Positions 1-64,000 of a stretch of DNA of 64,000 nt are shown in pieces. The position numbers and the translations under genes were made by a program. Location of the stretch: NCBI RefSeq assembly GCF_001675285.1, contig NZ_LSGQ01000004.1:1-64000 (forward strand), written 5' to 3'. Below the pieces are notes generated by a model. The model was not told where the DNA came from. It was given only the letters and a program-made list of their open reading frames with translations, and ran no database searches. The stretch's first letter is position 1. The number at the start of each line of letters is the position of its first letter. Origin of the DNA: Elizabethkingia miricola. Its GTDB lineage: Bacteria > Bacteroidota > Bacteroidia > Flavobacteriales > Weeksellaceae.

Positions 1-46
1 TTCGTGGTGCTCTTTTATAATTACGTGTAACTAGAGTACATTTTTT

Positions 47-397
47 CTATGATCCAAAGAACTGATGCAGATTCACCAGATTAGACTTATCACTGCCAGC
101 AAAAATATTTCTATCAGTAATAAATACAGGTCTTTTCAGAAAACTATAATGATCCAGAATTAATCCTTTAAAGTCATCTTCTTTAAGATTTTTAACATCT
201 ATTTCTCTGGCTTTAATCTGAGTAGATTTCTTGCTGAACAATGCTTCGTATGAATTAGTAAGTTTATACATTTCCGCCAATTCAGATTCCGTAACAGGAG
301 CTGATTTTATTTCTCTAAGTTCCCAACCATCCAGATTGAATTCAGCCATAATTTTCTTACACGTACCACATGTTTTCAGGTAGAAGACTTTTTTCAT
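47..397 (-). CDS. ArsC/Spx-family thioredoxin-fold protein
   Basis: This 116-residue protein has the ArsC/Spx fold. The N-terminal strand MKKVFYLKTCGTCKK carries a CxxC (C10, C13), and a KRPVFITDR segment near residue 90 matches the conserved Pro/Arg region after the last helix in the family. Members are arsenate reductases or Spx-like redox proteins. No arsenic-resistance genes (arsB, arsR) are nearby, so arsenate reduction is not supported by context. It is monocistronic, with a TATTTTTG -7 box 23 bases upstream of the ATG. Family assignment is firm; substrate is unknown. Confidence 0.8.
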   Translation of the reverse strand: MKKVFYLKTCGTCKKIMAEFNLDGWELREIKSAPVTESELAEMYKLTNSYEALFSKKSTQIKAREIDVKNLKEDDFKGLILDHYSFLKRPVFITDRNIFAGSDKSNLVNLHQFFGS

Positions 398-420
398 TTG
401 TATATTTCTTATATAATATT

Positions 421-428
421 CAAAAATA
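421..428 (-). promoter_or_regulatory. -7 promoter box for the ArsC-like gene
   Basis: The minus strand reads TATTTTTG, matching the Bacteroidota TAnnTTTG -7 consensus, 23 bases before the start codon at 397. No clear -33 TTG was seen. Confidence 0.5.
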
Positions 429-475
429 CCATCTTTAAGAGAGAAATGAAAGCTGGTTGTGTAAATAATTATTTA

Positions 476-1477
476 TTAAAATCCCAGAATCCATTTACTG
501 GCAGCTTCTATATCTGCATCCACACTCGTAGACTGATCTACTAATACATCTGGATTGATAGAACCTATATGATTCTTTTTATCACGATCCGCAGCATTAC
601 TAATGGACAACATCAAAGATGAGCCATTTGATAATACATAAGTTCTGTTTCCGGTAGTATATCCAGCTGTAGGCTGTCCAAATAATATGATATTGTCCTG
701 ACCTATAAAAGAGACAACAGTAAACTCTCCACTACTTGCAGTTCTCCCTCCTACAAGTAAAGCAATTCTCTCGGGCCTTTTCTTTAGTTTGTATGCATTG
801 GGAACATAAGCATTATTACTCCACATCTTCCCTTCTTTTTCCATAAGCTTCCATGGATTCTTTTTATTATTACTGACAAAATAACCAAGTGTTCCTTTAT
901 CTAAAAGCGGTCCCAATCCTGCAATCATTGGATACATATTACCTCCTGTATTTTTTCTGAAGTCAATTATCCAGCCTTTTATATTATTTTTAATATCCAG
1001 ATCTTTGATCAGATTCTGGATATTTTGTGCATACACAGTCATTGCAGAATCATTTACAGAACCGAATTGCGGAACATTAATATAGCCGATATCACCTGGC
1101 AATAACTTACCAGTTGCTCCTTCTAATTTTTTTGTCGGGCTGGAATAATTTGTTGTGGCAGCTACAGACATAAAAAAAGAATGCTTGTCTCCTACTTTTC
1201 TAAGTTCAGATATTATATAATCTATTACTGGCTTTGTATCGTTTGTTGTTTTCATTCCAACCGAAAGTGTTTTGATATTTCTATCAATCTCATTCCAGTT
1301 GAGCTTTTCTCTAAAAAGAGAGTTTAGTTTTACAATATCTCGGATCTCTTTTATAAAAGGTTCTGCCGGTTTATCAGCAACTGCTTCAATTTTATTTACT
1401 GATTCAGTATTTTTAACTTGAGAAAAAGTTATACCTGCATAAAAGATCCCAATCAATGTAAGAAATGTAGATTTCAT
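476..1477 (-). CDS. S41 family (tail-specific-like) serine peptidase, exported
   Basis: The product is a 333-residue protein with an N-terminal signal peptide (MKSTFLTLIGIFYAGITFSQ). The S41 peptidase core is visible: the GDIGYINVPQFG strand, the IIDFRKNTGGNM motif, and the segment GGRTASSGEFT, which should carry the nucleophilic serine, followed by FGQPTAGYTTGN. No PDZ domain is apparent between signal and core, so it resembles the short S41 peptidases or retinoid-binding-like members of Bacteroidota. It stands alone, divergent from the thioesterase. Periplasmic location is inferred from the signal. The physiological substrate is unknown. Confidence 0.85.
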   Translation of the reverse strand: MKSTFLTLIGIFYAGITFSQVKNTESVNKIEAVADKPAEPFIKEIRDIVKLNSLFREKLNWNEIDRNIKTLSVGMKTTNDTKPVIDYIISELRKVGDKHSFFMSVAATTNYSSPTKKLEGATGKLLPGDIGYINVPQFGSVNDSAMTVYAQNIQNLIKDLDIKNNIKGWIIDFRKNTGGNMYPMIAGLGPLLDKGTLGYFVSNNKKNPWKLMEKEGKMWSNNAYVPNAYKLKKRPERIALLVGGRTASSGEFTVVSFIGQDNIILFGQPTAGYTTGNRTYVLSNGSSLMLSISNAADRDKKNHIGSINPDVLVDQSTSVDADIEAASKWILGF

Positions 1478-1613
1478 ATGTTATTTAGTCTTTATTTGGC
1501 TTGTTATGATTTGTTTTAATATTAATCGAATGCATTTGAACTTTCTATCATCCAACATATACACAGAATAGTAAATATACCTATTTTTATTACTTTATAA
1601 ATCTTATTAAATC

Positions 1614-2081
1614 ATGCATAATACACCAACAACGTTTCAGTTTATCTCAGAACCCACAGATGTTAATTTCGGCGGCAAAGTACACGGCGGTAGTGTAATG
1701 AAATGGATAGACCAGGTTGGCTACGCCTGTGCTAGCAATTGGTGCGGAAGTTATGCTGTAACAGTATATGTCGGGGGAATACGATTTCTGAAACCTATAA
1801 AGATTGGTGAACTCATTAAGATTAATGCAAAGGTTATTTATACAGGATCTTCCAGTATGCATATTATGATCGATGTTTTTTCCAAAGCTGTTACTTCAAA
1901 AAAGTACGAAAAGAAGACACATTGTATCATTGTTTTTGTTGCTGTAGACGAAAATGGCAACAAAATAAAGGTACCACAATGGAAGCCGGAGACAGAACAT
2001 GAGCTCCAATTGGAAGATTATGCAAAAAAATTGATGGCGTTACGTACTGGTATTGAGGATGAAATGAAAGCTTTTCTATAA
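1614..2081 (+). CDS. acyl-CoA thioesterase (hotdog fold)
   Basis: A 155-residue hotdog-fold thioesterase of the YciA/BACH type. The sequence FGGKVHGGSVMKWIDQ contains the family Asn/Gly-His-Gly-Gly and catalytic Asp region (D33), followed by the long central helix and the VGGIRFLKPIKIGELIKINA strands. It would hydrolyse acyl-CoA to free acid and CoA in the cytoplasm. The start ATG follows an AT-rich stretch without a Shine-Dalgarno sequence, as is usual in this phylum. The chain length specificity cannot be read from the sequence. Confidence 0.85.
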   Translation: MHNTPTTFQFISEPTDVNFGGKVHGGSVMKWIDQVGYACASNWCGSYAVTVYVGGIRFLKPIKIGELIKINAKVIYTGSSSMHIMIDVFSKAVTSKKYEKKTHCIIVFVAVDENGNKIKVPQWKPETEHELQLEDYAKKLMALRTGIEDEMKAFL

Positions 2082-2096
2082 AACATTGATTAATAC

Positions 2097-2127
2097 TTGC
2101 CAGTTCGAAAAAAACGTTATATATTTG
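2097..2127 (+). promoter_or_regulatory. promoter of tRNA-fMet
   Basis: A TTG at 2097-2099 and a TATATTTG (TAnnTTTG consensus) at 2120-2127 are separated by 20 bases. The tRNA begins 12 bases after the -7 box. This is one of the cleanest Bacteroidota-type promoters in the window. Confidence 0.7.
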
Positions 2128-2138
2128 CAGTACAATAT

Positions 2139-2211
<73 letters not shown>

Positions 2212-2217
2212 CTAAAC

Positions 2218-2247
2218 AAAAAGAGAATTCAATTGAATTCTCTTTTT
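2218..2247. terminator. bidirectional terminator after tRNA-fMet and the GLPGLI gene
   Basis: A perfect 13-bp stem (2218-2230 with 2235-2247) closes an AATT loop, with A- and T-runs on both sides. It serves the converging tRNA (+) and GLPGLI gene (-). Confidence 0.85.
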
Positions 2248-2290
2248 TTATGCTTATACTATACCTGTAAAATTAAATTCTTTTTGATTC

Positions 2291-3109
2291 TTATTTAGTA
2301 TACTTTATTATTCTATCTTTCTCTACCTGATTATCATTTTTCTTTATGAATTCCTGAATAGAAAGTGTAGCTTCTCTGAAATCTAACTTTTTAACCCCAC
2401 CACTACCATCATCTTGAACTGCTTTATAACCTCCTGCTTTTACAAACGCATAAGGATCTGCATAGAAATCTCGCTGGATTTTTATAAATATATCCCAATT
2501 TATTTCCTTTGCACCCTGAATTGAAAAGCTAGTATCAGAATTAAATTTTCGAATTTTTGCTAACTTAAACATGTATTCGTGATTTGAATCCTCAACATGC
2601 ACAATTAACCCTGGTAAACCATGAAAAATATAAGGCCCCTCTGAAAGTTGAATTTCTTGCGTAAACCAAGCAATCCAATGTCTTCCTCCATAATGTGTTT
2701 CCGCTTTCTGACATTGCAGACTACCCATTTTTTGAGTATCTGATAAAAGCTTCCAATCTAATTTTGCATCAATGTCTATGTAAAATTTATCTAAACTAAC
2801 TGGAGAAACAATATACTTTGTGATTTCATTTTTCTTTAGATCCTTTTTTATATAGATTTGATCATTATAATTATTGCTATATGCTAATCCATAACTCCCT
2901 CTATAGTTTATTATCGAATCCGAATGTCTTCGAAAATCATCTCTAAAAACAGATTTATCACCTATTATATCTAAAAAAAAAGTTTTTGTTTTAGTATAAT
3001 TAGTGTTTGTTGATGGCTTATATATAAGCTCATATATTATGGATGAGTTTTGTGCCGAAAAAAATGAAGACACAAAAAACATTATTACTAAGTTTGTTCT
3101 TATATACAT
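2291..3109 (-). CDS. GLPGLI family protein, exported
   Basis: A 272-residue protein with an N-terminal signal segment ending FFSAQ and the family-defining GLPGLI motif within the stretch ending EGPYIFHGLPGLIVHV. Just before it is an AWFTQEI strand typical of the family. GLPGLI proteins are found in Bacteroidota, often in several paralogues, and have no established biochemical role. The gene follows the small double-glycine-leader peptide gene (3175-3354) on the same strand with a 65-bp gap holding a hairpin and a possible TAAATTTG -7 box 7 bases before the ATG, so it may be transcribed independently as well as by read-through. Confidence 0.85.
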   Translation of the reverse strand: MYIRTNLVIMFFVSSFFSAQNSSIIYELIYKPSTNTNYTKTKTFFLDIIGDKSVFRDDFRRHSDSIINYRGSYGLAYSNNYNDQIYIKKDLKKNEITKYIVSPVSLDKFYIDIDAKLDWKLLSDTQKMGSLQCQKAETHYGGRHWIAWFTQEIQLSEGPYIFHGLPGLIVHVEDSNHEYMFKLAKIRKFNSDTSFSIQGAKEINWDIFIKIQRDFYADPYAFVKAGGYKAVQDDGSGGVKKLDFREATLSIQEFIKKNDNQVEKDRIIKYTK

Positions 3110-3126
3110 AATACTTCAAATTTACA

Positions 3127-3156
3127 AACTCCCTCTAGAACTTCCTAAAGGGAGTT
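3127..3156 (-). other. hairpin between leader-peptide gene and GLPGLI gene
   Basis: The sequences at 3127-3134 (AACTCCCT) and 3149-3156 (AGGGAGTT) form a perfect 8-bp stem with a 14-base loop. On the minus strand it lies between the small peptide gene and the GLPGLI gene and is not followed by a U-run, so it may be an attenuator or RNA-processing site rather than a full terminator. Confidence 0.45.
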
Positions 3157-3174
3157 AGCATTAATTTAAAAAAA

Positions 3175-3354
3175 TTAAATACATCTCCATGCAGACCAAT
3201 CTCCATTAGCATTGTCTTTTCCATGGAAAATTCCACATTCTAAGCCATACTGCCCACACGTGTCATTTTTCCCTGGTACACACATACTTTCAGGAGCCTG
3301 TCCTCCTTTTAGATTTTTTAAATCAGTTCTAGATAATTGTTTTAGATTTTTCAT
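3175..3354 (-). CDS. double-glycine leader, cysteine-containing small peptide (bacteriocin/RiPP-like)
   Basis: An open frame of 59 codons starts MKNLKQLSRTDLKNLKGG, a leader of 18 residues ending in Gly-Gly and with the LxxLSRxxLKxLKGG pattern seen in Bacteroidota double-glycine peptides. The remaining 41-residue core has four cysteines (core positions 7, 15, 22 and 40) and ends SAWRCI. Such leaders are normally cut by a C39-peptidase ABC exporter; none is in this window. The gene lies 65 bp upstream of a GLPGLI gene on the same strand. Coding status is inferred from the leader pattern and intact frame. Whether the product is an antimicrobial, a signal or a structural peptide is unknown. Confidence 0.75.
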   Translation of the reverse strand: MKNLKQLSRTDLKNLKGGQAPESMCVPGKNDTCGQYGLECGIFHGKDNANGDWSAWRCI

Positions 3355-3452
3355 TTTTATAAATTTAATGATTAAGTATTTCGAATTTAATTAATTTTTA
3401 TAAAAACTTGTTTAACATAATATATTTTTCATCATAAAGTTTGTTAAAATGA

Positions 3453-3482
3453 AAAAAGCCCCGATATAATCGGAGCTTTTCT
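3453..3482 (-). terminator. terminator of the S9 peptidase gene
   Basis: A 12-bp stem with one mismatch (AAAAGCCCCGAT pairing with ATCGGAGCTTTT), flanked by A/T runs, lies 21 bp past the stop codon of the minus-strand peptidase gene. Confidence 0.75.
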
Positions 3483-3502
3483 TATATTATTTAATTCTTT
3501 AA

Positions 3503-6376
3503 TTAAGGCTTTTCATCTGTCAGATCAAATCCCCAGTCTTTACCTTTCATTGTTGCAGGAATACCTTTTGTCATCCATGCCGGAGCTTTTGCACCTTTCA
3601 GGTAATAATCAAAGAACTGCTGTTCTCTAATCTGAATATCTTTTCTGTTCTGACGCTTAATCAGATTATGATCGTCACCATTATAATTAAGCATCCATAC
3701 CGGCTTACCTAATCTTCTTAATGCTGTAAACATTTCAATTCCCTGATACCATGGCACTGCTCCATCTTTATCATTGGCCATTACCACTACAGGTGTATTT
3801 ACTTTATCAAAGTGAAATAAAGGGGAGTTTTCAATATATAAATCTCTTGCTTCCCATAGAGACTTCCCTATTCTACTTTGAGATTTCTCATACTGAAACT
3901 GTCTGTTCATACCAGATCCCCAACGAATTCCACCATAAGCCGATGTCATATTAGCCACAGGAGCACCAGCCCAAGCAGCAGCATACATATCGGTTTGTGT
4001 AATAAGATGAGTTACCTGATAACCACCCCAGCTTTGTCCCTGTATACCGATATGTTTTCCATCTACCCAAGGATTTTTCTTTAGATACTCTACTCCGGAA
4101 TTGATATACTCTACAGCGAATCTTCCTGGATGACCATCTTCATTATAGGAAATATCCGGTGTGAAAACTAAATACCCGTTGCTTACAAAATAAGAAATAT
4201 TTAGGCGAGACGGTGTTGGAGCCGGAGCCACATATCTGTTTAAATTCTCAGATAATTTCTCGTAGAAATAAACAATCATAGGATATTTCTTATTCGGATC
4301 AAAATTTTCCGGCTTGAACAGAACACCTGTAGACTGATAGCCTTTTGGAGTTGTCCAGTTAACAAGTTCATCTGTTCCCCAGTTATACTGAGCTTGTTGA
4401 GGGTTTGTATCAGAAAGCTGAATTTGCTCTTTAAAATCTGAAGTAGCAAACAAGTTAGGAGACTTTACATAAGATTCTTTAGTAAAGATATACTCGTCTG
4501 CATCTTTAGCCTTCACTAATGTTTTAAAGCCCCAGACATCCCCCATATATACTTCTTTAGGATCTTTACCAGATAATATTGAAGTTTCGTAAATACCATC
4601 TGCTTTTGTAACATTGTTAAAAGCCGAAATATACATTGACTTCTTCCTGTTCAGGCTTTTTATATCCTTATCAAGATTATAAGTATCAAAAGTAATCTTA
4701 TGTGCTCTTCCATAAGAATTAGTAATATTTCTTGGCGCTTTCTTACCGTTTAAGAAGAATTCCCAAAGGTCATAGCGATCTTTGATAATAACAGATTCAT
4801 CATTATCTGTCCATGAGGCTATCCCATAAGCATACGGCTTATCCGGCATATCAAATTCTTCATCTGTGAAAGAAACACTCAGGTTCTTATTTAGCTGAGT
4901 TGTAACTTTTGTCGCCACACTATAACTGTACCAATTTCCTTTCTCTCTGTCAAAGTAAACAATATATTTTCCCAGAGGAGATGCAACGGCATTACCATTC
5001 AACTCTTTTACAACTTCCGTAGTATTTCCGTTGATGTTATCAATAAGATAATAGGTTTTTCTATCCGCTCCCTCCCATTGTGATTGGATTCTGGATCCTT
5101 TATTAGAAGAACCTAAAACATAAGAAGCATTACCTTCATTAACCAATCTTATCGTATCTGTGTTATCATCACCTAAACTGCGGAATATCTCTGGCTTGTC
5201 TGTTTGGAATACTGCCCCGAAAGATTTTTTCAGATCTTTACCCATATTTTTCAACTGAGTTGTCTGTATATAATCATCTTTATAATTCCATACATCTACC
5301 ACCGCATGATCATTAGCTATTAATGTCGTATCCTTTGCAACTGGCTTCGGTGCTATCCCGAAATAAAGCTGTTTTCCGTTTTTACTGAATATTGGAGCTC
5401 TGTTTTCAGAAACAACCCAGCCTTTAGGTAAATTAGTATGCTTATTATTTACAACTGTATTCTTTGCATTTTGAGAGAAATAGTACAGCTGATAATCTTT
5501 TACCAGGTCATTTTTAGCAGATAAGGTTCCGATGAAAGCCAGCTTATTTCCTAACTCATCAAACGTTAGTTGGGAGAAATTACCTTCGCCTTCTGTCAGC
5601 TTGTTAACATTCCCTTTTTCAACATCTACCCAATTTACTGTTTGCAAAGCATATTTAACAGGAGCAGACTTATCTTTCTTTTCAGGCTTCTTGTTGTCCT
5701 TTTTATCCTTGTCTTTATCTTCAGGCTTCTGAGTTACAAAGATCAACTGTTTTCCATTTTCACTAAACTGATAACGGACTACATTTTCATACGTAGTTTT
5801 CTTTCCCGTCAAAAGATTTACAAGAATAAGATCGGATGGCTTTGTATTCGCGTCATCATCTTTCTTGTCATCTGCATCATCGTCTTTAGCATCTGGTGTA
5901 GCCGTCTTATCTTTCATGTTCTCCATCAGGTAGGCCATCCAAGCTCCACCCTTTTCCGGAGATTTAAAGGATTGTACATTTGGTATTTTTTCAATCTTCT
6001 GAGTAAACAGATTAACAATACCTAATGTATCTTTTGCCAGTTTATCTTTCTTCATCTTTTTGTCCTTTACAGCCTTAATATCTTTAAAAAAAGGCTTGAT
6101 AGAGAATAAAGCAAATTTAGAATCGCTGGTGAAAGATAGTTTACTGCCTCTTGGGAATTCAAGTGAATTTTTGGATTTTGGAGAAGATAAATACAATTTT
6201 GAATTTCCTTCCTGCGGATCAATATTGTACCCGACCCATTTTCCGTCATTAGAAATCTTCCGGCTGCCAACTGACTGCCAGCCATCGTATACTGAATGGT
6301 CTAATGGTTTCTTCTGCGCAAATGTACAGACCGATCCCGCCACCAATACAGATGAGAGAATGAATTTTAATTTCAT
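3503..6376 (-). CDS. S9 family prolyl-oligopeptidase-type serine peptidase, exported
   Basis: A 957-residue protein with a signal peptide (cleavage near CTFAQ), a long beta-propeller-like N-terminal region holding a low-complexity Asp/Lys-rich insert around residues 155-235, and a C-terminal alpha/beta-hydrolase domain. The likely catalytic triad is S782 in GQSWGGYQ, D871 in NDKDGAVP and H903 in GDDHNL. The layout resembles the large periplasmic S9 peptidases of Bacteroidota that degrade peptides. It is monocistronic with its own terminator. It is longer than dipeptidyl peptidase IV, and the exact cleavage specificity cannot be assigned. Confidence 0.88.
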   Translation of the reverse strand: MKLKFILSSVLVAGSVCTFAQKKPLDHSVYDGWQSVGSRKISNDGKWVGYNIDPQEGNSKLYLSSPKSKNSLEFPRGSKLSFTSDSKFALFSIKPFFKDIKAVKDKKMKKDKLAKDTLGIVNLFTQKIEKIPNVQSFKSPEKGGAWMAYLMENMKDKTATPDAKDDDADDKKDDDANTKPSDLILVNLLTGKKTTYENVVRYQFSENGKQLIFVTQKPEDKDKDKKDNKKPEKKDKSAPVKYALQTVNWVDVEKGNVNKLTEGEGNFSQLTFDELGNKLAFIGTLSAKNDLVKDYQLYYFSQNAKNTVVNNKHTNLPKGWVVSENRAPIFSKNGKQLYFGIAPKPVAKDTTLIANDHAVVDVWNYKDDYIQTTQLKNMGKDLKKSFGAVFQTDKPEIFRSLGDDNTDTIRLVNEGNASYVLGSSNKGSRIQSQWEGADRKTYYLIDNINGNTTEVVKELNGNAVASPLGKYIVYFDREKGNWYSYSVATKVTTQLNKNLSVSFTDEEFDMPDKPYAYGIASWTDNDESVIIKDRYDLWEFFLNGKKAPRNITNSYGRAHKITFDTYNLDKDIKSLNRKKSMYISAFNNVTKADGIYETSILSGKDPKEVYMGDVWGFKTLVKAKDADEYIFTKESYVKSPNLFATSDFKEQIQLSDTNPQQAQYNWGTDELVNWTTPKGYQSTGVLFKPENFDPNKKYPMIVYFYEKLSENLNRYVAPAPTPSRLNISYFVSNGYLVFTPDISYNEDGHPGRFAVEYINSGVEYLKKNPWVDGKHIGIQGQSWGGYQVTHLITQTDMYAAAWAGAPVANMTSAYGGIRWGSGMNRQFQYEKSQSRIGKSLWEARDLYIENSPLFHFDKVNTPVVVMANDKDGAVPWYQGIEMFTALRRLGKPVWMLNYNGDDHNLIKRQNRKDIQIREQQFFDYYLKGAKAPAWMTKGIPATMKGKDWGFDLTDEKP

Positions 6377-6513
6377 ATTATAACACTATTAGTTTTAACA
6401 AAGTGCTAAAATTAGGAAATTCCCCATAAAAACAGGTACTATGATTGATTAAAACACAGGAAATAATACATATTCTTAATAAAAGAGCTATCTTTTTGAG
6501 AAATAAAAATGCT

Positions 6514-6521
6514 TAACTTTG
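6514..6521 (+). promoter_or_regulatory. -7 box directly before the Sua5/YciO start codon
   Basis: TAACTTTG matches TAnnTTTG and ends only four bases before the ATG at 6526. If used, transcription would start at or very near the start codon, giving a leaderless message. A TTG lies at 6496-6498, but its 15-base spacing is short. Confidence 0.45.
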
Positions 6522-6525
6522 TTAC

Positions 6526-7143
6526 ATGGCAAAAATTTTAAGAATTTATCCGGAAAATCCACAGGAAAATCTTATTCAGGAAGTTGTAAAAACCCTGGAT
6601 AATGGTGGCCTTATCATTTATCCTTCGGATACTGTCTATGCTTTGGGCTGCAATATCTTTGATATAAAAGCTATGGAGAAGCTGGCACAGATAAAAGGAG
6701 TTAAATTAGAAAAGGCTCATTTTTCCATTATCTGTAATGATCTTAGCCATCTGTCTGAATTTACCAGACCTATAGATACGGCTACATTCAGATTATTAAA
6801 GCACTATTTACCTGGTCCTTTCACATTTATTCTGGAAGCCAACAAAACCTTACCTTTAGCCTATAAAGGGCAAAAAACCATAGGAATCCGGGTTCCGGAT
6901 CATCCTATTCCACAACTTATTGTTTCCAAACTGGGACATCCTATCGCTTCTACTTCTATTAAAGATGACGATGATGTGATAGAATACACCACCGATCCGG
7001 AATTAATCGCTGAAAAATATGATCATCTTGTAGACATTGTTATAGATTCAGGATACGGTGACAACAAAGCATCTACAATAGTAGACCTTACACAGGGCAT
7101 CCCTGAAGTTGTAAGAGAAGGAAAAGGAAATTTTGAAGATTAA
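6526..7143 (+). CDS. Sua5/YciO/YrdC-family protein (threonylcarbamoyl-AMP synthase type)
   Basis: A 205-residue YrdC-domain protein. Visible family blocks are GGLIIYPSDTVYALGCN near residue 28, KAHFSIICNDLSHLS around 65, the PGPFTFILEA strand, the GIRVPDHP block and ASTSI. YrdC-domain proteins make threonylcarbamoyl-AMP for the t6A37 tRNA modification. The length and lack of a Sua5 C-terminal domain fit the YciO/YrdC group, so it may be the t6A enzyme or a YciO paralogue. It heads a three-gene unit with yaaA (8-bp gap) and prmC. Confidence 0.82.
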   Translation: MAKILRIYPENPQENLIQEVVKTLDNGGLIIYPSDTVYALGCNIFDIKAMEKLAQIKGVKLEKAHFSIICNDLSHLSEFTRPIDTATFRLLKHYLPGPFTFILEANKTLPLAYKGQKTIGIRVPDHPIPQLIVSKLGHPIASTSIKDDDDVIEYTTDPELIAEKYDHLVDIVIDSGYGDNKASTIVDLTQGIPEVVREGKGNFED

Positions 7144-7151
7144 AGACAAAC

Positions 7152-7910
7152 ATGAAGATACTTATTTCTCCGGCTAAGCTTATGAATATCGATAATAAAA
7201 CCGATATGCTAAAGGCCAGCACACCCAAGTTTATAGAAGAGGCAGCACACATCCAGAAATATTTAAAAGAAAAAGATCCTAAATTCATTAAGGATCTTAT
7301 GCATATTTCAGATAAGCTGGCCAACGAAAACTGGGAAAGAAACCAAAACTGGACACCAAAGCCAACCTCCAAAAACTCTACTTCTGCTATGTTTGCATTT
7401 GCAGGTGAAGTATATCGCGGTTTAGATGTAAAAACGCTGGATAAAAATGCTGTTGACTTTCTGCAAAAAAATTTAAGGATGCTATCCGGACTTTACGGTT
7501 TATTGAAGCCGTCTGATAAAATAATGCTGTACAGGCTGGAAATGGGCTGCGGCTTCAGCTTTGAAAACTATAAAAACCTTTATGACTTCTGGGCAGATAA
7601 AGTTACTGATGAAATCAATCACCAGCTTAAAGCAAAAGACTTCGTTCTGAATCTTGCCAGCAATGAATATTCAAAGGTTGTAAACAAAAAGAAATTAAAA
7701 GCTCCCGTTATAGAGTTCGATTTCTATGAAGAAAGAGATGGAAAGAATAAAAACATTGTTGTTTATACCAAACACGCACGAGGACTTGTATCCAGATTCT
7801 GCGCACTGAACAATATTGAAAAACTGGACGATGTAAAGGCATTCAATCTGGAAGGTTATCTCTTCAATGATAAGCTGTCTACAGAACATCATTTTATTTT
7901 TACCCGATAA
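7152..7910 (+). CDS. yaaA: peroxide stress protein YaaA
   Basis: A 252-residue full-length match to the YaaA (DUF328) family: N-terminal MKILISPAKLMN, central EMGCGFSFENYKNLYDFW, VLNLASNEYSKVV, and the C-terminal RGLVSRFCALNNIE and FNLEGYLFN blocks. In E. coli YaaA lowers free iron during hydrogen-peroxide stress; the family fold binds DNA. It is the middle gene of the 6526-8753 unit, starting 8 bp after the previous stop and ending 3 bp before prmC. No OxyR-like site was seen upstream. Confidence 0.93.
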   Translation: MKILISPAKLMNIDNKTDMLKASTPKFIEEAAHIQKYLKEKDPKFIKDLMHISDKLANENWERNQNWTPKPTSKNSTSAMFAFAGEVYRGLDVKTLDKNAVDFLQKNLRMLSGLYGLLKPSDKIMLYRLEMGCGFSFENYKNLYDFWADKVTDEINHQLKAKDFVLNLASNEYSKVVNKKKLKAPVIEFDFYEERDGKNKNIVVYTKHARGLVSRFCALNNIEKLDDVKAFNLEGYLFNDKLSTEHHFIFTR

Positions 7911-7913
7911 GCA

Positions 7914-8753
7914 TTGAAGATTCAGGAATTACAACAGCTTTATTCAAAAGAGCTGACACAATCGTATTCGGAAAATGAAATCCAAAAACTGTTCACCTAC
8001 TTTGTTGAAGAATATCTACAGTATAACAGTATTCAGCTAAAGATGTATGCCGATCAGGAAGTTGAGGAGGCACAGAAGTTACAGTTTACTCAGGCATTGG
8101 AAGAGCTAAAATCAGGCAAACCCTATCAGCAAATACTTGGTAAAGCTTATTTTTATGGTGAAGAGTTTTTCGTCAATGAAAATGTTCTGATTCCACGTCC
8201 GGAAACAGAAGAACTTATTGAACTTATTTTAGAAAAATTACCCTCCGATAAAGAGTTAAAAATTCTGGATATTGGAACAGGCTCAGGCTGTATTGCTATC
8301 ACCATTGCCAAGCATCTGAAACACGCAAATGTTTATGCTCTGGATTATTCCGGAAAAGCACTGGAAATAGCTAAGAAAAATGCAGTATTGCACCAGACTG
8401 AGATTCAGTTTATTCAACAGGATTATCTTAATAGTCATCTACCTGAGATTTTTGATGTTATCATTAGCAATCCTCCTTATATCGGAACTGAGGAAGAAAT
8501 CGACATTGAGAATAGTGTAAAAGACTTCGAGCCTATGATGGCATTGTTTGCACCAGAAAATGATGTATTGGCTTTTTACCGAAAGATTGCCAACGATACA
8601 GAAACCAGCCTTTCAAACGAAGGTTTTGTTTTTCTGGAAATAAATCAAAAACTGGGGCCAGAAACATTGGAATTATATAAACATAAATTATCTGAAGCAC
8701 ACCTGTTAAAAGATATTTCAGGAAATGACAGGATGATTTGGGGTAGAAAATAA
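7914..8753 (+). CDS. prmC: peptide chain release factor N5-glutamine methyltransferase
   Basis: A 279-residue protein with the SAM-binding motif ILDIGTGSGCIAI around residue 120 and the NPPY motif (ISNPPYIGTEEE) near residue 190 that positions the glutamine substrate. PrmC methylates the GGQ glutamine of release factors RF1 and RF2. The start used here is TTG at 7914, three bases after the yaaA stop; no ATG gives a better N-terminus, and the sequence from KIQELQQLYSKEL onward fits the family N-terminal domain. It is the last gene of the operon and is followed by a strong terminator. Confidence 0.93.
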   Translation: MKIQELQQLYSKELTQSYSENEIQKLFTYFVEEYLQYNSIQLKMYADQEVEEAQKLQFTQALEELKSGKPYQQILGKAYFYGEEFFVNENVLIPRPETEELIELILEKLPSDKELKILDIGTGSGCIAITIAKHLKHANVYALDYSGKALEIAKKNAVLHQTEIQFIQQDYLNSHLPEIFDVIISNPPYIGTEEEIDIENSVKDFEPMMALFAPENDVLAFYRKIANDTETSLSNEGFVFLEINQKLGPETLELYKHKLSEAHLLKDISGNDRMIWGRK

Positions 8754-8777
8754 ATCTGTAAAATATTTAAAGTATAT

Positions 8778-8810
8778 AAAAGAGGCCGGAAGAATTATCC
8801 GGCCTCTTTT
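8778..8810. terminator. bidirectional terminator between prmC and the fimbrillin-like gene
   Basis: A perfect 13-bp stem (8778-8790 with 8798-8810) with the 7-base loop AGAATTA and an A/T tail on each side lies between converging genes. Confidence 0.9.
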
Positions 8811-8834
8811 ATTTTCCAAAGTATTTTCAGATAA

Positions 8835-9866
8835 TTACAATCTGGGCTTTACCTGAATATTCAGATTATACCTTAAACCCGGGATAATTTTAATATTCGG
8901 AATTTTTAGATTTGTTTGCGTTACTCCACCTATAGTAATTGAAGCAATCGTAAGCTCCGCAGCTGTAGTGTCAGCACTTAACTTTGATATTCCACCGCTA
9001 ATTATATTGGTTCCCAGTCCCGAAAACGAAATATTCTTATTTACCTGCGTTCCCGGAGGATATTGTAAGCTGCCATTGGATAATAATATACCTGTATTAG
9101 AATAATGAGGAGAGAAGTAAGCAGAAATATCTGATATACTATTTCCAGTTAATGACGAGTCTATTATTAATGTAATCTGACTGGTTTTATGCTTTAAAAC
9201 AACATTAAGATAATTTGTACCCTCACCAGAAACAGGAGTATCTTTTCTAAAATACATAAAGTCTTCAATATCCATAACCAGCAGAAAAGCTCCCGATAAT
9301 CTTGAACTGGTCGATATATCCGGGACCCCAGTGGCACTATTCACCGAATAGGCTATAAAAGTATAATTTTGTCCTCCATTAAGATTAAGAGCTGGTGTAA
9401 CGGAAGTATTATCTTCTTTACCCCGGACAAAATTACGATCTGTTACATATCTGCCACTGGCATCATATACTACAATCTTGTACATTATATTATCTGCCAA
9501 TTGCTGAGATTTAGGTTCAGTTGCAGCCATTAAACTATTCTTCCCAGAGGAAGCCTGGAAAGAGGCAGCCTGTGTTGCAGATTCTTTTGTGAAAGTTGCC
9601 AGCAGACTGTATCTGTCACTGAAGGGTATTTCCTGTACCTGAGTATCCGGCACTACATCTTTATTTTTATGATCAGCAGAAGCATACGGCTTTACTTCAG
9701 CATCATTATCGTATATACTACCTTGGAAATTAATCTTTACAGAAGCCGTACCGCCGGTAATATTACTTTCTGTTTCGGTACTTCTACATGACATAAGCCA
9801 TAGAGCAAGAACAGACATACCAATAACACGTCCCGCTCCAAATAATCGTTGTTTTATCATATTCAT
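8835..9866 (-). CDS. fimbrillin-like surface lipoprotein
   Basis: A 343-residue protein with a lipoprotein signal peptide whose lipobox is LMSC. The body has the beta-rich pattern of fimbrillin/Mfa2-type proteins: a TASVKINFQGS first strand, a YKIVVYDASGRYVTDRNF strand, a YTFIAYSVNS strand, then LNVVLKHKTSQITLIID and an amphipathic C-terminal domain. Such proteins form or anchor surface fimbriae in Bacteroidota. No other fimbrial genes flank it, so whether it is a stalk, an anchor or an unrelated lipoprotein is open. The start may be the first or the third codon, both ATG. Confidence 0.65.
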   Translation of the reverse strand: MNMIKQRLFGAGRVIGMSVLALWLMSCRSTETESNITGGTASVKINFQGSIYDNDAEVKPYASADHKNKDVVPDTQVQEIPFSDRYSLLATFTKESATQAASFQASSGKNSLMAATEPKSQQLADNIMYKIVVYDASGRYVTDRNFVRGKEDNTSVTPALNLNGGQNYTFIAYSVNSATGVPDISTSSRLSGAFLLVMDIEDFMYFRKDTPVSGEGTNYLNVVLKHKTSQITLIIDSSLTGNSISDISAYFSPHYSNTGILLSNGSLQYPPGTQVNKNISFSGLGTNIISGGISKLSADTTAAELTIASITIGGVTQTNLKIPNIKIIPGLRYNLNIQVKPRL

Positions 9867-10202
9867 TTAATTTGTAATCTTCTAATCTGTAAAAAAGCAT
9901 TCATATATATTTATATCATTAATATTATAACATAAAATATATTATACATAATAAAAAACGCAAAGTAAATGAAAAATAAGACTAAAACATTTATTATTTT
10001 ATTGTTTTAATATTAAATTGATATTAAAAACAAAATACATTTAGAGCCTGTTTAAATTTTAATTCAAGAAAGTATTAACTATAAAATTTAAATAGATACT
10101 AAGTTAAAATGTCATTTATACCATCTTCTTAAACTGGTTTAAGAAGGTTACGAAATGTAAAACAGAACTTTGCCTTATTATAAAACAAAGAAAATAAGAA
10201 CT
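9867..10202. other. divergent intergenic region with a 22-bp palindrome
   Basis: This stretch separates the fimbrillin-like gene (-) from the DoxX gene (+). It is very AT-rich and holds no convincing ORF or RNA gene. Its one clear feature is a perfect palindrome at 10125-10146, described separately. Confidence 0.6.
10125..10146. promoter_or_regulatory. perfect 22-bp palindrome, candidate operator
   Basis: Two 10-base arms (CTTCTTAAAC and GTTTAAGAAG) surround a central TG. The site sits about 20 bases before a GAACTTTG box at 10164-10171, so it would overlap the -33 region of the DoxX promoter. Location and symmetry suggest a dimeric regulator site; this is inference. Confidence 0.5.
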
Positions 10203-10625
10203 ATGAAAAATCAGTTTCAGCAATTATTTCTAAGGATAGCAATTTCAGTAACAATGTTATCCGCTGTGGCAGACAGATTCGGTTTATGGGGAGATAACTC
10301 TTCATGGGGGAACTGGAAGAATTTTGAAGTTTACACCCAAAAGCTCACTTACTTCCTCCCAGAAATCCTGAGCATATTTTCTGCATACACAGCTACTTTT
10401 CTGGAGATTTTATTTCCTGTAATGTTGATACTTGGTTACAAAACAAGAATTGCGTCTTATGGGACCGGAATCCTTCTACTCATTTTTGCTGTATCTATGA
10501 CAGTTGCATTAGGGACTAAAGCACCACTGGATTATTCTGTATGGGTAGGAAGTGCCGGAGCATTTCTACTCGCAGCACAACAAGAATATCAGTATAGCAT
10601 GGATTATATGATTAGAAAAAAATAA
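10203..10625 (+). CDS. DoxX family membrane protein
   Basis: A 140-residue protein with four predicted membrane segments and the DoxX pattern: LFLRIAISVTMLSAVADRFGLWG at the N-terminus, a TATFLEILFPVMLILGYKTR helix pair and a final SAGAFLLAAQQ helix. The ATG at 10203 is chosen over an upstream in-frame TTG at 10170 because that TTG lies inside a promoter-like GAACTTTG box. DoxX-type proteins are linked to quinone or thiol redox chemistry in the membrane, but the function here is not known. It is monocistronic, under a palindromic candidate operator. Confidence 0.8.
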   Translation: MKNQFQQLFLRIAISVTMLSAVADRFGLWGDNSSWGNWKNFEVYTQKLTYFLPEILSIFSAYTATFLEILFPVMLILGYKTRIASYGTGILLLIFAVSMTVALGTKAPLDYSVWVGSAGAFLLAAQQEYQYSMDYMIRKK

Positions 10626-10651
10626 TCCTGATCTGATCAGAATTTACAAAA

Positions 10652-10677
10652 AAAGTCTTCCGGTTTCGGAAGACTTT
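10652..10677. terminator. bidirectional terminator between the doxX-type gene and ilvE
   Basis: A perfect 11-bp stem (10652-10662 with 10667-10677), loop GTTT, with flanking A- and T-rich runs, lies between converging genes. Confidence 0.9.
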
Positions 10678-10699
10678 ATAATATTTATAAAAAGTATTA

Positions 10700-11773
10700 T
10701 TACACTTGTTCAGCTACTCCTTCACCAACTAATACTCTCCATCCGAAAGGATCTTCAAGCAAGTTAGACTGGATTCCTACTAATTCATTTTTAAGGCTTG
10801 CAGCATAACTTTCCTCTTCAGAAAGTACAGGCAACATTAGCTTTTCTCCATGGTAACCAATAGCTTCAAACTGGCTGGTTACTACAGCAGTACCTACACC
10901 CCATATTTCTTTTAATGTACCTTCTTTGTGAGCGTTGATTACAAAGTCTACAGGTACTTTATCTACAACAACTTCAATTCCTCTTTTTTTAGCTAATTGA
11001 ATAAAACTGTCACGTGTTACACCATCCAGAATTCTTTCTGATGTAGGTGGCGTATAGATTGTATCTCCTACACGTACAAAAACGTTCATTGTACCACTTT
11101 CTTCAAAATAACTGTGTGTAGCATCATCAGTCCAGATAATCTGCTCATATCCTTGCTCATTCGCCAGGTCTGTAGGATAAAAAGCACCGGCATAGTTACC
11201 TGCAGCTTTTGCAGATCCTACCCCACCATTAGCAGCTCTTGAATAGAAGTCTGAAATCAATACAGATACCGGAGCTGTATAATAAGCTTTAGCAGGAGTT
11301 GCTATAATTGCGAACATATATTTTTCAGACTTACGTGCCTTTAACGCTTCTTCTGTAGCGAAAATAAGCGGTCTGATGTATAATGAAAATCCATCTCCCT
11401 GAGGAATCCATTCCCTGTCAATGTCCATAAGAGCTTCAAGCCCTTTAAGGAACATTTCCTCAGTAACCTCTGGCATTGCTAAACGCTTAGCAGATTTGTT
11501 AATTCTTTCAAAGTTTTTCTCCGGGCGGAAAAGGAAAACATCTCCGTCTTTGTCCTTGTAGGCTTTCATTCCTTCAAAGCAAGCCTGTCCATAGTTTACT
11601 CCCATCATAGCTGGAGTAAAAGGAAACGGACCATAAGGCATAACTCTTACATCTCCCCATTTTCCATCCTCGTATTCACATACAACCATATGGTCTGTGA
11701 AAGTTGTTCCGAATGAAAAATTGTCTTTATCGAAAGTATCGATTCTTGATGCTGAAGTTTTCTGAATTATCAT
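10700..11773 (-). CDS. ilvE: branched-chain amino acid aminotransferase
   Basis: A 357-residue fold-type IV PLP aminotransferase of the eukaryote-like BCAT group. Signatures: NYGQACFEGMKAY near residue 60, the PLP lysine K189 in GSAKAAGNYA, FEESGTMNVFV near 225 and ILDGVTRDSFIQLA. It catalyses the last step of valine, leucine and isoleucine synthesis and the first step of their breakdown. It has its own promoter (TTG at 11826-11828 and TATATTTG at 11800-11807 on the minus strand) and a strong terminator. Confidence 0.95.
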   Translation of the reverse strand: MIIQKTSASRIDTFDKDNFSFGTTFTDHMVVCEYEDGKWGDVRVMPYGPFPFTPAMMGVNYGQACFEGMKAYKDKDGDVFLFRPEKNFERINKSAKRLAMPEVTEEMFLKGLEALMDIDREWIPQGDGFSLYIRPLIFATEEALKARKSEKYMFAIIATPAKAYYTAPVSVLISDFYSRAANGGVGSAKAAGNYAGAFYPTDLANEQGYEQIIWTDDATHSYFEESGTMNVFVRVGDTIYTPPTSERILDGVTRDSFIQLAKKRGIEVVVDKVPVDFVINAHKEGTLKEIWGVGTAVVTSQFEAIGYHGEKLMLPVLSEEESYAASLKNELVGIQSNLLEDPFGWRVLVGEGVAEQV

Positions 11774-11799
11774 TTTTAATTTTTTAAAGATTATTATTA

Positions 11800-11828
11800 C
11801 AAATATAACAATTTTTTCAAATAGCCAA
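11800..11828 (-). promoter_or_regulatory. ilvE promoter
   Basis: On the minus strand a TTG (11826-11828) is followed after 18 bases by TATATTTG (11800-11807), a full match to the Bacteroidota -33/-7 layout, 26 bases before the ATG. Confidence 0.7.
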
Positions 11829-11836
11829 AATTTAAT

Positions 11837-11844
11837 TATCTTTG
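11837..11844 (+). promoter_or_regulatory. -7 box for mnmD
   Basis: TATCTTTG matches TAnnTTTG and ends 13 bases before the mnmD ATG at 11858. It lies back to back with the ilvE promoter. Confidence 0.6.
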
Positions 11845-11857
11845 GTAAAAAATATTC

Positions 11858-12532
11858 ATGCTCAGAAGTCTAAAAACCACGCAAGACGGAAGTAAAACAC
11901 TACATGTAAGCAGCTTAGACGAAACTTACCACTCTCATCACGGCGCATTACAGGAAGCTAAACACGTGTTTATTAAAAACGGAATAAATAGATTAAAAAA
12001 ATATGAAATTAATATTCTAGAGCTTGGTTTTGGAACAGGACTTAACGTTTTAGTAACATTAGATGAATATTTAAAAACTGACATTTGTCATAAAATTAAT
12101 TACTACTCTTTAGAAAAATATCCCCTGAAATTAGAAGAGGCTGCCAGCCTGGAGTATGATAAATTCTTTGAAAATGAATTTGTAAAGAATGCTTTTACTA
12201 AAATTCACAGCACGGATTGGGGGAAATCAGAAAATATTGAAAAAGATTTCTTTCTTCAGAAAATTGAAGAAGACTTCTATAATATTAAAGACATTGAAAT
12301 GTCGCCAATAGACTTGGTGTACTTCGATTGCTTCGGTGCACGTGTACAACCCGATCTTTGGGAAGAGCCTTTGGTAAAAATGGTTGCTGAAAAAATGGCA
12401 CCGGGAGGTTTATTCACCACCTATTCTTCCAAAGGAAGTCTACAACGTATTTTAAAAGGGCTTAACTTTGAAGTTGAAAAATTAGAAGGTCCAAAAGGTA
12501 AACGGGAAATGATTAACGCATGGAAAAAATAG
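11858..12532 (+). CDS. mnmD: tRNA 5-methylaminomethyl-2-thiouridine methyltransferase, stand-alone MnmD
   Basis: A 224-residue methyltransferase corresponding to the MnmC1/MnmD domain (Methyltransf_30). Motif I is ILELGFGTGLNVLV near residue 45; VYFDCFGARVQPDLWEE is the catalytic block, followed by MAPGGLFTTYSSKGSLQR and the C-terminal PGxKRxM-like motif PKGKREMINAW. It makes the final methylation of mnm5s2U at tRNA position 34. In gammaproteobacteria it is fused to MnmC2; here the oxidase half is absent. It overlaps the downstream Nudix gene by 13 bases, suggesting translational coupling. Confidence 0.88.
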   Translation: MLRSLKTTQDGSKTLHVSSLDETYHSHHGALQEAKHVFIKNGINRLKKYEINILELGFGTGLNVLVTLDEYLKTDICHKINYYSLEKYPLKLEEAASLEYDKFFENEFVKNAFTKIHSTDWGKSENIEKDFFLQKIEEDFYNIKDIEMSPIDLVYFDCFGARVQPDLWEEPLVKMVAEKMAPGGLFTTYSSKGSLQRILKGLNFEVEKLEGPKGKREMINAWKK

Positions 12533-12942
12533 AAAAATTCAACATACGTGTTTATGCTTTATGCATAGAAGACCAGAAAATATTAACTCTTTTCGAAAGT
12601 TATGCAGGCGAGAAACTGATAAAACTTCCCGGAGGAGGTCTGGAATTTGGAGAAGGCATAATTGATTGCCTTCACCGTGAATTTATGGAAGAATTAAATG
12701 TAAAGATAGAGGTTGTAGAACATTTTTATACTCAGGAAGGCTTTATGCAGTCACGATTCAGAGAGAACGAACAGCTTCTTACTGTTTACTACATTGTAAA
12801 AATTAAAGATCCTGAAAATTTCCGCATTATAGATACAGAAATAGAAAAAGCCGAATGGTTACCCATTTCGGCTTCTAATCCTTTTCCGCTTCCCATAGAC
12901 CATTTGGTTTTTGAAAAGCTTCAGACGAAATTTTTAAAATAA
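12520..12942 (+). CDS. Nudix hydrolase
   Basis: A 140-residue Nudix protein. The Nudix box starts GGLEFGE and ends REFMEEL, matching Gx5Ex7REUxEExGU except that the final Gly is Asn (EELNV). The metal-binding REUxEE glutamates are intact. It begins inside the mnmD gene (13-base overlap) and its end overlaps the S1/P1 nuclease gene tail to tail by 9 bases. The substrate, probably a nucleoside diphosphate derivative, is unknown. Confidence 0.87.
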   Translation: MEKIEKFNIRVYALCIEDQKILTLFESYAGEKLIKLPGGGLEFGEGIIDCLHREFMEELNVKIEVVEHFYTQEGFMQSRFRENEQLLTVYYIVKIKDPENFRIIDTEIEKAEWLPISASNPFPLPIDHLVFEKLQTKFLK

Positions 12943-13725
12943 GTCGTTCAGTAATTTCGCAAGTCTAAGACCTCCGTTTACCAGCTGCTGTTCTAAAAGC
13001 CCATCATATTTATAACCATATCCGTAGCTAAGATTTGATCCGGATGGTGTATTAGCATAGATATTATTGGCCAGTTTGTGTGTTTCATAAATCCAGTCAG
13101 CCAAAGTTCCGCTTTGTACTTTCTTTACTTCATCCTTAGATTTAATGTCTATAAGTTTAGCAAATTCAGTATAACTGTATTTTTGTGAATCGATCAAATC
13201 ACTATCCCATACACTGTGAAGATTGGTCTTTTTACCAAAATATGTAACATCTATTTTGTTACCCCCAAGATCTCCCGCTCTTCCGGTATGCATTGGCTGT
13301 GCCATATCACCAACAATATGGATAAGGAACATTAAAGCTATTTTTCTGTCTTTCTCAGATGTATTCTTATTCTTAATCTGCTCAGAAAGCGTCTTAATCT
13401 GAGTATACATTGTAGGCCCTGCCTGTGCTTCAAGATTTTCTTTGAATGTTTTAAAGTCTGGCTGAGGATCAATATTTACATAATGCCATGTAGATGTAGA
13501 TTTCCACACACCTGTAGTATCAGATTTGATAAAATCCGGCCAGTTTGCCCAGTATGCCAGTCTTTCTTTTCCAAAGATATGCTTAAGATGTCTTCTTGCT
13601 TTACCATTAAGATGATTCTCGGCAATCTCCGCAATAATACGGTGTCCTGTAAGCCCCCATGCAAAAGCCTGCATTGAACTCAGTGCAAATGCACAAAAAA
13701 GCAGCCTTGTTAAAATTCGTTTCAT
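12934..13725 (-). CDS. S1/P1-type zinc nuclease, exported
   Basis: A 263-residue protein with a signal peptide ending QAFA, giving a mature protein that starts with Trp (WGLTGHRI), as S1/P1 nucleases require because the N-terminal Trp binds zinc. Other zinc ligands are visible in GHRIIAEIA, FLIHIVGDMAQPMHTGRAGDLGG and LHSVWDSDL. The enzyme degrades single-stranded DNA or RNA, probably outside the cytoplasm for nucleotide or phosphate scavenging. A TATCTTTG -7 box lies at 13753-13760. It converges with the Nudix gene with a 9-base overlap and no terminator between. Confidence 0.9.
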   Translation of the reverse strand: MKRILTRLLFCAFALSSMQAFAWGLTGHRIIAEIAENHLNGKARRHLKHIFGKERLAYWANWPDFIKSDTTGVWKSTSTWHYVNIDPQPDFKTFKENLEAQAGPTMYTQIKTLSEQIKNKNTSEKDRKIALMFLIHIVGDMAQPMHTGRAGDLGGNKIDVTYFGKKTNLHSVWDSDLIDSQKYSYTEFAKLIDIKSKDEVKKVQSGTLADWIYETHKLANNIYANTPSGSNLSYGYGYKYDGLLEQQLVNGGLRLAKLLNDLF

Positions 13726-13752
13726 ACAATTATCTATTATTATTTATGCTGG

Positions 13753-13760
13753 CAAAGATA
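13753..13760 (-). promoter_or_regulatory. -7 box for the S1/P1 nuclease gene
   Basis: The minus strand reads TATCTTTG, a TAnnTTTG match, 27 bases before the start codon at 13725. Confidence 0.5.
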
Positions 13761-13768
13761 TAAAAGAA

Positions 13769-13792
13769 AAGCCTTTCAAAAATGAAAGGCTT
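13769..13792 (-). terminator. terminator of the DUF4294 gene
   Basis: A perfect 10-bp stem (13769-13778 with 13783-13792) and a 4-base loop, followed on the minus strand by TTCTTTTATA, lies 9 bp after the stop codon. Confidence 0.85.
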
Positions 13793-13800
13793 GTATAAGT

Positions 13801-14523
13801 TTAGTCAACCGACTTCTTTACTTTAAAATCTTTATACCCCGGATAAGGAGTCAGATATCCGTAGTTCCAATTGGACTGCAACAGAGATTCAATAAATTCG
13901 TCATCCCTGTTCAAATAAGGATTGTATTCTTTTTTCAGCTCAATATCTGCAGCTTTACCTTTCAGGTTCCACCAGAAAGCACTCCATCCTCCTCTTAAAT
14001 CCCTGATAATTGTAAATACAGTTTTACCCGTTGCTCTGTTCATTAATTTAGCAAAAACCTGTCCTTCAGTTGTGGTAAGGTCTCTTAACTTTGCTTCATA
14101 ACGGTCTGCCAATTCATTTTGTCTTTTTCTGGCATAAGACCTTCTGTCATCTTCATTAACTTTTTCAAGATCAGTTTGGAGACTTCTATATTGCTCCAAA
14201 GCATTTACAAATAATGGGTAAACTCTGAAAAGTTTTTTATTTAGAAAATCGAAATAATTTCTGTCTAACTGGTTGTTGAAATGAGGCTTGTTAAGCAGCT
14301 TAATCTCATCCATTTCGATAAGCTTATCTCCATTATCTTCTGTATATATTTTAGCTTGTAACTTATCGTCCCAATAATATCTGCGGCCATCTTTATCGAC
14401 CTGCATTTTAACGTTCCTCTCATCCTTTAACTCCCCTATGGTTGCTATAGTGTCAACTTTCTGACTAAATGTCAAAATTGTCATAAAGAGACAAATCAGA
14501 CTAAAAATTCTATATTTTTTCAT
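13801..14523 (-). CDS. DUF4294 domain protein, exported
   Basis: A 240-residue protein with a signal peptide (MKKYRIFSLICLFMTILTFSQ) and a DUF4294 domain marked by DGRRYYWDDKL, a central helix rich in charged residues (around 130-165), and RDLRGGWSAFWWNLKG near residue 190. The family is restricted to Bacteroidota and has no known function. The ATG at 14523 is preferred over an upstream in-frame start at 14550, because it begins at the signal peptide. The gene diverges from the M42 peptidase with only 44 bases between start codons. Confidence 0.8.
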   Translation of the reverse strand: MKKYRIFSLICLFMTILTFSQKVDTIATIGELKDERNVKMQVDKDGRRYYWDDKLQAKIYTEDNGDKLIEMDEIKLLNKPHFNNQLDRNYFDFLNKKLFRVYPLFVNALEQYRSLQTDLEKVNEDDRRSYARKRQNELADRYEAKLRDLTTTEGQVFAKLMNRATGKTVFTIIRDLRGGWSAFWWNLKGKAADIELKKEYNPYLNRDDEFIESLLQSNWNYGYLTPYPGYKDFKVKKSVD

Positions 14524-14567
14524 AATTTTACGAGTAATGACGTATAACAAAAATCATACCTTAATAC

Positions 14568-15641
14568 ATGAAATTCAATAAGACCTCTATTAAATTTTTA
14601 GAAAATTATTTAAACACTTCATCCCCAACAGGTTTCGAACACAATGGACAGAAAGCCTGGACTGAATATATCAAGCCATATGTGGACAAAATTGAAGTAG
14701 ATAACTATGGTACAGCATACGGAATTATCAATCCCGAAGCCGAATTCAAAGTGGTTATAGAAGCCCATGCTGACGAAATCTCTTGGTATGTTAATTATAT
14801 TACTGATGATGGTTTCATTTATGTAATCCGCAACGGAGGCTCCGATCAGGTAATTGCTCCTTCTAAAGTAGTAGATATCCATGGTGAGAAAGGCGTGGTA
14901 AAAGGTGTATTCGGATGGCCGGCTATCCACACCCGTGCAAATCAGAATGAGCCAACACCAAAACTGGACAACATCTTTATCGACTGCGGAGCTACTTCTA
15001 AGCAGGAAGTAGAAGACCTTGGAATCTTTGTAGGCTGTATGATCACCTATCCGGATACTTTCTTTGAGCTTAATGACAGATATTTTGTCTGCAGAGCACT
15101 GGACAACCGCATCGGTGGATTTATGATCGCTGAAGTGGCAAGACTTCTTCAGGAAAATAAAAAGAAATTACCATTCGGATTATACATTACCAATTCTGTA
15201 CAGGAAGAAGTAGGCTTATATGGAGCAGAAATGATTGCGGATACTATAAAACCAAATATTGCTATCGTTACAGATGTAACCCATGATACCACAACGCCAA
15301 TGATAGAAAAGAAAAAAGAAGGCGACCAGAAATGCGGTAATGGGCCTGTAGTTTTCTTTGCTCCTAGTGTTCATCACACCATCCGGGAATTAATTATCGA
15401 CACGGCTAAAAAGAAAAAAATACCTTTCCAAAGAGCTGCGGCCAGCCGTGCAACAGGCACAGATACAGATGCTTTTGCCCATTCTAACGGAGGTGTTCCT
15501 TCTGCATTAATTTCATTACCTTTACGATACATGCATACCACTGTAGAAATGGTAAGTAAAGAAGATGTCGGGAATGTTATTCAGCTTATTTATGAAACAT
15601 TACTGAAGATAAAACCTGACATGAATCTTAAGTATTACTAA
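14568..15641 (+). CDS. M42 family metallo-aminopeptidase
   Basis: A 357-residue M42 (glutamyl aminopeptidase/endoglucanase-like) protein. The dinuclear metal ligands are recognisable in EAHADEISW (His), ALDNRIGGF (bridging Asp), [10 protein letters not shown] (catalytic Glu and ligand Glu), VTDVTHDT (Asp) and [10 protein letters not shown] (His). These enzymes form cytoplasmic tetrahedral dodecamers that trim peptides. The gene is followed after 25 bp by scoA on the same strand, so they may share a transcript. Confidence 0.92.
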
Positions 15642-15666
15642 ATCAACCCTAAAAATAAATCTAATA

Positions 15667-16365
15667 ATGATTAATAAAACTGTTAAAAATGTACAGGAAG
15701 CCTGCGACGGAATTCAGGATGGCATGACGATTATGCTTGGAGGTTTCGGTCTTTGTGGAATTCCTGAAAATTGTATTGCAGAATTGGTAAAAAAAGAAGT
15801 GAAAGACCTTACCTGTATTTCTAACAATGCCGGAGTCGATGATTTTGGACTTGGATTACTTCTTCATAAAAGACAAATCAAGAAGATGATATCTTCTTAT
15901 GTAGGTGAAAATGCAGAATTCGAACGTCAGCTTCTTAGTGGTGAACTTGAAGTGGAACTTATCCCACAAGGGACATTAGCTACACGCTGTATGGCTGCAG
16001 GCTACGGAATGCCGGCTGTCTATACCCCTGCAGGTGTAGGTACTGAAGTTGCTGAAGGTAAAGAAGTCCGTAACTTCGATGGTAAAGATTATTTACTGGA
16101 ATATGCTTTTGATGCTGACTTTGCAATTGTAAAGGCTTGGAAAGGTGATACTGCCGGAAATCTTATTTTCCGCTCTACTTCCAGAAACTTTAATCCGGTA
16201 ATGGCTATGGCTGGCAAAATAACAATTGCTGAAGTTGAAGAATTGGTTGAAGTTGGTGAGCTTAATCCCGATGAAATTCATACTCCTGGAATCTATGTTC
16301 ACAGAATATTCCAGGGAGACCATTATGAAAAAAGAATTGAACAGAGAACGGTAAGAAAGAAATAG
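15667..16365 (+). CDS. scoA: 3-oxoacid CoA-transferase subunit A
   Basis: A 232-residue CoA-transferase family I alpha subunit. It begins with the [21 protein letters not shown] block and the LCGIPENCI loop that binds CoA, with [22 protein letters not shown] in the middle and [12 protein letters not shown] near residue 140. With subunit B it would transfer CoA between succinyl-CoA and acetoacetate (or another 3-oxo acid). It is normally directly next to scoB, but here 436 bp carrying a four-helix-bundle gene separate the two. Confidence 0.92.
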
Positions 16366-16373
16366 TAATAATG

Positions 16374-16391
16374 ATTTGAAAATTTGAAAAT
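16374..16391 (+). repeat. left inverted repeat of the S23 insertion
   Basis: These 18 bases, two copies of ATTTGAAA-type sequence, are the exact reverse complement of 16760-16777. The repeat starts 9 bp after the scoA stop codon. Confidence 0.85.
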
Positions 16392-16397
16392 GGGCTA

Positions 16398-16751
16398 ATG
16401 AGAAATGATAAGGAAAATATTATTGTTGCTAAATCATTCAGTTTTGCTTTGAAAATAATTGATTTTTCCAGCAAAATAAAAATAGCAAAGAAATATTCCT
16501 TAGCCAGCCAAATATTCAGAAGCGGAACATCAATAGGAGCCAATATAAGAGAGGCTCAAAATGCTGAAAGCAAACCTGACTTCATCCACAAAATGAAGAT
16601 CGCAGCAAAAGAAGCAGATGAACTTGAATACTGGTTGTTACTTTGTAGAGAGTCTCCACATCTGATTAACCCTTCTCCGGATTTATTTGAAGAATTAACA
16701 TCAATAATCAGTATCTTAACAAAGATTATTGCGACTTCAAAAAGATCCTGA
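16398..16751 (+). CDS. four-helix-bundle protein (S23 / 23S rRNA intervening-sequence protein family)
   Basis: A 117-residue all-helical protein of the S23/IVP family. Family features are FSFALKIIDFSSKIKIAKKYSLASQI, the RSGTSIGANIREAQNA motif near residue 45 and DELEYWLLLCRES near 78. Relatives are encoded in intervening sequences of some 23S rRNA genes, and a Bacteroides homologue forms a pentamer; the biochemical role is not established. Here it sits alone between scoA and scoB, bounded by 18-bp inverted repeats. The ATG follows the left repeat by 7 bases. It appears to be an insertion into a conserved operon. Confidence 0.88.
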   Translation: MRNDKENIIVAKSFSFALKIIDFSSKIKIAKKYSLASQIFRSGTSIGANIREAQNAESKPDFIHKMKIAAKEADELEYWLLLCRESPHLINPSPDLFEELTSIISILTKIIATSKRS

Positions 16752-16759
16752 AAACACAT

Positions 16760-16796
16760 ATTTTCAAATTTTCAAATTGCCAAATTTTCAAATTAT
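16760..16796 (+). repeat. right inverted repeats of the S23 insertion
   Basis: Bases 16760-16777 are the exact inverted copy of 16374-16391. A second partial copy follows at 16781-16796 and ends 5 bases before the scoB ATG. The left arm could pair with either right arm in RNA or DNA. Confidence 0.85.
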
Positions 16797-16801
16797 TAAA
16801 G

Positions 16802-17458
16802 ATGCTAACGAAAGAACAAATTGCACAACGTATTGCAAAAGAAATAAAAAATAACAGTTATGTTAATCTGGGTATTGGGATTCCTACATTGGTTGCCAAC
16901 TATATTCCGGAAGGTGTAAATGTTGTATTACAATCTGAAAATGGATTGCTAGGTATGGGACCTTTCCCTTTTGAAGGTGAGGAAGACCCGGATCTTATCA
17001 ATGCTGGTAAACAGACTATCACTACCCTTCCAGGATCTGCAGTTTTTGACTCTGCATTAAGTTTCGGAATGATCAGAGCGCAAAAAGTAGATTTGACAAT
17101 CCTTGGAGCTATGGAAGTTTCTGAGAACGGAGATATAGCCAACTGGAAAATTCCGGGAAAGATGGTAAAAGGTATGGGTGGTGCCATGGATCTTGTCGCT
17201 TCGGCAAAGAACATAATTGTCGCTATGCAGCAGGTAAATAAAAGTGGTGAAAGCAAACTATTGCCGGAATGTACTTTACCATTAACCGGAGTAAAGTGTA
17301 TTAAAAAGATTGTTACCGAACTTGGTGTTTACGAGGTACTTCCTGAAGGTGGATTCAAAGTCCTGGAAAGAGCTCCCGGAGTAAGCCTTGAAGAAATAAA
17401 AGCTGCAACAGCCGGAAAGCTTTATGCAGATGAGGATGTCCCGGAAATGGTCTTCTAA
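16802..17458 (+). CDS. scoB: 3-oxoacid CoA-transferase subunit B
   Basis: A 218-residue beta subunit of CoA-transferase family I. The catalytic glutamate lies in QSENGLLGMGP near residue 47, and GAMEVSENGDIANW and GGAMDLV are further family blocks. It pairs with ScoA encoded at 15667-16365. Its start codon lies directly after the right inverted repeat of the S23 insertion, so its translation signals lie in repeat sequence. A hairpin terminator follows. Confidence 0.92.
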   Translation: MLTKEQIAQRIAKEIKNNSYVNLGIGIPTLVANYIPEGVNVVLQSENGLLGMGPFPFEGEEDPDLINAGKQTITTLPGSAVFDSALSFGMIRAQKVDLTILGAMEVSENGDIANWKIPGKMVKGMGGAMDLVASAKNIIVAMQQVNKSGESKLLPECTLPLTGVKCIKKIVTELGVYEVLPEGGFKVLERAPGVSLEEIKAATAGKLYADEDVPEMVF

Positions 17459-17467
17459 ATAAAAATT

Positions 17468-17496
17468 AAAGTCAGCTTTTAGCTGGCTTTTTTCTT
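17468..17496 (+). terminator. terminator of the sco operon
   Basis: A 10-bp stem with one G-T pair (17468-17477 with 17481-17490), 3-base loop and a T-rich tail lies just past the scoB stop. It overlaps the last codons of the converging membrane-protein gene. Confidence 0.8.
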
Positions 17497-18330
17497 TTGC
17501 CTAACTTTTCCTGATAAATCAGCGGGAGTTGATTTAAAAATGAATATGAAGTAACCATAAATACTAAAAACCAGTATAATAACAAAAAACAAACAGATGA
17601 AGAATCCGCCCCAACTGAGATCTGAATTACCTGCCAGCTTACCCAGTAAGGCTTTTGTCATTAGCAATGCCATAAAAAGCATCATTCCCGGAATGACAAG
17701 ATATCCGAAAATTATTGTTGTAAATAATACCGCCTTATCTTTCAGGTACTGATTTCGCAGACCATATCCAAGGATAAAAAGTAAACCTGAATAAAAAATG
17801 GCCAGAAAAACCAATTCTCCAAAATAAATGATATATCGATTTGGATTAAAGGCATAGGCATAATTCATTCCTTCTTTATAACCTACTTTCACATCGCTTC
17901 CTTCAGAAAAACGCTCTTCAGAGGCCATGTTCAAAGGAATATTAATAATGTGATTATTCCTATTCGCAAAACCAACTAGAGGTCTGTATTCAGAAACTCC
18001 CAGGTTCTTTTCACGTACACCAACCCTGTAAGATGGATCAATTACTTTAGCAGAGTATTTCGGAAGAGAGAATTCATGACCTATCTGCTTTACTACAGCG
18101 CCCGTCAGTATAACAGTAAACAAAATCACAATGTAGCTGACAGCCGATGCATAAGACAGTGAAAAAAAATAATTAAGTCTGGTGACCTCTTTCTGGGATT
18201 GTCTTAAAAAATTATGGGCCAGTCCAATAGAAACCAGCCCTGTAATAAGATAAAACCACCAGGAAAGCTCTATGACTTCCAGTTGCATACTAAAGCCCTT
18301 AACTGCTTTCTCCTGATAGTAAAAATCCAT
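17479..18330 (-). CDS. membrane protein of unknown function, possibly DUF3592-like
   Basis: A 283-residue protein with about five hydrophobic segments (roughly residues 25-40, 52-80, 166-190, 200-225 and 240-268). A soluble loop lies between segments two and three and contains a GSDVKVGYKEGMNYAYAFNP stretch. A loop of this kind just before a membrane helix recalls DUF3592 proteins, but the match is weak. The C-terminus is basic (RQKKKAS). It ends inside the sco terminator and starts 5 bp after the GNAT-like gene, so it is probably the last gene of the minus-strand unit. Function is unknown. Confidence 0.6.
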   Translation of the reverse strand: MDFYYQEKAVKGFSMQLEVIELSWWFYLITGLVSIGLAHNFLRQSQKEVTRLNYFFSLSYASAVSYIVILFTVILTGAVVKQIGHEFSLPKYSAKVIDPSYRVGVREKNLGVSEYRPLVGFANRNNHIINIPLNMASEERFSEGSDVKVGYKEGMNYAYAFNPNRYIIYFGELVFLAIFYSGLLFILGYGLRNQYLKDKAVLFTTIIFGYLVIPGMMLFMALLMTKALLGKLAGNSDLSWGGFFICLFFVIILVFSIYGYFIFIFKSTPADLSGKVRQKKKAS

Positions 18331-18335
18331 TTAGT

Positions 18336-18617
18336 CTACGCTAAAATATCTTTATATTCATCGGAACTATGCAGTACCCTGTTTGCATATGGACACAATG
18401 GTATTATTTTAATGTTATTCTCACGTGCGAAATCTACTCCTGCATTCACCAGTTGCTTGCCTATTCCTCGGCCTCCAAAAGCCTCATCTACTTCGGTATG
18501 ATCAATAATAATTTTATCTTCACCAGCCACGGAATATGTCATTAGCCCTATCACTCTGTCATACTCAATAGCCTCAAATACTCCTTTTGAATCTTCTCTT
18601 TTGTGTTTTATTTCCAT
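18336..18617 (-). CDS. YjdJ-type GNAT-like acetyltransferase
   Basis: A 93-residue protein matching the short GNAT subgroup (Gcn5-related, YjdJ type). It has the strand pair VIGLMTYSVAGEDKIIIDHTEVDEAF, the acetyl-CoA pyrophosphate loop GGRGIGKQLV and the C-terminal IIPLCPYANRVLHSSDEYKDIL. Members are about half normal GNAT length, so it is complete rather than truncated. The acceptor substrate is unknown. It lies 22 bp downstream of the deformylase-like gene. Confidence 0.85.
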   Translation of the reverse strand: MEIKHKREDSKGVFEAIEYDRVIGLMTYSVAGEDKIIIDHTEVDEAFGGRGIGKQLVNAGVDFARENNIKIIPLCPYANRVLHSSDEYKDILA

Positions 18618-18639
18618 TCTGTAATTAATTTAAATGTTA

Positions 18640-19257
18640 TTATTTAATTTTAATAAAAGCATCTGCCCTCTCATAAAGGTCGTTCTTCTCTTTTTCTTTT
18701 TTATCAGATATCAAAATACCTGAAAGATGGTCTATCTCATGCTGAAAAATAACCGCAGTAAAACCTTCTACTATTTCGGTATGCTTTTTACCTTTCAAAT
18801 CAGAATACTCCAGTTGTATAACTTTGCTTCTATAAAACTGATCTCTGAAATCCGTGATTGATAAATCCCCTTCAGGTCCAAGGTTTTGCAATTGTGATTT
18901 CCATAGAATTACAGGATTCAGAAAATATTCGAATGGCTTCCCTTCTTTATCAAAACGCTGAACCCAAATTATCCTTCGGTTAATTCCTACCTGAGGTGCA
19001 GCGATACCAACTCCACTACCTGTTGAAAGCAGTGAAAGCTTCATCCGTTCAACCAGAATAGCTGTATTCGGATCTTTTGGATCAATATCTGCGGACATAC
19101 CAAGCAATGTTTTACTCTGTTCAGGTTCACTTACGTTATAAACAGGTAATGCAGAATGAATATCTCCCTGTTTTATAATAGAGATTTCATTTGAAGTTAA
19201 TTTCTGAGCATTCAGCAATCCTGCACATAAAACTAACAAAAGCGTTATTTTTTTCAT
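18640..19257 (-). CDS. exported peptide-deformylase-like protein with altered motif II
   Basis: A 205-residue protein of the deformylase fold. Motif I is GVGIAAPQV and motif III is FQHEIDHLSG, both intact. Motif II, normally EGCLS with the metal-binding Cys, reads EGDLS, so a ligand is changed to Asp. In front of the domain is a clear signal peptide (MKKITLLLVLCAGLLNA), with the ATG at 19257 preferred over one five codons upstream. Genuine deformylases act in the cytoplasm on new proteins. An exported homologue with a changed ligand suggests a different role or activity. It lies between crp-type and GNAT-like genes. Confidence 0.8.
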   Translation of the reverse strand: MKKITLLLVLCAGLLNAQKLTSNEISIIKQGDIHSALPVYNVSEPEQSKTLLGMSADIDPKDPNTAILVERMKLSLLSTGSGVGIAAPQVGINRRIIWVQRFDKEGKPFEYFLNPVILWKSQLQNLGPEGDLSITDFRDQFYRSKVIQLEYSDLKGKKHTEIVEGFTAVIFQHEIDHLSGILISDKKEKEKNDLYERADAFIKIK

Positions 19258-19293
19258 TTTTTGTGATACCAAATATTAATTGTAACCTTCTAA

Positions 19294-19890
19294 TTATCCG
19301 GGAAGAAAGTTTTTCTTTGCCAGTTCTCTACGGACACGGCTAAGACTTTCCGGTGTTATTCCCAAATATGAAGCAATCATCCACTGAGGGACTCTCATCA
19401 TAAGGTTCGGATAAGTAGTAATAAAGTCCAGATATCGCTCTTCTGCAGTAGCACCTAACAACTGTGATACTCTTTTCTGAAGCTGGCGGATATGACGGTG
19501 TAATAAGAACTCAGATTTTTCAATAGCATCTTTGTACTCTTTACTCAGGTTAATAAAAAATTCCGGTTCCAGGATTACAACAACAGTATCTTCAACAGCT
19601 TCTATAGTGAAATCTGTAGGAACACTGAAGTAAGAACTGTTCCTGTCCCCCAGCAACCAGTTTTCCGGAGCAAAGTACAATACATGTTCTTTACCATTTT
19701 TATCTGTGAAATACTGGCGGAGCAATCCTTGTTCTACAAAATAAAGTTCTTTATTAATCTCTCCTGCTCTTACAAGGACTCTTCCTTTTGGAACTTTTTT
19801 AAGTTTGATCAGATTCTCGCACACCGAAACCTGCTGATCCTGAATACCAAAAAGCTGTTGAATATATTTTGAAAAATTTTCTGTTACCAT
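19294..19890 (-). CDS. Crp/Fnr family transcriptional regulator
   Basis: A 198-residue regulator with an N-terminal cyclic-nucleotide-binding-type beta-roll (VPKGRVLVRAGEINKELYFVEQGLLRQYF, with the core of the pattern near residue 45) and a C-terminal helix-turn-helix (PQWMIASYLGITPESLSRVRREL). No cysteine cluster for an Fe-S centre was seen. The ATG at 19890 is chosen because an earlier in-frame start at 19911 would overlap ytxJ. Ligand and targets are unknown; it may control the neighbouring bacillithiol and deformylase-like genes. Confidence 0.85.
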   Translation of the reverse strand: MVTENFSKYIQQLFGIQDQQVSVCENLIKLKKVPKGRVLVRAGEINKELYFVEQGLLRQYFTDKNGKEHVLYFAPENWLLGDRNSSYFSVPTDFTIEAVEDTVVVILEPEFFINLSKEYKDAIEKSEFLLHRHIRQLQKRVSQLLGATAEERYLDFITTYPNLMMRVPQWMIASYLGITPESLSRVRRELAKKNFLPG

Positions 19891-19894
19891 TCTT

Positions 19895-20269
19895 CTAAGG
19901 TAATAATTCAAGGTTTATATTTTCATGTGAAGCCTTATAAGTGGCAACTCCATTTTCCAGTACAATAATCTGCGGACTTTCATGCCTTACTAAAAACTGC
20001 TCAGTAATCTGGTTAGAAATCGGTCTGAAACGCAACAGATCCAGATAATAAAACTTATATCCATCTGGAGTGTGTTTATTAAGATCTGCCTCAAAATTTT
20101 TAAGAACCATTTTACTGATAAAGCAACTCGTAGAGTGTTTAAAAATAGCTACTTTGGTATGCTTTGATTCCTCAACAGCCTTATTCAGATCTTCCATGGA
20201 TTCTATCGTTAGCCACGGGCTATTTTCTTTTAACTCTTCTTTACTTTTAAATAAATCAAATATTCCCAT
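19895..20269 (-). CDS. ytxJ: bacillithiol-system redox protein YtxJ
   Basis: A 124-residue thioredoxin-fold protein of the YtxJ family. The N-terminal region is followed by VAIFKHSTSCFISKMV, whose single Cys in a TSCxxS motif fits a monothiol bacilliredoxin-like active site, and by RFRPISNQITEQFLVRHESPQIIVLENG with the cis-Pro segment. Members are linked to removal of bacillithiol from proteins. It is 1 bp downstream of the bstA gene, which uses bacillithiol, supporting a bacillithiol function. Confidence 0.87.
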   Translation of the reverse strand: MGIFDLFKSKEELKENSPWLTIESMEDLNKAVEESKHTKVAIFKHSTSCFISKMVLKNFEADLNKHTPDGYKFYYLDLLRFRPISNQITEQFLVRHESPQIIVLENGVATYKASHENINLELLP

Positions 20270-20270
20270 T

Positions 20271-20795
20271 TTATTTTTGCAGTGTTAATTGTATATGTCC
20301 TAAATGATGGTTACAATGCCAATCATAGGTAGCGAGTGCTGTATACAGTGAAATTTCATTATTATGCTCAGGGTGCACAAATATTCTGTGATAATCCTCA
20401 GAAGTCATACTTTCCAACAAAACCGTCCAACGATGATGTAAACCTTCCAATATGGATAATGATGAATCTATAGCCAGATGTTTTGTATCGTCTAATTCTG
20501 CCCACAAATTTTCCATATAAGGTTTTATAACCGGCTTATCTTCGGTAAGTGCCAGCTTGAACCTTGTAAAGGAGTTTATATGAGAATCTGCACAATGGTG
20601 CACAACCTGCCTTACTGTCCAGCCATTTTCTCTATATGGAGTATCTAATTGTTCATCGGACATATTTTGAGTTAGTTCTTTTACTTTCTTAGGAAATTCC
20701 TTTATAACTGTAATCCAGTCTTTTATTTTACCTTCATCAAATTCCACAGGTTTCTGAAATCTTCCGATGGGATATTTTTTCTGCTCTAAATCCAT
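20271..20795 (-). CDS. bstA: YfiT/DinB family bacillithiol transferase
   Basis: A 174-residue DinB-like four-helix protein of the YfiT/BstA type, starting YPIGRFQKP as the family does. The metal-binding histidines lie in VRQVVHHCADSHINSF and WHCNHHLGHI. BstA-type enzymes conjugate bacillithiol to electrophiles. It is the first gene of the minus-strand unit and partners with ytxJ. Its -7 box (TAAATTTG, 20813-20820) lies head to head with that of pncA. Confidence 0.87.
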   Translation of the reverse strand: MDLEQKKYPIGRFQKPVEFDEGKIKDWITVIKEFPKKVKELTQNMSDEQLDTPYRENGWTVRQVVHHCADSHINSFTRFKLALTEDKPVIKPYMENLWAELDDTKHLAIDSSLSILEGLHHRWTVLLESMTSEDYHRIFVHPEHNNEISLYTALATYDWHCNHHLGHIQLTLQK

Positions 20796-20812
20796 GCAAT
20801 TCGTTTATCTAT

Positions 20813-20831
20813 CAAATTTACCATAAATTTG
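20813..20831. promoter_or_regulatory. head-to-head -7 boxes of bstA and pncA
   Basis: CAAATTTA at 20813-20820 (TAAATTTG on the minus strand, for bstA) and TAAATTTG at 20824-20831 (for pncA) are separated by only 3 bases and form a perfect inverted repeat. Each box ends 17 bases before its start codon, so RNA polymerase could probably not occupy both at once. Confidence 0.65.
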
Positions 20832-20848
20832 TTAATTAAATCATCAAA

Positions 20849-21454
20849 ATGAAAAAAGCATTAATTATAGTAGATGTACAAAATGATTTCTGTGAAGGAG
20901 GATCTTTAGCTGTACCAGGAGCCAGCGAAATTATTCCGTACATCAATGGCCTTATGGACAGCGATCAGTACGATCAAATTGTATTAACACAAGACTTTCA
21001 TCCAGCCAATCATAAAAGCTTTGCATCTAATAACAGCAGAAATGTAGGCGAAACAATTATATTGAACGGTATTCCTCAGTTTATGTGGCCTGATCACTGT
21101 GTACAGGGAACACCCGGCGTGGAATTCCACCCTGCATTAAACCGTGACAAAGCAACACATATTATCCAGAAAGGTAAAAACCCTGAAATTGACAGTTATA
21201 GCGCATTCCAGGACAACAATCACTTTATGAAAACAGGCCTTACTGATTTTCTAAAATATCATGATATTGAATTGGTTGAAATAGCTGGACTTGCATTAGA
21301 TTATTGTGTAAGAGCTACTTGCCTGGATGCTGTAAAAGAAGGTTTCATTACCTGTCTTCATTTCAATGGTACGCGTGCAGTAAATGTGAAGCCAGACAGC
21401 GGAAAAGATACGATCTACGAACTAATCGAAAATAAAGTAAGTGTTTTGGCATAA
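20849..21454 (+). CDS. pncA: nicotinamidase/pyrazinamidase
   Basis: A 201-residue isochorismatase-fold amidase. D9 in LIIVDVQNDF, the metal site in TQDFHPANHKSF (Asp and two His), the catalytic Lys in HIIQKGKNPEIDSYSAF and the nucleophile Cys in GLALDYCVRAT are all present. It converts nicotinamide to nicotinate for NAD salvage. It is monocistronic, with a -7 box overlapping the divergent bstA promoter and a hairpin terminator. Confidence 0.95.
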   Translation: MKKALIIVDVQNDFCEGGSLAVPGASEIIPYINGLMDSDQYDQIVLTQDFHPANHKSFASNNSRNVGETIILNGIPQFMWPDHCVQGTPGVEFHPALNRDKATHIIQKGKNPEIDSYSAFQDNNHFMKTGLTDFLKYHDIELVEIAGLALDYCVRATCLDAVKEGFITCLHFNGTRAVNVKPDSGKDTIYELIENKVSVLA

Positions 21455-21489
21455 CTAGAACCATTTAAAGATTAGAAAAATCTAATGAT

Positions 21490-21526
21490 AAAGGCAGTTT
21501 CTTTTAAAATGGAAGCTGCCTTTTTT
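21490..21526 (+). terminator. terminator of pncA
   Basis: An imperfect stem (AAAGGCAGTTTC with GGAAGCTGCCTTT, G-T pairs allowed) ends in a run of T. The promoter of the next gene follows directly. Confidence 0.8.
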
Positions 21527-21529
21527 ATA

Positions 21530-21537
21530 TACCTTTG
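21530..21537 (+). promoter_or_regulatory. -7 box for the beta-barrel protein gene
   Basis: TACCTTTG matches TAnnTTTG. Because it covers the in-frame TTG at 21535, it rules that codon out as the start and supports the ATG at 21562. Confidence 0.6.
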
Positions 21538-21561
21538 CCTCGTTTAATCAATATAAAAACT

Positions 21562-22119
21562 ATGAAGAAACTTTTATTATTTGTTCCTCTGATTTCTGCA
21601 TCTTTATTACAGGCACAAAAGATTGAAATTTCAGCAGCATACGGAACGCCTTCTATCTTTGGGGTTAGCAGCTCACTTTACGATTTTGTAGGAAATGCTA
21701 TTACAGGTAATTCAGGAGAAACATCTAGTAGTAACGGTGTTCTAAACCTTAATATTATGATGCACAATCGTGGTATGAAATGGCGCTATGGCTTGGAATT
21801 CAACATGGAATCTTTCGATGAAAAGGGAACTGGTTTTACAAGTCAATCCCTTGTTTCGGTTCAGCCTAGGGTCGACTATTTTTGGTCAGGGGCAGATAGA
21901 AAATTAAGGCTCTATTCAGGAGTCTCTGCAGGAGTTTTATTTAAAAATGCTAAATATATCGACAAAACTTCTAAAGCTGAAGAGAAAGACAATCTTACAA
22001 CTTTCGGTTTTAATATTATGCCTATAGGCCTTAGATATGGAAGAGATTTTGGTGTTTTTATAGAACCTAATATTGGGACAAGAGGTTTTATAAATGCTGG
22101 TGTCTCCTATATTTTCTAA
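21562..22119 (+). CDS. outer-membrane beta-barrel protein, unknown function
   Basis: A 185-residue protein with a signal peptide (MKKLLLFVPLISASLLQAQ), alternating amphipathic strands (MKWRYGLEFNMESF, SVQPRVDYFW, RLYSGVSAGVLF, PIGLRYGRDFGVFIEPNIG) and a terminal Phe (INAGVSYIF), all typical of a small eight-strand outer-membrane barrel. The start at 21562 is favoured by the upstream -7 box. No specific family was recognised. It is monocistronic and faces the DUF3472-like gene. Confidence 0.7.
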   Translation: MKKLLLFVPLISASLLQAQKIEISAAYGTPSIFGVSSSLYDFVGNAITGNSGETSSSNGVLNLNIMMHNRGMKWRYGLEFNMESFDEKGTGFTSQSLVSVQPRVDYFWSGADRKLRLYSGVSAGVLFKNAKYIDKTSKAEEKDNLTTFGFNIMPIGLRYGRDFGVFIEPNIGTRGFINAGVSYIF

Positions 22120-22135
22120 AAAGTATTGGTATCTT

Positions 22136-22171
22136 ATCTCTTTTAAAATACAAATCTCTTTTAAAATACAA
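22136..22171. repeat. 18-bp perfect tandem duplication
   Basis: Bases 22136-22153 and 22154-22171 are identical 18-base units (ATCTCTTTTAAAATACAA). Confidence 0.85.
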
Positions 22172-22201
22172 ACATCACAGGTTTCAGAAACCTGTGATGT
22201 T
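22171..22201. terminator. 31-bp palindrome, probable bidirectional terminator
   Basis: Arms of 15 bases (22171-22185 and 22187-22201) are perfect inverted copies around a single central base. It lies between converging genes. A T-rich tail exists only on the minus side, so termination is inferred rather than certain. Confidence 0.6.
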
Positions 22202-22205
22202 CAAG

Positions 22206-22348
22206 AATAAAAAAGAGGCTGTAACAGAAGATGTGTTATCGAAACATTTACACTCTCAAAACACTTATAATAAATAATCCTTCGACAGGCTCAGGATGAC
22301 AAATTGTAATAATTTTTGACTTTTGTGACAATCTCTTTTTGTTTATTT
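22206..22348. repeat. small repeat element with imperfect terminal inverted repeats
   Basis: About 140 bp bounded by AAAAAGAGGCTGT-type sequence on the left (22209-22222) and its imperfect inverted copy on the right (22323-22340). Inside, at 22279-22301, is the 23-base segment beginning CCTTCGACAGGCTCAGG, which I recall as a frequently repeated sequence in genomes of this group. No ORF is present. It may be a MITE- or REP-like element in the intergenic gap of two converging genes. Confidence 0.55.
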
Positions 22349-22362
22349 GGTTACTAAAATGC

Positions 22363-23604
22363 TTAATTTACTGTAAGCGGAATTTCCACAGGTGCTGTGT
22401 CATTATTAAAAATATCTGTCAGCGTAAGCTTTACAGTATAATTACCTTTTGCTAACATTGTGGCAATAGCTTCTGTACGTTGTTCAGGCTTTATTTTCTG
22501 AACAGTTTGTACAACTGCTCCGCTACTGTTTAACACCTGTATATTATAAGATAACTGTGGCGCTTTGGTATCATTAATAGCCCATGAAACTGTAACTTTA
22601 TTACTTCCATACTGTGCTGTTGCAGAAGTTCTTTCCAGATTCTGAATTACCGGAGCTGCTCCCTGATTAGTCTGAGTCGGCAATTGCAAGGTTCTTCCTG
22701 TTCCAAATGCAGTATCAGGTACTGTAGTACCACCATGAACCATAAAATAAGCATCTTCACCTGAATCATATCCCGAATTGAATGCACGGTCGAAATACCC
22801 ATTTCTGCCCTGATCTCCACTATTGGCACTAAAGTTTCTGCTTGTTGACTTTTGCCATACGTTATTGGCATCTAAGCTCCACGCATCTTTAAGATAAGCT
22901 TTACGCACATATCTGCCATCATACTTTGGATTATCTCCTACCCAGTTCTCAAGAAATGTATCGATATAAGTTCCAAGATTTCCTGTTGATGCATCTCTGT
23001 AAATAGTTGAAGTCAGAAACCATTTACCGGTTGCCAGGTCCTGTATAAAATTGGCAATATAAATTTTACCATTTTCTTTCCAGGAGCGCAATACTATATT
23101 ATACCAATTGTTTAGTTTCCATTGATATGGATTAATCGTTTTCTGCCCGTCTCCTTCTCCTCCAAATCTGCTGGCTACAGTTTTGGAGCCAAGATAGCTA
23201 TAACCGGCATAACTGCCACCGGCAGTGTTTTTATCCCATAAAGAAGCAATCAGAATATTCGGTGTTCCAAAGCTTTTGTCGGGAGTCTGCTGTAATCCTG
23301 CATAACCACCACTATAATTAATTACCGAGAAATATTCAGTCAGAGCAGATCTGGTAATCTTAACCTTATTCATTTGCAAAACAGCATCAGCAGGAAAGTA
23401 ATAAGTTAAATGTTGGGAAGGAGCTGCATTGCTCCCTGTAAGTTGAATGTTGGGTAAATCCTGTTCCGTTGAATTGGCAATAATTCCTTTGCCTGAAACT
23501 TCAGCGCTGGTATTCTGAAGTGAATTTTCTGACAGTGAATCTCTGTTGCATGAAGCCAGAAGCATAATCACCGCAAGGGATGATAATGAAATTGATTTTT
23601 TCAT
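22363..23604 (-). CDS. DUF3472-like surface lipoprotein with C-terminal Ig/Fn-like domain
   Basis: A 413-residue lipoprotein (lipobox LASC near residue 19). The central part, residues about 65-290, has the DUF3472 pattern: HLTYYFPADAVL, ILIASLWDK, SRFGGEGDGQKTINPYQWK, NIVLRSWKENGKIYIANFIQD. The last 90 residues (PVIQNLERTSATAQYGSNKV to IPLTVN) look like a beta-sandwich binding domain. DUF3472 proteins are thought to act on glycans, but no activity is established. It is monocistronic, probably displayed on the cell surface. Confidence 0.7.
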   Translation of the reverse strand: MKKSISLSSLAVIMLLASCNRDSLSENSLQNTSAEVSGKGIIANSTEQDLPNIQLTGSNAAPSQHLTYYFPADAVLQMNKVKITRSALTEYFSVINYSGGYAGLQQTPDKSFGTPNILIASLWDKNTAGGSYAGYSYLGSKTVASRFGGEGDGQKTINPYQWKLNNWYNIVLRSWKENGKIYIANFIQDLATGKWFLTSTIYRDASTGNLGTYIDTFLENWVGDNPKYDGRYVRKAYLKDAWSLDANNVWQKSTSRNFSANSGDQGRNGYFDRAFNSGYDSGEDAYFMVHGGTTVPDTAFGTGRTLQLPTQTNQGAAPVIQNLERTSATAQYGSNKVTVSWAINDTKAPQLSYNIQVLNSSGAVVQTVQKIKPEQRTEAIATMLAKGNYTVKLTLTDIFNNDTAPVEIPLTVN

Positions 23605-23682
23605 AATAAATTAGTTTTTAAAATTATACGATTCGGTAATCAGATAAAGTTAAAAATAAATTATCAGAAAATTGATAATGCA

Positions 23683-23716
23683 AAAAAAAGAGTTTCATAA
23701 AGAAACTCTTTTTTTA
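23683..23716 (-). terminator. terminator of the rluB-type gene
   Basis: A stem of about 13 bp (A-run plus GAGTTTC pairing with GAAACTC plus T-run) with the 5-base loop ATAAA lies 6 bp after the stop codon of the minus-strand gene. Confidence 0.85.
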
Positions 23717-23721
23717 TTTGA

Positions 23722-24708
23722 TTAAAGCATTTTTAGATTATTAACCTCCTGTTCTGTAAGGATTCTCCAATGCCCTCTTTTTACATTCTTCTTAGTAAGA
23801 CCTGCAAACATTACTCTGTCCAGGCTTTCAACTTCGTAACCCAATCTTTGGAAGATACGACGTACAACTCTGTTCCATCCAATGTGGATCTCGATACCAA
23901 CTTCTGTTTTAGGTTTTCCTTCAATGAAAGAAATATTATCTACTTCCGCAACACCTTCCTCAAGACGAATACCTTCACGAATTGCCTGAAGATCTTCAAT
24001 AGAAAGTTTTCTGTCCAATACAACATGATAGATCTTTTTCATCCCGAATGATGGGTGTGTAAGTTTTTTAGTCATGTGCCCGTCATTGGTTAACAAGATA
24101 ACACCAGTCGTCTGTCTGTCCAAACGTCCCACAGGGAATAGTCTGTATGGAGATGCATTTGCAACAAGATCCATTACTGTCTTACGTGCTTTCTCATCTT
24201 TTGTTGTAGAAAGATAACCTTTTGGCTTATTTAGCAATACGTATACTGGTTTTTCCGGAGTAATACCCTGCCCGTCGAAAACAACTCTGTCTGTTTTCTG
24301 AACCTGGTATCCCATTTCAGTAACTACTTTACCATTTACTTCTACTAAACCTTGTGTAATAAGATCATCTGCTTCACGACGGCTGCAAATTCCTGAATTT
24401 GCAATATATTTATTAAGACGTATGGTTTCTTTTTCAGGCTTATTGGCTAGCTTATCAAACTTTCTCTTCAGGATATAACCTTTAATCTTCTCATCATGCT
24501 CTGCTTTTCTGTCAAAAGGTCTTTTGAATGATTTAGGTCCGCCAAATTTGCGGTCACCTTTTTCGTATTTATCTCTGGAGTCGAAAGTTTTACCACCACC
24601 TCTCTTTGAGTCGGATGCAGAGCGGGAAGTTTTGTCAAAAGAAGTTTTTCTCTCTCCTTGTTTTCCGTTTTTCTGTCTGTCTGAAAAATTTTTACGTTCT
24701 CTGCTCAT
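23722..24708 (-). CDS. 23S rRNA pseudouridine synthase, RluB/RsuA family
   Basis: A 328-residue enzyme. About the first 95 residues form a basic, low-complexity tail rich in Lys, Arg, Ser and Gly. An S4 RNA-binding domain follows (IRLNKYIANSGICSRREADD), then the synthase domain with the catalytic Asp in GRLDRQTTGVILLTNDG. The family makes pseudouridine in 23S rRNA (RluB, position 2605 in E. coli) or in 16S rRNA (RsuA); the length and context favour RluB. A TAACTTTG -7 box lies at 24730-24737. Confidence 0.87.
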   Translation of the reverse strand: MSRERKNFSDRQKNGKQGERKTSFDKTSRSASDSKRGGGKTFDSRDKYEKGDRKFGGPKSFKRPFDRKAEHDEKIKGYILKRKFDKLANKPEKETIRLNKYIANSGICSRREADDLITQGLVEVNGKVVTEMGYQVQKTDRVVFDGQGITPEKPVYVLLNKPKGYLSTTKDEKARKTVMDLVANASPYRLFPVGRLDRQTTGVILLTNDGHMTKKLTHPSFGMKKIYHVVLDRKLSIEDLQAIREGIRLEEGVAEVDNISFIEGKPKTEVGIEIHIGWNRVVRRIFQRLGYEVESLDRVMFAGLTKKNVKRGHWRILTEQEVNNLKML

Positions 24709-24729
24709 TTCTATATTCTATATTTTCGG

Positions 24730-24737
24730 CAAAGTTA
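24730..24737 (-). promoter_or_regulatory. -7 box for the rluB-type gene
   Basis: The minus strand reads TAACTTTG (TAnnTTTG), 21 bases before the start codon at 24708. Confidence 0.5.
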
Positions 24738-24750
24738 CGAAAAATAAAAG

Positions 24751-25647
24751 CTAGTAGTGAAGATAGGTAAGAATTCCGTCAGATAACATGCATAAAATTC
24801 CAATAAACACCCACAGACGTAATAGATTCAGGGCTGAAAAACTATGAAATTTGGTTCTGTTGAGCAACAAATACACCACAATTACCTGAACAAACATACC
24901 TACGCAGAAATAGTAAGACATCAGATAATGCACAGCATTTCCTTTTATAATAAGTGCAGAAACAATAATATTGAGAATAAGCAATATAACAGCAACAATT
25001 TTGGCCGTTTTTATACCAAACTTATTTGCAATGGTATCATATCCAAAAATGCGGTCTGCATTACTGGTTAAAAGGTCTTTAACAATATCTATAGTGAGCA
25101 GTATCAGGAACAGAAATGCAGACATCATCATAAGATGTGCCGAATAAGTCTGATAATAGATCAGCATACCAAAGAAGGGATAAAGGCTGAGCCCTACAAA
25201 TGTGAGATTATTTACAATCAGAATTTTACTTAGTTTATGGCTGTAGAACCACATCAGGAACTGATAAATCAGAAAGAAAATAAATACCCTTTCGGAAATA
25301 AGTGCTGCAATCCCTAAAGAGAGTATATTAAGTGTAAGATAAACATACAAATAATACTTCTGCCCGAGGAAGCTTTGCAATTTGCTGCGGAAAGGTTTGG
25401 TTATCTTATCTTTTTCGCGGTCATAGAACTGGTTGATAATACCACCAGCCATTATACTGAGGAAACTACAAAATATAATTCCGTGGACTTTATAATCGAA
25501 AACAAAACTCTTTAAGCTTTCTTCCTGATTAAATAAAAAGAATGTTGAAACGTATAATGCGAAAATCAGCAGAAATGTGACAAAAGCTCTTGCCCCCAGC
25601 AAAAATCCTATAAATACAGATAATCTGGAGAGCAAACGATTCTTCAC
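24751..25647 (-). CDS. UbiA-family prenyltransferase (geranylgeranylglycerol-phosphate transferase-like)
   Basis: A 298-residue protein with about eight membrane helices. The first Asp-rich motif is NQFYDREKDK near residue 72 and the second is DIVKDLLTSNADR near residue 188, both typical of UbiA-type prenyltransferases. The start is GTG at 25647. It follows the mevalonate-type kinase gene after 27 bp, linking it to isoprenoid supply. Homologues are often annotated as geranylgeranylglycerol-phosphate geranylgeranyltransferase, but the acceptor in this organism is not certain. Confidence 0.78.
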   Translation of the reverse strand: MKNRLLSRLSVFIGFLLGARAFVTFLLIFALYVSTFFLFNQEESLKSFVFDYKVHGIIFCSFLSIMAGGIINQFYDREKDKITKPFRSKLQSFLGQKYYLYVYLTLNILSLGIAALISERVFIFFLIYQFLMWFYSHKLSKILIVNNLTFVGLSLYPFFGMLIYYQTYSAHLMMMSAFLFLILLTIDIVKDLLTSNADRIFGYDTIANKFGIKTAKIVAVILLILNIIVSALIIKGNAVHYLMSYYFCVGMFVQVIVVYLLLNRTKFHSFSALNLLRLWVFIGILCMLSDGILTYLHY

Positions 25648-25674
25648 ACTTGTTGAAATTTTAAAATTTAATTA

Positions 25675-26607
25675 TTAGAAACGATAGATAACTTCCTTCT
25701 GGAAACCTTCTAACATTTTGTCGGCTTTATCATAATCCTTGGTAAAGCCAAGAATATAACCACCTCCTCCGCTACCGCAAAGTTTCAGGTAGTATGCATT
25801 GGTATCCAGACCTCTCTTCCATGCGTTGAAAATATTTTCCGGAATCATTGGTCTGAAATGCTCATATGCCCAGTGCGAGAGTTTTTTAAGGTTTCTGAAA
25901 AAAGGATTCATATCTTTTTTCAAAAACGCATCAATACACGCATTATTGTATCGGATAAATTCATCTTTTAATGTTTTGCGGAAACCTTCATTCTTCAGTT
26001 TCTCGAAGAAAATCTGAATCATTGGCCCAGTTTCCCCTATCTGTCCGGAATCTATTAAGAAAACAGCTCCCTTACCATGCTCACCTTCTGGTAAAGCAAC
26101 TCTGTCCAGGTTTTCCTTGTTTTCAATAAGGATTGGCAGGTTCATATAGCAAATTAAGGGATCCATACCGGAACTTTTACCATGGAAGTAACTCTCCATT
26201 TCTCCGAAAACAGCTTTAAGGTTTTTCAGATTATCTTTCGATATATTTTCCGGATTATGTTTGTTCACTGAATAGCGTTCGAAAATAGCAGCTACTAAAG
26301 CTCCTGAGCTCCCTACTCCATAGCCTTGCGGAATATTAGAGTCAAAGAAAAGACCATTAGAAATATCCTTTTTAAAGCTTTCAATATCCAGCCTGAAATC
26401 ATCGGAAAGATTTAAGTCTGAAAGAAAGTCTGAATATTTCTGCAAATGTTTGTTGGAGTTGATCTCGAATTCAGAATCTGCGTCAGCTTCTGAAAACTTT
26501 AAAGTTCCTTTATAGAAACTATAAGGTACAACGAGCCCCTGAGAATCTTCAATCATTCCGTATTCTCCGAACAAAATTATTTTTGCATAAAATAAAGGAT
26601 TCGCCAT
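25675..26607 (-). CDS. GHMP kinase, mevalonate kinase-like
   Basis: A 310-residue GHMP kinase. Motif 1 is FYAKIILFGEYGMI, the ATP-binding motif 2 is PQGYGVGSSGAL near residue 98, and motif 3 is LKLCGSGGGGYILGF near residue 280. A KSSGMDPLICY segment carries the catalytic-type Asp region of mevalonate kinases. It is the first gene of a two-gene unit with the prenyltransferase, consistent with the mevalonate pathway used by Flavobacteriia. Phosphomevalonate kinase activity is an alternative. Confidence 0.8.
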   Translation of the reverse strand: MANPLFYAKIILFGEYGMIEDSQGLVVPYSFYKGTLKFSEADADSEFEINSNKHLQKYSDFLSDLNLSDDFRLDIESFKKDISNGLFFDSNIPQGYGVGSSGALVAAIFERYSVNKHNPENISKDNLKNLKAVFGEMESYFHGKSSGMDPLICYMNLPILIENKENLDRVALPEGEHGKGAVFLIDSGQIGETGPMIQIFFEKLKNEGFRKTLKDEFIRYNNACIDAFLKKDMNPFFRNLKKLSHWAYEHFRPMIPENIFNAWKRGLDTNAYYLKLCGSGGGGYILGFTKDYDKADKMLEGFQKEVIYRF

Positions 26608-26931
26608 GTGTCTTTTATATGCTACAAAATTACAAAATTTCTATTTTCCGAATGTTATTTTTATTAAAAATATATTCATTAACATTACAGAGAATCTATA
26701 AATTCGGGTAGCATTAAGCAAATTTCCGGCCAGAAAATCTTATACGGCTTCCCAATATAGGATTCTTCTCTCATTTCAATTCAGATTAAATCCTCTAAAT
26801 TATCATATAGAGTGAACAAGGTGCTATAAATTATAAAGTTTATTAAAATTATTCAATGGAAAGTGATTTTTTATAAATTTGGGCTGTAATAATATTGTTA
26901 CAACAGTCTATCCATACAATAACCATAGAAT
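26608..26931. other. divergent intergenic region
   Basis: This region separates the GHMP kinase (-) from the ABC permease-like gene (+). It holds a TAATTTTG -7 box for the kinase (26625-26632) and a TAAATTTG box at 26874-26881 for the plus strand. No ORF, RNA gene or repeat was seen in the rest. Confidence 0.6.
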
Positions 26932-27843
26932 TTGAAAGCAATTTTCCATCATTTTATTTTCAGAATTAGTCAGTGCTTTCGAATTTTCAGCTTTCAGGGT
27001 AGGATTGCTTTACCCTTTTTAATTATAGCTGGTATTTTAATCGCACTTAAACTTCCTGACAACCGACTATATCCTCTACTCTTCTTTTTAATAGTCCTCT
27101 CATTTCATTTTAGAAGAAAAGATATTCCCTTTCTAAAAAAAGCTTTTATAAAGAACTGGCGCTTTATCATTTTCCTTGAACCGGCATTTATCTATTTGTT
27201 TTTGCTTCTTGGGAATATACACTATAAATCTGATATATTGGGTTTAGCAGGATTACTTCTGATTACAAGCTTTCCATTTTTTTATCCAAAGACAAAAATC
27301 AGTGCTAATTCTAAATGGGATTTTATTCCCAATGAACTTTTTGAGTGGAAATGTTTACTGAGAAATAATACAGTTGCCGCTGTTCTGATCTACTTGGTTA
27401 TTATAGCATCTTCTTATCATATTTCTACATTAACATTCTGCGGATTGTTTGTTCTGGATCTGTTTCCAAGGCTATATTCTGATAATGAAAATAAAGAAAT
27501 GCTGGAAATGTATTTTAGAAAATACACTCTGGAAGATAAGATCCGTAAGAATATGAAATTATTCAATCTCTTATTCCTTCCTGTCTATATAGGCTTTTTG
27601 ATTCTGAATAGAGAAGATAGCCTGCTATTACTATGTTATATTCTGTTTATGAATTTATTTCTTATACTGGCATTAACCAGAAAGTATAAAATCTATCACT
27701 ATAAAGAGAGGGCTAATTATTTTGATATGGGAATATTTTTATCTTATTTTATCTATACTATAACTATTATCCCTGCCATTGTAATTATTATCGATAACAT
27801 TAAATCTGCAAAAGAAAATATCAGCCAATATGTTGGAAATTAA
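26932..27843 (+). CDS. integral membrane protein, putative ABC transporter permease
   Basis: A 303-residue protein with roughly seven to eight hydrophobic segments and charged loops (for example LEMYFRKYTLEDKIRKNM in the middle). I do not recognise a family from the sequence. Its last 14 bases overlap the start of an ABC ATPase gene, so the two are probably translationally coupled and form one transporter. The only usable start is TTG at 26932, just after an AT-rich region with a TAAATTTG box about 50 bases upstream. The substrate is unknown. Confidence 0.65.
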   Translation: MKAIFHHFIFRISQCFRIFSFQGRIALPFLIIAGILIALKLPDNRLYPLLFFLIVLSFHFRRKDIPFLKKAFIKNWRFIIFLEPAFIYLFLLLGNIHYKSDILGLAGLLLITSFPFFYPKTKISANSKWDFIPNELFEWKCLLRNNTVAAVLIYLVIIASSYHISTLTFCGLFVLDLFPRLYSDNENKEMLEMYFRKYTLEDKIRKNMKLFNLLFLPVYIGFLILNREDSLLLLCYILFMNLFLILALTRKYKIYHYKERANYFDMGIFLSYFIYTITIIPAIVIIIDNIKSAKENISQYVGN

Positions 27844-28465
27844 AAATCTGAATGTAAGTTTTAAAACGCAGAATGTCCTTAACAACCTTAACCTGAATAT
27901 AGAAGAAGGTATTGTTATTGGTATTCTCGGAAAGAATGGAGCCGGAAAAACAACCTTGTTCGAATCTCTGTATCAAAATGTGAAATACAGCGGAACTATT
28001 AAATGGCACAATGAGTCTTTAAAAAGAGAAAGCATATCTTATTTGGAAACCGAGAACTATTTCTACCCATACATTACAGGGAAAGAACACCTTGGTTATT
28101 TTTCTAAAGATAAAGAATCCAAATACAATTTTTTAACCGAAAAGTTCGGACTTCCATTAGAAAAATTTGCTCAGGATTATTCCAGCGGAATGAAAAAGAA
28201 ACTTGCCCTTATAGGGATGTTACTATTGGACAAACCTGTTAATATTCTGGACGAACCATTTAATGGTGTTGACTTTGAAGGTGTACATGTTTTGTACGAC
28301 ATTATCCGGGATCTGAAATCTGAAAACAAAGCTGTTCTGGTAAGTTCTCATATCATAGAAACCCTATTCCATACCTGTGACAAAATCGCCATACTACAAA
28401 ATGGAAGTATTGACAGGGTTATTGACAAAGCCGATTATCACCAGCTACACAATTTCAAATTCTAA
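27830..28465 (+). CDS. ABC transporter ATP-binding protein
   Basis: A 211-residue ATPase. Walker A is GILGKNGAGKTTLF, Walker B is KPVNILDEPFNGVD, and the switch His lies in VSSHIIETLFHTC. The signature loop reads YSSGMKKKLALIG instead of the classical LSGGQ, a variant common in exporters of this type. It overlaps the membrane partner by 14 bases. With only one permease-like gene it could form a homodimeric 2+2 exporter; the substrate is unknown. It ends 9 bp from the converging rsgA gene with no terminator. Confidence 0.88.
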   Translation: MLEIKNLNVSFKTQNVLNNLNLNIEEGIVIGILGKNGAGKTTLFESLYQNVKYSGTIKWHNESLKRESISYLETENYFYPYITGKEHLGYFSKDKESKYNFLTEKFGLPLEKFAQDYSSGMKKKLALIGMLLLDKPVNILDEPFNGVDFEGVHVLYDIIRDLKSENKAVLVSSHIIETLFHTCDKIAILQNGSIDRVIDKADYHQLHNFKF

Positions 28466-28474
28466 AAGAAAGGA

Positions 28475-29398
28475 TTATTGGTTCTGTTCTTCTGCTTCTT
28501 CCATAAGTTTAATGTAAGTAGCATAACGGGACTCCAGAATTTCTTCATGCTCCAATGCATCTAAAACGGCACATTTCGGTTCGTTTATATGCAGGCAATT
28601 ATTGAACTTACAATTCTCGGAAATACTAAATATCTCCGGGAAATAATGCTGAATTTCTTCTTTCTCAACATCTATCATCGCAAATTCACGAACTCCGGGA
28701 GTATCAATTACCTGACCGCCAAAAGGCCAGAAATGCATCTGGGCAAATGTAGTGGTGTGTTTCCCTTTCAGGTGAATATCGGATATATCTCCTGTCTTTA
28801 GATTTACTTCAGGGTTTAAAGCATTTACCAAAGTAGACTTCCCGCTTCCTGAGTGTCCGAAGAATACAGATGTTTTATCTTTTAGAATCTCTCTGAGGCT
28901 CTCCATATTCAGTTCGGATACAGAAGAAACAAAAAGAGAATCATAACCTATAGACTGGTATACAGTAGCAATATCTTCAGCATATTCCAGTTCTTCCTGG
29001 TCCAGCAAATCGGCTTTATTGAAAAGGATTAAAGGCTTTATATCATAAGCCTCACAACATACCAGAAAACGGTCTAAAAAACCTAAAGAAGTTTCCGGCA
29101 TTTTCAGTGTGAAAAGAATGCAGCCAATATCAATATTGGAAGCTATAATATGAGCTTCTTTAGACAGGTTTACAGCCTTACGGATCAGATAGTTCTTTCG
29201 CGGTTCTATCTTTGTAATCCATGCAATATCGTCCTGTTCCAGCGAGAACTCAACAAAATCCCCGACTGCCAAAGGATTGGTCAGTCGGGTTTTTATTAAT
29301 TTAAATTTGCCTCTGATTCGGGCTTCATAAATTTTTCCGGATTCTTGATCTAAAACCTGATACCAGCTTCCGGTAGATTTTATGATAATACCCCTCAT
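28475..29398 (-). CDS. rsgA: ribosome small-subunit-dependent GTPase A
   Basis: A 307-residue circularly permuted GTPase. After the N-terminal OB-fold come the G4 motif LFNKADL, G5 region, then G1 GHSGSGKSTLVNAL and G3 DTPGVREF. The C-terminal zinc knuckle is CKFNNCLHINEPKC. RsgA matures the 30S subunit. The ATG at 29398 is preferred over an in-frame TTG two codons upstream. It lies 9 bp downstream of the AroG/chorismate mutase gene and may share its transcript. Confidence 0.94.
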   Translation of the reverse strand: MRGIIIKSTGSWYQVLDQESGKIYEARIRGKFKLIKTRLTNPLAVGDFVEFSLEQDDIAWITKIEPRKNYLIRKAVNLSKEAHIIASNIDIGCILFTLKMPETSLGFLDRFLVCCEAYDIKPLILFNKADLLDQEELEYAEDIATVYQSIGYDSLFVSSVSELNMESLREILKDKTSVFFGHSGSGKSTLVNALNPEVNLKTGDISDIHLKGKHTTTFAQMHFWPFGGQVIDTPGVREFAMIDVEKEEIQHYFPEIFSISENCKFNNCLHINEPKCAVLDALEHEEILESRYATYIKLMEEAEEQNQ

Positions 29399-29407
29399 AA
29401 GCAATAA

Positions 29408-30487
29408 TTATTTGTTAATCATAATGTTATTCTGAACATCAATAGATTCTTCGTGGATAGCATTGAATACTTTCTCGATAAATTCTCTTGACATTCCAGT
29501 TTCATCAGCTTTTTGCGCTGCATATTCAGCAATAACTTTCCATCTGTCCGGTTGGAAGATCGCAATGTTATTTTCTTTTTTCAATGTACCGATTTTCTCA
29601 GACACCTTCATTCTTTGGTTAAGAAGGCTGATAAGCTGGAAGTCGATATCACTGATTAATGTTCTGTGTTTACCCATTTCATCTTCGTACCCGGAGATAT
29701 CCTGATTTCTTGTTTTCAGGTTAGACAGTAGTTCAGCTAAAACTTCCGGAGTAATTTGCTGTGCAGCATCACTCCATGCTTCATCCGGATTCGGGTGAGT
29801 TTCGATCATAAGACCTTCATAGCCACAGTTTAGAGCTTCCTGAGAGATCGCAGCTAAACCTGTTCTGTTTCCACAGATGTGAGAAGGATCTACAATCATT
29901 GGAATATTTGGGAATTGCTTTTTAAAATCAAGTGCAATTGTCCAGTTTGGAACGTTACGGTATTTAGTTTTCTGGTAATTAGAGAAACCTCTGTGAATTA
30001 CACCAAGGTTTTTAACATCTTGTCCTAATAATCTCTCCATTGCTCCGATCCACAATGCAAGATCCGGATTAACCGGGTTTTTAACAAGTACAGGTTTGTT
30101 TGTACCTCTTAGTGCCTGTGCAATTTCCTGAACTGTAAAAGGGTTTACAGTAGAACGTGCTCCGATCCATAAGATATCTACATCAGCTTCTAATGCTGCA
30201 AATACGTGATTTGCATTAGCTACCTCAGTTGCTGTTTTAAAACCGTACTCTTCTTTAACTTTTTTCAGCCAGTTAAGACCAATAACCCCTACTCCTTCAA
30301 AACCATTTGGTTTTGTACGAGGTTTCCAGATTCCCGCACGAAATACAGAAACATTGGCATTGCTCTCTTTAATTCTTCTGGCTGCTTCCAGCATTTGTGA
30401 CTCGCTCTCCGCGCTACATGGTCCCGCAACTACTAGCGGTGATCCTAGTTCTGATATCCAATCAGACTTTACTTCGTTTAGATTCAT
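29408..30487 (-). CDS. bifunctional DAHP synthase / chorismate mutase
   Basis: A 359-residue fusion. Residues about 1-260 form a beta-type DAHP synthase (VVAGPCSAES, FRAGIWKPRTKPNGFEG, WIGARSTVNPF, VKNPVNPDLALWIGA, IVDPSHICGNR). Residues about 270-350 form an AroQ-type chorismate mutase (ISDIDFQLISLLNQRMKVSEKIGTLKK). It starts the shikimate pathway and also performs the first step to prephenate, so both ends of the aromatic branch sit in one protein. The mutase domain often gives allosteric control of the synthase in such fusions. Confidence 0.93.
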   Translation of the reverse strand: MNLNEVKSDWISELGSPLVVAGPCSAESESQMLEAARRIKESNANVSVFRAGIWKPRTKPNGFEGVGVIGLNWLKKVKEEYGFKTATEVANANHVFAALEADVDILWIGARSTVNPFTVQEIAQALRGTNKPVLVKNPVNPDLALWIGAMERLLGQDVKNLGVIHRGFSNYQKTKYRNVPNWTIALDFKKQFPNIPMIVDPSHICGNRTGLAAISQEALNCGYEGLMIETHPNPDEAWSDAAQQITPEVLAELLSNLKTRNQDISGYEDEMGKHRTLISDIDFQLISLLNQRMKVSEKIGTLKKENNIAIFQPDRWKVIAEYAAQKADETGMSREFIEKVFNAIHEESIDVQNNIMINK

Positions 30488-30502
30488 ATTTAATTTGAGA
30501 AT

Positions 30503-32184
30503 TTAGGAAAAATCAAACTTCATTAAATCGTCCAGCTCCTTAAGAATTGGATTCTTTTCTGCAAATTTATCAAATAATTTTCGTTTGGTAATGATTTCTT
30601 TTTGCAAAGTTTCATCCTCCACGTATTTACTTTTAATATGAAAATTATTGACTTTCCGTTGAAATACAGATAAAAAATCTTTTCTTACGGTCTCAAACTC
30701 GGATTTAGCAGCTTCAGATGGTACTTTTATAAGAATTTTATTTTCATCCTTCTTCTGTAATTTACAGACTTTTATGGCTGAAAACTTCACCGGATCATCA
30801 TCTTGAAGATTATCTAGGAATTGCTTCCATTCATGCAATAAATCTACTTCAGAAAAATGATTTGCAGGTAAATTATCTTTTACTTCTACCTTTTCCGTCT
30901 TTACTTCCTCTTTTTTATTCAGCCAACCAGTAATACTAAAAGAAGAAATATCTTCTAATGGTTTTACTTCTTTTGGCTTGTTTGGATTATCTAATAAAGA
31001 AGGTTTAGCCGTTGTTTCCGTAGAAACCGGTTTCTGATTCTGGGTAACCTGAGTTTGTTCCTGGTTCGCTTTAGCAGCTGCTTTTAAAAGCGGCGCTAAG
31101 ATTCTAAACTTTTTTTTTTAGTGGCATCACTTACGGAAAGTGAAGCTAATTGCATAAGAGCGATTTCAACAGTGAGACGTTGATTTTTAGAATTCTTATA
31201 GTTAATATCTGCCTGATTGCAGATTTCCAAAGCATCGATAAGTTCCTGTGCGGTCCATTTCTGACTTTGCTCTACATATTTAGCTTTTGTTTTCTCTCCT
31301 ACTTCTATAAGATTAATTGTATTAGGGTTCTGCGCCATCATCAAATCACGGAAGTGGCTTCCCAGTCCTCCGATAAAAATATGTGGATCAAATCCTTTAT
31401 TTACGATCTCATTAAGTTTGGAAAGAATTCCAGGAATATCGTTAGACTTTGCGAAATCTGCAATTTGCAGATAGTAATCGTAATCTAATATATTCAGTGT
31501 TTCTGCCGCCTTGGCAAGTGTAATATTTCTTTGTGTAAAAGTTGTAAGGCGGTCGAAAATGGAAAGAGCATCTCGTAAAGCACCATCTGCCTTTTGGGCT
31601 ACCAGAAACAGAGCATCGTCTTCATACTGAATACCTTCTTTCTCTGCTATCTTGCGTAAATGACTCTGGATATCTTCTATCTGAATTCTTTTAAAATCAT
31701 AAATCTGACATCTTGATAAAATCGTTGGAATTATCTTATGCTTTTCGGTAGTTGCCAAGATAAAAATAGCATGCGCAGGCGGTTCTTCCAATGTTTTAAG
31801 AAAAGCATTGAATGCTGCAGTGGACAGCATGTGCACCTCGTCGATAATATATACTTTATATTTCCCAACCTGAGGAGCAAAGCGAACCTGATCAATCAGT
31901 TCCCGGATATCGTCTACAGAATTATTTGATGCTGCATCTAATTCATAAATATTAAATGCAAATCCTGTATCATCCGAAGCTCCTGATTTTTCATTAATTT
32001 TTCTGGCAAGAATACGTGCACATGTAGTTTTACCTACACCACGCGGTCCGCAGAAAAGAAGTGCCTGTGCTAACTGATTGTTATCTATAGCATGCTCCAG
32101 AGTATCTGTAATGTGGGATTGCCCAACAACGGTATCAAATTCTAATGGGCGATATTTACGTGCAGATACTATAAAGTTTTCCAT
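30503..32184 (-). CDS. dnaX: DNA polymerase III gamma/tau subunit with probable programmed -1 frameshift
   Basis: The zero frame from 32184 encodes an AAA+ clamp-loader ATPase (Walker A GPRGVGKTTCARIL, Walker B YIIDEVHML, SRC sensor ILSRCQ) and stops at 31096 after 362 codons, giving a gamma-like protein. Ten A residues in a row (31110-31119) precede this stop. Shifting by -1 there opens a frame to 30503 with a Pro/Lys/Glu-rich linker and a tau-like C-terminal domain, giving about 560 residues. The shift is supported by a stem-loop 10 bases downstream. Alternatives are transcriptional slippage or a sequencing error in the A run. Confidence 0.88.
31071..31099 (-). promoter_or_regulatory. dnaX frameshift stem-loop
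   Basis: On the minus strand, outer arms TTAGC/GCTAA enclose the perfect palindrome GCTTTTAAAAGC, starting 10 bases after the A10 run (31110-31119). The zero-frame TAG (31096-31098) lies within it. The layout (slippery run, spacer, stem-loop, stop) matches known dnaX frameshift sites. Confidence 0.7.
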
Positions 32185-32188
32185 ACCT

Positions 32189-32196
32189 CAAAAATA
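32189..32196 (-). promoter_or_regulatory. -7 box directly before dnaX
   Basis: The minus strand reads TATTTTTG, ending four bases before the dnaX ATG, which would give a leaderless message. Confidence 0.45.
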
Positions 32197-32281
32197 AAAA
32201 AAAGCTAGACGAAATCAAAAGTTTTTCAGGATTCTTTGATTCTAATTTTTCCTTTGTTAATATTATTTTATACTGTTAAAC

Positions 32282-32316
32282 AAAAAAAGCGCCTCTAAGT
32301 AAATAGAAGCGCTTTT
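32282..32316 (-). terminator. terminator of ppa
   Basis: The arms AAAAGCGC and GCGCTTTT with inner TCT/AGA pairing and a T-rich tail lie 22 bp after the ppa stop codon. Confidence 0.8.
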
Positions 32317-32337
32317 ATCTTTTTTATTATCTTAAGA

Positions 32338-32949
32338 TTATTCTCCGTAATGTTGGTTATAATCTTTTATAGATGCTTCTATAACTTTTTTTGCGTGCTC
32401 AGCTCCATATACGTCATCGATTCTTACTACAGCTGGCTCAGTTGGTAAGTTTTTATACGAAAGGAAATAATGCTTCAAACGGTTAACTTCAGCTACCGGA
32501 AGATCGGAGATATCTCTCATGTGACCATAAACCTGGTCATCTACTAATACAGCGATGATTTTATCATCAGCCTCTCCTTTATCAATCATTTTAAAACCTC
32601 CGATTGGAATAGCTTCTAAAATCATACCTCCACCATTGATGTTATGGCTGCTTAGAACACAAATATCCAATGGATCGTGATCTCCTTCTTTAACGTCTAC
32701 AGAACCATTCGCAACAGCCAAATCCTTTACAGCATCCTCACAGTAAGTCTGTGGAACGAAACCATATAAAGCAGGAATGATATTAGAAAACTTCTGTGGT
32801 CTGTCTACTTTCAGGTAACCAGTTTCTTTATCTACTTCATATTTAATAGTATCAGAAGGTACGATCTCTACGAAAACATTTACAATTTCCGGAGCTTTCT
32901 CTCCAACACTGATACCATGCCAAGGATGGGCTTTGAATTTAGGGTTCAT
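32338..32949 (-). CDS. ppa: inorganic pyrophosphatase (family I)
   Basis: A 203-residue soluble pyrophosphatase. The metal-binding motif is GDHDPLDICVL near residue 95, with VDRPQKFSNIIPALYGFVPQTYCED upstream and YKNLPTEPAVV near the C-terminus. It hydrolyses pyrophosphate to drive biosynthesis. It is slightly longer than the E. coli enzyme because of an N-terminal stretch (KFKAHPWHGISVGEKAPE) typical of Bacteroidota homologues. It is monocistronic with its own terminator and a TAATTTTG box at 33025-33032. Confidence 0.94.
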   Translation of the reverse strand: MNPKFKAHPWHGISVGEKAPEIVNVFVEIVPSDTIKYEVDKETGYLKVDRPQKFSNIIPALYGFVPQTYCEDAVKDLAVANGSVDVKEGDHDPLDICVLSSHNINGGGMILEAIPIGGFKMIDKGEADDKIIAVLVDDQVYGHMRDISDLPVAEVNRLKHYFLSYKNLPTEPAVVRIDDVYGAEHAKKVIEASIKDYNQHYGE

Positions 32950-33105
32950 ATAATTGTTTATATTTTAAGTTTTACAATTGCTCCGTAATATGAAATTAAC
33001 AATTTCGAATACGAAAACAGGGTGCAAAATTACAAATTATTTGAAATAAATGGTTTTAATTTTTCGATTTTTAAATTAATTTTATTTGCAGCCCCTTTTA
33101 AAAGC

Positions 33106-34848
33106 CTACTTGATAAAGTATACCTTTATAATTTTATGGTTTTTTATTTCATAAACTGCGGTGGCCTCAACTTTTGCATTACTTATCATTCCTGATACAC
33201 TTTCTCTGTCTATCACTACATTTCCCTGAACAATTCTTCCTTTTAGTTCACAATGCAGGCCTGGCATCTTATTAAACATCTCGGTATAAGATTTTCTCAT
33301 CCCTTCTTTTCCTTTACTTATTAGAGTATTTGGAAAAGTATAAATCTCAACATCATCAGAATATGGCTCCAGAAAGGCTTCGATATTTCTGGCATTATAA
33401 GCATTGAGCTGTTGCTGCACCAATAATTCAGGAGTTATTGGAATCAGACTTCCAGGATCCAATGCATTACCATTTTTGAAAATTTTATTTATAGCAGTAA
33501 GGTTTTCAAGAGATTTAGTAGGATCTTCATTCAAAAGGATCATATCCGCAATCTTACCTTTTATAATACTTCCGGACATCATTTCTTTATTCAATATTTT
33601 AGCTGAATTGATAGTTGCAGATTGCAGTACCTGCCAAATCGACAGCCCACTTTCCTGCATTGCTTTCAGTTCATTCTGAAAAGATGATGCATGCTGTGTT
33701 CCAATATTTCCGGCATCGGTTCCCGCAGCAATAGCAACTCCTCCATCAGCCAGCTTTTTCAGATTAACCTTACGAATCGAATCAGTACGGGATATACGAG
33801 TCTTCATCTGCGGCTGATCAAACCTTTGTTTAAGTACGGGTATTACTGCATTTGATAAATGCTTTATATCATATATTGACCCGATTGCCTCAGGGTCTGA
33901 ACTCTTTAGGTCGTATGTATTATAATTAATATTCTGTCGAAATGTATTATAATAATTGTCCATAACTGTGAGCGTAGGTGACAAAATAACTTTTCCTGAC
34001 TTCAATAACTGAACAAAACTATCGGAAACAACTTCATCCTCTATATTGTGAACCAGAAAATCACAACCGTTTTCTACAGCTATTTGCGCAGCAATTCTTT
34101 CTGTAGCGTGTACAGCAACTTTTAAGTTGTTTTTATGTGCTTCCTGAATAATTTCTTTAATCAACGGTTCATATTTTCTGGCTGCTGCTTCAACTCCTTC
34201 TTTTCCCAAAGAAACAATGTACCATATTTTAATAAAATCCGGACGATATGGTAATTGCTCATTGATTGCTTTTTTGGCATCTTCAATTGTTGATACCAAT
34301 CTGAAAGGCTCATCATTTTTAAGCCCCATAAATACCTGAGGCTCATATGTAGTAAGCAAAGGCCCAGTCATATAAACTGATGGCAATAATCTGTTTTCGG
34401 AAAGTGAATCTCTTAATTTCAAAAAATTATATGTTGATCCTACATCTATAACACTCGTTATTCCCGTTTTTAAATATCTATTTAAAAGAGCCTTCATATT
34501 TTGATGTCCCTTCTCTATCTCCTTATTGTAAGGGACAAATTTTCTAAGATCTAAAGCATCCGGCCTTGTATAGAGTCCCCCGCTCTGAAAGAAATGTACG
34601 TGAGCATCTGTCATACCAGGCATAAGGTATTTTCCTGTGCCATCTATGACTACAGCATTAGAAGGAAATACTTTTTTTCCTGCCGGTTGTATATCAGCAA
34701 TAACATCTTTGCTAATAGTAACTGTTTGGACAGGTATTAATTTCTTATTGACAACATCAACAATTGTAACATTCTTGATAAACGTTTGAGAATGCATGCT
34801 GACAGAACACAATCCGGCAGCAAAAAGTATAAACAGCAGTTTTTTCAT
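33106..34848 (-). CDS. exported amidohydrolase with C-terminal NTF2/SnoaL-like domain
   Basis: A 580-residue protein with a signal peptide (SMHSQTF). Residues about 20-455 form a metal-dependent amidohydrolase: DAHVHFF (HxH), VAVHATER and VHNIED (His ligands), and GTDAGNIG (catalytic Asp). Residues about 465-580 (PITPELLVQQQLNAYNARNIEAF onward) look like a SnoaL/NTF2-like domain. The gene thus appears to be a fusion. The amidohydrolase group includes imidazolonepropionase-like and prolidase-like enzymes. The substrate is not identifiable. It stands alone. Confidence 0.82.
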   Translation of the reverse strand: MKKLLFILFAAGLCSVSMHSQTFIKNVTIVDVVNKKLIPVQTVTISKDVIADIQPAGKKVFPSNAVVIDGTGKYLMPGMTDAHVHFFQSGGLYTRPDALDLRKFVPYNKEIEKGHQNMKALLNRYLKTGITSVIDVGSTYNFLKLRDSLSENRLLPSVYMTGPLLTTYEPQVFMGLKNDEPFRLVSTIEDAKKAINEQLPYRPDFIKIWYIVSLGKEGVEAAARKYEPLIKEIIQEAHKNNLKVAVHATERIAAQIAVENGCDFLVHNIEDEVVSDSFVQLLKSGKVILSPTLTVMDNYYNTFRQNINYNTYDLKSSDPEAIGSIYDIKHLSNAVIPVLKQRFDQPQMKTRISRTDSIRKVNLKKLADGGVAIAAGTDAGNIGTQHASSFQNELKAMQESGLSIWQVLQSATINSAKILNKEMMSGSIIKGKIADMILLNEDPTKSLENLTAINKIFKNGNALDPGSLIPITPELLVQQQLNAYNARNIEAFLEPYSDDVEIYTFPNTLISKGKEGMRKSYTEMFNKMPGLHCELKGRIVQGNVVIDRESVSGMISNAKVEATAVYEIKNHKIIKVYFIK

Positions 34849-34937
34849 AATTCCTGGTTTGGTGCATAAACAAAGTTAATTGAAGTAATTCAATTTCCAG
34901 GAATCTTTTTCTAGGTATAAGAAATCATTACTTACGC

Positions 34938-35615
34938 TTAAAGAATACCTTCGTCGCTGAAACTAAAAAAAGAATTCTGGGAAATAATAAGATGATCCAA
35001 AAGCTTTATGTTCAAAATTTCACCGGCATTTTTAATATTTTCTGTGATATGTATATCCTGTCGGCTTGGTTTCAAATTTCCAGACGGATGATTGTGTGCA
35101 ATGACAATGGCTGTTGCAAGATGATTCAAAGCAATACTAAATAATATTCTGGCATCTACAATGGATTGGTCGATACCGCCATGGGTTAGTTTTTCTTTAT
35201 GGATAATCATGTTACTCTGGTTGAGAAACAGGCACCAAAATTCTTCATGATGCAGATCTCCTAAATACGGGTGTAATATATTGAAAGCATCTTTACTATT
35301 GCTTATTACCGGATTTTTAGAAACTTCCTGTAAGGCTTTTCTCCTTCCTATCTCCAGTGCAGCAGCAATAGTTATTGCCTTTACCTCTCCTATCCCTTTA
35401 TACTTCATCAGATCTTTTACTGTAAGCAAACTCAGCTGATGCCAATTGTTATTTACAGATCGTAATATTCTTCTTCCAAGTTCTATTACACTTTCTCCTA
35501 TATTCCCCGATCCTATAATAATAGCCAGTAAATCTGCATCCGAAAGCGCCTCTTTGCCTTTCAGTAAAAATTTTTCACGGGGCCGATCATCTTCAGCAAG
35601 GGATTTTACTTTCAT
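34938..35615 (-). CDS. radC: RadC family protein (JAB/MPN domain)
   Basis: A 225-residue protein. An N-terminal helix-hairpin-helix region (LMKYKGIGEVKAITIAAALEIG) precedes the JAB domain, whose metal motif HxHx7Sx2D is AHNHPSGNLKPSRQD. Despite the name, a role in DNA repair was not confirmed in E. coli; JAB metalloprotease or nuclease activity is presumed. The region upstream (35616-35733) is extremely AT-rich and shows no extra gene. Confidence 0.9.
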   Translation of the reverse strand: MKVKSLAEDDRPREKFLLKGKEALSDADLLAIIIGSGNIGESVIELGRRILRSVNNNWHQLSLLTVKDLMKYKGIGEVKAITIAAALEIGRRKALQEVSKNPVISNSKDAFNILHPYLGDLHHEEFWCLFLNQSNMIIHKEKLTHGGIDQSIVDARILFSIALNHLATAIVIAHNHPSGNLKPSRQDIHITENIKNAGEILNIKLLDHLIISQNSFFSFSDEGIL

Positions 35616-35733
35616 ACTTAAGATCCTGTTGTTGTTAAAGATAAGAAATTAAATATGACAAATAAAATAAATTAATTTAATTAAAAATATACATTAATAA
35701 ATATAAAAAAAGTTAATAATATATTGAATAACT

Positions 35734-37167
35734 TTATTGTTCCAGATAACCTACTGTATACTGTATCCAGTCTTCAACATTTTTATCCAGATAAAGATCC
35801 GGCTGAAGCCCAATATTATCTACGGGATAATCCGGTAACCTTAAAGACCTGAAAGTTGGCAGCTGTAACTGATACTCCGGGCATCCAAAATCAAAAAAAC
35901 GGGCGGCTGCATAATCTAATCCTCCGGAAGTCACTGTACCAATTATTTTCACTTTCTTACTTTGTCTGGTCGCCATTACAAAGTTTTCAGCAGCACTTCC
36001 TACCCTTTTATCTACTAAAACAGCTACATGTTCAGGACTTTTATTAGAAATATCAAATTTATTTACGGAAAAAGGCTTACCGCTAAGATTCACAAACTTC
36101 CCCATATTACTCTTAAGAAGGGCAATATCCTTATTGAGCATCTCTATCTCGTCCTTTTTATCTTCTCTTCCTTTAACAGATTCTATATATCCGGACAGCC
36201 CGTTTATTAAAGTATTTGTAGCTAAATATTCAACTCCTAAACTTCTGGTTGATCCAGTCATAATATAAGGTAGCAAATTATAATAAGCAGTATCCGTTCC
36301 GCCAGAATTTCCTCTCAGGTCAACAATAAGATTTTTACTACCCTCAAGTAATGAAAGGTTCTTATCAATAAGATCTTTTATAATTTCAACATAGGGATAA
36401 TCAAAGGAAGGTAATGTTATGATGGTTGTTTTATCCGTAAGCTGCTTTATCTCAAAACCACGAAGCTCTCCCACTTTAACTTTTACTTGCTCTTCCAATA
36501 ATTTGGTTTTAGGATTTTCCTTTACAAGGAATACTCTCATTTCTCTGAAATATATAATGCTATTGTCATATACATCATAATTTCCGGTTTTCAAACTTTT
36601 ATCTAAAGCGTAATACTCATATTTACCGTTAGGAAACAATCTGAATTTAACTTCATTAGGTTTCCAAAACTTAGAGCTTGAGGAGGTAATAAATCCTGTG
36701 TACTCAGTGCTATTTTTCTTAGTGATTCCTATGTCGTAAACAAGACCTCCAGTCTCCACAAACTTGCTTTTCCATATTCCTTCGAGACCTTTAGCTGTTG
36801 GCTTTATCGATTTCTGAAACTTAGAAATATCAATCTTCACAAAATCTGATCCTCTAATTTGTTGCTCTTTTTTACCAATTGAAGAGTTTATCCAAATATG
36901 TCCGTCCCTAAAGAAAGAAGTATATTTTTTTAGAATTTCTATACAGTTTTCTGATGTAGCATTACCTGCATTATCCTCTAGTTGCTTTTTAAAACCATCA
37001 TAGAGAACTTTATCTTTTGTCTTTTGCTCAAATCCGGGATATTCATTCTCAATCTTGGTGATTAATTTTTCCAGAGCGTCACTGCATCGGCAATTATTTT
37101 GAGCGTAAAATAAATTTACAATAAGGGAAATAGTAATTGCAAGAATAATTTTCGTTTTCATTTTCAT
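35734..37167 (-). CDS. S41 family peptidase, exported
   Basis: A 477-residue protein with a signal peptide (SLIVNLFYAQ). The N-terminal half is a helical and beta-rich region of unknown fold (NNCRCSDALEKLITKIENEY). The S41 core contains ITLPSFDYPYVEII, LIVDLRGNSGGTDTAYY, VAVLVDKRVGSAAENFVMA with the likely nucleophilic Ser, and IIGTVTSGGLDY. It is the second S41 protein in this window, but longer than the one at 476-1477. Its periplasmic or surface substrate is unknown. It follows the AraC regulator after 62 bp. Confidence 0.83.
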   Translation of the reverse strand: MKMKTKIILAITISLIVNLFYAQNNCRCSDALEKLITKIENEYPGFEQKTKDKVLYDGFKKQLEDNAGNATSENCIEILKKYTSFFRDGHIWINSSIGKKEQQIRGSDFVKIDISKFQKSIKPTAKGLEGIWKSKFVETGGLVYDIGITKKNSTEYTGFITSSSSKFWKPNEVKFRLFPNGKYEYYALDKSLKTGNYDVYDNSIIYFREMRVFLVKENPKTKLLEEQVKVKVGELRGFEIKQLTDKTTIITLPSFDYPYVEIIKDLIDKNLSLLEGSKNLIVDLRGNSGGTDTAYYNLLPYIMTGSTRSLGVEYLATNTLINGLSGYIESVKGREDKKDEIEMLNKDIALLKSNMGKFVNLSGKPFSVNKFDISNKSPEHVAVLVDKRVGSAAENFVMATRQSKKVKIIGTVTSGGLDYAAARFFDFGCPEYQLQLPTFRSLRLPDYPVDNIGLQPDLYLDKNVEDWIQYTVGYLEQ

Positions 37168-37229
37168 GGTTATTTCGCACTACAAATAAAATTAAAACCA
37201 AGGTTTTAAAATTGTAAAAATCATGCAAT

Positions 37230-38069
37230 TTAGCCTTCTGTATAAATCCAGGCTAATTCTTCCTGCTGAAATTTAGTTTTCTTTTTCAGCTGCCCCGGAG
37301 TTTCGCCTGTAATTTCTTTAAAATCTTTTATAAGATGTGATTGATCTGCATAATTATGATTGTATGCAAGCTCTGAAAATTTATTTCTATTATGGTCAAT
37401 CAGCTTGTCTAATACATTTCTAAATCTAATAGTTCTTAAAAATGCTTTAGGGCTTTGTCCTACCTGATCAATAAATAAACGGTACAAAGTTGATTCGTTT
37501 ACAGATAACTTCTTCGCAAGATCCCCTATTCTGATTTCTTTATTATTGCTGATATGAAATAAAGTCTCTTTTATCCTGTCTGTTTTAGAATTATCAACTA
37601 TACTTCTCAGCAACAAACTCTCGAGCATATATTGTCTTGCATAATCATTTTCATTTTCAAACAACTTCTCCAAAAAGCAAGGATCACAACCCTTAAATAG
37701 TAAATCAAAAACCTTATTACTACTCAGCAGCTCATTATAAGAGACTTTTGTAAACTTACGGAGTGCTGCCGGATGAAAAATAAGACAGATTTCATCGAGT
37801 TTAGCATTAATATCTACATGCAGGCTTGATTCGTAAAATCCGGAAATAAAGCTTACATACGTTTCATTACCCTCTAATGTAGATATATATCTTGTCTTAT
37901 TCCTTTGCTCAAGGATTACCTTATTCTTTTTGTAGATAGATAAGCAAAGATTTGTATTAGGAAAAGTTGTATAATTAATCCTCTCTTTACCTTCAGATCT
38001 AAAGAAAATAAAATACTGTACAATATCTTCCAGTTCAGGACGGCTGGTTTTCAGAATACTTGTCCTCAT
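37230..38069 (-). CDS. AraC family transcriptional regulator
   Basis: A 279-residue regulator. The C-terminal 100 residues form the double helix-turn-helix of AraC proteins (IRIGDLAKKLSVNESTLYRLF and FSELAYNHNYADQSHLIKDFKEITGETPGQL). The N-terminal 170 residues form a DUF6597-like or cupin-type sensor domain with no recognisable ligand motif. It lies 47 bp downstream of the DoxX-like gene at the end of the lolD run, and may regulate that run or the S41 gene after it. Confidence 0.87.
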   Translation of the reverse strand: MRTSILKTSRPELEDIVQYFIFFRSEGKERINYTTFPNTNLCLSIYKKNKVILEQRNKTRYISTLEGNETYVSFISGFYESSLHVDINAKLDEICLIFHPAALRKFTKVSYNELLSSNKVFDLLFKGCDPCFLEKLFENENDYARQYMLESLLLRSIVDNSKTDRIKETLFHISNNKEIRIGDLAKKLSVNESTLYRLFIDQVGQSPKAFLRTIRFRNVLDKLIDHNRNKFSELAYNHNYADQSHLIKDFKEITGETPGQLKKKTKFQQEELAWIYTEG

Positions 38070-38116
38070 AGCCTCTCAGTATTAAATTTAAAAAGAATAT
38101 ATTCTTCTAAAAACTT

Positions 38117-38644
38117 TTATATATGGAGTGAGCTTTTCAGCAGAACGAGCAAAACAACCATAACAAAAATACCTACTAATATGCTGATTTTATCTTTTCT
38201 AGAATATTCTGTTTTATTCTGAGTACCAGAAAACAGATTTTTCGCCAAGCTAATAACCCGTTGCTTATTTATATACAGTATAATAAAAATAATAAGCTGG
38301 AAAAACATAGCAGTTCCCAATGCTACTATCCCATAGAAATAATCCTGTAGAATAATATTGAAAAGAATAGCCGATAGCAGAATTGCTCCGAAGATTCTAG
38401 TCCTGTAAAATAAAAGGCAAGCTGCTCCTATTATTTCAAAAACACCAATGATAACAGGATATGCTATATTATAACCATAAAAGGCCCACATAACCTGATG
38501 TCCAGACATTTCTGAAACTTCTCCATTATAATGTTTTATAGTATCAAACTGGATATATTTTGATGCACCATATATCCCCATGTAAAAAGAGACAAATATT
38601 ACAAGACTCCATTCAAAAGCCTTAAGCAGTATTTTTTTATTCAT
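38117..38644 (-). CDS. DoxX-like membrane protein
   Basis: A 175-residue membrane protein with four to five hydrophobic helices and DoxX-like features (WSLVIFVSFYMGIYGASKYIQFD at the N-terminus, GVFEIIGAACLLFYRTRIFGA in the middle). A final helix (ISILVGIFVMVVLLVLL) is extra compared with short DoxX proteins. It lies 5 bp downstream of the L,D-transpeptidase gene, so both are probably co-transcribed. Function is unknown. Confidence 0.65.
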   Translation of the reverse strand: MNKKILLKAFEWSLVIFVSFYMGIYGASKYIQFDTIKHYNGEVSEMSGHQVMWAFYGYNIAYPVIIGVFEIIGAACLLFYRTRIFGAILLSAILFNIILQDYFYGIVALGTAMFFQLIIFIILYINKQRVISLAKNLFSGTQNKTEYSRKDKISILVGIFVMVVLLVLLKSSLHI

Positions 38645-38649
38645 AGTAA

Positions 38650-39243
38650 CTATACATAGATATACAAAACAATATTCTTCTCCGAAGAATCAATATATTT
38701 CTCTAAAGTACTAAAAAATGAATCTGAAACCATTGGACATCCTAAACTAAGTACAATAGGATTTATTGTTTCACTGTCAGGAACTTTTGAATATCTATGC
38801 AGTACAATAGCACGACTTAAAGCATTACTATTTGTATTATCCATACCAATAAGCCTGTATGCTTTACCAAAGTCTCCGTTATAACTGTTCTTTATCACAT
38901 ATTTTCCGACCGAGGAACAGTAAGAGCCATCGGTATTACTGAATTTAAGCTTTCCGTTTATTTTACCACTCTCTGATCCCGAGCCATGTGCGACCATACC
39001 TTTCTCCAGAGTTTTTCCTGAGTTTAAATCAATAACAAAAAATCTGTATTTATTGGAAGTAAGAGAGAAATCTACAAAAAATGCCAATTTTTCATTGTAG
39101 CCATTTTCCGAAGCAAATTTTCTTATTTCTTCTGTTCTGTTGTTAGAGTCACTGCCCCTAACTGTGGATTTATCAAAGCTGGTATTTGATACCAATGCGA
39201 TGGCAATAACTCCAAAAAGAAAAAGATATATATATTTCTTCAT
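38650..39243 (-). CDS. murein L,D-transpeptidase catalytic-domain family protein
   Basis: A 197-residue protein with a hydrophobic N-terminus (YIYLFLFGVIAIALVSNTSF) and a domain resembling L,D-transpeptidases (YkuD-like): FFVIDLNSGKTLEKGMVAHGSGSESG, ALSRAIVLHRYSK with the conserved His, and LSLGCPMVSDSFF with the catalytic Cys. Such enzymes cross-link peptidoglycan by 3-3 bonds or link proteins to it. It is 2 bp downstream of lolD, suggesting an envelope-assembly unit. Confidence 0.82.
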   Translation of the reverse strand: MKKYIYLFLFGVIAIALVSNTSFDKSTVRGSDSNNRTEEIRKFASENGYNEKLAFFVDFSLTSNKYRFFVIDLNSGKTLEKGMVAHGSGSESGKINGKLKFSNTDGSYCSSVGKYVIKNSYNGDFGKAYRLIGMDNTNSNALSRAIVLHRYSKVPDSETINPIVLSLGCPMVSDSFFSTLEKYIDSSEKNIVLYIYV

Positions 39244-39245
39244 TC

Positions 39246-39923
39246 TTAGAATCCGTCCACAATCTGGCCATCCTTCATCACCAATTTACGGTCAGTACTT
39301 TCAGCAAGCCCCTGGTTATGGGTTACAATAACGAATGTTTGGTTGTATTTATCTCTAAGATCAAAGAATAACTGATGAAGACTGTCTGCATTTTTAGAAT
39401 CCAGGTTTCCTGTAGGCTCGTCTGCAAAGATAATTTTCGGATCATTAATTAACGCTCTTGCCACAGCAACACGTTGTGCTTCTCCTCCGGAAAGTTCTTT
39501 TGGTTTATGATGAATTCTGTGTGCTATTTTCAGTTCATCAAAAAGTTCATGTGCTTTTTCCAAGGCATTCGGATTTGGTTTATCCGAAATTCTTACCGGC
39601 AATAGTACATTTTCTAATGCTGTAAATTCAGGCAGAAGCTGATGAAACTGGAATACGAAACCTATATTTCTATTACGGAATCTGGATAGCTCTTTGTCCG
39701 ACATTTCCAGAAAAGATTTACCATTCAGTAATATTTCAGTATCATTAACAGACGTATTAGATGGTGAATCCAATGTACCCAGAATTTGTAACAAAGTAGA
39801 TTTACCTGCACCAGATTCTCCTACAATAGAGACAATTTCTGCATCCGGAATCTCGATATTCACTCCTTTTAATACATCTAATGAACCGTAAGATTTATAT
39901 ATATTTTTCGCTTTAATCATCAT
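39246..39923 (-). CDS. lolD: LolD-type lipoprotein-releasing ABC ATPase
   Basis: A 225-residue ATPase of the MacB/LolD group. Walker A is [14 protein letters not shown], the signature is [15 protein letters not shown], and Walker B is [14 protein letters not shown]. The Q-loop [16 protein letters not shown] is the LolD type. With LolC/E-like permeases, not in this window, it would move lipoproteins from the inner membrane. The start may be either of two adjacent ATG codons. A TATTTTTG -7 box lies four bases upstream (39928-39935). Confidence 0.88.
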
Positions 39924-39927
39924 TCGT

Positions 39928-39935
39928 CAAAAATA
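39928..39935 (-). promoter_or_regulatory. -7 box directly before lolD
   Basis: The minus strand reads TATTTTTG, four bases before the first ATG, repeating the spacing seen before dnaX and the Sua5/YciO gene. Confidence 0.45.
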
Positions 39936-40090
39936 CTAATTAGTTGTGAGTTATAAAGTATGAATTTATATAGTTATAGATAAATTTTCAAATGATTTTA
40001 AAGATTACAAAGAACTCTTTAATCACTTCTATTTAACAGGCCCTAAAACAGCAGCATTCTGTTTTACAATACAAATGCTTACAGAAATAA

Positions 40091-40117
40091 AAATGACCGG
40101 AAAAATTCCGGTCATTT
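40091..40117 (-). terminator. terminator of the GH31 gene
   Basis: A perfect 12-bp stem (40091-40102 with 40106-40117) with the 3-base loop AAA lies 24 bp past the stop codon of the minus-strand gene. Confidence 0.85.
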
Positions 40118-40141
40118 ATTCAGATACTTATCCCTGATATT

Positions 40142-43100
40142 TTAAAAATTTACTGAATTCAGATCTTTGTCTACAAGGATTCCTTGCTGTGACTTTAGAT
40201 TAAACTTCAGGTTCTTTTTTGCTTTGAACTTAATGATAAACAAATTATTGCTACCATTAAGGGCTTCCTGCTTTCCAAGATTAACAAAGGTAGGATACAA
40301 TACCTTCTCTCTGTTGGAATGCAGTCTGTCATTTGTAAGGTTCTCCATCTTCTTGGTATCTAGCGTTTGGATTCCTACAAATTCATAATCCTGAGCATTA
40401 TAAGGCAATGCAAAACTTAGTGCATTTACAGACTTTAGATTAGTTCCTTTTACAGTCACTTCAACAATCTCGTCTTTGTTATAATTCTGCTTAGGTGTTG
40501 TTATTTCCAATTTCCCGGATACCTTTTCAATCTTTGCTTCATCTACACCTCCATCTAATTGTGTCGCAACAACAGATATATCATAAGCATCGATAAGATT
40601 ATTCTTATTAACATCACCGTTACTTACATAACCTTCAAAATCTGCATCTCCTTTTCTCAGTCCGGTATAATTGGTATATGAAGTAAGATCATTTCGGTCA
40701 ATTAACTTATCATTGTTAATGTCCCCCGGCAAATAGCTTTCTGTTCCCGGTACTTTGAATACATATAACTCACGGCCTGTTCCATAATCTCCTATAGCTT
40801 GTTCCACAGAAATTTTCACATATCTTGCTGTCGGATGAGATGTAAAGGTAAATTCTTTAGGATCAAAATCATCTTTCCATTCAAATGTTCCCGCATCTGT
40901 CCAGGTTTGTTTATCCATACTGTAAGAAACTTTACCTTTCTTAATCAGCCCGTTTCGTCCATCGTTACGCGGTAATAACTGGAATTTATCTAACTGATTA
41001 ATAGATTTAAGATCTACTACAAGATCGAAAGGAACTGCTTTCACTCTATATTTTGTATGCCACATATTGCCTTCTTCCTCATCGAACAATTTATAAACTT
41101 CAAAACCTTCCTGTGCATCTACAGATGTTGATCCGGATATTCCTTTAATGGCAAATTCTAAAGGATTTGATTTTGTTTTGGCAGCAAACGAAGTCCAGTC
41201 AGAAGCTCCGTCTTTATTTACCGCTCTTACTTTGAATGTATAATCCGTTTCGGCAGTCAGACCCTCAAACAGAAGTTCGATATCTTTTATTGTGGAATAT
41301 TTCAGTCCGTTGAAGTCTATTTCGTAGTAATCTGCATTCGGAACTTTATCCCAGGTAGGCTTTACGGTGTAAGCTTCCAGGTTTTTGTCTGTAATCTGTA
41401 CATTTTTCGGAGCTGTAAGTGAGCCAGATGTTATTTTCAGATGATTTTCAGGATCAAATTTGTAACCTTCAAGTTCTAAAGATACTTTTTGATTCGTGAT
41501 ATCTGCTTTAGCCGTTTTTACCCAAACCTGTGGATTTTTTATAATCTGAACTTTTTCAAACTCAGTTCCTTTAGTTGAGAATCTATTGAAGTTAGGCTTT
41601 TCGTTGTAATAGTATACATTTTCCTGTGCTTCAAACTCTGCTAATGAAGTAACTTCTTTAAGTTTCACCTTTTTATTTCCAACTTTAGCTATAATATTTT
41701 CAGGCTTTGCAGTAACGCTGATTCTAAATTCAGTAGCTTTCTCTTTTGTCTGTCCGTCAAAATTTCCTTTTGCAGGAAATACGGTTACAACAGCTTTATC
41801 TTTAACCAGATTAGATTCAATAATTGTTGATGCTCCTTTACCAGCTTTATACTGCTCGGATACTCCATCGTCATCATATTCTGTAAATGAAGTTTTACCC
41901 AAAGGATATACTTCATAAATACGAAGATTTCTATTGATTTCTGATACATTATTATTCGGATTAGCCAACGGAATAATTGCTCCACGTTTTACAAATACCG
42001 GAAGCTTCCAAATCGGACTATCAATGCTATTAATGATTTGCCCGCCATCATACTGCTCCCCGGTAAGGTAATCTACCCATTGTCCTTTTGGCAGGTATAT
42101 TCCGTTTCTTATATCGTTGCCTTTATCATCAGTTTTAGTTTCCTGGTAAATAGGAGCAACGAGGAATGCTGGCCCATACATAAACTGGTACTGCGTCATT
42201 TTCCCCTGAGTATATGCATTTTGTTCTTCCAGGAACATTGCTCTGATCATAGGCAGACCATTTACGGCTTCTTTTGCAATACTATAAGAATATGGAAGAA
42301 GCTCTGACTTTAGTTTCAGATAATTACGGTTAATGGAAGTTGCTGTTTCTCCTAAAGCATGCGGATATTTCTCATTGGAACCCCAGCCATCCATATTCAG
42401 CTGCATTGGTGTGAATGCTTTCCACTGGAAATCTCTGGTATTAATAATAGGCTTCTTTCCTCCGAAAATACCATCCATATCGGATGTAATATTCGGCTGT
42501 CCGGATAATCCAGATCCAATATAAGTCGGAATATGGAAACGGATATATTCCCAAACACCACCTGTCTGATCCCCGGACCAGATCCCTGCATAACGCTGGG
42601 TTCCTGCCCAACCATCTAATGATATAATAAATGGTCTGGCATCATTACCATATTTAGGCATAATATTACCCACGTCTGAAACGCCATTCAGTCCAAATGA
42701 ATAACCATCTCCTACCCATGCTACATCCGTCTTTAGAACACGTACTCCGGCATCCCTTACTTCTTTAATGATATCCCTTTGTAATAATGCACTTATTCCT
42801 TCTTTCGGATGAAGATCGGATTGCGTCCACAAACCTATTTCAACACCATTTTTACGGGCATAATCTCCAAACTCCTTCAGGTTTTTAATGTTACCATCCA
42901 GTGTTTCTGTCTGTCCATAGCCTGCACCGTAGCCATCATTAGGTAATACCCATCCTAATGGCATATCATTATTTTTGTAACGGTCTACAACAGCCCGTGC
43001 AGAGAACTGATAATTATTTTTTTCACCATTCAAAGATTCTTTGATACCACCGTTTTCTTTCTGGCTTTCTTTATAACGCTTTCCATCTTCGAAAAGAATT

Positions 43101-44005
43101 CCTTTTTCGTCCTCTTTCCAGTAATCTCTGTTATAAGCATTAAGGTGCCCTTCATAGAAACCAAACTTTGGTAATAAAACCGGATTACCTGTAAGCTGAT
43201 AGAAATCGTTAAGCAAAGCAACCGGACCATCGTTTACCATAAGGAATAAGTCCAGATAATTATCATCATGAGACAGAGAAACTTTACCTTTCTCCTTTGC
43301 CCCGAAATCGTATTTCCCTTTCTTGAAGGTATACCACATCATTCCATAGCCTTTAGAAGACCAATAGAAAGGTGTTGGAGAAGCTACTCCACCATCTGTC
43401 CAACTGTTCTGGTTTTCAATAGCAATAGCCTTTCCTTTATGAGAAAAACGTCCGTTCTGAACACCGCCACCATAGAAATATTCCTGTGGATTTTCCTTTA
43501 GTGTAAGACTTGTTTTGTTTTTCTCAAAGTTTAATGGCTCTGCTTCTTCAACAACTACGGCTTTTGTCTGCAGATTGATAAGTTTAAAAAGAGAGGTATT
43601 CTTATCGAAAACTACCTGTACTTTGTCTGTTGTAATACTCAGTTGGTTATTATCCTGAGCAATATTAAGCTTGGTTACAGCTTTTCTTGGGTTGCTGACT
43701 AATATTTTAGCCTCTGGTTTGGCCTCCGGATTACGCATCCCTTTTCCACTGTTGTCCTGGAATAATCGGAAGATATTGTCCCCATAGAAATCCAGTAAAG
43801 CTTTTTGTTGGTTCGAGAATGTAATCTCGATGGTTGTAGCATTAATTTTTTTTGCATCTACTATTCTCAGTTGTTGCTGGGTAACATTCTCTACTTTAGC
43901 AGCAACAGTCTGTTGTGCCTGTACATAGTTTGTCAGAAATGTTGAGGAAGCAAATGCGAATAATACTCCGGCAGTAGGTTTAATACCCCAGAATTTTCTC
44001 TTCAT
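40142..44005 (-). CDS. multi-domain GH31 glycoside hydrolase with Fn3, F5/8C, dockerin-like and cohesin-like parts
   Basis: A 1287-residue exported protein (signal about residues 1-30). GH31 N-terminal beta-sandwich about 45-270, catalytic barrel about 275-640 with likely nucleophile D427 (VLKTDVAW) and acid/base D479 (WSGDQTGG), C-terminal sheets to about 800, Fn3-like 863-945, discoidin-like 950-1085, a dockerin-type EF-hand pair 1093-1152 (GDINNDKLIDRNDL, GDVNKNNLIDAYDI) and a beta domain 1160-1287. The nucleophile region lacks the alpha-glucosidase WxDMNE motif, so a different sugar, possibly alpha-N-acetylgalactosamine, is suspected. It is monocistronic. Confidence 0.85.
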   Translation of the reverse strand: MKRKFWGIKPTAGVLFAFASSTFLTNYVQAQQTVAAKVENVTQQQLRIVDAKKINATTIEITFSNQQKALLDFYGDNIFRLFQDNSGKGMRNPEAKPEAKILVSNPRKAVTKLNIAQDNNQLSITTDKVQVVFDKNTSLFKLINLQTKAVVVEEAEPLNFEKNKTSLTLKENPQEYFYGGGVQNGRFSHKGKAIAIENQNSWTDGGVASPTPFYWSSKGYGMMWYTFKKGKYDFGAKEKGKVSLSHDDNYLDLFLMVNDGPVALLNDFYQLTGNPVLLPKFGFYEGHLNAYNRDYWKEDEKGILFEDGKRYKESQKENGGIKESLNGEKNNYQFSARAVVDRYKNNDMPLGWVLPNDGYGAGYGQTETLDGNIKNLKEFGDYARKNGVEIGLWTQSDLHPKEGISALLQRDIIKEVRDAGVRVLKTDVAWVGDGYSFGLNGVSDVGNIMPKYGNDARPFIISLDGWAGTQRYAGIWSGDQTGGVWEYIRFHIPTYIGSGLSGQPNITSDMDGIFGGKKPIINTRDFQWKAFTPMQLNMDGWGSNEKYPHALGETATSINRNYLKLKSELLPYSYSIAKEAVNGLPMIRAMFLEEQNAYTQGKMTQYQFMYGPAFLVAPIYQETKTDDKGNDIRNGIYLPKGQWVDYLTGEQYDGGQIINSIDSPIWKLPVFVKRGAIIPLANPNNNVSEINRNLRIYEVYPLGKTSFTEYDDDGVSEQYKAGKGASTIIESNLVKDKAVVTVFPAKGNFDGQTKEKATEFRISVTAKPENIIAKVGNKKVKLKEVTSLAEFEAQENVYYYNEKPNFNRFSTKGTEFEKVQIIKNPQVWVKTAKADITNQKVSLELEGYKFDPENHLKITSGSLTAPKNVQITDKNLEAYTVKPTWDKVPNADYYEIDFNGLKYSTIKDIELLFEGLTAETDYTFKVRAVNKDGASDWTSFAAKTKSNPLEFAIKGISGSTSVDAQEGFEVYKLFDEEEGNMWHTKYRVKAVPFDLVVDLKSINQLDKFQLLPRNDGRNGLIKKGKVSYSMDKQTWTDAGTFEWKDDFDPKEFTFTSHPTARYVKISVEQAIGDYGTGRELYVFKVPGTESYLPGDINNDKLIDRNDLTSYTNYTGLRKGDADFEGYVSNGDVNKNNLIDAYDISVVATQLDGGVDEAKIEKVSGKLEITTPKQNYNKDEIVEVTVKGTNLKSVNALSFALPYNAQDYEFVGIQTLDTKKMENLTNDRLHSNREKVLYPTFVNLGKQEALNGSNNLFIIKFKAKKNLKFNLKSQQGILVDKDLNSVNF

Positions 44006-44039
44006 AATATTTAAATTTTCCTGGTTAATAAGAATCTTA

Positions 44040-44047
44040 CAAATTTA
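44040..44047 (-). promoter_or_regulatory. -7 box for the GH31 gene
   Basis: The minus strand reads TAAATTTG (TAnnTTTG), 34 bases before the start codon at 44005. The remaining divergent gap up to 44246 holds nothing else I can support. Confidence 0.5.
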
Positions 44048-44246
44048 ACAAGCATAATTGTATTTAAGGCATTATAAGTATAAAAATATTACTAAAGACA
44101 CAACAATCTTAAATATAACATTATAAATTATCAGAACACTCCTCGAAAACACTCTTTTAATTATATATAATATTAATATTTCTTTACCAAAACATATATT
44201 TTTTAAACAATAACTCCTGTATTATTAAATAAGCAGTCTTTTTATT

Positions 44247-44254
44247 TATTTTTG
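44247..44254 (+). promoter_or_regulatory. -7 box for the GT32 gene
   Basis: TATTTTTG matches TAnnTTTG, 28 bases before the ATG at 44283. Confidence 0.5.
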
Positions 44255-44282
44255 TATTATTATATTAAAAACTAAAATAAAG

Positions 44283-44942
44283 ATGGCAATTCCAAAAGTT
44301 ATCTATCAAACTTATAAAGATAAAATTCCTTGGTATACTCATTTTATCATATGGAGATTCAGACGAAAAAATAAAGATTTTCAATATGAATTTTATAACG
44401 ATGAACAGGTTGATTTTTTTATAAAAAATAACTTTCCTTCTGATATTTATCATGCATATTCCAGGCTTCAGATAGGAGCTGCAAAAGCAGATTTTTTCCG
44501 TTATGCAATATTATATAAAAAAGGAGGGGTATATCTGGACATCGACAGTGATATTCTGATTGATCTCAATACGTTTATACAACCCGATGATAAAGCTATT
44601 CTTACTTATGAAAAAAATAACAAAGTATATGCACAATGGGCCATGTTTTATGAGAAAGGGCACCCATTTCTGAAAGAAACTATAAGATTTATTGTACACA
44701 ATATTCAGCATAATAAATACCCACATAACGTACACGCCACTACTGGGCCTTCTATTTATACAGCAGCAGTACGCAGAGTGATTTTAAAAGATCCAGATGT
44801 TTCATTTAGAATGACTACAAAAAATTATAAAGGAAAACTGAGATTTAAATATATTATGGCCCGGATATTAATGAACAAACTCATTAATCCGGAATATTGG
44901 AAAAGAAAACAATTAACAACTCCCGTAGTCAGGCCTGAGTAG
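44283..44942 (+). CDS. glycosyltransferase family 32 (OCH1-like)
   Basis: A 219-residue GT32-type transferase. It begins AIPKVIYQTYKDK, the usual GT32 opening, has the AAKADFFRYAILYKKGGVYLD block and the DxD-type metal/nucleotide-sugar motif LDIDSD near residue 85, then a TTGPSIYTAAV stretch. It would add a sugar to a lipopolysaccharide, capsule or other glycan. It stands alone between the GH31 gene and the PDH genes; donor and acceptor are unknown. Confidence 0.85.
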   Translation: MAIPKVIYQTYKDKIPWYTHFIIWRFRRKNKDFQYEFYNDEQVDFFIKNNFPSDIYHAYSRLQIGAAKADFFRYAILYKKGGVYLDIDSDILIDLNTFIQPDDKAILTYEKNNKVYAQWAMFYEKGHPFLKETIRFIVHNIQHNKYPHNVHATTGPSIYTAAVRRVILKDPDVSFRMTTKNYKGKLRFKYIMARILMNKLINPEYWKRKQLTTPVVRPE

Positions 44943-44966
44943 AAATCATAAACACTTTTTATAAAC

Positions 44967-45004
44967 GAAAAAAGCCCTCCTCAATGAAGAAGAAGGCTTT
45001 TTTC
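44967..45004. terminator. bidirectional terminator between GT32 and PDH E2 genes
   Basis: A 10-bp stem, GAAAAAAGCC with GGCTTTTTTC, closes an 18-base region with partial inner pairing. It lies between converging genes. Confidence 0.75.
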
Positions 45005-45022
45005 TATTATTTTGTTGAACTT

Positions 45023-46606
45023 TTATACCAATAAGCTTAATGGATTTTCAAGGTAAGTTCTTAAAGTTTGTAAGAACTGAGCACCTGTAGCACCATCAAC
45101 CACTCTGTGGTCACAAGCTAATGAAAGCTTCATCGTATTACCAACTACAATCTGACCATCTTTAACAACAGGCTTCTCGATGATAGCACCTACTGAAAGA
45201 ATAGCAGCATTTGGCTGATTGATAATACTTGTAAATGTTTCGATACCGAACATTCCAAGGTTAGAAATAGAGAAAGTACTTCCTTCCATTTCGTTAGCTT
45301 TAAGACCTTTGTTTTTAGCTCTTGCAGCCATATCTTTTACTGAAGCCGAAATTTCAGAGTAAGACATATGATCTGTATTCTTCAACACAGGAACTACTAA
45401 CCCGTCTGGAATAGCCACAGCTACACCAATGTTGATGTTTCCACGGTGAATGATCTTATCACCTGCCCATGAGCTGTTTACTTGTGGATGCTTTCTTAAA
45501 GCAATTGCAGTAGCCTTAATAATCATATCGTTGAAAGATACTTTAGTATCTGGCAAGCTGTTGATCTCTTTTCTTGCTGCAATAGCTTTATCCATATTAA
45601 TTTCCACCATCAGGTAGTAATGAGGAGCCGTGAATTTACTTTCAGAAAGTCTTTTCGCGATCACGTTACGAACCTGAGAGTTTGGAGTTTCAGTATCTTC
45701 ACCAGCTACAAAGTTAACTACAGCTTTAGCAGGAGCTGCCGTTGCAGCTGTAGCAGCCTGTGTAGAAGGTTGATAATTTTCAACGTCTTTCTTCACGATT
45801 CTACCACCATCACCTGAACCTTTAACATCTGAAATATCGATTCCTTTATCTGAAGCAATTTTACGTGCTAATGGAGAAATTGCTACTCTGTCACCTGTAG
45901 ATGAAGCTGCAACAACTTCTTCTTTTGGCTGAGTTGCAACTGGCTTTTCAGATGCCGCCGGAGCCGCATCGGATTTAGCCGCAGGTTTTCCTGAAGTTAA
46001 TCCAGAAACATCTGTTCCTGCAGGACCAATAATTGCTAAAACAGTGTCAACTAATGCTGCACCAGATTCAGCTACCCCTTGATAAAGTAATGTTCCGTTG
46101 AATTCAGATTCGAAATCCTGTACCGCTTTATCGGTTTCAATTTCTGCTAGAATATCTCCTTCTTTTACTGCATCACCAACATTCTTGTGCCATTTAGCAA
46201 CTTTACCTTCTGTCATTGTATCAGAAAGACGAGGCATTGTGATAATTTCTACACCAGCAGGTACTTCTGCTGAAGCAGTAGATTCAGCTGCTGCAGGTTT
46301 TGCTGCTGCCTGTGCAGGAGCTTCTTCTTTTGCAGGTGCGCCACCGATTAATGCTGAAATATCTTCGCCTTCTTTACCAATAATACATAAAACAGTATCT
46401 ACAGGAGCTTGACCACCTTCAGCAACACCCTGATAAAGTAATGTTCCGTTGATTTCAGATTCAAAGTCCTGTACTGCTTTATCAGTTTCGATTTCAGCAA
46501 GAAGATCTCCTTCTTTAACCGTATCACCTACATTTTTATGCCATTTTGAAACCTTACCTTCCGTCATAGTATCCGAAAGACGCGGCATTGTGATTACTTC
46601 TGCCAT
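45023..46606 (-). CDS. pyruvate dehydrogenase E2, dihydrolipoamide acetyltransferase
   Basis: A 527-residue E2 with two N-terminal lipoyl domains (lipoyl lysines K43 and K160, both in ETDKAVQDFE), joined by Ala/Pro-rich linkers, a peripheral-subunit-binding domain (AISPLARKIASDKGIDISDVKGSG, about residues 232-265) and the catalytic domain ending in the HRVVDGATGAQFL motif. It transfers acetyl groups to CoA in the pyruvate dehydrogenase complex. The two lipoyl domains are nearly identical, implying recent duplication or conversion. It follows the E1-alpha gene after 82 bp. Confidence 0.94.
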   Translation of the reverse strand: MAEVITMPRLSDTMTEGKVSKWHKNVGDTVKEGDLLAEIETDKAVQDFESEINGTLLYQGVAEGGQAPVDTVLCIIGKEGEDISALIGGAPAKEEAPAQAAAKPAAAESTASAEVPAGVEIITMPRLSDTMTEGKVAKWHKNVGDAVKEGDILAEIETDKAVQDFESEFNGTLLYQGVAESGAALVDTVLAIIGPAGTDVSGLTSGKPAAKSDAAPAASEKPVATQPKEEVVAASSTGDRVAISPLARKIASDKGIDISDVKGSGDGGRIVKKDVENYQPSTQAATAATAAPAKAVVNFVAGEDTETPNSQVRNVIAKRLSESKFTAPHYYLMVEINMDKAIAARKEINSLPDTKVSFNDMIIKATAIALRKHPQVNSSWAGDKIIHRGNINIGVAVAIPDGLVVPVLKNTDHMSYSEISASVKDMAARAKNKGLKANEMEGSTFSISNLGMFGIETFTSIINQPNAAILSVGAIIEKPVVKDGQIVVGNTMKLSLACDHRVVDGATGAQFLQTLRTYLENPLSLLV

Positions 46607-46688
46607 AATTTTCTTTATTTAAAAATTTGAAATTTGAGAATTGAGATTATAAAATACTTTATACTCAAATTCTAAATTAATATCGTTA
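46607..46688. repeat. imperfect AATTTGA-type inverted repeat between PDH genes
   Basis: This gap holds AATTTGAGAATTGAG-type sequence (about 46624-46645) and a degenerate inverted copy, ACTCAAATTCTAAATT (about 46663-46678). The motif resembles the repeats bordering the S23 gene at 16374-16796. No gene is inside. Confidence 0.4.
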
Positions 46689-47690
46689 TTAGTTTTCTAG
46701 TTTATCAATGAATGGATAGTCTGGCTCTGAGTATACAAAGTCATAAACCTGAGATAAATCTGGATATGCAGAGTTTTCCATGAATTCTACACACTCTTCA
46801 ACAAATTCTTTAGACTTTTCGTCGATAGCTTCTAATTCAGATTCAGTAGCCCAATTGTTTTCAAGAATTCTGCTCTTCACTAACTCGATAGGGTCTTCAT
46901 TCTTCATCATCCCTACTTCTTCTTTAGTTCTGTATGGCTCAGCATCAGACATAGAGTGACCTCTGTAACGGTAAGTTCTAGCTTCTAAGAATGTTGGTCC
47001 TTCTCCTCTTCTTGCTCTTTCGATAGCTTCGAAAGCAGCTTCAGCAACTTTTTCAGGATCCATAGCATCTACAGGCATACAAGGCATTTCATATCCTAAA
47101 CCTAATTTGTAAATATCTTCGTGGTTTGAAGTTCTTTTTACAGAAGTACCCATTGCATACTGGTTGTTCTCCACAACAAATACTACCGGAAGTTTCCAGT
47201 TCATTGCCATGTTGAAAGTCTCGTGAAGAGATCCTTGACGTGCAGCACCATCTCCGAAGAAACAGATGTTTACACCACCAGTTTTGAAATATTTATCTCC
47301 AAAAGCGATACCTGCTCCTAATGGAATCTGGCCACCTACAATACCGTGACCTCCGTAAAAACGGTGCTCTTTGCTAAAAATGTGCATAGAACCACCCATA
47401 CCATGTGAAGTACCGGTAACTTTACCACATAATTCCGCCATAATTCTTTTAGGATCAACCCCCATTGCCATTGGATGGATATGACATCTGTACGCAGTAA
47501 TCATACTGTCTTTGGTTAAATCCATTGCATGTGTAAAACCTGCAGGGATTGCCTCCTGACCGTTGTAAAGGTGTAAGAAACCTCTGATTTTCTGCTTCAA
47601 ATAAAGAGAACGACACTTATCTTCGAAGCGTCTCCACATCGTCATATCCTCGTACCATTTCAGGTAGACTTCTTTAGAAAATTCTTTCAT
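46689..47690 (-). CDS. pdhA: pyruvate dehydrogenase E1 component, alpha subunit
   Basis: A 333-residue E1-alpha. The thiamine-diphosphate motif runs from GDGAARQGSLHETFNMA to ENNQYAMGTS (about residues 155-190). Earlier blocks are GFLHLYNGQEAIPAG and GSMHIFSKEHRFYGGHGIVGGQ, and the phosphorylation-loop-like stretch RYRGHSMSDAEPYRT is near 250. It decarboxylates pyruvate together with an E1-beta subunit, which is not encoded in this window. A TATTTTTG -7 box lies at 47762-47769. Confidence 0.95.
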   Translation of the reverse strand: MKEFSKEVYLKWYEDMTMWRRFEDKCRSLYLKQKIRGFLHLYNGQEAIPAGFTHAMDLTKDSMITAYRCHIHPMAMGVDPKRIMAELCGKVTGTSHGMGGSMHIFSKEHRFYGGHGIVGGQIPLGAGIAFGDKYFKTGGVNICFFGDGAARQGSLHETFNMAMNWKLPVVFVVENNQYAMGTSVKRTSNHEDIYKLGLGYEMPCMPVDAMDPEKVAEAAFEAIERARRGEGPTFLEARTYRYRGHSMSDAEPYRTKEEVGMMKNEDPIELVKSRILENNWATESELEAIDEKSKEFVEECVEFMENSAYPDLSQVYDFVYSEPDYPFIDKLEN

Positions 47691-47761
47691 GTGTAACTAT
47701 TGTTATTTATTTAATAATCACAAATAACCATTAAGGTTTTATGATTATTGAATCGAGAGCA

Positions 47762-47769
47762 CAAAAATA
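47762..47769 (-). promoter_or_regulatory. -7 box upstream of pdhA
   Basis: The minus strand reads TATTTTTG, 71 bases before the pdhA start, leaving a sizeable 5' leader. Confidence 0.45.
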
Positions 47770-47850
47770 CTAAAAAACTTCTTTATTTTCTGCATAAGAT
47801 TATGAAGTCTGATTATATTTCTGTGAACAGATTCTAAAATTGTTTTATTA

Positions 47851-48867
47851 TTAATCTCTGCTTTCCAAATGTTTTTGCCACTGCCATGTTGTTTTCAGGG
47901 CTTCTGTAAGACTTGTATCAGCCTTCCAGCCTAGCTCTGCCTCTGCTTTTGATGCATTTGCATAAGCTATTGTAATATCACCGTCACGACGTGGTTTAAA
48001 CTCATATTTCACTTCTACATCATTAGCTGTTTCAAAGCTTTTAACAACTTCCAATACAGATGATCCTTTACCTGTTCCAAGGTTATAAATATCTACAACT
48101 GTATCAGTATCTGCAGCGATTAGCTTTTTAAGAGAAGCAACGTGTGCTTTTGCCAAGTCCACTACATAGATATAATCACGAACAGCTGTTCCGTCTGGTG
48201 TTGGATAATCGTTTCCGAAAATACTTAAATACTCGCGGACACCTGCTGCAGTCTGGCTAACATAAGGAATAAGATTGTTAGGAACACCAAGAGGCAGCTC
48301 TCCGATTAAAGCACTTGGATGGGCGCCAATAGGATTAAAATATCTTAGTAAACTTACTTTCTTATGATGGGCAATAGCAAAATCTTTGATAATCTCTTCT
48401 CCCATCTGCTTGGTTTTCCCATAAGAAGATTCAGGTAATTTAAGCTCTGTTTCTTCATTAATAGGCATTTCATCTGCTTGTCCGTAAACAGTACATGATG
48501 AGCTGAAAATAAAGTTAGAAATATTTTTCTCTTTAAATTCCTGAAGAATATTGATCAGAGAAAAAAGATTATTTTCGTAGTAATCAACTGGCTTTTCCTG
48601 ACTCTCTCCTACTGCTTTATAAGCTGCAAAATGAATACAGCCTTCAATTTTATGAGCCTCTAAAACCTGAGTTAACAGCTCTCTTCTTTTTAAATCAAAA
48701 GGATAGAATGTTGGTCTTACGCCTGTAATTTTCTCAATACCGTCCAGAACTCTTTTCTCGGTATTGGAAAGATCATCGATAATTACAACATCAAAGTTGT
48801 TCTGGATAAGCTCTACTACTGTATGCGAACCTATATACCCCAGTCCTCCTGTTACTAATATTGCCAT
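47851..48867 (-). CDS. galE: UDP-glucose 4-epimerase
   Basis: A 338-residue short-chain dehydrogenase-type epimerase. The NAD-binding motif is VTGGLGYIGSHT at the N-terminus. The catalytic residues are in IFSSSCTVYG and SSYGKTKQMGEE (YxxxK). HPSALIGELPLGVPNNLIPYV and NLGTGKGSSVLEVV are typical GalE blocks. It interconverts UDP-glucose and UDP-galactose and feeds surface-glycan synthesis. It lies 17 bp downstream of the DegT-family gene, so the two are probably co-transcribed. Confidence 0.94.
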   Translation of the reverse strand: MAILVTGGLGYIGSHTVVELIQNNFDVVIIDDLSNTEKRVLDGIEKITGVRPTFYPFDLKRRELLTQVLEAHKIEGCIHFAAYKAVGESQEKPVDYYENNLFSLINILQEFKEKNISNFIFSSSCTVYGQADEMPINEETELKLPESSYGKTKQMGEEIIKDFAIAHHKKVSLLRYFNPIGAHPSALIGELPLGVPNNLIPYVSQTAAGVREYLSIFGNDYPTPDGTAVRDYIYVVDLAKAHVASLKKLIAADTDTVVDIYNLGTGKGSSVLEVVKSFETANDVEVKYEFKPRRDGDITIAYANASKAEAELGWKADTSLTEALKTTWQWQKHLESRD

Positions 48868-48884
48868 AGTTATAGTTTTGGTTT

Positions 48885-50009
48885 TTATTTCATGAACTCT
48901 AAAACAGCATCGGTAATATACTTCAACTGCTCTTCATCTAACTCAGTATGCATTGGTAAAGAGATTACCTGATCTAATAACTTATCAGTATTTACAAAGT
49001 CTGCATCATCGCTTTCCTGGAAGTAAGCCTTCTGCTTTCTTAAAGCTACCGGATAATAGATCATGGCAGGAATTTCTTTAGAAGTTAAAAACTCCTGAAG
49101 TTCATTTCTTTTACCGTTTAGGATTCTTAATGTATACTGATGGAAAACGTGTGTAGAGTCTGTTGCTCTCTCTGGGACTAAGATGTCCGGATGATTTGCG
49201 AATGCATTATCATAATAAGCTGCAGCTTCGTTTCTTGCTTTTGCATATTCATCAAGAAGTCTTAGTTTTATTCTAAGAACGGCTGCCTGCACACTGTCTA
49301 AACGGGAATTAACTCCTACCTCATCATGATAATATCTGCGGTACATTCCATGGTTTACAATACCGCGGATTTTATATTCCAACTCATCATCATTAGTAAA
49401 TATCGCACCACCATCTCCATAACATCCAAGGTTTTTAGACGGGAAGAAAGATGTAGTACCTAAAGTACCCATCGTTCCGGATTTCTTTTTAGTTCCGTCG
49501 GAGAATGTATAATCGGCACCAATAGCCTGAGCATTGTCTTCTATTACATAGAGATTATGCTCTTTAGCTACTTTTAGTATTTCTTCCATATTGGAACATT
49601 GTCCGAATAAATGAACAGGAATAATAGCTTTAGTTTTTGGCGTGATTGCAGCTTTCAGCTTTTCAATATCAATTGTAAAGGTATTGTAATCTACATCTAC
49701 CAAAACAGACTTTAGCTTTAATAAATGAATCACCTCTACCGTAGCGGCAAAGGTGAAATCTGCTGTTATTACTTCGTCTCCTTCCTGAAGGTCTAATGCC
49801 ATTAATGCAATCTGCAAAGCATCGGTACCGTTGGCACAAGGAATAACGTGTTTTACGTCAAGGTAGTTTTGTAGTTCTGTCGTGAATTCTTTTACTTCTG
49901 GTCCGTTGATAAAGGCTGCTGACTCCATTACCTTTAACACTGCTGCATCTGCTTCGTTTTTTATTTTTTGATATTGACCTTGCAGGTCAACCATCTGTAT
50001 TTTTTTCAT
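48885..50009 (-). CDS. DegT/DnrJ/EryC1/StrS family aminotransferase
   Basis: A 374-residue PLP-dependent sugar aminotransferase. The PLP lysine lies in TTSFFPSKNLGCYGDGGA near residue 185, with CANGTDALQIALMAL near 60, VHLFGQCSNMEEI near 130 and RLDSVQAAVLRIKL near 235. It would transaminate a nucleotide-linked keto sugar for lipopolysaccharide or capsule synthesis. It heads a unit with galE. A TAAATTTG -7 box lies at 50027-50034. Confidence 0.9.
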   Translation of the reverse strand: MKKIQMVDLQGQYQKIKNEADAAVLKVMESAAFINGPEVKEFTTELQNYLDVKHVIPCANGTDALQIALMALDLQEGDEVITADFTFAATVEVIHLLKLKSVLVDVDYNTFTIDIEKLKAAITPKTKAIIPVHLFGQCSNMEEILKVAKEHNLYVIEDNAQAIGADYTFSDGTKKKSGTMGTLGTTSFFPSKNLGCYGDGGAIFTNDDELEYKIRGIVNHGMYRRYYHDEVGVNSRLDSVQAAVLRIKLRLLDEYAKARNEAAAYYDNAFANHPDILVPERATDSTHVFHQYTLRILNGKRNELQEFLTSKEIPAMIYYPVALRKQKAYFQESDDADFVNTDKLLDQVISLPMHTELDEEQLKYITDAVLEFMK

Positions 50010-50382
50010 GTAAGACTATTATCGTACAAATTTATTATTTTATTTTCAGAACCTGTTATAAAAATGAGTTATATCATTCATTAACCACAACTATTACCAG
50101 AAAAGCTTTACAGACATTTACCTCTTCAGTAAATATGTTCAAAAATGGACAACCGGTGTACGAAAATGAACACTGTCAACTTTTTTTTAAAATGCAACTT
50201 ACTGATTTAAAGTAAATAATAATACCATTTATTTTTTGGTATTCTTTTAACATTAATATAGGTAAGAAAAAATAATTACCAAAAATTAGATTTTACATTT
50301 TTAAAAATTTAATTGGAAAATTTGCATAACTAATATTTTAGTGATAAAATTGTATAACTAAAACATTAGGTAAATAACTAAT
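50010..50382. other. upstream region of the outer-membrane receptor gene
   Basis: This gap lies between the DegT-family gene (-) and the receptor gene (+). It carries a -7 box for the former (TAAATTTG, 50027-50034), a 10-base direct repeat at 50142 and 50163, and a small hairpin at 50221-50243 with 7-bp arms (AATACCA/TGGTATT). No ORF was seen in the remainder. Confidence 0.6.
50142..50172 (+). promoter_or_regulatory. direct repeat AAAATGRACA, candidate activator site
   Basis: AAAATGGACA (50142-50151) and AAAATGAACA (50163-50172) differ by one base and are spaced 21 bp start to start, two helical turns. This spacing is typical of LytTR-type response regulator sites. It lies about 210 bp before the receptor ATG. 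Binding is inferred. Confidence 0.4.
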
Positions 50383-52467
50383 ATGAAAAAACTAATAACA
50401 CTAGCTGCAGCATTAACTGGATTACTGATTACGGCGCAGGAGACGAAAACCACAAAAGACACGTTACAACAGAGCAAGGAAATACAGGAAGTAATCCTTA
50501 AATCACAACGCAAAAAACAATTTGTGGACAAAGCAGTATATACATTCAGTGAAGAAGCTTTAAAACGAGCCCGTTATGCAAACGATCTTCTGAAAACCTT
50601 ACCTGAACTTCAGTTTGATCCGATTTCCAATTCGGTTGCAAGTATAAAAGGTGGGACAATATTATTACTGATTAACGGAGTCGAAGCTACCGAGATGCAA
50701 GTGCGTACCGTAAAGCCTGAAGATGTAATTAAAGTAGAATATTATGACAATCCACCAACCCGATGGGCAACACGTGCTGATACAGTTGTCAATATCCTTA
50801 CAAGAAATCCGGAAACTGGTTATGTATTCGGATTAGAAGCGACTTCAGCTCTTAACACAGGATTTGTGAATGGGTCAGCTTATGCCAATTATACCAAAGG
50901 GCGAAATAATCTGGGAATGGATTATACCTTTAACCTAAGAGATTATGATAACCGACAGTTTAGAAATACATATGATTATATGTTAAACGGTAACCATTAT
51001 AGCTCGGAAGAGAAAAGAAAGGATCATTTTGGTTACACGACCCAAGGAATTACACTACGTTATAACAATATTCTAACCGGGAATTATGCTTTTCAGGCAA
51101 AACTAAACCTTGATCTTTCAACAAGCTTCTCAAAAGCTAACGGACTTAATGCCTTTACAAAAGATACATCAACTGAAGAACATGGAACTTTAAGAAATAC
51201 CTCTTCAGATTATAACAAACCAACAATAGACTTATATTTCTCTAAAAATCTGGGTAAAAAAGATGAGTTAAGTATTAATCTCGTTGGCTCTAAATACACC
51301 ACTAATTCTGCTGAATTATCAAAAGAATGGGTTATTGCCAATAATCAGAGTGTATTTGATAATGATATGAACCTTAAAGCAAAGCAAACAAGCCTTGTTG
51401 GAGAAATAGCACACACACATGATTTTAGTATTGGAAAGCTAAGTTCTGGTTACAGAATTTCCAATAATGCAATATCTAATAATTTACAAAATTTGCAAGG
51501 TAACTCTTATTATGAGGTGAATTACCTGGAACAATATTTCTATACGGAATTCTCGGGGAAGAAAAACAAATTAATGTACAGAGTAGGCCTGGGTTTAACT
51601 AATATTCATAACCAAAGTGCTGAAATAACGAATAATGAGTGGACCATTACTCCAAAATTAATTTTGGGCTATCAGTTAACTAAAAACCAGAGTTTAAGAT
51701 TTACAAGCAGCTACGTTCCTAGAAGCCCTTCGAGTTCTGCTTTAAGCAGCAATGTAGTACAGGTAGTCCCAAACATTGTAAGAAGCGGAAATCCTTATCT
51801 GAAAACGCAACGTTCATGGGGTAATAATCTTATATATTCTATGAACAATAAGTATTTCGATATCAATGCAAATCTGTTTTTTTGGCACAGAGATCGTGCC
51901 ATTAACCAGATGTATGTTGCAGATCCAACCTTTGGAGGTTATATGCTAACCTATGAAAATGCACAATATTCTCAGCAATATGGAATGCAGTTAACTGGTT
52001 CAGTAAAGCCTTTTGGAAATAATCTACTCGTAGTGAAAGTTGTTTTCTCACCAGCATCAGAACTATTCAAGACCGGTTCCGGAGCCGTTCTTAAAAATAA
52101 TTACTTAGGAAACTACTTTGTGATTTCTTCAGAATATAAGTCTTTCAATATTCAGTATCAATATACTATTCCATATTACACACTGAACGGTGCGTTTTTG
52201 AGTACTAACGAGAATGCCAACCATATTTTTGCTAATTATAAACATAATAACTGGAGCTTCAGTACCGGAATGTACTGGTGGGGAATGCCTTCAGAATACA
52301 AATCTAAAACTTTACCGGAGAGCCTTGTAAGCTATACCGGGCACACACAAATTTTCAATAACAAATCTATGTTTATTCTGGGTATTGGTTATGACTTTGC
52401 AAAGGGAAGAAAAAATGAAATTCAGAAAAAACTAAATAACGATACAGCACCGCCTGCTACATTCTAA
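50383..52467 (+). CDS. outer-membrane TonB-dependent-receptor-like beta-barrel protein
   Basis: A 694-residue protein with a signal peptide (AALTGLLITAQ). Residues about 30-60 contain a KEIQEVILK stretch reminiscent of a TonB box. The plug domain spans about 60-150 (ALKRARYANDLLKTLPELQFD, ILLLINGVEATEMQV) and the rest is a barrel of amphipathic strands ending near GYDFAKGRKNE. The N-terminal CarboxypepD_reg-like domain usual in Bacteroidota receptors is absent; the next gene encodes a domain of this type. The ligand is unknown. Confidence 0.78.
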   Translation: MKKLITLAAALTGLLITAQETKTTKDTLQQSKEIQEVILKSQRKKQFVDKAVYTFSEEALKRARYANDLLKTLPELQFDPISNSVASIKGGTILLLINGVEATEMQVRTVKPEDVIKVEYYDNPPTRWATRADTVVNILTRNPETGYVFGLEATSALNTGFVNGSAYANYTKGRNNLGMDYTFNLRDYDNRQFRNTYDYMLNGNHYSSEEKRKDHFGYTTQGITLRYNNILTGNYAFQAKLNLDLSTSFSKANGLNAFTKDTSTEEHGTLRNTSSDYNKPTIDLYFSKNLGKKDELSINLVGSKYTTNSAELSKEWVIANNQSVFDNDMNLKAKQTSLVGEIAHTHDFSIGKLSSGYRISNNAISNNLQNLQGNSYYEVNYLEQYFYTEFSGKKNKLMYRVGLGLTNIHNQSAEITNNEWTITPKLILGYQLTKNQSLRFTSSYVPRSPSSSALSSNVVQVVPNIVRSGNPYLKTQRSWGNNLIYSMNNKYFDINANLFFWHRDRAINQMYVADPTFGGYMLTYENAQYSQQYGMQLTGSVKPFGNNLLVVKVVFSPASELFKTGSGAVLKNNYLGNYFVISSEYKSFNIQYQYTIPYYTLNGAFLSTNENANHIFANYKHNNWSFSTGMYWWGMPSEYKSKTLPESLVSYTGHTQIFNNKSMFILGIGYDFAKGRKNEIQKKLNNDTAPPATF

Positions 52468-52490
52468 AACTAACTTAAATACATTCTGCT

Positions 52491-53183
52491 ATGAACAAAT
52501 TAATTTATATTCTCATCAGTATTTTGGCAACAGTACTTGCTTTTAAAATTTATGCTGCCGAAAGAACTGTCCAATACAGAGATATGGAGCTTGCCGGAAT
52601 TGTTGTTGACTCTCAAAGTTTGTCTCCAATAGAAAAAGTTTCAATTCTGGACAACAACAATAAAAAAATCGGAGAAACCGATTCCAACGGATATTTCAAA
52701 GTAAAATTTACAGTAAATAAAACCGGGGAAGTTCTTTTTAAAATAAAACTCGAAAAAAGCGGATATCAAAGCTTTACGCAAAATGACCATTGGAGCAATT
52801 TAGCTAATCCTTCAGGGAGTTTTTGCTTTGGAATGAAAAAAAACAATACAGAAGGTGAAGCATTCTCTAAAATCCTGGGTAGAAATTTGACTTATACCTA
52901 CGCAAAAGCTAGCGTGGAGCAGATAAAAGAAAACAGAAAAGCAGATGGGATTGTTAACTCTGCTAAAAAAGGTAATGACAATCTTATTTTAACCATCAAC
53001 GGTGAGAAATATCTGGTAACCAATTTCAATTATTTTAAACTGGGATCTAAAGACAAATACATTATGGTCAATGATATTATCCAACCTATCAAAGGTCTGA
53101 ACAACACCCTTAAACGAAGCAATATTAAAAACCTTAGCCGCCTTGGCGGCAAGGAAGCACAATTCGACCTTACTACATTTTAA
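52491..53183 (+). CDS. exported protein with carboxypeptidase-regulatory-like domain
   Basis: A 230-residue protein with an N-terminal signal or anchor (IYILISILATVLAFKIYAAE). Residues about 35-100 fit a CarboxypepD_reg-like/TonB-receptor N-terminal beta domain (MELAGIVVDSQSLSPIEKVSI, GETDSNGYFKVKF). The C-terminal 110 residues are not recognised. It starts 23 bp after the receptor gene on the same strand and is followed by a terminator. A partnership with the receptor is likely from context. Confidence 0.6.
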   Translation: MNKLIYILISILATVLAFKIYAAERTVQYRDMELAGIVVDSQSLSPIEKVSILDNNNKKIGETDSNGYFKVKFTVNKTGEVLFKIKLEKSGYQSFTQNDHWSNLANPSGSFCFGMKKNNTEGEAFSKILGRNLTYTYAKASVEQIKENRKADGIVNSAKKGNDNLILTINGEKYLVTNFNYFKLGSKDKYIMVNDIIQPIKGLNNTLKRSNIKNLSRLGGKEAQFDLTTF

Positions 53184-53216
53184 ACTTACATTCAATTCAT
53201 ACTAATTCTTTAGTAA

Positions 53217-53241
53217 GATACCCCTCATAATGAGGGGTATC
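53217..53241 (+). terminator. terminator of the receptor operon
   Basis: A perfect 11-bp stem (53217-53227 with 53231-53241) with the 3-base loop TAA is GC-rich at its centre. It lies 34 bp past the stop codon. Confidence 0.75.
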
Positions 53242-53278
53242 TCCATTTAATAACCTAAAATATAATTTATGAAAAAAA

Positions 53279-54103
53279 TTATCTTCTTCTGCCACCTTCT
53301 CCACCACCTCTCTGCATGTGAGGCTGATGCATTCCTCCTCCCATACCGGGTCCTCTGAAGTTGTTTCTGTCAGGTCGTGGCATTTGCATGTTGTGATTTT
53401 GCTGATTTCTGAAATCTTTCATCTGATCATTATGTCTGTTGAGCATATCCTGATTAATTGCTCCATTGTTTCTCTCAAAACGCATATCCGGATTATTTCT
53501 GGCTGCCTGATTATGGTTTCGTTGATCATCTGTTGGGACAGAACTACTACGTTGCTGTTTCATGTACTGCCGATCGTCATGGTTAGGAGTCATATTCACC
53601 CCTCCTCTTCCGTTATAGCTTATCCGGTTAGCGTTATTTACGTAATGGTTGTCTATATATGTATTGTGTATGTTTGTATTTACCCGTGTAACTGCTGTAT
53701 TATATACATAAGTATTTCCACGCCACATACCACCTGAAAAACCTGTTCCGAAATAACCGAAGCCGTAATTAATTCCGCCATAAAAACCTACACGAGGTCC
53801 CCAATAGCCGCGATGCCATGCATACATACCGTTATTAAATCCCCAGTAGCCCGGAGTCCAAAGCATTCCTATAGAAGGTGGCAATGTCCAGTAGCCAGGT
53901 ACCCAATAATATCCGGAATACTGATCGTATGCCCAATAACCTGGAATCCATATATAACCGTCTGACGGAGGCATTGGCTGTGTGTATACAGGTATTGGCG
54001 GAGGAGCAATGTTTATACTAACGGAAAGCTGTGCTTTTGCTTGTGTGCCTAGTGTCAATAATGATACGATTGACAATATATAGGCTAAACGTTTTGCTTT
54101 CAT
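53279..54103 (-). CDS. WxPGYW (YXWGXW)-repeat exported protein
   Basis: A 274-residue protein with a signal peptide (LLTLGTQAKAQ). Residues about 45-115 hold four repeats of the form WxPGYW (IWIPGYWAYD, YWVPGYWTLP, LWTPGYWGFN, AWHRGYWGPR). The rest is Asn/Gln/Arg/His-rich and low in complexity, ending in GGRRR. Proteins with this repeat are envelope or secreted; no function is known. The coding strand ends beside the start-like sequence at 53269 on the other strand. Confidence 0.78.
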   Translation of the reverse strand: MKAKRLAYILSIVSLLTLGTQAKAQLSVSINIAPPPIPVYTQPMPPSDGYIWIPGYWAYDQYSGYYWVPGYWTLPPSIGMLWTPGYWGFNNGMYAWHRGYWGPRVGFYGGINYGFGYFGTGFSGGMWRGNTYVYNTAVTRVNTNIHNTYIDNHYVNNANRISYNGRGGVNMTPNHDDRQYMKQQRSSSVPTDDQRNHNQAARNNPDMRFERNNGAINQDMLNRHNDQMKDFRNQQNHNMQMPRPDRNNFRGPGMGGGMHQPHMQRGGGEGGRRR

Positions 54104-54316
54104 GATACTGAATTTTATATCTCATATTTTTCAAATAAAATACCATGATGTTCAATTATGTTAACTTTAAATGCATTTAACACATATTAATGACTTTATT
54201 TTTATTTTTAAGTTCTTAAAAATTATGTTAAACCCTTTTGTCAATAGCATTTTACACTTATTTCTTTATCATTAACGACATAAAAAACTTCGCTTTTAAT
54301 ACTGAAATCTGCTTAT

Positions 54317-54353
54317 AAAAAAAATAAGCCTACCGAAGTAAGCTTATTTTTTA
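54317..54353 (-). terminator. terminator of ppc
   Basis: A stem of A-rich ATAAGC with GCTTAT and T-run (inner partial pairing CTAC/GTAAG) is followed by a T-run on the minus strand, 17 bp past the stop codon. Confidence 0.75.
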
Positions 54354-54369
54354 TTATTTAGATTAACAT

Positions 54370-56907
54370 CTATGCTGAATTACGACTCGCATTAATGTTC
54401 CCGAATAATGCCCTTGTGACAATCTTTTCATAGGTTTCTTTATGCGGATTCTCTTCTTTAATCTTTTGTAAAGCATATTGCTGAATGGTTAGCAATGGCA
54501 GAACTATATTTTCTCTCATTTTAATAGAACTCTTAGACAATGGTTCTTCCTCCATCAGAGATTTGTAATTGGCTATTTCCAATAGCATTTCATGAGTCAG
54601 CAGGTATTCGTTGTGCAGGATCTGCCAAAATTCACCAAACACTTTGTCATTACGCAGATAATAGGTCAGCGGAAAGTAAGTCTTACTCATAGACATCATA
54701 CTATTCTGAATAAGGGTCTTGAAGAACATAGATTCTCTGTATAGCTTTTTCAGATCTTCCAGCCTTCCCTCTTCTTTTAATCTTTGTAAAGCCGTACCCA
54801 CACCAAAGTATCCGGGTACATTCTGCTTCAACAGACTCCATGATCCTACAAACGGGATTGCTCTCAGATCTTCGAATACCAGCTGCCCGTCATTTCTCTT
54901 ACTCGGACGGCTTCCGATATTGGTACGTCCATAATATTTCAGTGTACTAACCTCTTCCAGATAAGGCACAAAAAGAGAATGATCTTTCAGTTCTTTATAT
55001 TTCTGATAGCTAATGCCGGCAAGCTCATTTAGTAAAGCTCTTTCCCAATCTTTTAGATTTATTTTGTCCTGAGGGAAAATTTCATTTTCTAATCCGGCAG
55101 TAAGCAACTGCTCAAAGTTGAAGGTTGCCTGATCTTTCGTTCCAAAGACACTGGTAATTGTTTGCCCCTGAATTGTTAATTCTATCTGGTGGTTGGCAAT
55201 ACTTTTCCCCTGCGCTGCATAAAACTGGTGTGTTTTACCACCACCACGTGCAGGAGGTCCGCCTCTGCCATCAAAGAATATTACCTTGATATCGTTTTCA
55301 TCCGAAACCCTTGACAATACTTCTTTGGTAGTATAAATATCCCAGTTTGCTTTTATATACCCAGCATCTTTTGTTCCGTCTGAAAATCCAAGCATAATAA
55401 ATTGTCTGCCATTACGGCGATTCAGATGTTCTTTATACTGAGCAAGGTTATAAAGCCTGTTCATTGTTGCCTCTGCATTTTCAAAGCCTTCTATGGTTTC
55501 GAACAGCGGAACAATATCTATTTTTATATCCTTATCGGCATAACCACAATATTTGAATAAGGCATAAACATTCAGAACGTCATAAATAGAAGAACTATCA
55601 GAAATAATATAACGGTGAATGCTTTGCTCTCCATTTAGCTTCTGAATATCTTTTACCTGATAGATGTTTTTCAGTGTATCTTTTACTATATCATCACTAT
55701 AATTTTCAGGATTAACCTGTAAAGAAGTGTTGAGAAGCAGATTCAATTTTTCGTCTTCATTCAATGCATGGTAATCTTTACCAAACTCTTTTTCAAAAAT
55801 CTGCTCCAGCGCTTTGTAATGGATTTTACTGTTCTGGCGAACATCCAGCGAAGCGAAATAGATCCCAAATAAATCTATACGGCCTATCAGATCGTCAATT
55901 TTATCAATAAACAATCCGTTATTATTTTCTTTTACTTCATGTCTTATATCCTGTAAAGCTCTTTTGAATTCTCCGGCAGTAAGATCATATTTATTCTCAA
56001 AAATATTCTGATACACCCTTTCACTAATTTGTCTCAACATTTCAGTGACTTTGGGGAAAGTAATTCTTTTACGGAGCTTTTTAAGGTGCTCGTAATAGCA
56101 TTTAAGGATAGCCAGTCTCAACTCGGATGATACTCTCTGAGTAATTTCTGCAGTTACGAAAGGGTTACCGTCTCTGTCTCCTCCAGGCCAAAAGCCTAAC
56201 TGGAATAAATGCGGATTTATGTCAGCATCATCAAAAATACGTTTGGTATCCCGGTACAACTCTCCCAGAGTATCATAATAAACATAGCGCAGATAATAGA
56301 TAATACTCTGAGCCTCGTCATAAGGTGTTGGCTTTTCCTGATTGATAAATGATGTCATCCCCAACTGCTGCAGGAGCATATCGATATTGGTAACTGAATC
56401 GGATTTTATAGCCTGATTCAGATCATGGAGAATGGATTGTACGGAATTGGAATAAAATTGTGTCGGGTGTGCTGTAAACACAACTTTAACACCAAATTGT
56501 TCCATTTTCTCTTTAATAATTTGCAGTTTTCCCTGTTGGGATGCAACTTCATACAAATTACGGACAGTTCCGGGATCAGTATTGGCATTTAGTGTAGAAA
56601 ATGCCGAATCCTCGATACTGTCGAATAATACTACCTGTCTTTCTACATACTGAATAATACGGAACAGAAGATCTATTCGTTCCTCTTCTGTTTTCAGGTC
56701 TGTATGGCTGTCGAAGAAATGTTTCATTACCTCCATCGGAGATTTTCCATTTTCGTAGCCTTCTTTACTCTCTTCATGGAGAAAAGGTAAGAGCATTCCG
56801 ATATTGGTCATTTTATCGTATGGAAGGCTCATGAAAAGGCTATTATAGATCTGAAATTTGTTTTTTACAATTTGTCTGAATTTTTCTACTTGTTCATTGG
56901 TCTTCAT
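54370..56907 (-). CDS. ppc: phosphoenolpyruvate carboxylase
   Basis: An 845-residue enzyme of the bacterial PEPC family. The catalytic His lies in VFTAHPTQFYSNSV, the substrate loop in GFWPGGDRDGNPFV, and the GRGG motif in FFDGRGGPPARGGGKTH. The C-terminus ends in NINASRNSA where other PEPCs have an RNTG motif, a pattern I associate with Bacteroidota. It makes oxaloacetate from PEP and bicarbonate, replenishing the TCA cycle. Monocistronic. Confidence 0.92.
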   Translation of the reverse strand: MKTNEQVEKFRQIVKNKFQIYNSLFMSLPYDKMTNIGMLLPFLHEESKEGYENGKSPMEVMKHFFDSHTDLKTEEERIDLLFRIIQYVERQVVLFDSIEDSAFSTLNANTDPGTVRNLYEVASQQGKLQIIKEKMEQFGVKVVFTAHPTQFYSNSVQSILHDLNQAIKSDSVTNIDMLLQQLGMTSFINQEKPTPYDEAQSIIYYLRYVYYDTLGELYRDTKRIFDDADINPHLFQLGFWPGGDRDGNPFVTAEITQRVSSELRLAILKCYYEHLKKLRKRITFPKVTEMLRQISERVYQNIFENKYDLTAGEFKRALQDIRHEVKENNNGLFIDKIDDLIGRIDLFGIYFASLDVRQNSKIHYKALEQIFEKEFGKDYHALNEDEKLNLLLNTSLQVNPENYSDDIVKDTLKNIYQVKDIQKLNGEQSIHRYIISDSSSIYDVLNVYALFKYCGYADKDIKIDIVPLFETIEGFENAEATMNRLYNLAQYKEHLNRRNGRQFIMLGFSDGTKDAGYIKANWDIYTTKEVLSRVSDENDIKVIFFDGRGGPPARGGGKTHQFYAAQGKSIANHQIELTIQGQTITSVFGTKDQATFNFEQLLTAGLENEIFPQDKINLKDWERALLNELAGISYQKYKELKDHSLFVPYLEEVSTLKYYGRTNIGSRPSKRNDGQLVFEDLRAIPFVGSWSLLKQNVPGYFGVGTALQRLKEEGRLEDLKKLYRESMFFKTLIQNSMMSMSKTYFPLTYYLRNDKVFGEFWQILHNEYLLTHEMLLEIANYKSLMEEEPLSKSSIKMRENIVLPLLTIQQYALQKIKEENPHKETYEKIVTRALFGNINASRNSA

Positions 56908-57084
56908 TAACGTTATTAATTTTGGTGAAAAGTTAAGGCTTTTATTGGATTTTATAGTTTAAATATTTGCAAAATCTTCTTATTATAAATTTATTTATTC
57001 AAAAAATACAATTATATAAATCCTGACAAAATATTTAAGCCTATCAAATTTAGGCAACATTTAATTCTTTACAAAGAAAATAAT

Positions 57085-57092
57085 TACCTTTG
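57085..57092 (+). promoter_or_regulatory. -7 box of the structured leader
   Basis: TACCTTTG matches TAnnTTTG, four bases before the ATG of the nine-codon ORF at 57097. No clear -33 TTG was seen. Confidence 0.55.
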
Positions 57093-57096
57093 TAGC

Positions 57097-57126
57097 ATGT
57101 CTAGCGCTAAGAAGATATCCGCATAA
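57097..57126 (+). CDS. possible nine-residue leader peptide (MSSAKKISA)
   Basis: The ATG at 57097 lies four bases after the -7 box and opens nine codons ending in TAA (57124-57126). Directly after it come two hairpins. No regulated amino acid is repeated, so classical attenuation is not obvious. The evidence is positional only. Confidence 0.3.
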   Translation: MSSAKKISA

Positions 57127-57130
57127 TACA

Positions 57131-57195
57131 TAACCTCTGACATTTCTGTCGGGGTTATGGCAATTTCTGTTTATTCAGACTTTTCAGTCTGAAGA
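57131..57195 (+). ncRNA. two-hairpin RNA structure upstream of GNAT gene
   Basis: Hairpin 1 pairs CATAACC with GGTTATG and GACA with TGTC (about 57131-57161). Hairpin 2 is a perfect 8-bp stem TTCAGACT/AGTCTGAA with loop TTTC (57176-57195). No known riboswitch was recognised. It may be a 5' leader element of the GNAT gene 80 bp downstream or a separate small RNA. Confidence 0.45.
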
Positions 57196-57274
57196 TTTCT
57201 AATTATTATATTTTAACAAACATTTAGCCCGTTAATTTTTAATTGACCAGCAAATGAAAATTTAAAAAATCAAA

Positions 57275-57808
57275 ATGAATATCCTTTTTAGACAAGAAAA
57301 TAAAGACGATTATACAGCTGTATCTAATGTAATTCAAAGAGCTTTTGAAAATGAAGAAATGAGTGATCACAGCGAGCAATATTTAGTAGAAAGACTAAGA
57401 AATTCTGAGGCCTTTATTCCGGAGCTTTCTATAGTTGCTGAGATAAACCAAAAGATCGCAGGACATATTTTGCTCACTAAAATTAAAGTCGTAAATAAAG
57501 AAAATAAAGAATTTGATTCCCTGGCATTAGCTCCGGTCTCAGTACTTCCGGAATATCAGGGTAAAGGTATTGGCGGAAAACTAATAGAAACCGCTCATAA
57601 AAAAGCTAAGGAATTAGGTTTTGGTTCTGTTATTTTATTAGGTCATGAGAATTACTATCCCCGATTCGGTTATGAAATAGCCAAAAAATATGGAATTAAA
57701 TTACCTTTTGATGTACCCGATGAAAACTGTATGGCTATAGAGCTTATAAAAGGCTCTTTAAAGGGAGTTGAAGGAACGGTTGTATATCCTAACGCTTTTT
57801 TCGAATAA
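57275..57808 (+). CDS. GNAT family N-acetyltransferase
   Basis: A 177-residue acetyltransferase. The N-terminal RQENKDDYTAVSNVIQRAFENEEM region resembles the YhbS-type group. The acetyl-CoA motif is VLPEYQGKGIGGKLI (Q/RxxGxG/A), with VILLGHENYYPRFGYE after it, also typical of YhbS-like proteins. The acceptor is unknown. The 5' region contains a -7 box, a mini-ORF and two hairpins, so expression may be post-initiation controlled. A strong terminator follows. Confidence 0.87.
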   Translation: MNILFRQENKDDYTAVSNVIQRAFENEEMSDHSEQYLVERLRNSEAFIPELSIVAEINQKIAGHILLTKIKVVNKENKEFDSLALAPVSVLPEYQGKGIGGKLIETAHKKAKELGFGSVILLGHENYYPRFGYEIAKKYGIKLPFDVPDENCMAIELIKGSLKGVEGTVVYPNAFFE

Positions 57809-57831
57809 TAAAATATATTATTTATTATACT

Positions 57832-57857
57832 GCCAGTGCTTTTGCACTGGCTTTTTT
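57832..57857 (+). terminator. terminator of the GNAT gene
   Basis: A GC-rich 8-bp stem (57832-57839 with 57844-57851), loop TTTT and six T residues form a textbook intrinsic terminator. Confidence 0.92.
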
Positions 57858-57910
57858 ATGATGTAACTGTAACCAAATAAACCAATAGCTGTCTTACTAA
57901 AAAAGCTTGT

Positions 57911-58348
57911 ATGAATATTCACACACCTCACAAAACCAATTTGGAAGACTCGAAGATTGATGTAAAGATTAAACTGGCTGCATTATGGGCTTCTGTTACA
58001 TTATGCTATTTATATGGAGATTACTTTGAACTCTACATTCCGGGAAAAGTTAAAGGACTTATTGATGGACACAACCTTCTCAATGATCCTCAGAAATTAT
58101 TTGGTGCAAGTTTACTATTAGCTATTCCTGCTGTTATGGTCGGGTTATCTGTTATTTTGAATCCAAAGCTCAACAGATTATTTAATCTTATTTTCGGAAT
58201 ACTTTTCACCTTGATTATGCTGCTTATTGCCATTACTTCTTTGGATTCATGGAGAATGTTTTATGTATTTCTGGCATTAACAGAAAGCGCTATTACGATT
58301 CTGATCGTTTTATATGCATGGAAGTGGCCTAAGCAGAAATTAAGTTAA
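57911..58348 (+). CDS. membrane protein, DUF6326-like
   Basis: A 145-residue protein with four membrane segments (about residues 22-40, 66-83, 88-107 and 113-135) and a short hydrophilic N-terminus. The VKIKLAALWASVTLCYLYGDYFELYIPG opening resembles proteins annotated DUF6326. No catalytic motif is visible. It starts 102 bp after the GNAT gene, beyond the terminator, and 61 bp before the dioxygenase gene. Confidence 0.65.
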   Translation: MNIHTPHKTNLEDSKIDVKIKLAALWASVTLCYLYGDYFELYIPGKVKGLIDGHNLLNDPQKLFGASLLLAIPAVMVGLSVILNPKLNRLFNLIFGILFTLIMLLIAITSLDSWRMFYVFLALTESAITILIVLYAWKWPKQKLS

Positions 58349-58409
58349 GCAAGGAAAGGCATTTTTCCTTACTTTAGCTCATAATAGTATTTACAAGTCT
58401 ATAAAGAAA

Positions 58410-59132
58410 ATGCAACTATACGACACTCTGCAACATAAAAATAAAATTCAGGAATCAGGTTTTACAACTATTGATCAGGTTTATACAGACGAAGAGGTAC
58501 AGTCTATTCTTGGAAAGATAGAACAAGCCGACAATTCTAAAGATACTTTTAGAAAGTCAAAAGATTTATTTGCAATCAGACAATTTCTGAAGGAAGTTCC
58601 GGAAACCTATGATTTAATTTTCAATGAAAAATTAAATCATATAATCCATACCATATTCGATTACGATTATTTTGTTGTAAAAAGTATTTATTTTGATAAG
58701 CCTGAGTCTTCAAACTGGTATGTAGCCTATCATCAAGATCTGACTATTTCTGTTGATAAGAAAATAGAAATGGAAAATTTCGGTCCATGGACTACAAAAC
58801 AAAATCAATATGCAGTACAGCCTCCTCTCGAAATTTTACAAAATATTTTTACAATCAGAATTCATCTTGATGAAACAAATTCTGAAAACGGTGCACTAAA
58901 AGTTATTGAAAATTCTCACTCAAAAGGCATTTACAGACCGGAAACCATTGACTGGAAAACGGAAAAGGAATCTACCTGCAGTGTGAGCAAAGGTGGAATT
59001 ATGATTATGAAACCTCTTTTATTACACAGCTCAGGCAGAACCGTCAATAATAAAAAAAGAAGGGTTATTCATATTGAATTCTCAAATGTAGATCTTCCAG
59101 CTCCTCTTAGATGGTCTGAAAAATTAAGCTAA
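58410..59132 (+). CDS. phytanoyl-CoA dioxygenase family protein
   Basis: A 240-residue Fe(II)/2-oxoglutarate-dependent oxygenase-like protein. The metal-binding HxD is in AYHQDLTISV near residue 110, the distal His in LLLHSSGRT near 208, and the basic residue for 2-oxoglutarate in NKKRRVIHIEFS. These match the PhyH fold. The substrate is unknown. It precedes a small membrane-protein gene by 31 bp from its chosen start. Confidence 0.82.
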   Translation: MQLYDTLQHKNKIQESGFTTIDQVYTDEEVQSILGKIEQADNSKDTFRKSKDLFAIRQFLKEVPETYDLIFNEKLNHIIHTIFDYDYFVVKSIYFDKPESSNWYVAYHQDLTISVDKKIEMENFGPWTTKQNQYAVQPPLEILQNIFTIRIHLDETNSENGALKVIENSHSKGIYRPETIDWKTEKESTCSVSKGGIMIMKPLLLHSSGRTVNNKKRRVIHIEFSNVDLPAPLRWSEKLS

Positions 59133-59163
59133 TCTTTCATTTTCAATGCTTTTGGCTACCAGT

Positions 59164-59664
59164 ATGGAAAATAACAAAACATTTGATACTAATGATCTTA
59201 AAGTTGTTCTCAAGTATAAATATTTAGTAAATGCTGAATATTTAAAGAGTATTTTGTTTGAAAATGAAATCTTGGCAGTGATCAATTATGATGAATCTAC
59301 GCTTCTGGTAGATGAGATTAATTATAATAAGTCTATATCAATTATCAGTAAAGAAAACATTGATGAAAGCAAAACAATAGATCAGGAAAATTTCATGGAA
59401 GAATATGATGAGTGGAACAGATATAATACTAACCCGGGACATTATTTAGGCGGAAACATTCCATTCTTTTATAAAACAAGATCAAATCATTTAAAATTTA
59501 CGCTTGTTACATTAATTAGCCTTGTGATACAAATATCCATCATGTTTATAGCAACAAATATAAGTTTATGGAATATTCTATTTCTAATAGTCACTATAAT
59601 TACCGGAATCAACTTTCTGATTTCATGGCTTAATTATAAATCTGAAAAAAGAAACGCGCAATAA
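59164..59664 (+). CDS. protein with DUF2007-like domain and two membrane helices
   Basis: A 166-residue protein. The N-terminal 65 residues (LKVVLKYKYLVNAEYLKSILFENEI) resemble the small DUF2007 ferredoxin-like domain. A hydrophilic linker follows and the C-terminus has two hydrophobic segments (about 115-160). The ATG at 59164 is chosen over a TTG six codons upstream. I cannot assign a function. Confidence 0.55.
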   Translation: MENNKTFDTNDLKVVLKYKYLVNAEYLKSILFENEILAVINYDESTLLVDEINYNKSISIISKENIDESKTIDQENFMEEYDEWNRYNTNPGHYLGGNIPFFYKTRSNHLKFTLVTLISLVIQISIMFIATNISLWNILFLIVTIITGINFLISWLNYKSEKRNAQ

Positions 59665-59781
59665 TTTGAGTTAAGGTCTTTCCTTTTTGCATTATTTGTA
59701 TAATTTCATAATATAGATTTTATAAGTCTGAATATTCGCAAAATTCAACATAATCCGGCTTAATGCATTAAAATAAAGCCC

Positions 59782-59789
59782 TACATTTG
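59782..59789 (+). promoter_or_regulatory. -7 box for the iron alcohol dehydrogenase gene
   Basis: TACATTTG matches TAnnTTTG. It covers the in-frame TTG at 59787, so the ATG at 59808 is the likelier start, 18 bases downstream. Confidence 0.6.
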
Positions 59790-59807
59790 TTAGGCAAAAT
59801 CAATCCT

Positions 59808-60971
59808 ATGCTAAATTTTAAATATAAAAATCCAACCAAAATTATTTTTGGAAAGGGTGAAATCGCTTCACTTGGAAAAGAGATTCCTTCAGATGCTAAA
59901 ATTCTTCTGTTATACGGAGGTGGCAGTATTAAAAAGAATGGCGTATATCAACAGGTAAAAGATACTCTGGCAAATCATCAGGTAGAAGAATTTGGAGGTA
60001 TTCCTGCTAATCCGGAATACGAAGTACTGATGGAAGCTTTACAAGTTATTAAAGAAAAGAATATTACTTACCTTCTTGCCGTTGGTGGCGGATCTGTTAT
60101 CGACGGAACCAAATATCTTGCTACTGCTGCAAAATACAATGGAGAGCCCTGGGATATCCTTAGAAATTCGGTAAGAACTATGGAAGGACAGGCTTTACCT
60201 TTTGCTACGGTATTAACTTTACCTGCTACAGGTTCGGAAATGAATTCCGGCTATGTTATTTCAAGAAGAGCTACTCAGGAGAAATTATCTTCTGGTGGAC
60301 CGGGATTATTCCCACAAGTTTCTGTTCTTGACCCTGAGGTTATTCGTTCTATTCCAGAAAATCAGATTGCCAATGGTATTACCGACGCATACACTCACGT
60401 AATGGAACAATACATGACCTATCCTATTGGGGCTACATTACAGGACAGATTTGCGGAAAGTATTTTGCAATCTTTACAGGAAATTGCGCCTAAGGTTATG
60501 CAGGAAGAATTTGATTATACAGCTGCTGGTGATTTTATGTGGAGCTGTACTATGGCACTTAATGGACTGATTCAACAAGGTGTTCCTTCAGATTGGGCTG
60601 TCCACGCTATAGGACACGAACTTACAGCATACTACGGTATAGATCATGCACGCACACTAGCGATTATTGCGCCTAGCCATTACCGTTATAATTTGGAATC
60701 TAAAAAAGAAAAGTTAGCTCAATATGGCGAAAGAGTATGGAATATCACGGAAGGAACAACGGAAGAGAAAGCATTAAAAGCCATTGAAAAAATGGAGCAA
60801 TTCTTCCATTCTTTGGGAATACTAACTAAACTTTCAGAATATACAGAGGCATATAACGGAACTGCAGAAAAAGTTGAAAGTGCCTTTATCAGTAGAAATA
60901 TGGCAGGTATTGGGGAGCATAAAAAACTAACTCCTTCCGATGCTAAGAAAATTGTTGAAATGAGCTATTAA
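59808..60971 (+). CDS. iron-containing alcohol dehydrogenase, YqhD/BDH-like
   Basis: A 387-residue group III alcohol dehydrogenase. The nucleotide-binding segment is LLYGGGSIKKNGVY and LLAVGGGSVIDGTKYLA. Metal ligands lie in GITDAYTHVMEQY (Asp and His) and HAIGHELTAYYGIDHARTLA (two His). LPATGSEMNSGYVI is also conserved. The GGGS motif near residue 37 fits NADPH-dependent aldehyde/butanol dehydrogenases. It probably detoxifies or reduces short aldehydes. The SGNH hydrolase gene follows after 4 bp. Confidence 0.88.
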   Translation: MLNFKYKNPTKIIFGKGEIASLGKEIPSDAKILLLYGGGSIKKNGVYQQVKDTLANHQVEEFGGIPANPEYEVLMEALQVIKEKNITYLLAVGGGSVIDGTKYLATAAKYNGEPWDILRNSVRTMEGQALPFATVLTLPATGSEMNSGYVISRRATQEKLSSGGPGLFPQVSVLDPEVIRSIPENQIANGITDAYTHVMEQYMTYPIGATLQDRFAESILQSLQEIAPKVMQEEFDYTAAGDFMWSCTMALNGLIQQGVPSDWAVHAIGHELTAYYGIDHARTLAIIAPSHYRYNLESKKEKLAQYGERVWNITEGTTEEKALKAIEKMEQFFHSLGILTKLSEYTEAYNGTAEKVESAFISRNMAGIGEHKKLTPSDAKKIVEMSY

Positions 60972-60975
60972 AACC

Positions 60976-61635
60976 ATGAAGAGATTAAGAATGATATTTG
61001 CGTTTGTAGTATTACTTTCAGTAACACTTCAAGCGCAAGAAAAAAGAATATTCTGGCACGATATTCAGGAATTTAAAAAGAGAGACAGTTTAAATGGAAT
61101 TCCTCAAAATGCTATATTATTTATTGGGAGTTCAACCTTTACCAAGTGGACTGATATTGCTAAATACTTCCCTCAGAAGACCATTATTAACAGAGGTTTT
61201 GGCGGTTCAAGACTTTCTGACCTCAATTACTTTGCAGATGATTTATTGAAACCTTATCATCCTAAACAAATTGTAGTTTATTGTGGAGATAATGATTTTG
61301 TATCGGAAGACAAGCCATCTGTAGATACTGTGGTTGCAAGATTTAAAACCTTCTATGGTAAAATAAGACAGTATTATCCTAAAATTAATGTATCTTACAT
61401 TTCAATTAAGCACTCACCTTCCAGAGAAGGCTACTGGCCACAAATGCAGCAGGCTAATAAGAAAATAAAAGCTTTCCTGAAAAGTCAGAAAAACACTTCA
61501 TACATAGATATTACCAAAGTAATGAATGATAAAAATGGTGTTATTAGAAAGGATATATTTCTGGATGACATGCTCCATATGAAACCATCGGGTTATGCTA
61601 TATGGGAAAAAGTGATAGCACCTTACTTAAAATAA
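60976..61635 (+). CDS. SGNH/GDSL-type hydrolase, exported
   Basis: A 219-residue protein with a signal peptide (LLSVTLQAQ). Block I is LFIGSSTFTKW with the nucleophilic Ser, block II is NRGFGGSRLSDL, block III is VVYCGDNDF, and block V is DDMLHMKPSGYAIW with the catalytic Asp and His. It resembles lysophospholipase or carbohydrate esterase SGNH proteins. It lies 4 bp after the alcohol dehydrogenase gene, so they are probably co-transcribed, and is followed by a 19-bp hairpin. Confidence 0.87.
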   Translation: MKRLRMIFAFVVLLSVTLQAQEKRIFWHDIQEFKKRDSLNGIPQNAILFIGSSTFTKWTDIAKYFPQKTIINRGFGGSRLSDLNYFADDLLKPYHPKQIVVYCGDNDFVSEDKPSVDTVVARFKTFYGKIRQYYPKINVSYISIKHSPSREGYWPQMQQANKKIKAFLKSQKNTSYIDITKVMNDKNGVIRKDIFLDDMLHMKPSGYAIWEKVIAPYLK

Positions 61636-61672
61636 TTACGAAATGCTCCTGACAGGAGCATTTCGTAATTAT
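61632..61672 (+). terminator. long terminator overlapping the next promoter
   Basis: A perfect 19-bp stem (61632-61650 with 61654-61672) has a 3-base loop. Its end overlaps the TATTTTTG -7 box (61672-61679) of the downstream lipoprotein gene. Confidence 0.85.
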
Positions 61673-61679
61673 ATTTTTG
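61672..61679 (+). promoter_or_regulatory. -7 box of the lipoprotein gene
   Basis: TATTTTTG (TAnnTTTG) starts on the last base of the upstream hairpin and ends 12 bases before the ATG at 61692, excluding the in-frame TTG at 61677. Confidence 0.55.
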
Positions 61680-61691
61680 CGAAAAAATTAT

Positions 61692-62525
61692 ATGACAAAA
61701 AATCTATTTTATCTTTTTCCAATCGTCATCTTATTATTTTCCTGTCGTAATAATGATAGCGAACCTAGGGAAACTCTTATTAGAGAAGCAAACTTAACTT
61801 TTAACCCACCTAAAAACGCTTCTAATTCGGACCTTTTTTATTATTACAATTTTAAATATGATACAAATAATAGATTGGTAGAACGAATAGGTGCTCCTAT
61901 AATGGATCCATCTGGTAACATAATAACTTTCACCTATAAAATTTCTACAACAATTGAATATGGAAACAAATCTGCATCTATAAAAGGAAGCTCCACAGAG
62001 TTAATCGTTTCTAAAGATAAAAAAGAGAACTTGATTTTCAATGAAAGCAACCAAATTATCGAGAGAAATATCATTAATGAAACTTTTCCGAAATTGAATA
62101 AAAAAACAAAATATTTTTATAATGGAAAGCTTTTAGTGAAAACGGAAACTACTTTTCCTAACAATATATTTAATCCGGAAAGGCCATATGACTATATTGA
62201 AACAATTATTGAGAAATTTGCTTATGACCCAAATGAAAACCTTCAAAATATAATAACAACAAGACTCCTAGCAAATGGTATGGAATCCACAACTCAAGTA
62301 TATGAAAAACAATTTGGTAATTATGATACAAGTAGAAATCCTTTCAAAAAATTAAATGTTTTAAATGACTACTTAGAAAGAAGTTTATCCAGAAATAATT
62401 TCAGATACATGGCAGTCATTTATTATACTTCAAACAGTAAACAACTTATCTCAGAAACAGAATGGAATTTTAATTATGATTCCAATGGTAACATTATTTC
62501 GAGTAACTCTATAACTCTGGAATAA
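61692..62525 (+). CDS. lipoprotein of unknown function
   Basis: A 277-residue protein with lipobox LLFSC near residue 18. The mature part contains repeated YD-like segments (YNFKYDTNNRLVERI, FNFNYDSNGNIISS) similar to short RHS-type or beta-strand repeats, separated by YFYNGKLLVKTET. I do not recognise a family. The start at 61692 is set by the -7 box. It is probably attached to the outer membrane. Confidence 0.65.
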   Translation: MTKNLFYLFPIVILLFSCRNNDSEPRETLIREANLTFNPPKNASNSDLFYYYNFKYDTNNRLVERIGAPIMDPSGNIITFTYKISTTIEYGNKSASIKGSSTELIVSKDKKENLIFNESNQIIERNIINETFPKLNKKTKYFYNGKLLVKTETTFPNNIFNPERPYDYIETIIEKFAYDPNENLQNIITTRLLANGMESTTQVYEKQFGNYDTSRNPFKKLNVLNDYLERSLSRNNFRYMAVIYYTSNSKQLISETEWNFNYDSNGNIISSNSITLE

Positions 62526-62566
62526 TATTTTAATGCAATAAACAGAAGCATTATAAAATCAAAGTT

Positions 62567-63373
62567 ATGGAAGTCAACAAAAATATATCTTTAGTCCTTT
62601 CCGGTGGTGGCGCCAGAGGCTTAGCTCATATAGGTGTTATCGAAGAACTGGAGAGACAAAACTTTAAAATCAATAGCATTGTTGGAACTTCCATGGGCGC
62701 TTTAGTTGGAGGAATATATGCCATGGGCAAACTTCAGGAGTTTAAAGAATGGATAGTAAAGCTTAACCGTTACAGTTTTCTGAGGCTTATAGATTTTTCT
62801 TTCAAAAACGGTGGCTTCATTAAAGGTGAAAAAATTCTGAATATCCTAAGTCTGGCCATACCCGGAGAAAATATTGAAGACCTTAAAATTCCGTTTGCAT
62901 GTCTAGCAACAGACATACAGGCACATCAGCCCGTATACATTAACTCAGGAAATATTTATGACGCTATAAGGGCTTCTATAGCTATACCCTCTGTTTTTAC
63001 TCCGGTTATAAAAGATAATATGGTTTTGGTAGATGGCGGTGTTCTGAATAACATTCCGATTGATTATGCCATAAAAACGAATCCGGAAGATAAAATACTT
63101 GCGGTAAACGTTAATGCCAGAATTCCTTTTGAAGGAAAAGCGCTTCCTACACCTTCATCTAAGCTGGGAATGCTGAGACTGACTAACCGGACTATATCTT
63201 TAATGATTGAAACCATTGGTAACTTTAATCTTAAAGAACATGCTCCTGATTTTATGATTAATATTTCCCGTTATTCCTGCGAATTATATGAATTCTATAA
63301 GGCTCAGAACCAAATAGAATATGGCAGAAGATGTGCCCGGGAGCAGCTGAAAAATTATTTTACACAGCACTAA
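62567..63373 (+). CDS. patatin-like phospholipase (RssA-type)
   Basis: A 268-residue patatin. The oxyanion motif is LVLSGGGARGLAHIGV, the nucleophilic Ser lies in VGTSMGALVGG and the catalytic Asp in VDGGVLNNIP, so the Ser-Asp dyad is complete. It is a cytoplasmic or membrane-associated lipid acyl hydrolase, with no signal peptide. It converges with the helicase gene; a terminator lies between. Confidence 0.9.
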   Translation: MEVNKNISLVLSGGGARGLAHIGVIEELERQNFKINSIVGTSMGALVGGIYAMGKLQEFKEWIVKLNRYSFLRLIDFSFKNGGFIKGEKILNILSLAIPGENIEDLKIPFACLATDIQAHQPVYINSGNIYDAIRASIAIPSVFTPVIKDNMVLVDGGVLNNIPIDYAIKTNPEDKILAVNVNARIPFEGKALPTPSSKLGMLRLTNRTISLMIETIGNFNLKEHAPDFMINISRYSCELYEFYKAQNQIEYGRRCAREQLKNYFTQH

Positions 63374-63423
63374 AGAAACATCAGAGATTTTTCATTTAAT
63401 ATATTCTTGAAGCTCCAAATATA

Positions 63424-63453
63424 AAAAACCGTGTAAATTCTTACACGGTTTTT
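63424..63453. terminator. bidirectional terminator between patatin and helicase genes
   Basis: A perfect 13-bp stem (63424-63436 with 63441-63453), loop ATTC, with A- and T-runs on the two sides, lies between converging genes. Confidence 0.9.
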
Positions 63454-63466
63454 ATTTGATCTATTA

Positions 63467-64000
63467 TTATCTCTTATTTCTTTTAGCTTTTTGTTTCTGC
63501 TGATTTCTGTTAGCAGGCTTTGTTTTAGGTGGTTTTCTTTTAGTAGGTCCACCAAGGTTAATTTTTTTATTTTTATCCTTCTTCTCATGAAAGGCTCCAC
63601 CACCCTGCGTAATATCCGGTGCCTTTGTAGGATTCTTCATTTTGACCTCTTCTTTTTCAGATTCGATCTTTTTAGGATTAATGATTACTTCCTCAGGGAA
63701 ATCAATAAACTGAAGCTCTTTGTTCATTAAAACTTCAATCTCCAACAGTAAAGCTTCTTCTTTTTTAGTAATGAAAGAAATTGCTGTACCATCTTTATCA
63801 GCACGACCTGTACGACCGATACGGTGAATATATTGTTCCGGAACCTCTGGGACTTCGAAATTGAATACATGGGTAATATCTGAAATATCTAGACCACGTG
63901 CCATTACGTCTGTTGTAATAAGACCTCGCACTTCGGCATCTTCAAATTTACGCATGGCTCTTAATCTGTAGTTTTGAGATTTGTTAGAGTGGATTACATC
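63467..64000 (-). CDS. DEAD-box RNA helicase, C-terminal part (partial)
   Basis: The frame stays open to the window edge, so only the last 177 codons are seen. They contain helicase motif V (TTDVMARGLDISDITHV) and motif VI (QYIHRIGRTGRADKDG), then a Lys/Pro-rich tail ending KAKRNKR. This resembles RhlE/DeaD helicases of Bacteroidota. The N-terminal domain with the DEAD motif lies outside the window. An internal ATG at 63955 is not the true start. Confidence 0.92.
   Translation of the reverse strand, partial: DVIHSNKSQNYRLRAMRKFEDAEVRGLITTDVMARGLDISDITHVFNFEVPEVPEQYIHRIGRTGRADKDGTAISFITKKEEALLLEIEVLMNKELQFIDFPEEVIINPKKIESEKEEVKMKNPTKAPDITQGGGAFHEKKDKNKKINLGGPTKRKPPKTKPANRNQQKQKAKRNKR

Follow-up and report, generated by a model that had tools for sequence, protein, structure and literature searches.

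An S23 gene between inverted tandem-repeat arms at scoA–scoB looks like a small mobile unit of bacterial operons

The scoA and scoB genes of the window, the 64-kb stretch of DNA analysed here, are separated by a unit of ~430 bp that is very probably a mobile cassette, consisting of an S23 gene and its cognate inverted short-tandem-repeat arms and inserting between the genes of operons. In a comparison spanning hundreds of genomes, S23 genes are associated with such arms, the arms are specific to S23 subfamilies, and gene and arms occur together at non-homologous sites. At scoA–scoB the unit is present in some genomes and absent from others, with arm-only remnants, and S23 genes show both an orientation bias and purifying selection. 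As far as we have found, S23 with repeat arms looks like a widespread, undescribed class of small mobile element; a literature search covering part of the literature returned no earlier description of S23 or four-helix-bundle genes with flanking repeats.

The insert has the layout described in a first-pass annotation of the window (Table 1). The 436 bp given there between scoA and scoB are exact (16365 to 16802), the gene assigned to the S23/IVP family scores well over the cut-offs of two profiles (PF05635, 84.8 bits against 33.8; TIGR02436, 98.6 bits against 24) and the perfect inverted repeat of 18 bp is 100% complementary. The extra repeat copy noted near 16781 belongs to a run of overlapping copies that spans 16765–16800, and the 3′ end of this right arm lies immediately 5′ of the scoB start codon. 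With up to two mismatches allowed, the repeat motif occurs five times in the window (0.36 expected), four of them at the S23 gene. S23 is the sole open reading frame (ORF) between the arms, and the cassette encodes no transposase, recombinase or reverse transcriptase (RT). The gene is not inside a 23S rRNA gene, and no conserved 23S/16S motif was found in any S23 locus that we fetched.

Table 1. The scoA–S23–scoB locus in window coordinates, with start codons taken as the first possible.
Feature	Position	Strand	Basis or detail
scoA, 3-oxoacid CoA-transferase subunit A, upstream neighbour	15667..16365	+	TIGR02429, PF01144
Left arm, ATTTGAAA octamers	16369..16396	+	Perfect core 16374-16391; weaker complementarity to 16369-16405
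S23 / 23S rRNA-intervening-sequence-protein gene, 117 aa, four-helix bundle	16398..16751	+	Profiles, AlphaFold model, PDB matches
Right arm, inverted octamer array	16757..16800	+	Perfect core 16760-16777; copies 16765-16784, 16773-16792, 16781-16800
scoB, 3-oxoacid CoA-transferase subunit B, downstream neighbour	16802..17458	+	TIGR02428

First, the junction itself differs between relatives. Among the six genomes of the genus that we compared, scoA–scoB holds the S23 gene with its arms in the window genome (G000), arms around an S23 frame split by a 2-bp deletion in G003 (L008), arms alone in G002, and nothing in G004, G001 and G005. Empty sites, which the first-pass annotation had proposed to seek in close relatives, are thus present in three of the six, along with decayed and arms-only states; each genome represents one species, and the insertion is therefore seen between species, not strains. 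Because the bases 3′ of the S23 stop codon survive in the arms-only scar of G002, this scar probably arose by deletion from the gene-bearing state, between short TGAAAA repeats. No target-site duplication is shown by this comparison, which draws its empty sites from different species and none from a near-identical strain. In other genera, the resolved scoA–scoB junctions are mostly short and empty; one (L344) has a scar of the window’s arm type without the gene, and another junction (L352) carries a hairpin of a different repeat type, also without the gene.

Second, related units occupy unrelated sites. The closest homologues of the window S23 (66–68%) are found in genus g17 at a different operon junction, between two catabolic genes resembling those for enoyl-CoA hydratase and 3-hydroxyacyl-CoA dehydrogenase (names read from the neighbour sequences). 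Their arms, AATTTGAAAATGGGTTAATTTGAAAATT (L224/L225), are of the same type as the window’s ATTTGAAAATTTGAAAATGGGCTAAT, with ATTTGAAAATGGG(C/T)TAAT common to both. On a tree, the window copy is nearest to the g17 copies and not to the scoA–scoB occupants of other families, which do not form one clade; occupancy of the ‘sco’ site requires three changes, at least two of them forced by well-supported branches. Other arm types recur in the same manner: GTTTAAAG arms lie at the unrelated sites L128 and L144, with homology between the two loci stopping at the outer arm ends; CAAGAACC arms lie at carA–carB, at pyrB–carA and at an unrelated locus (L072); and GGAAGTT arms lie at L132 and L139. The earlier suggestion of a small mobile unit is upheld by the presence, absence and remnants at scoA–scoB, by the g17 copy with its matching arm type and by the general link between S23 and arms. 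Movement nevertheless looks infrequent, because the best pair of S23 genes from non-homologous sites in the family sample is 79% identical and near-identical copies at two sites were not seen.

The window genome has seven PF05635 genes, five of which sit between co-directional operon genes with flanking inverted arms, the repeat unit differing at each locus (sco, his, trp, kdsB-adjacent and macA–macB-like; names other than sco were read from sequences, not profile-scanned). An exact 16-mer of the window’s repeat has scoA–scoB as its sole site in a whole-genome search, so the expectation of one repeat common to the S23 genes was wrong; the other genes bear complementary arms of their own. One S23 gene of this genome (L001, G000:C1:184973-185281) has an in-frame TAG and weak arms and looks to be decaying. 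The genome also contains a nested inverted repeat of ~140 bp, AGAGCCTGTTTAAATTTT with an inner CTTCGACAGGCTCAG, that is unrelated to S23 (L256, G000:C1:64171-64312). At carA–carB in L059, L056, L064, L073 and L083, the unit sits at the old carA stop codon, and CarA consequently acquires a tail translated from the arm (for example, KNQEPRTKNQEYA); in relatives such as L088, the protein ends in EDFKK. In L081, two S23 units of different subfamilies and arm types occupy adjacent junctions, carA–carB and pyrB–carA, of one operon in one genome.

Third, the association of gene and arms is general. We scored arms by the best alignment of the left flank with the reverse-complemented right flank. In the main sample of 139 distinct S23 ORFs of the host family, 74% reach a score of at least 13, compared with 4.6% across loci and 1.8% after shuffling; in a non-redundant set of 91 loci, 52 (57%) reach at least 14, compared with 12 of 451 neighbouring control genes (2.7%). 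The share of S23 genes whose flanks fall short of the arm threshold varies with the sample and the cut-off, from roughly a quarter to 45%. Among pairs at non-homologous sites, which are not independent of one another, arm sharing at a threshold of at least 15 is 42% (LL) and 52% (RR) when the S23 proteins are 70–80% identical and falls to about 1% below 50% identity, and ends are conserved between copies at different sites within one subfamily but not across subfamilies. In 400 kb of the window genome, such arms at 300–500-bp spacing occur only around an S23 gene; we accordingly rejected the idea that they are free-standing genome repeats.

Orientation is strongly biased. With neighbours called by a simple ORF rule, 133 of the 139 family genes are co-directional with both neighbours, and across all samples with co-directional neighbours, 241 S23 genes are sense and 10 antisense (about 96% sense). 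Strictly sense insertion, as expected of RNA-only targeting, is weakened as a candidate by antisense insertions that have good arms (L181, L190, L198, L205 and L210).

The arms are tandem arrays of 7–8 nt, with a unit private to each S23 subfamily and a median length of 4.6 units. The period is 7 in most (53 of 82) and 8 in the next largest group, to which the window’s own arm belongs. G is enriched and C depleted in left arms, with right arms as their mirror image. When the 82 distinct heptamer units are aligned in phase, they have G---T-A in common, that is, TNAGNNN, a skeleton with 2.24 bits of information compared with 1.76 ± 0.03 when columns are permuted.

Such arms could instead act in RNA, as in an intervening sequence: paired in the operon mRNA, they would form a stem cut by RNase III, freeing the S23 message from the flanking cistrons. 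The predicted fold of 16340–16830 is indeed closed by the arm stem (MFE −99.5, z −3.4), the arms lie close on either side of the gene, transcription passes through the unit in the sense direction, and the S23 genes of rRNA intervening sequences lie within RNase III-cut stems (PMC4990558). We nevertheless consider this explanation unlikely. Mismatches between arms number 35 of the G–U type and 49 of the A–C type; this lack of a preference for G–U gives no sign of selection for an RNA duplex, and the complementarity seems not to be maintained by RNA pairing. The retention of arms without the gene in G002 and the antisense insertions with good arms also count against it.

The protein encoded by the unit is evidently functional. 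Same-site S23 orthologues have dN/dS values mostly of 0.03–0.15, a strong purifying selection that indicates that the protein works and that it is of use to the host or the site; a purely selfish element could do without such a use. The first-pass label ‘selfish’ is therefore too simple. The broken genes in G003 and L001 indicate that S23 is at times dispensable. The AlphaFold model of the window S23 has four helices (mean pLDDT 93), and the PDB structures that it matches best are those of two S23 proteins, 2rld and 2gsc (2rld TM 0.75–0.82 by query length). Both entries contain five chains, which is suggestive of a pentameric S23 ring.

A ring of this kind might serve regulation, binding the arrays in its own operon mRNA in a TRAP-like manner and tuning translation of the downstream gene, with mobility incidental. 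This would suit the position of the right arm against the downstream start codon, the median of 4.6 units alongside five chains in two solved S23 proteins, the purifying selection at fixed sites and the tracking of protein subfamily by arm type. Several observations make it a doubtful account of the unit, however: host genes vary greatly between sites, most orthologous junctions lack the unit, antisense copies exist, and a regulator that binds mRNA needs no two mirror-image arms. Neither RNase III processing nor a role in regulation would be at odds with mobility.

Movement by way of RNA, in trans through a host RT with S23 acting like the Avd protein of diversity-generating retroelements (DGRs), is quite improbable. 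In fold, S23 is similar to Avd (4dwl, TM 0.67–0.72) and, less closely, a DGR RNP (8ub7, TM 0.58–0.61), the homology has been noted (PMC10053308), sense orientation in operons would fit an RNA intermediate, and RT genes are present in most genomes of the genus. Against this, Foldseek gives the Avd match a weak E-value of about 0.5, antisense copies occur, the RT genes of the window genome lie at C27 and C1 with none beside S23, and G005 has eight S23 genes with no RT detected. Chance low-complexity repeats around an ordinary operon gene might be entertained given the AT-rich intergenic DNA of Bacteroidota and the shortness of the repeats, but are scarcely credible in the face of the cross-locus, shuffle and control-gene comparisons and the confinement of such arms to S23 in 400 kb of the window genome.

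A mobile cassette would then work as follows. It would enter operon junctions almost always in sense, filling the space from just past the upstream stop codon to just short of the downstream start codon. S23, an Avd-like four-helix bundle, may bind its own arms, perhaps with one repeat unit per subunit, and in this way it would flag the unit’s ends for movement. Expression of S23 may come from the host operon transcript, which would explain the bias towards sense orientation.

The layout of S23 gene and arms extends throughout the phylum Bacteroidota and to cyanobacterial plasmids, including a site between cas10 and cmr3, and also occurs in Chloroflexi, Atribacterota, Patescibacteria, Omnitrophota, Rickettsiales, Campylobacteraceae and others; a restriction to Bacteroidota, as first proposed, is too narrow. 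Among 27 loci labelled outside the main Bacteroidota set, a sample reached via one query protein, 78% have an arm score of at least 14. S23 is multi-copy in most Bacteroidota tested (51 of 60 family genomes and 90 of 118 phylum genomes). On plasmids of Cyanobacteria, S23 genes interrupt CRISPR operons at cas10–cmr3 with arms (Picosynechococcus, L178) and at cas6–cas4 without arms (Pseudanabaena, L179). The Nostoc edaphicum plasmid unit L181, antisense between two ribonucleotide reductase genes, has stronger arms than any other locus in the cyanobacterial set. A Nostoc plasmid also has a gene-less hairpin (L366, NZ_CP054697.1:263749-263865) with the AGGGAGT heptamer found in the arms of an S23 element ~4 kb away; a further single array lies at 258113 of NZ_CP054697.1.

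To our knowledge, S23/IVP genes have had no known function so far. Their pairing with cognate arrays gives these proteins a testable role, that of binding the cognate array. The cassettes explain ‘four helix bundle’ genes that split scoA–scoB, carA–carB and cas10–cmr3, they link rRNA intervening sequences, Avd-like proteins and operon-interrupting genes, and they suggest a source for long-unexplained heptanucleotide repeats. More tentatively, as a possibility that we would not yet call probable, S23 cassettes could be minimal mobile elements found across the domain, with ends read by an S23 ring at one unit per subunit and subfamily end codes written on the TNAGNNN frame; the heptanucleotide arrays of Cyanobacteria, Beggiatoaceae and Bacteroidota would be their ends or remnants, and 23S rRNA intervening sequences would be copies that landed in rRNA.

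Several known systems share parts of this anatomy. Insertion sequences and MITEs are likewise short units with inverted ends, presence/absence patterns and arm-only remnants, whereas the S23 unit has no transposase, has ends that differ by subfamily and shows a strong sense bias in operons; with empty sites drawn from different species, no target-site duplication was seen. Avd of the DGRs has a related four-helix-bundle fold (PMC10053308), but the window S23 locus has no RT with template and variable repeats, and inverted arrays flank the gene instead. The S23-encoding intervening sequences of 23S rRNA in Coxiella burnetii and Leptospira (PMC4990558) are likewise ~430-bp S23 units with terminal inverted repeats, scattered presence and suspected mobility. 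The window unit has their stem (18 bp perfect, and the closing stem of the predicted RNA fold), but lies between operon protein genes and has arms that are 7–8-nt tandem arrays private to an S23 subfamily. Finally, the heptanucleotide repeats of Cyanobacteria (STRRs) and the TAACTGA tandem repeats reported in Beggiatoaceae, Cyanobacteria and Bacteroidetes (PMC4679880) are, like most S23 arms, intergenic arrays of 7-nt period, often just 5′ of start codons. They were described without a gene partner, whereas S23 arrays are the two mirrored ends of a cassette; read on the other strand, TAACTGA is TCAGTTA, which fits TNAGNNN and may link such arrays to S23 cassettes.
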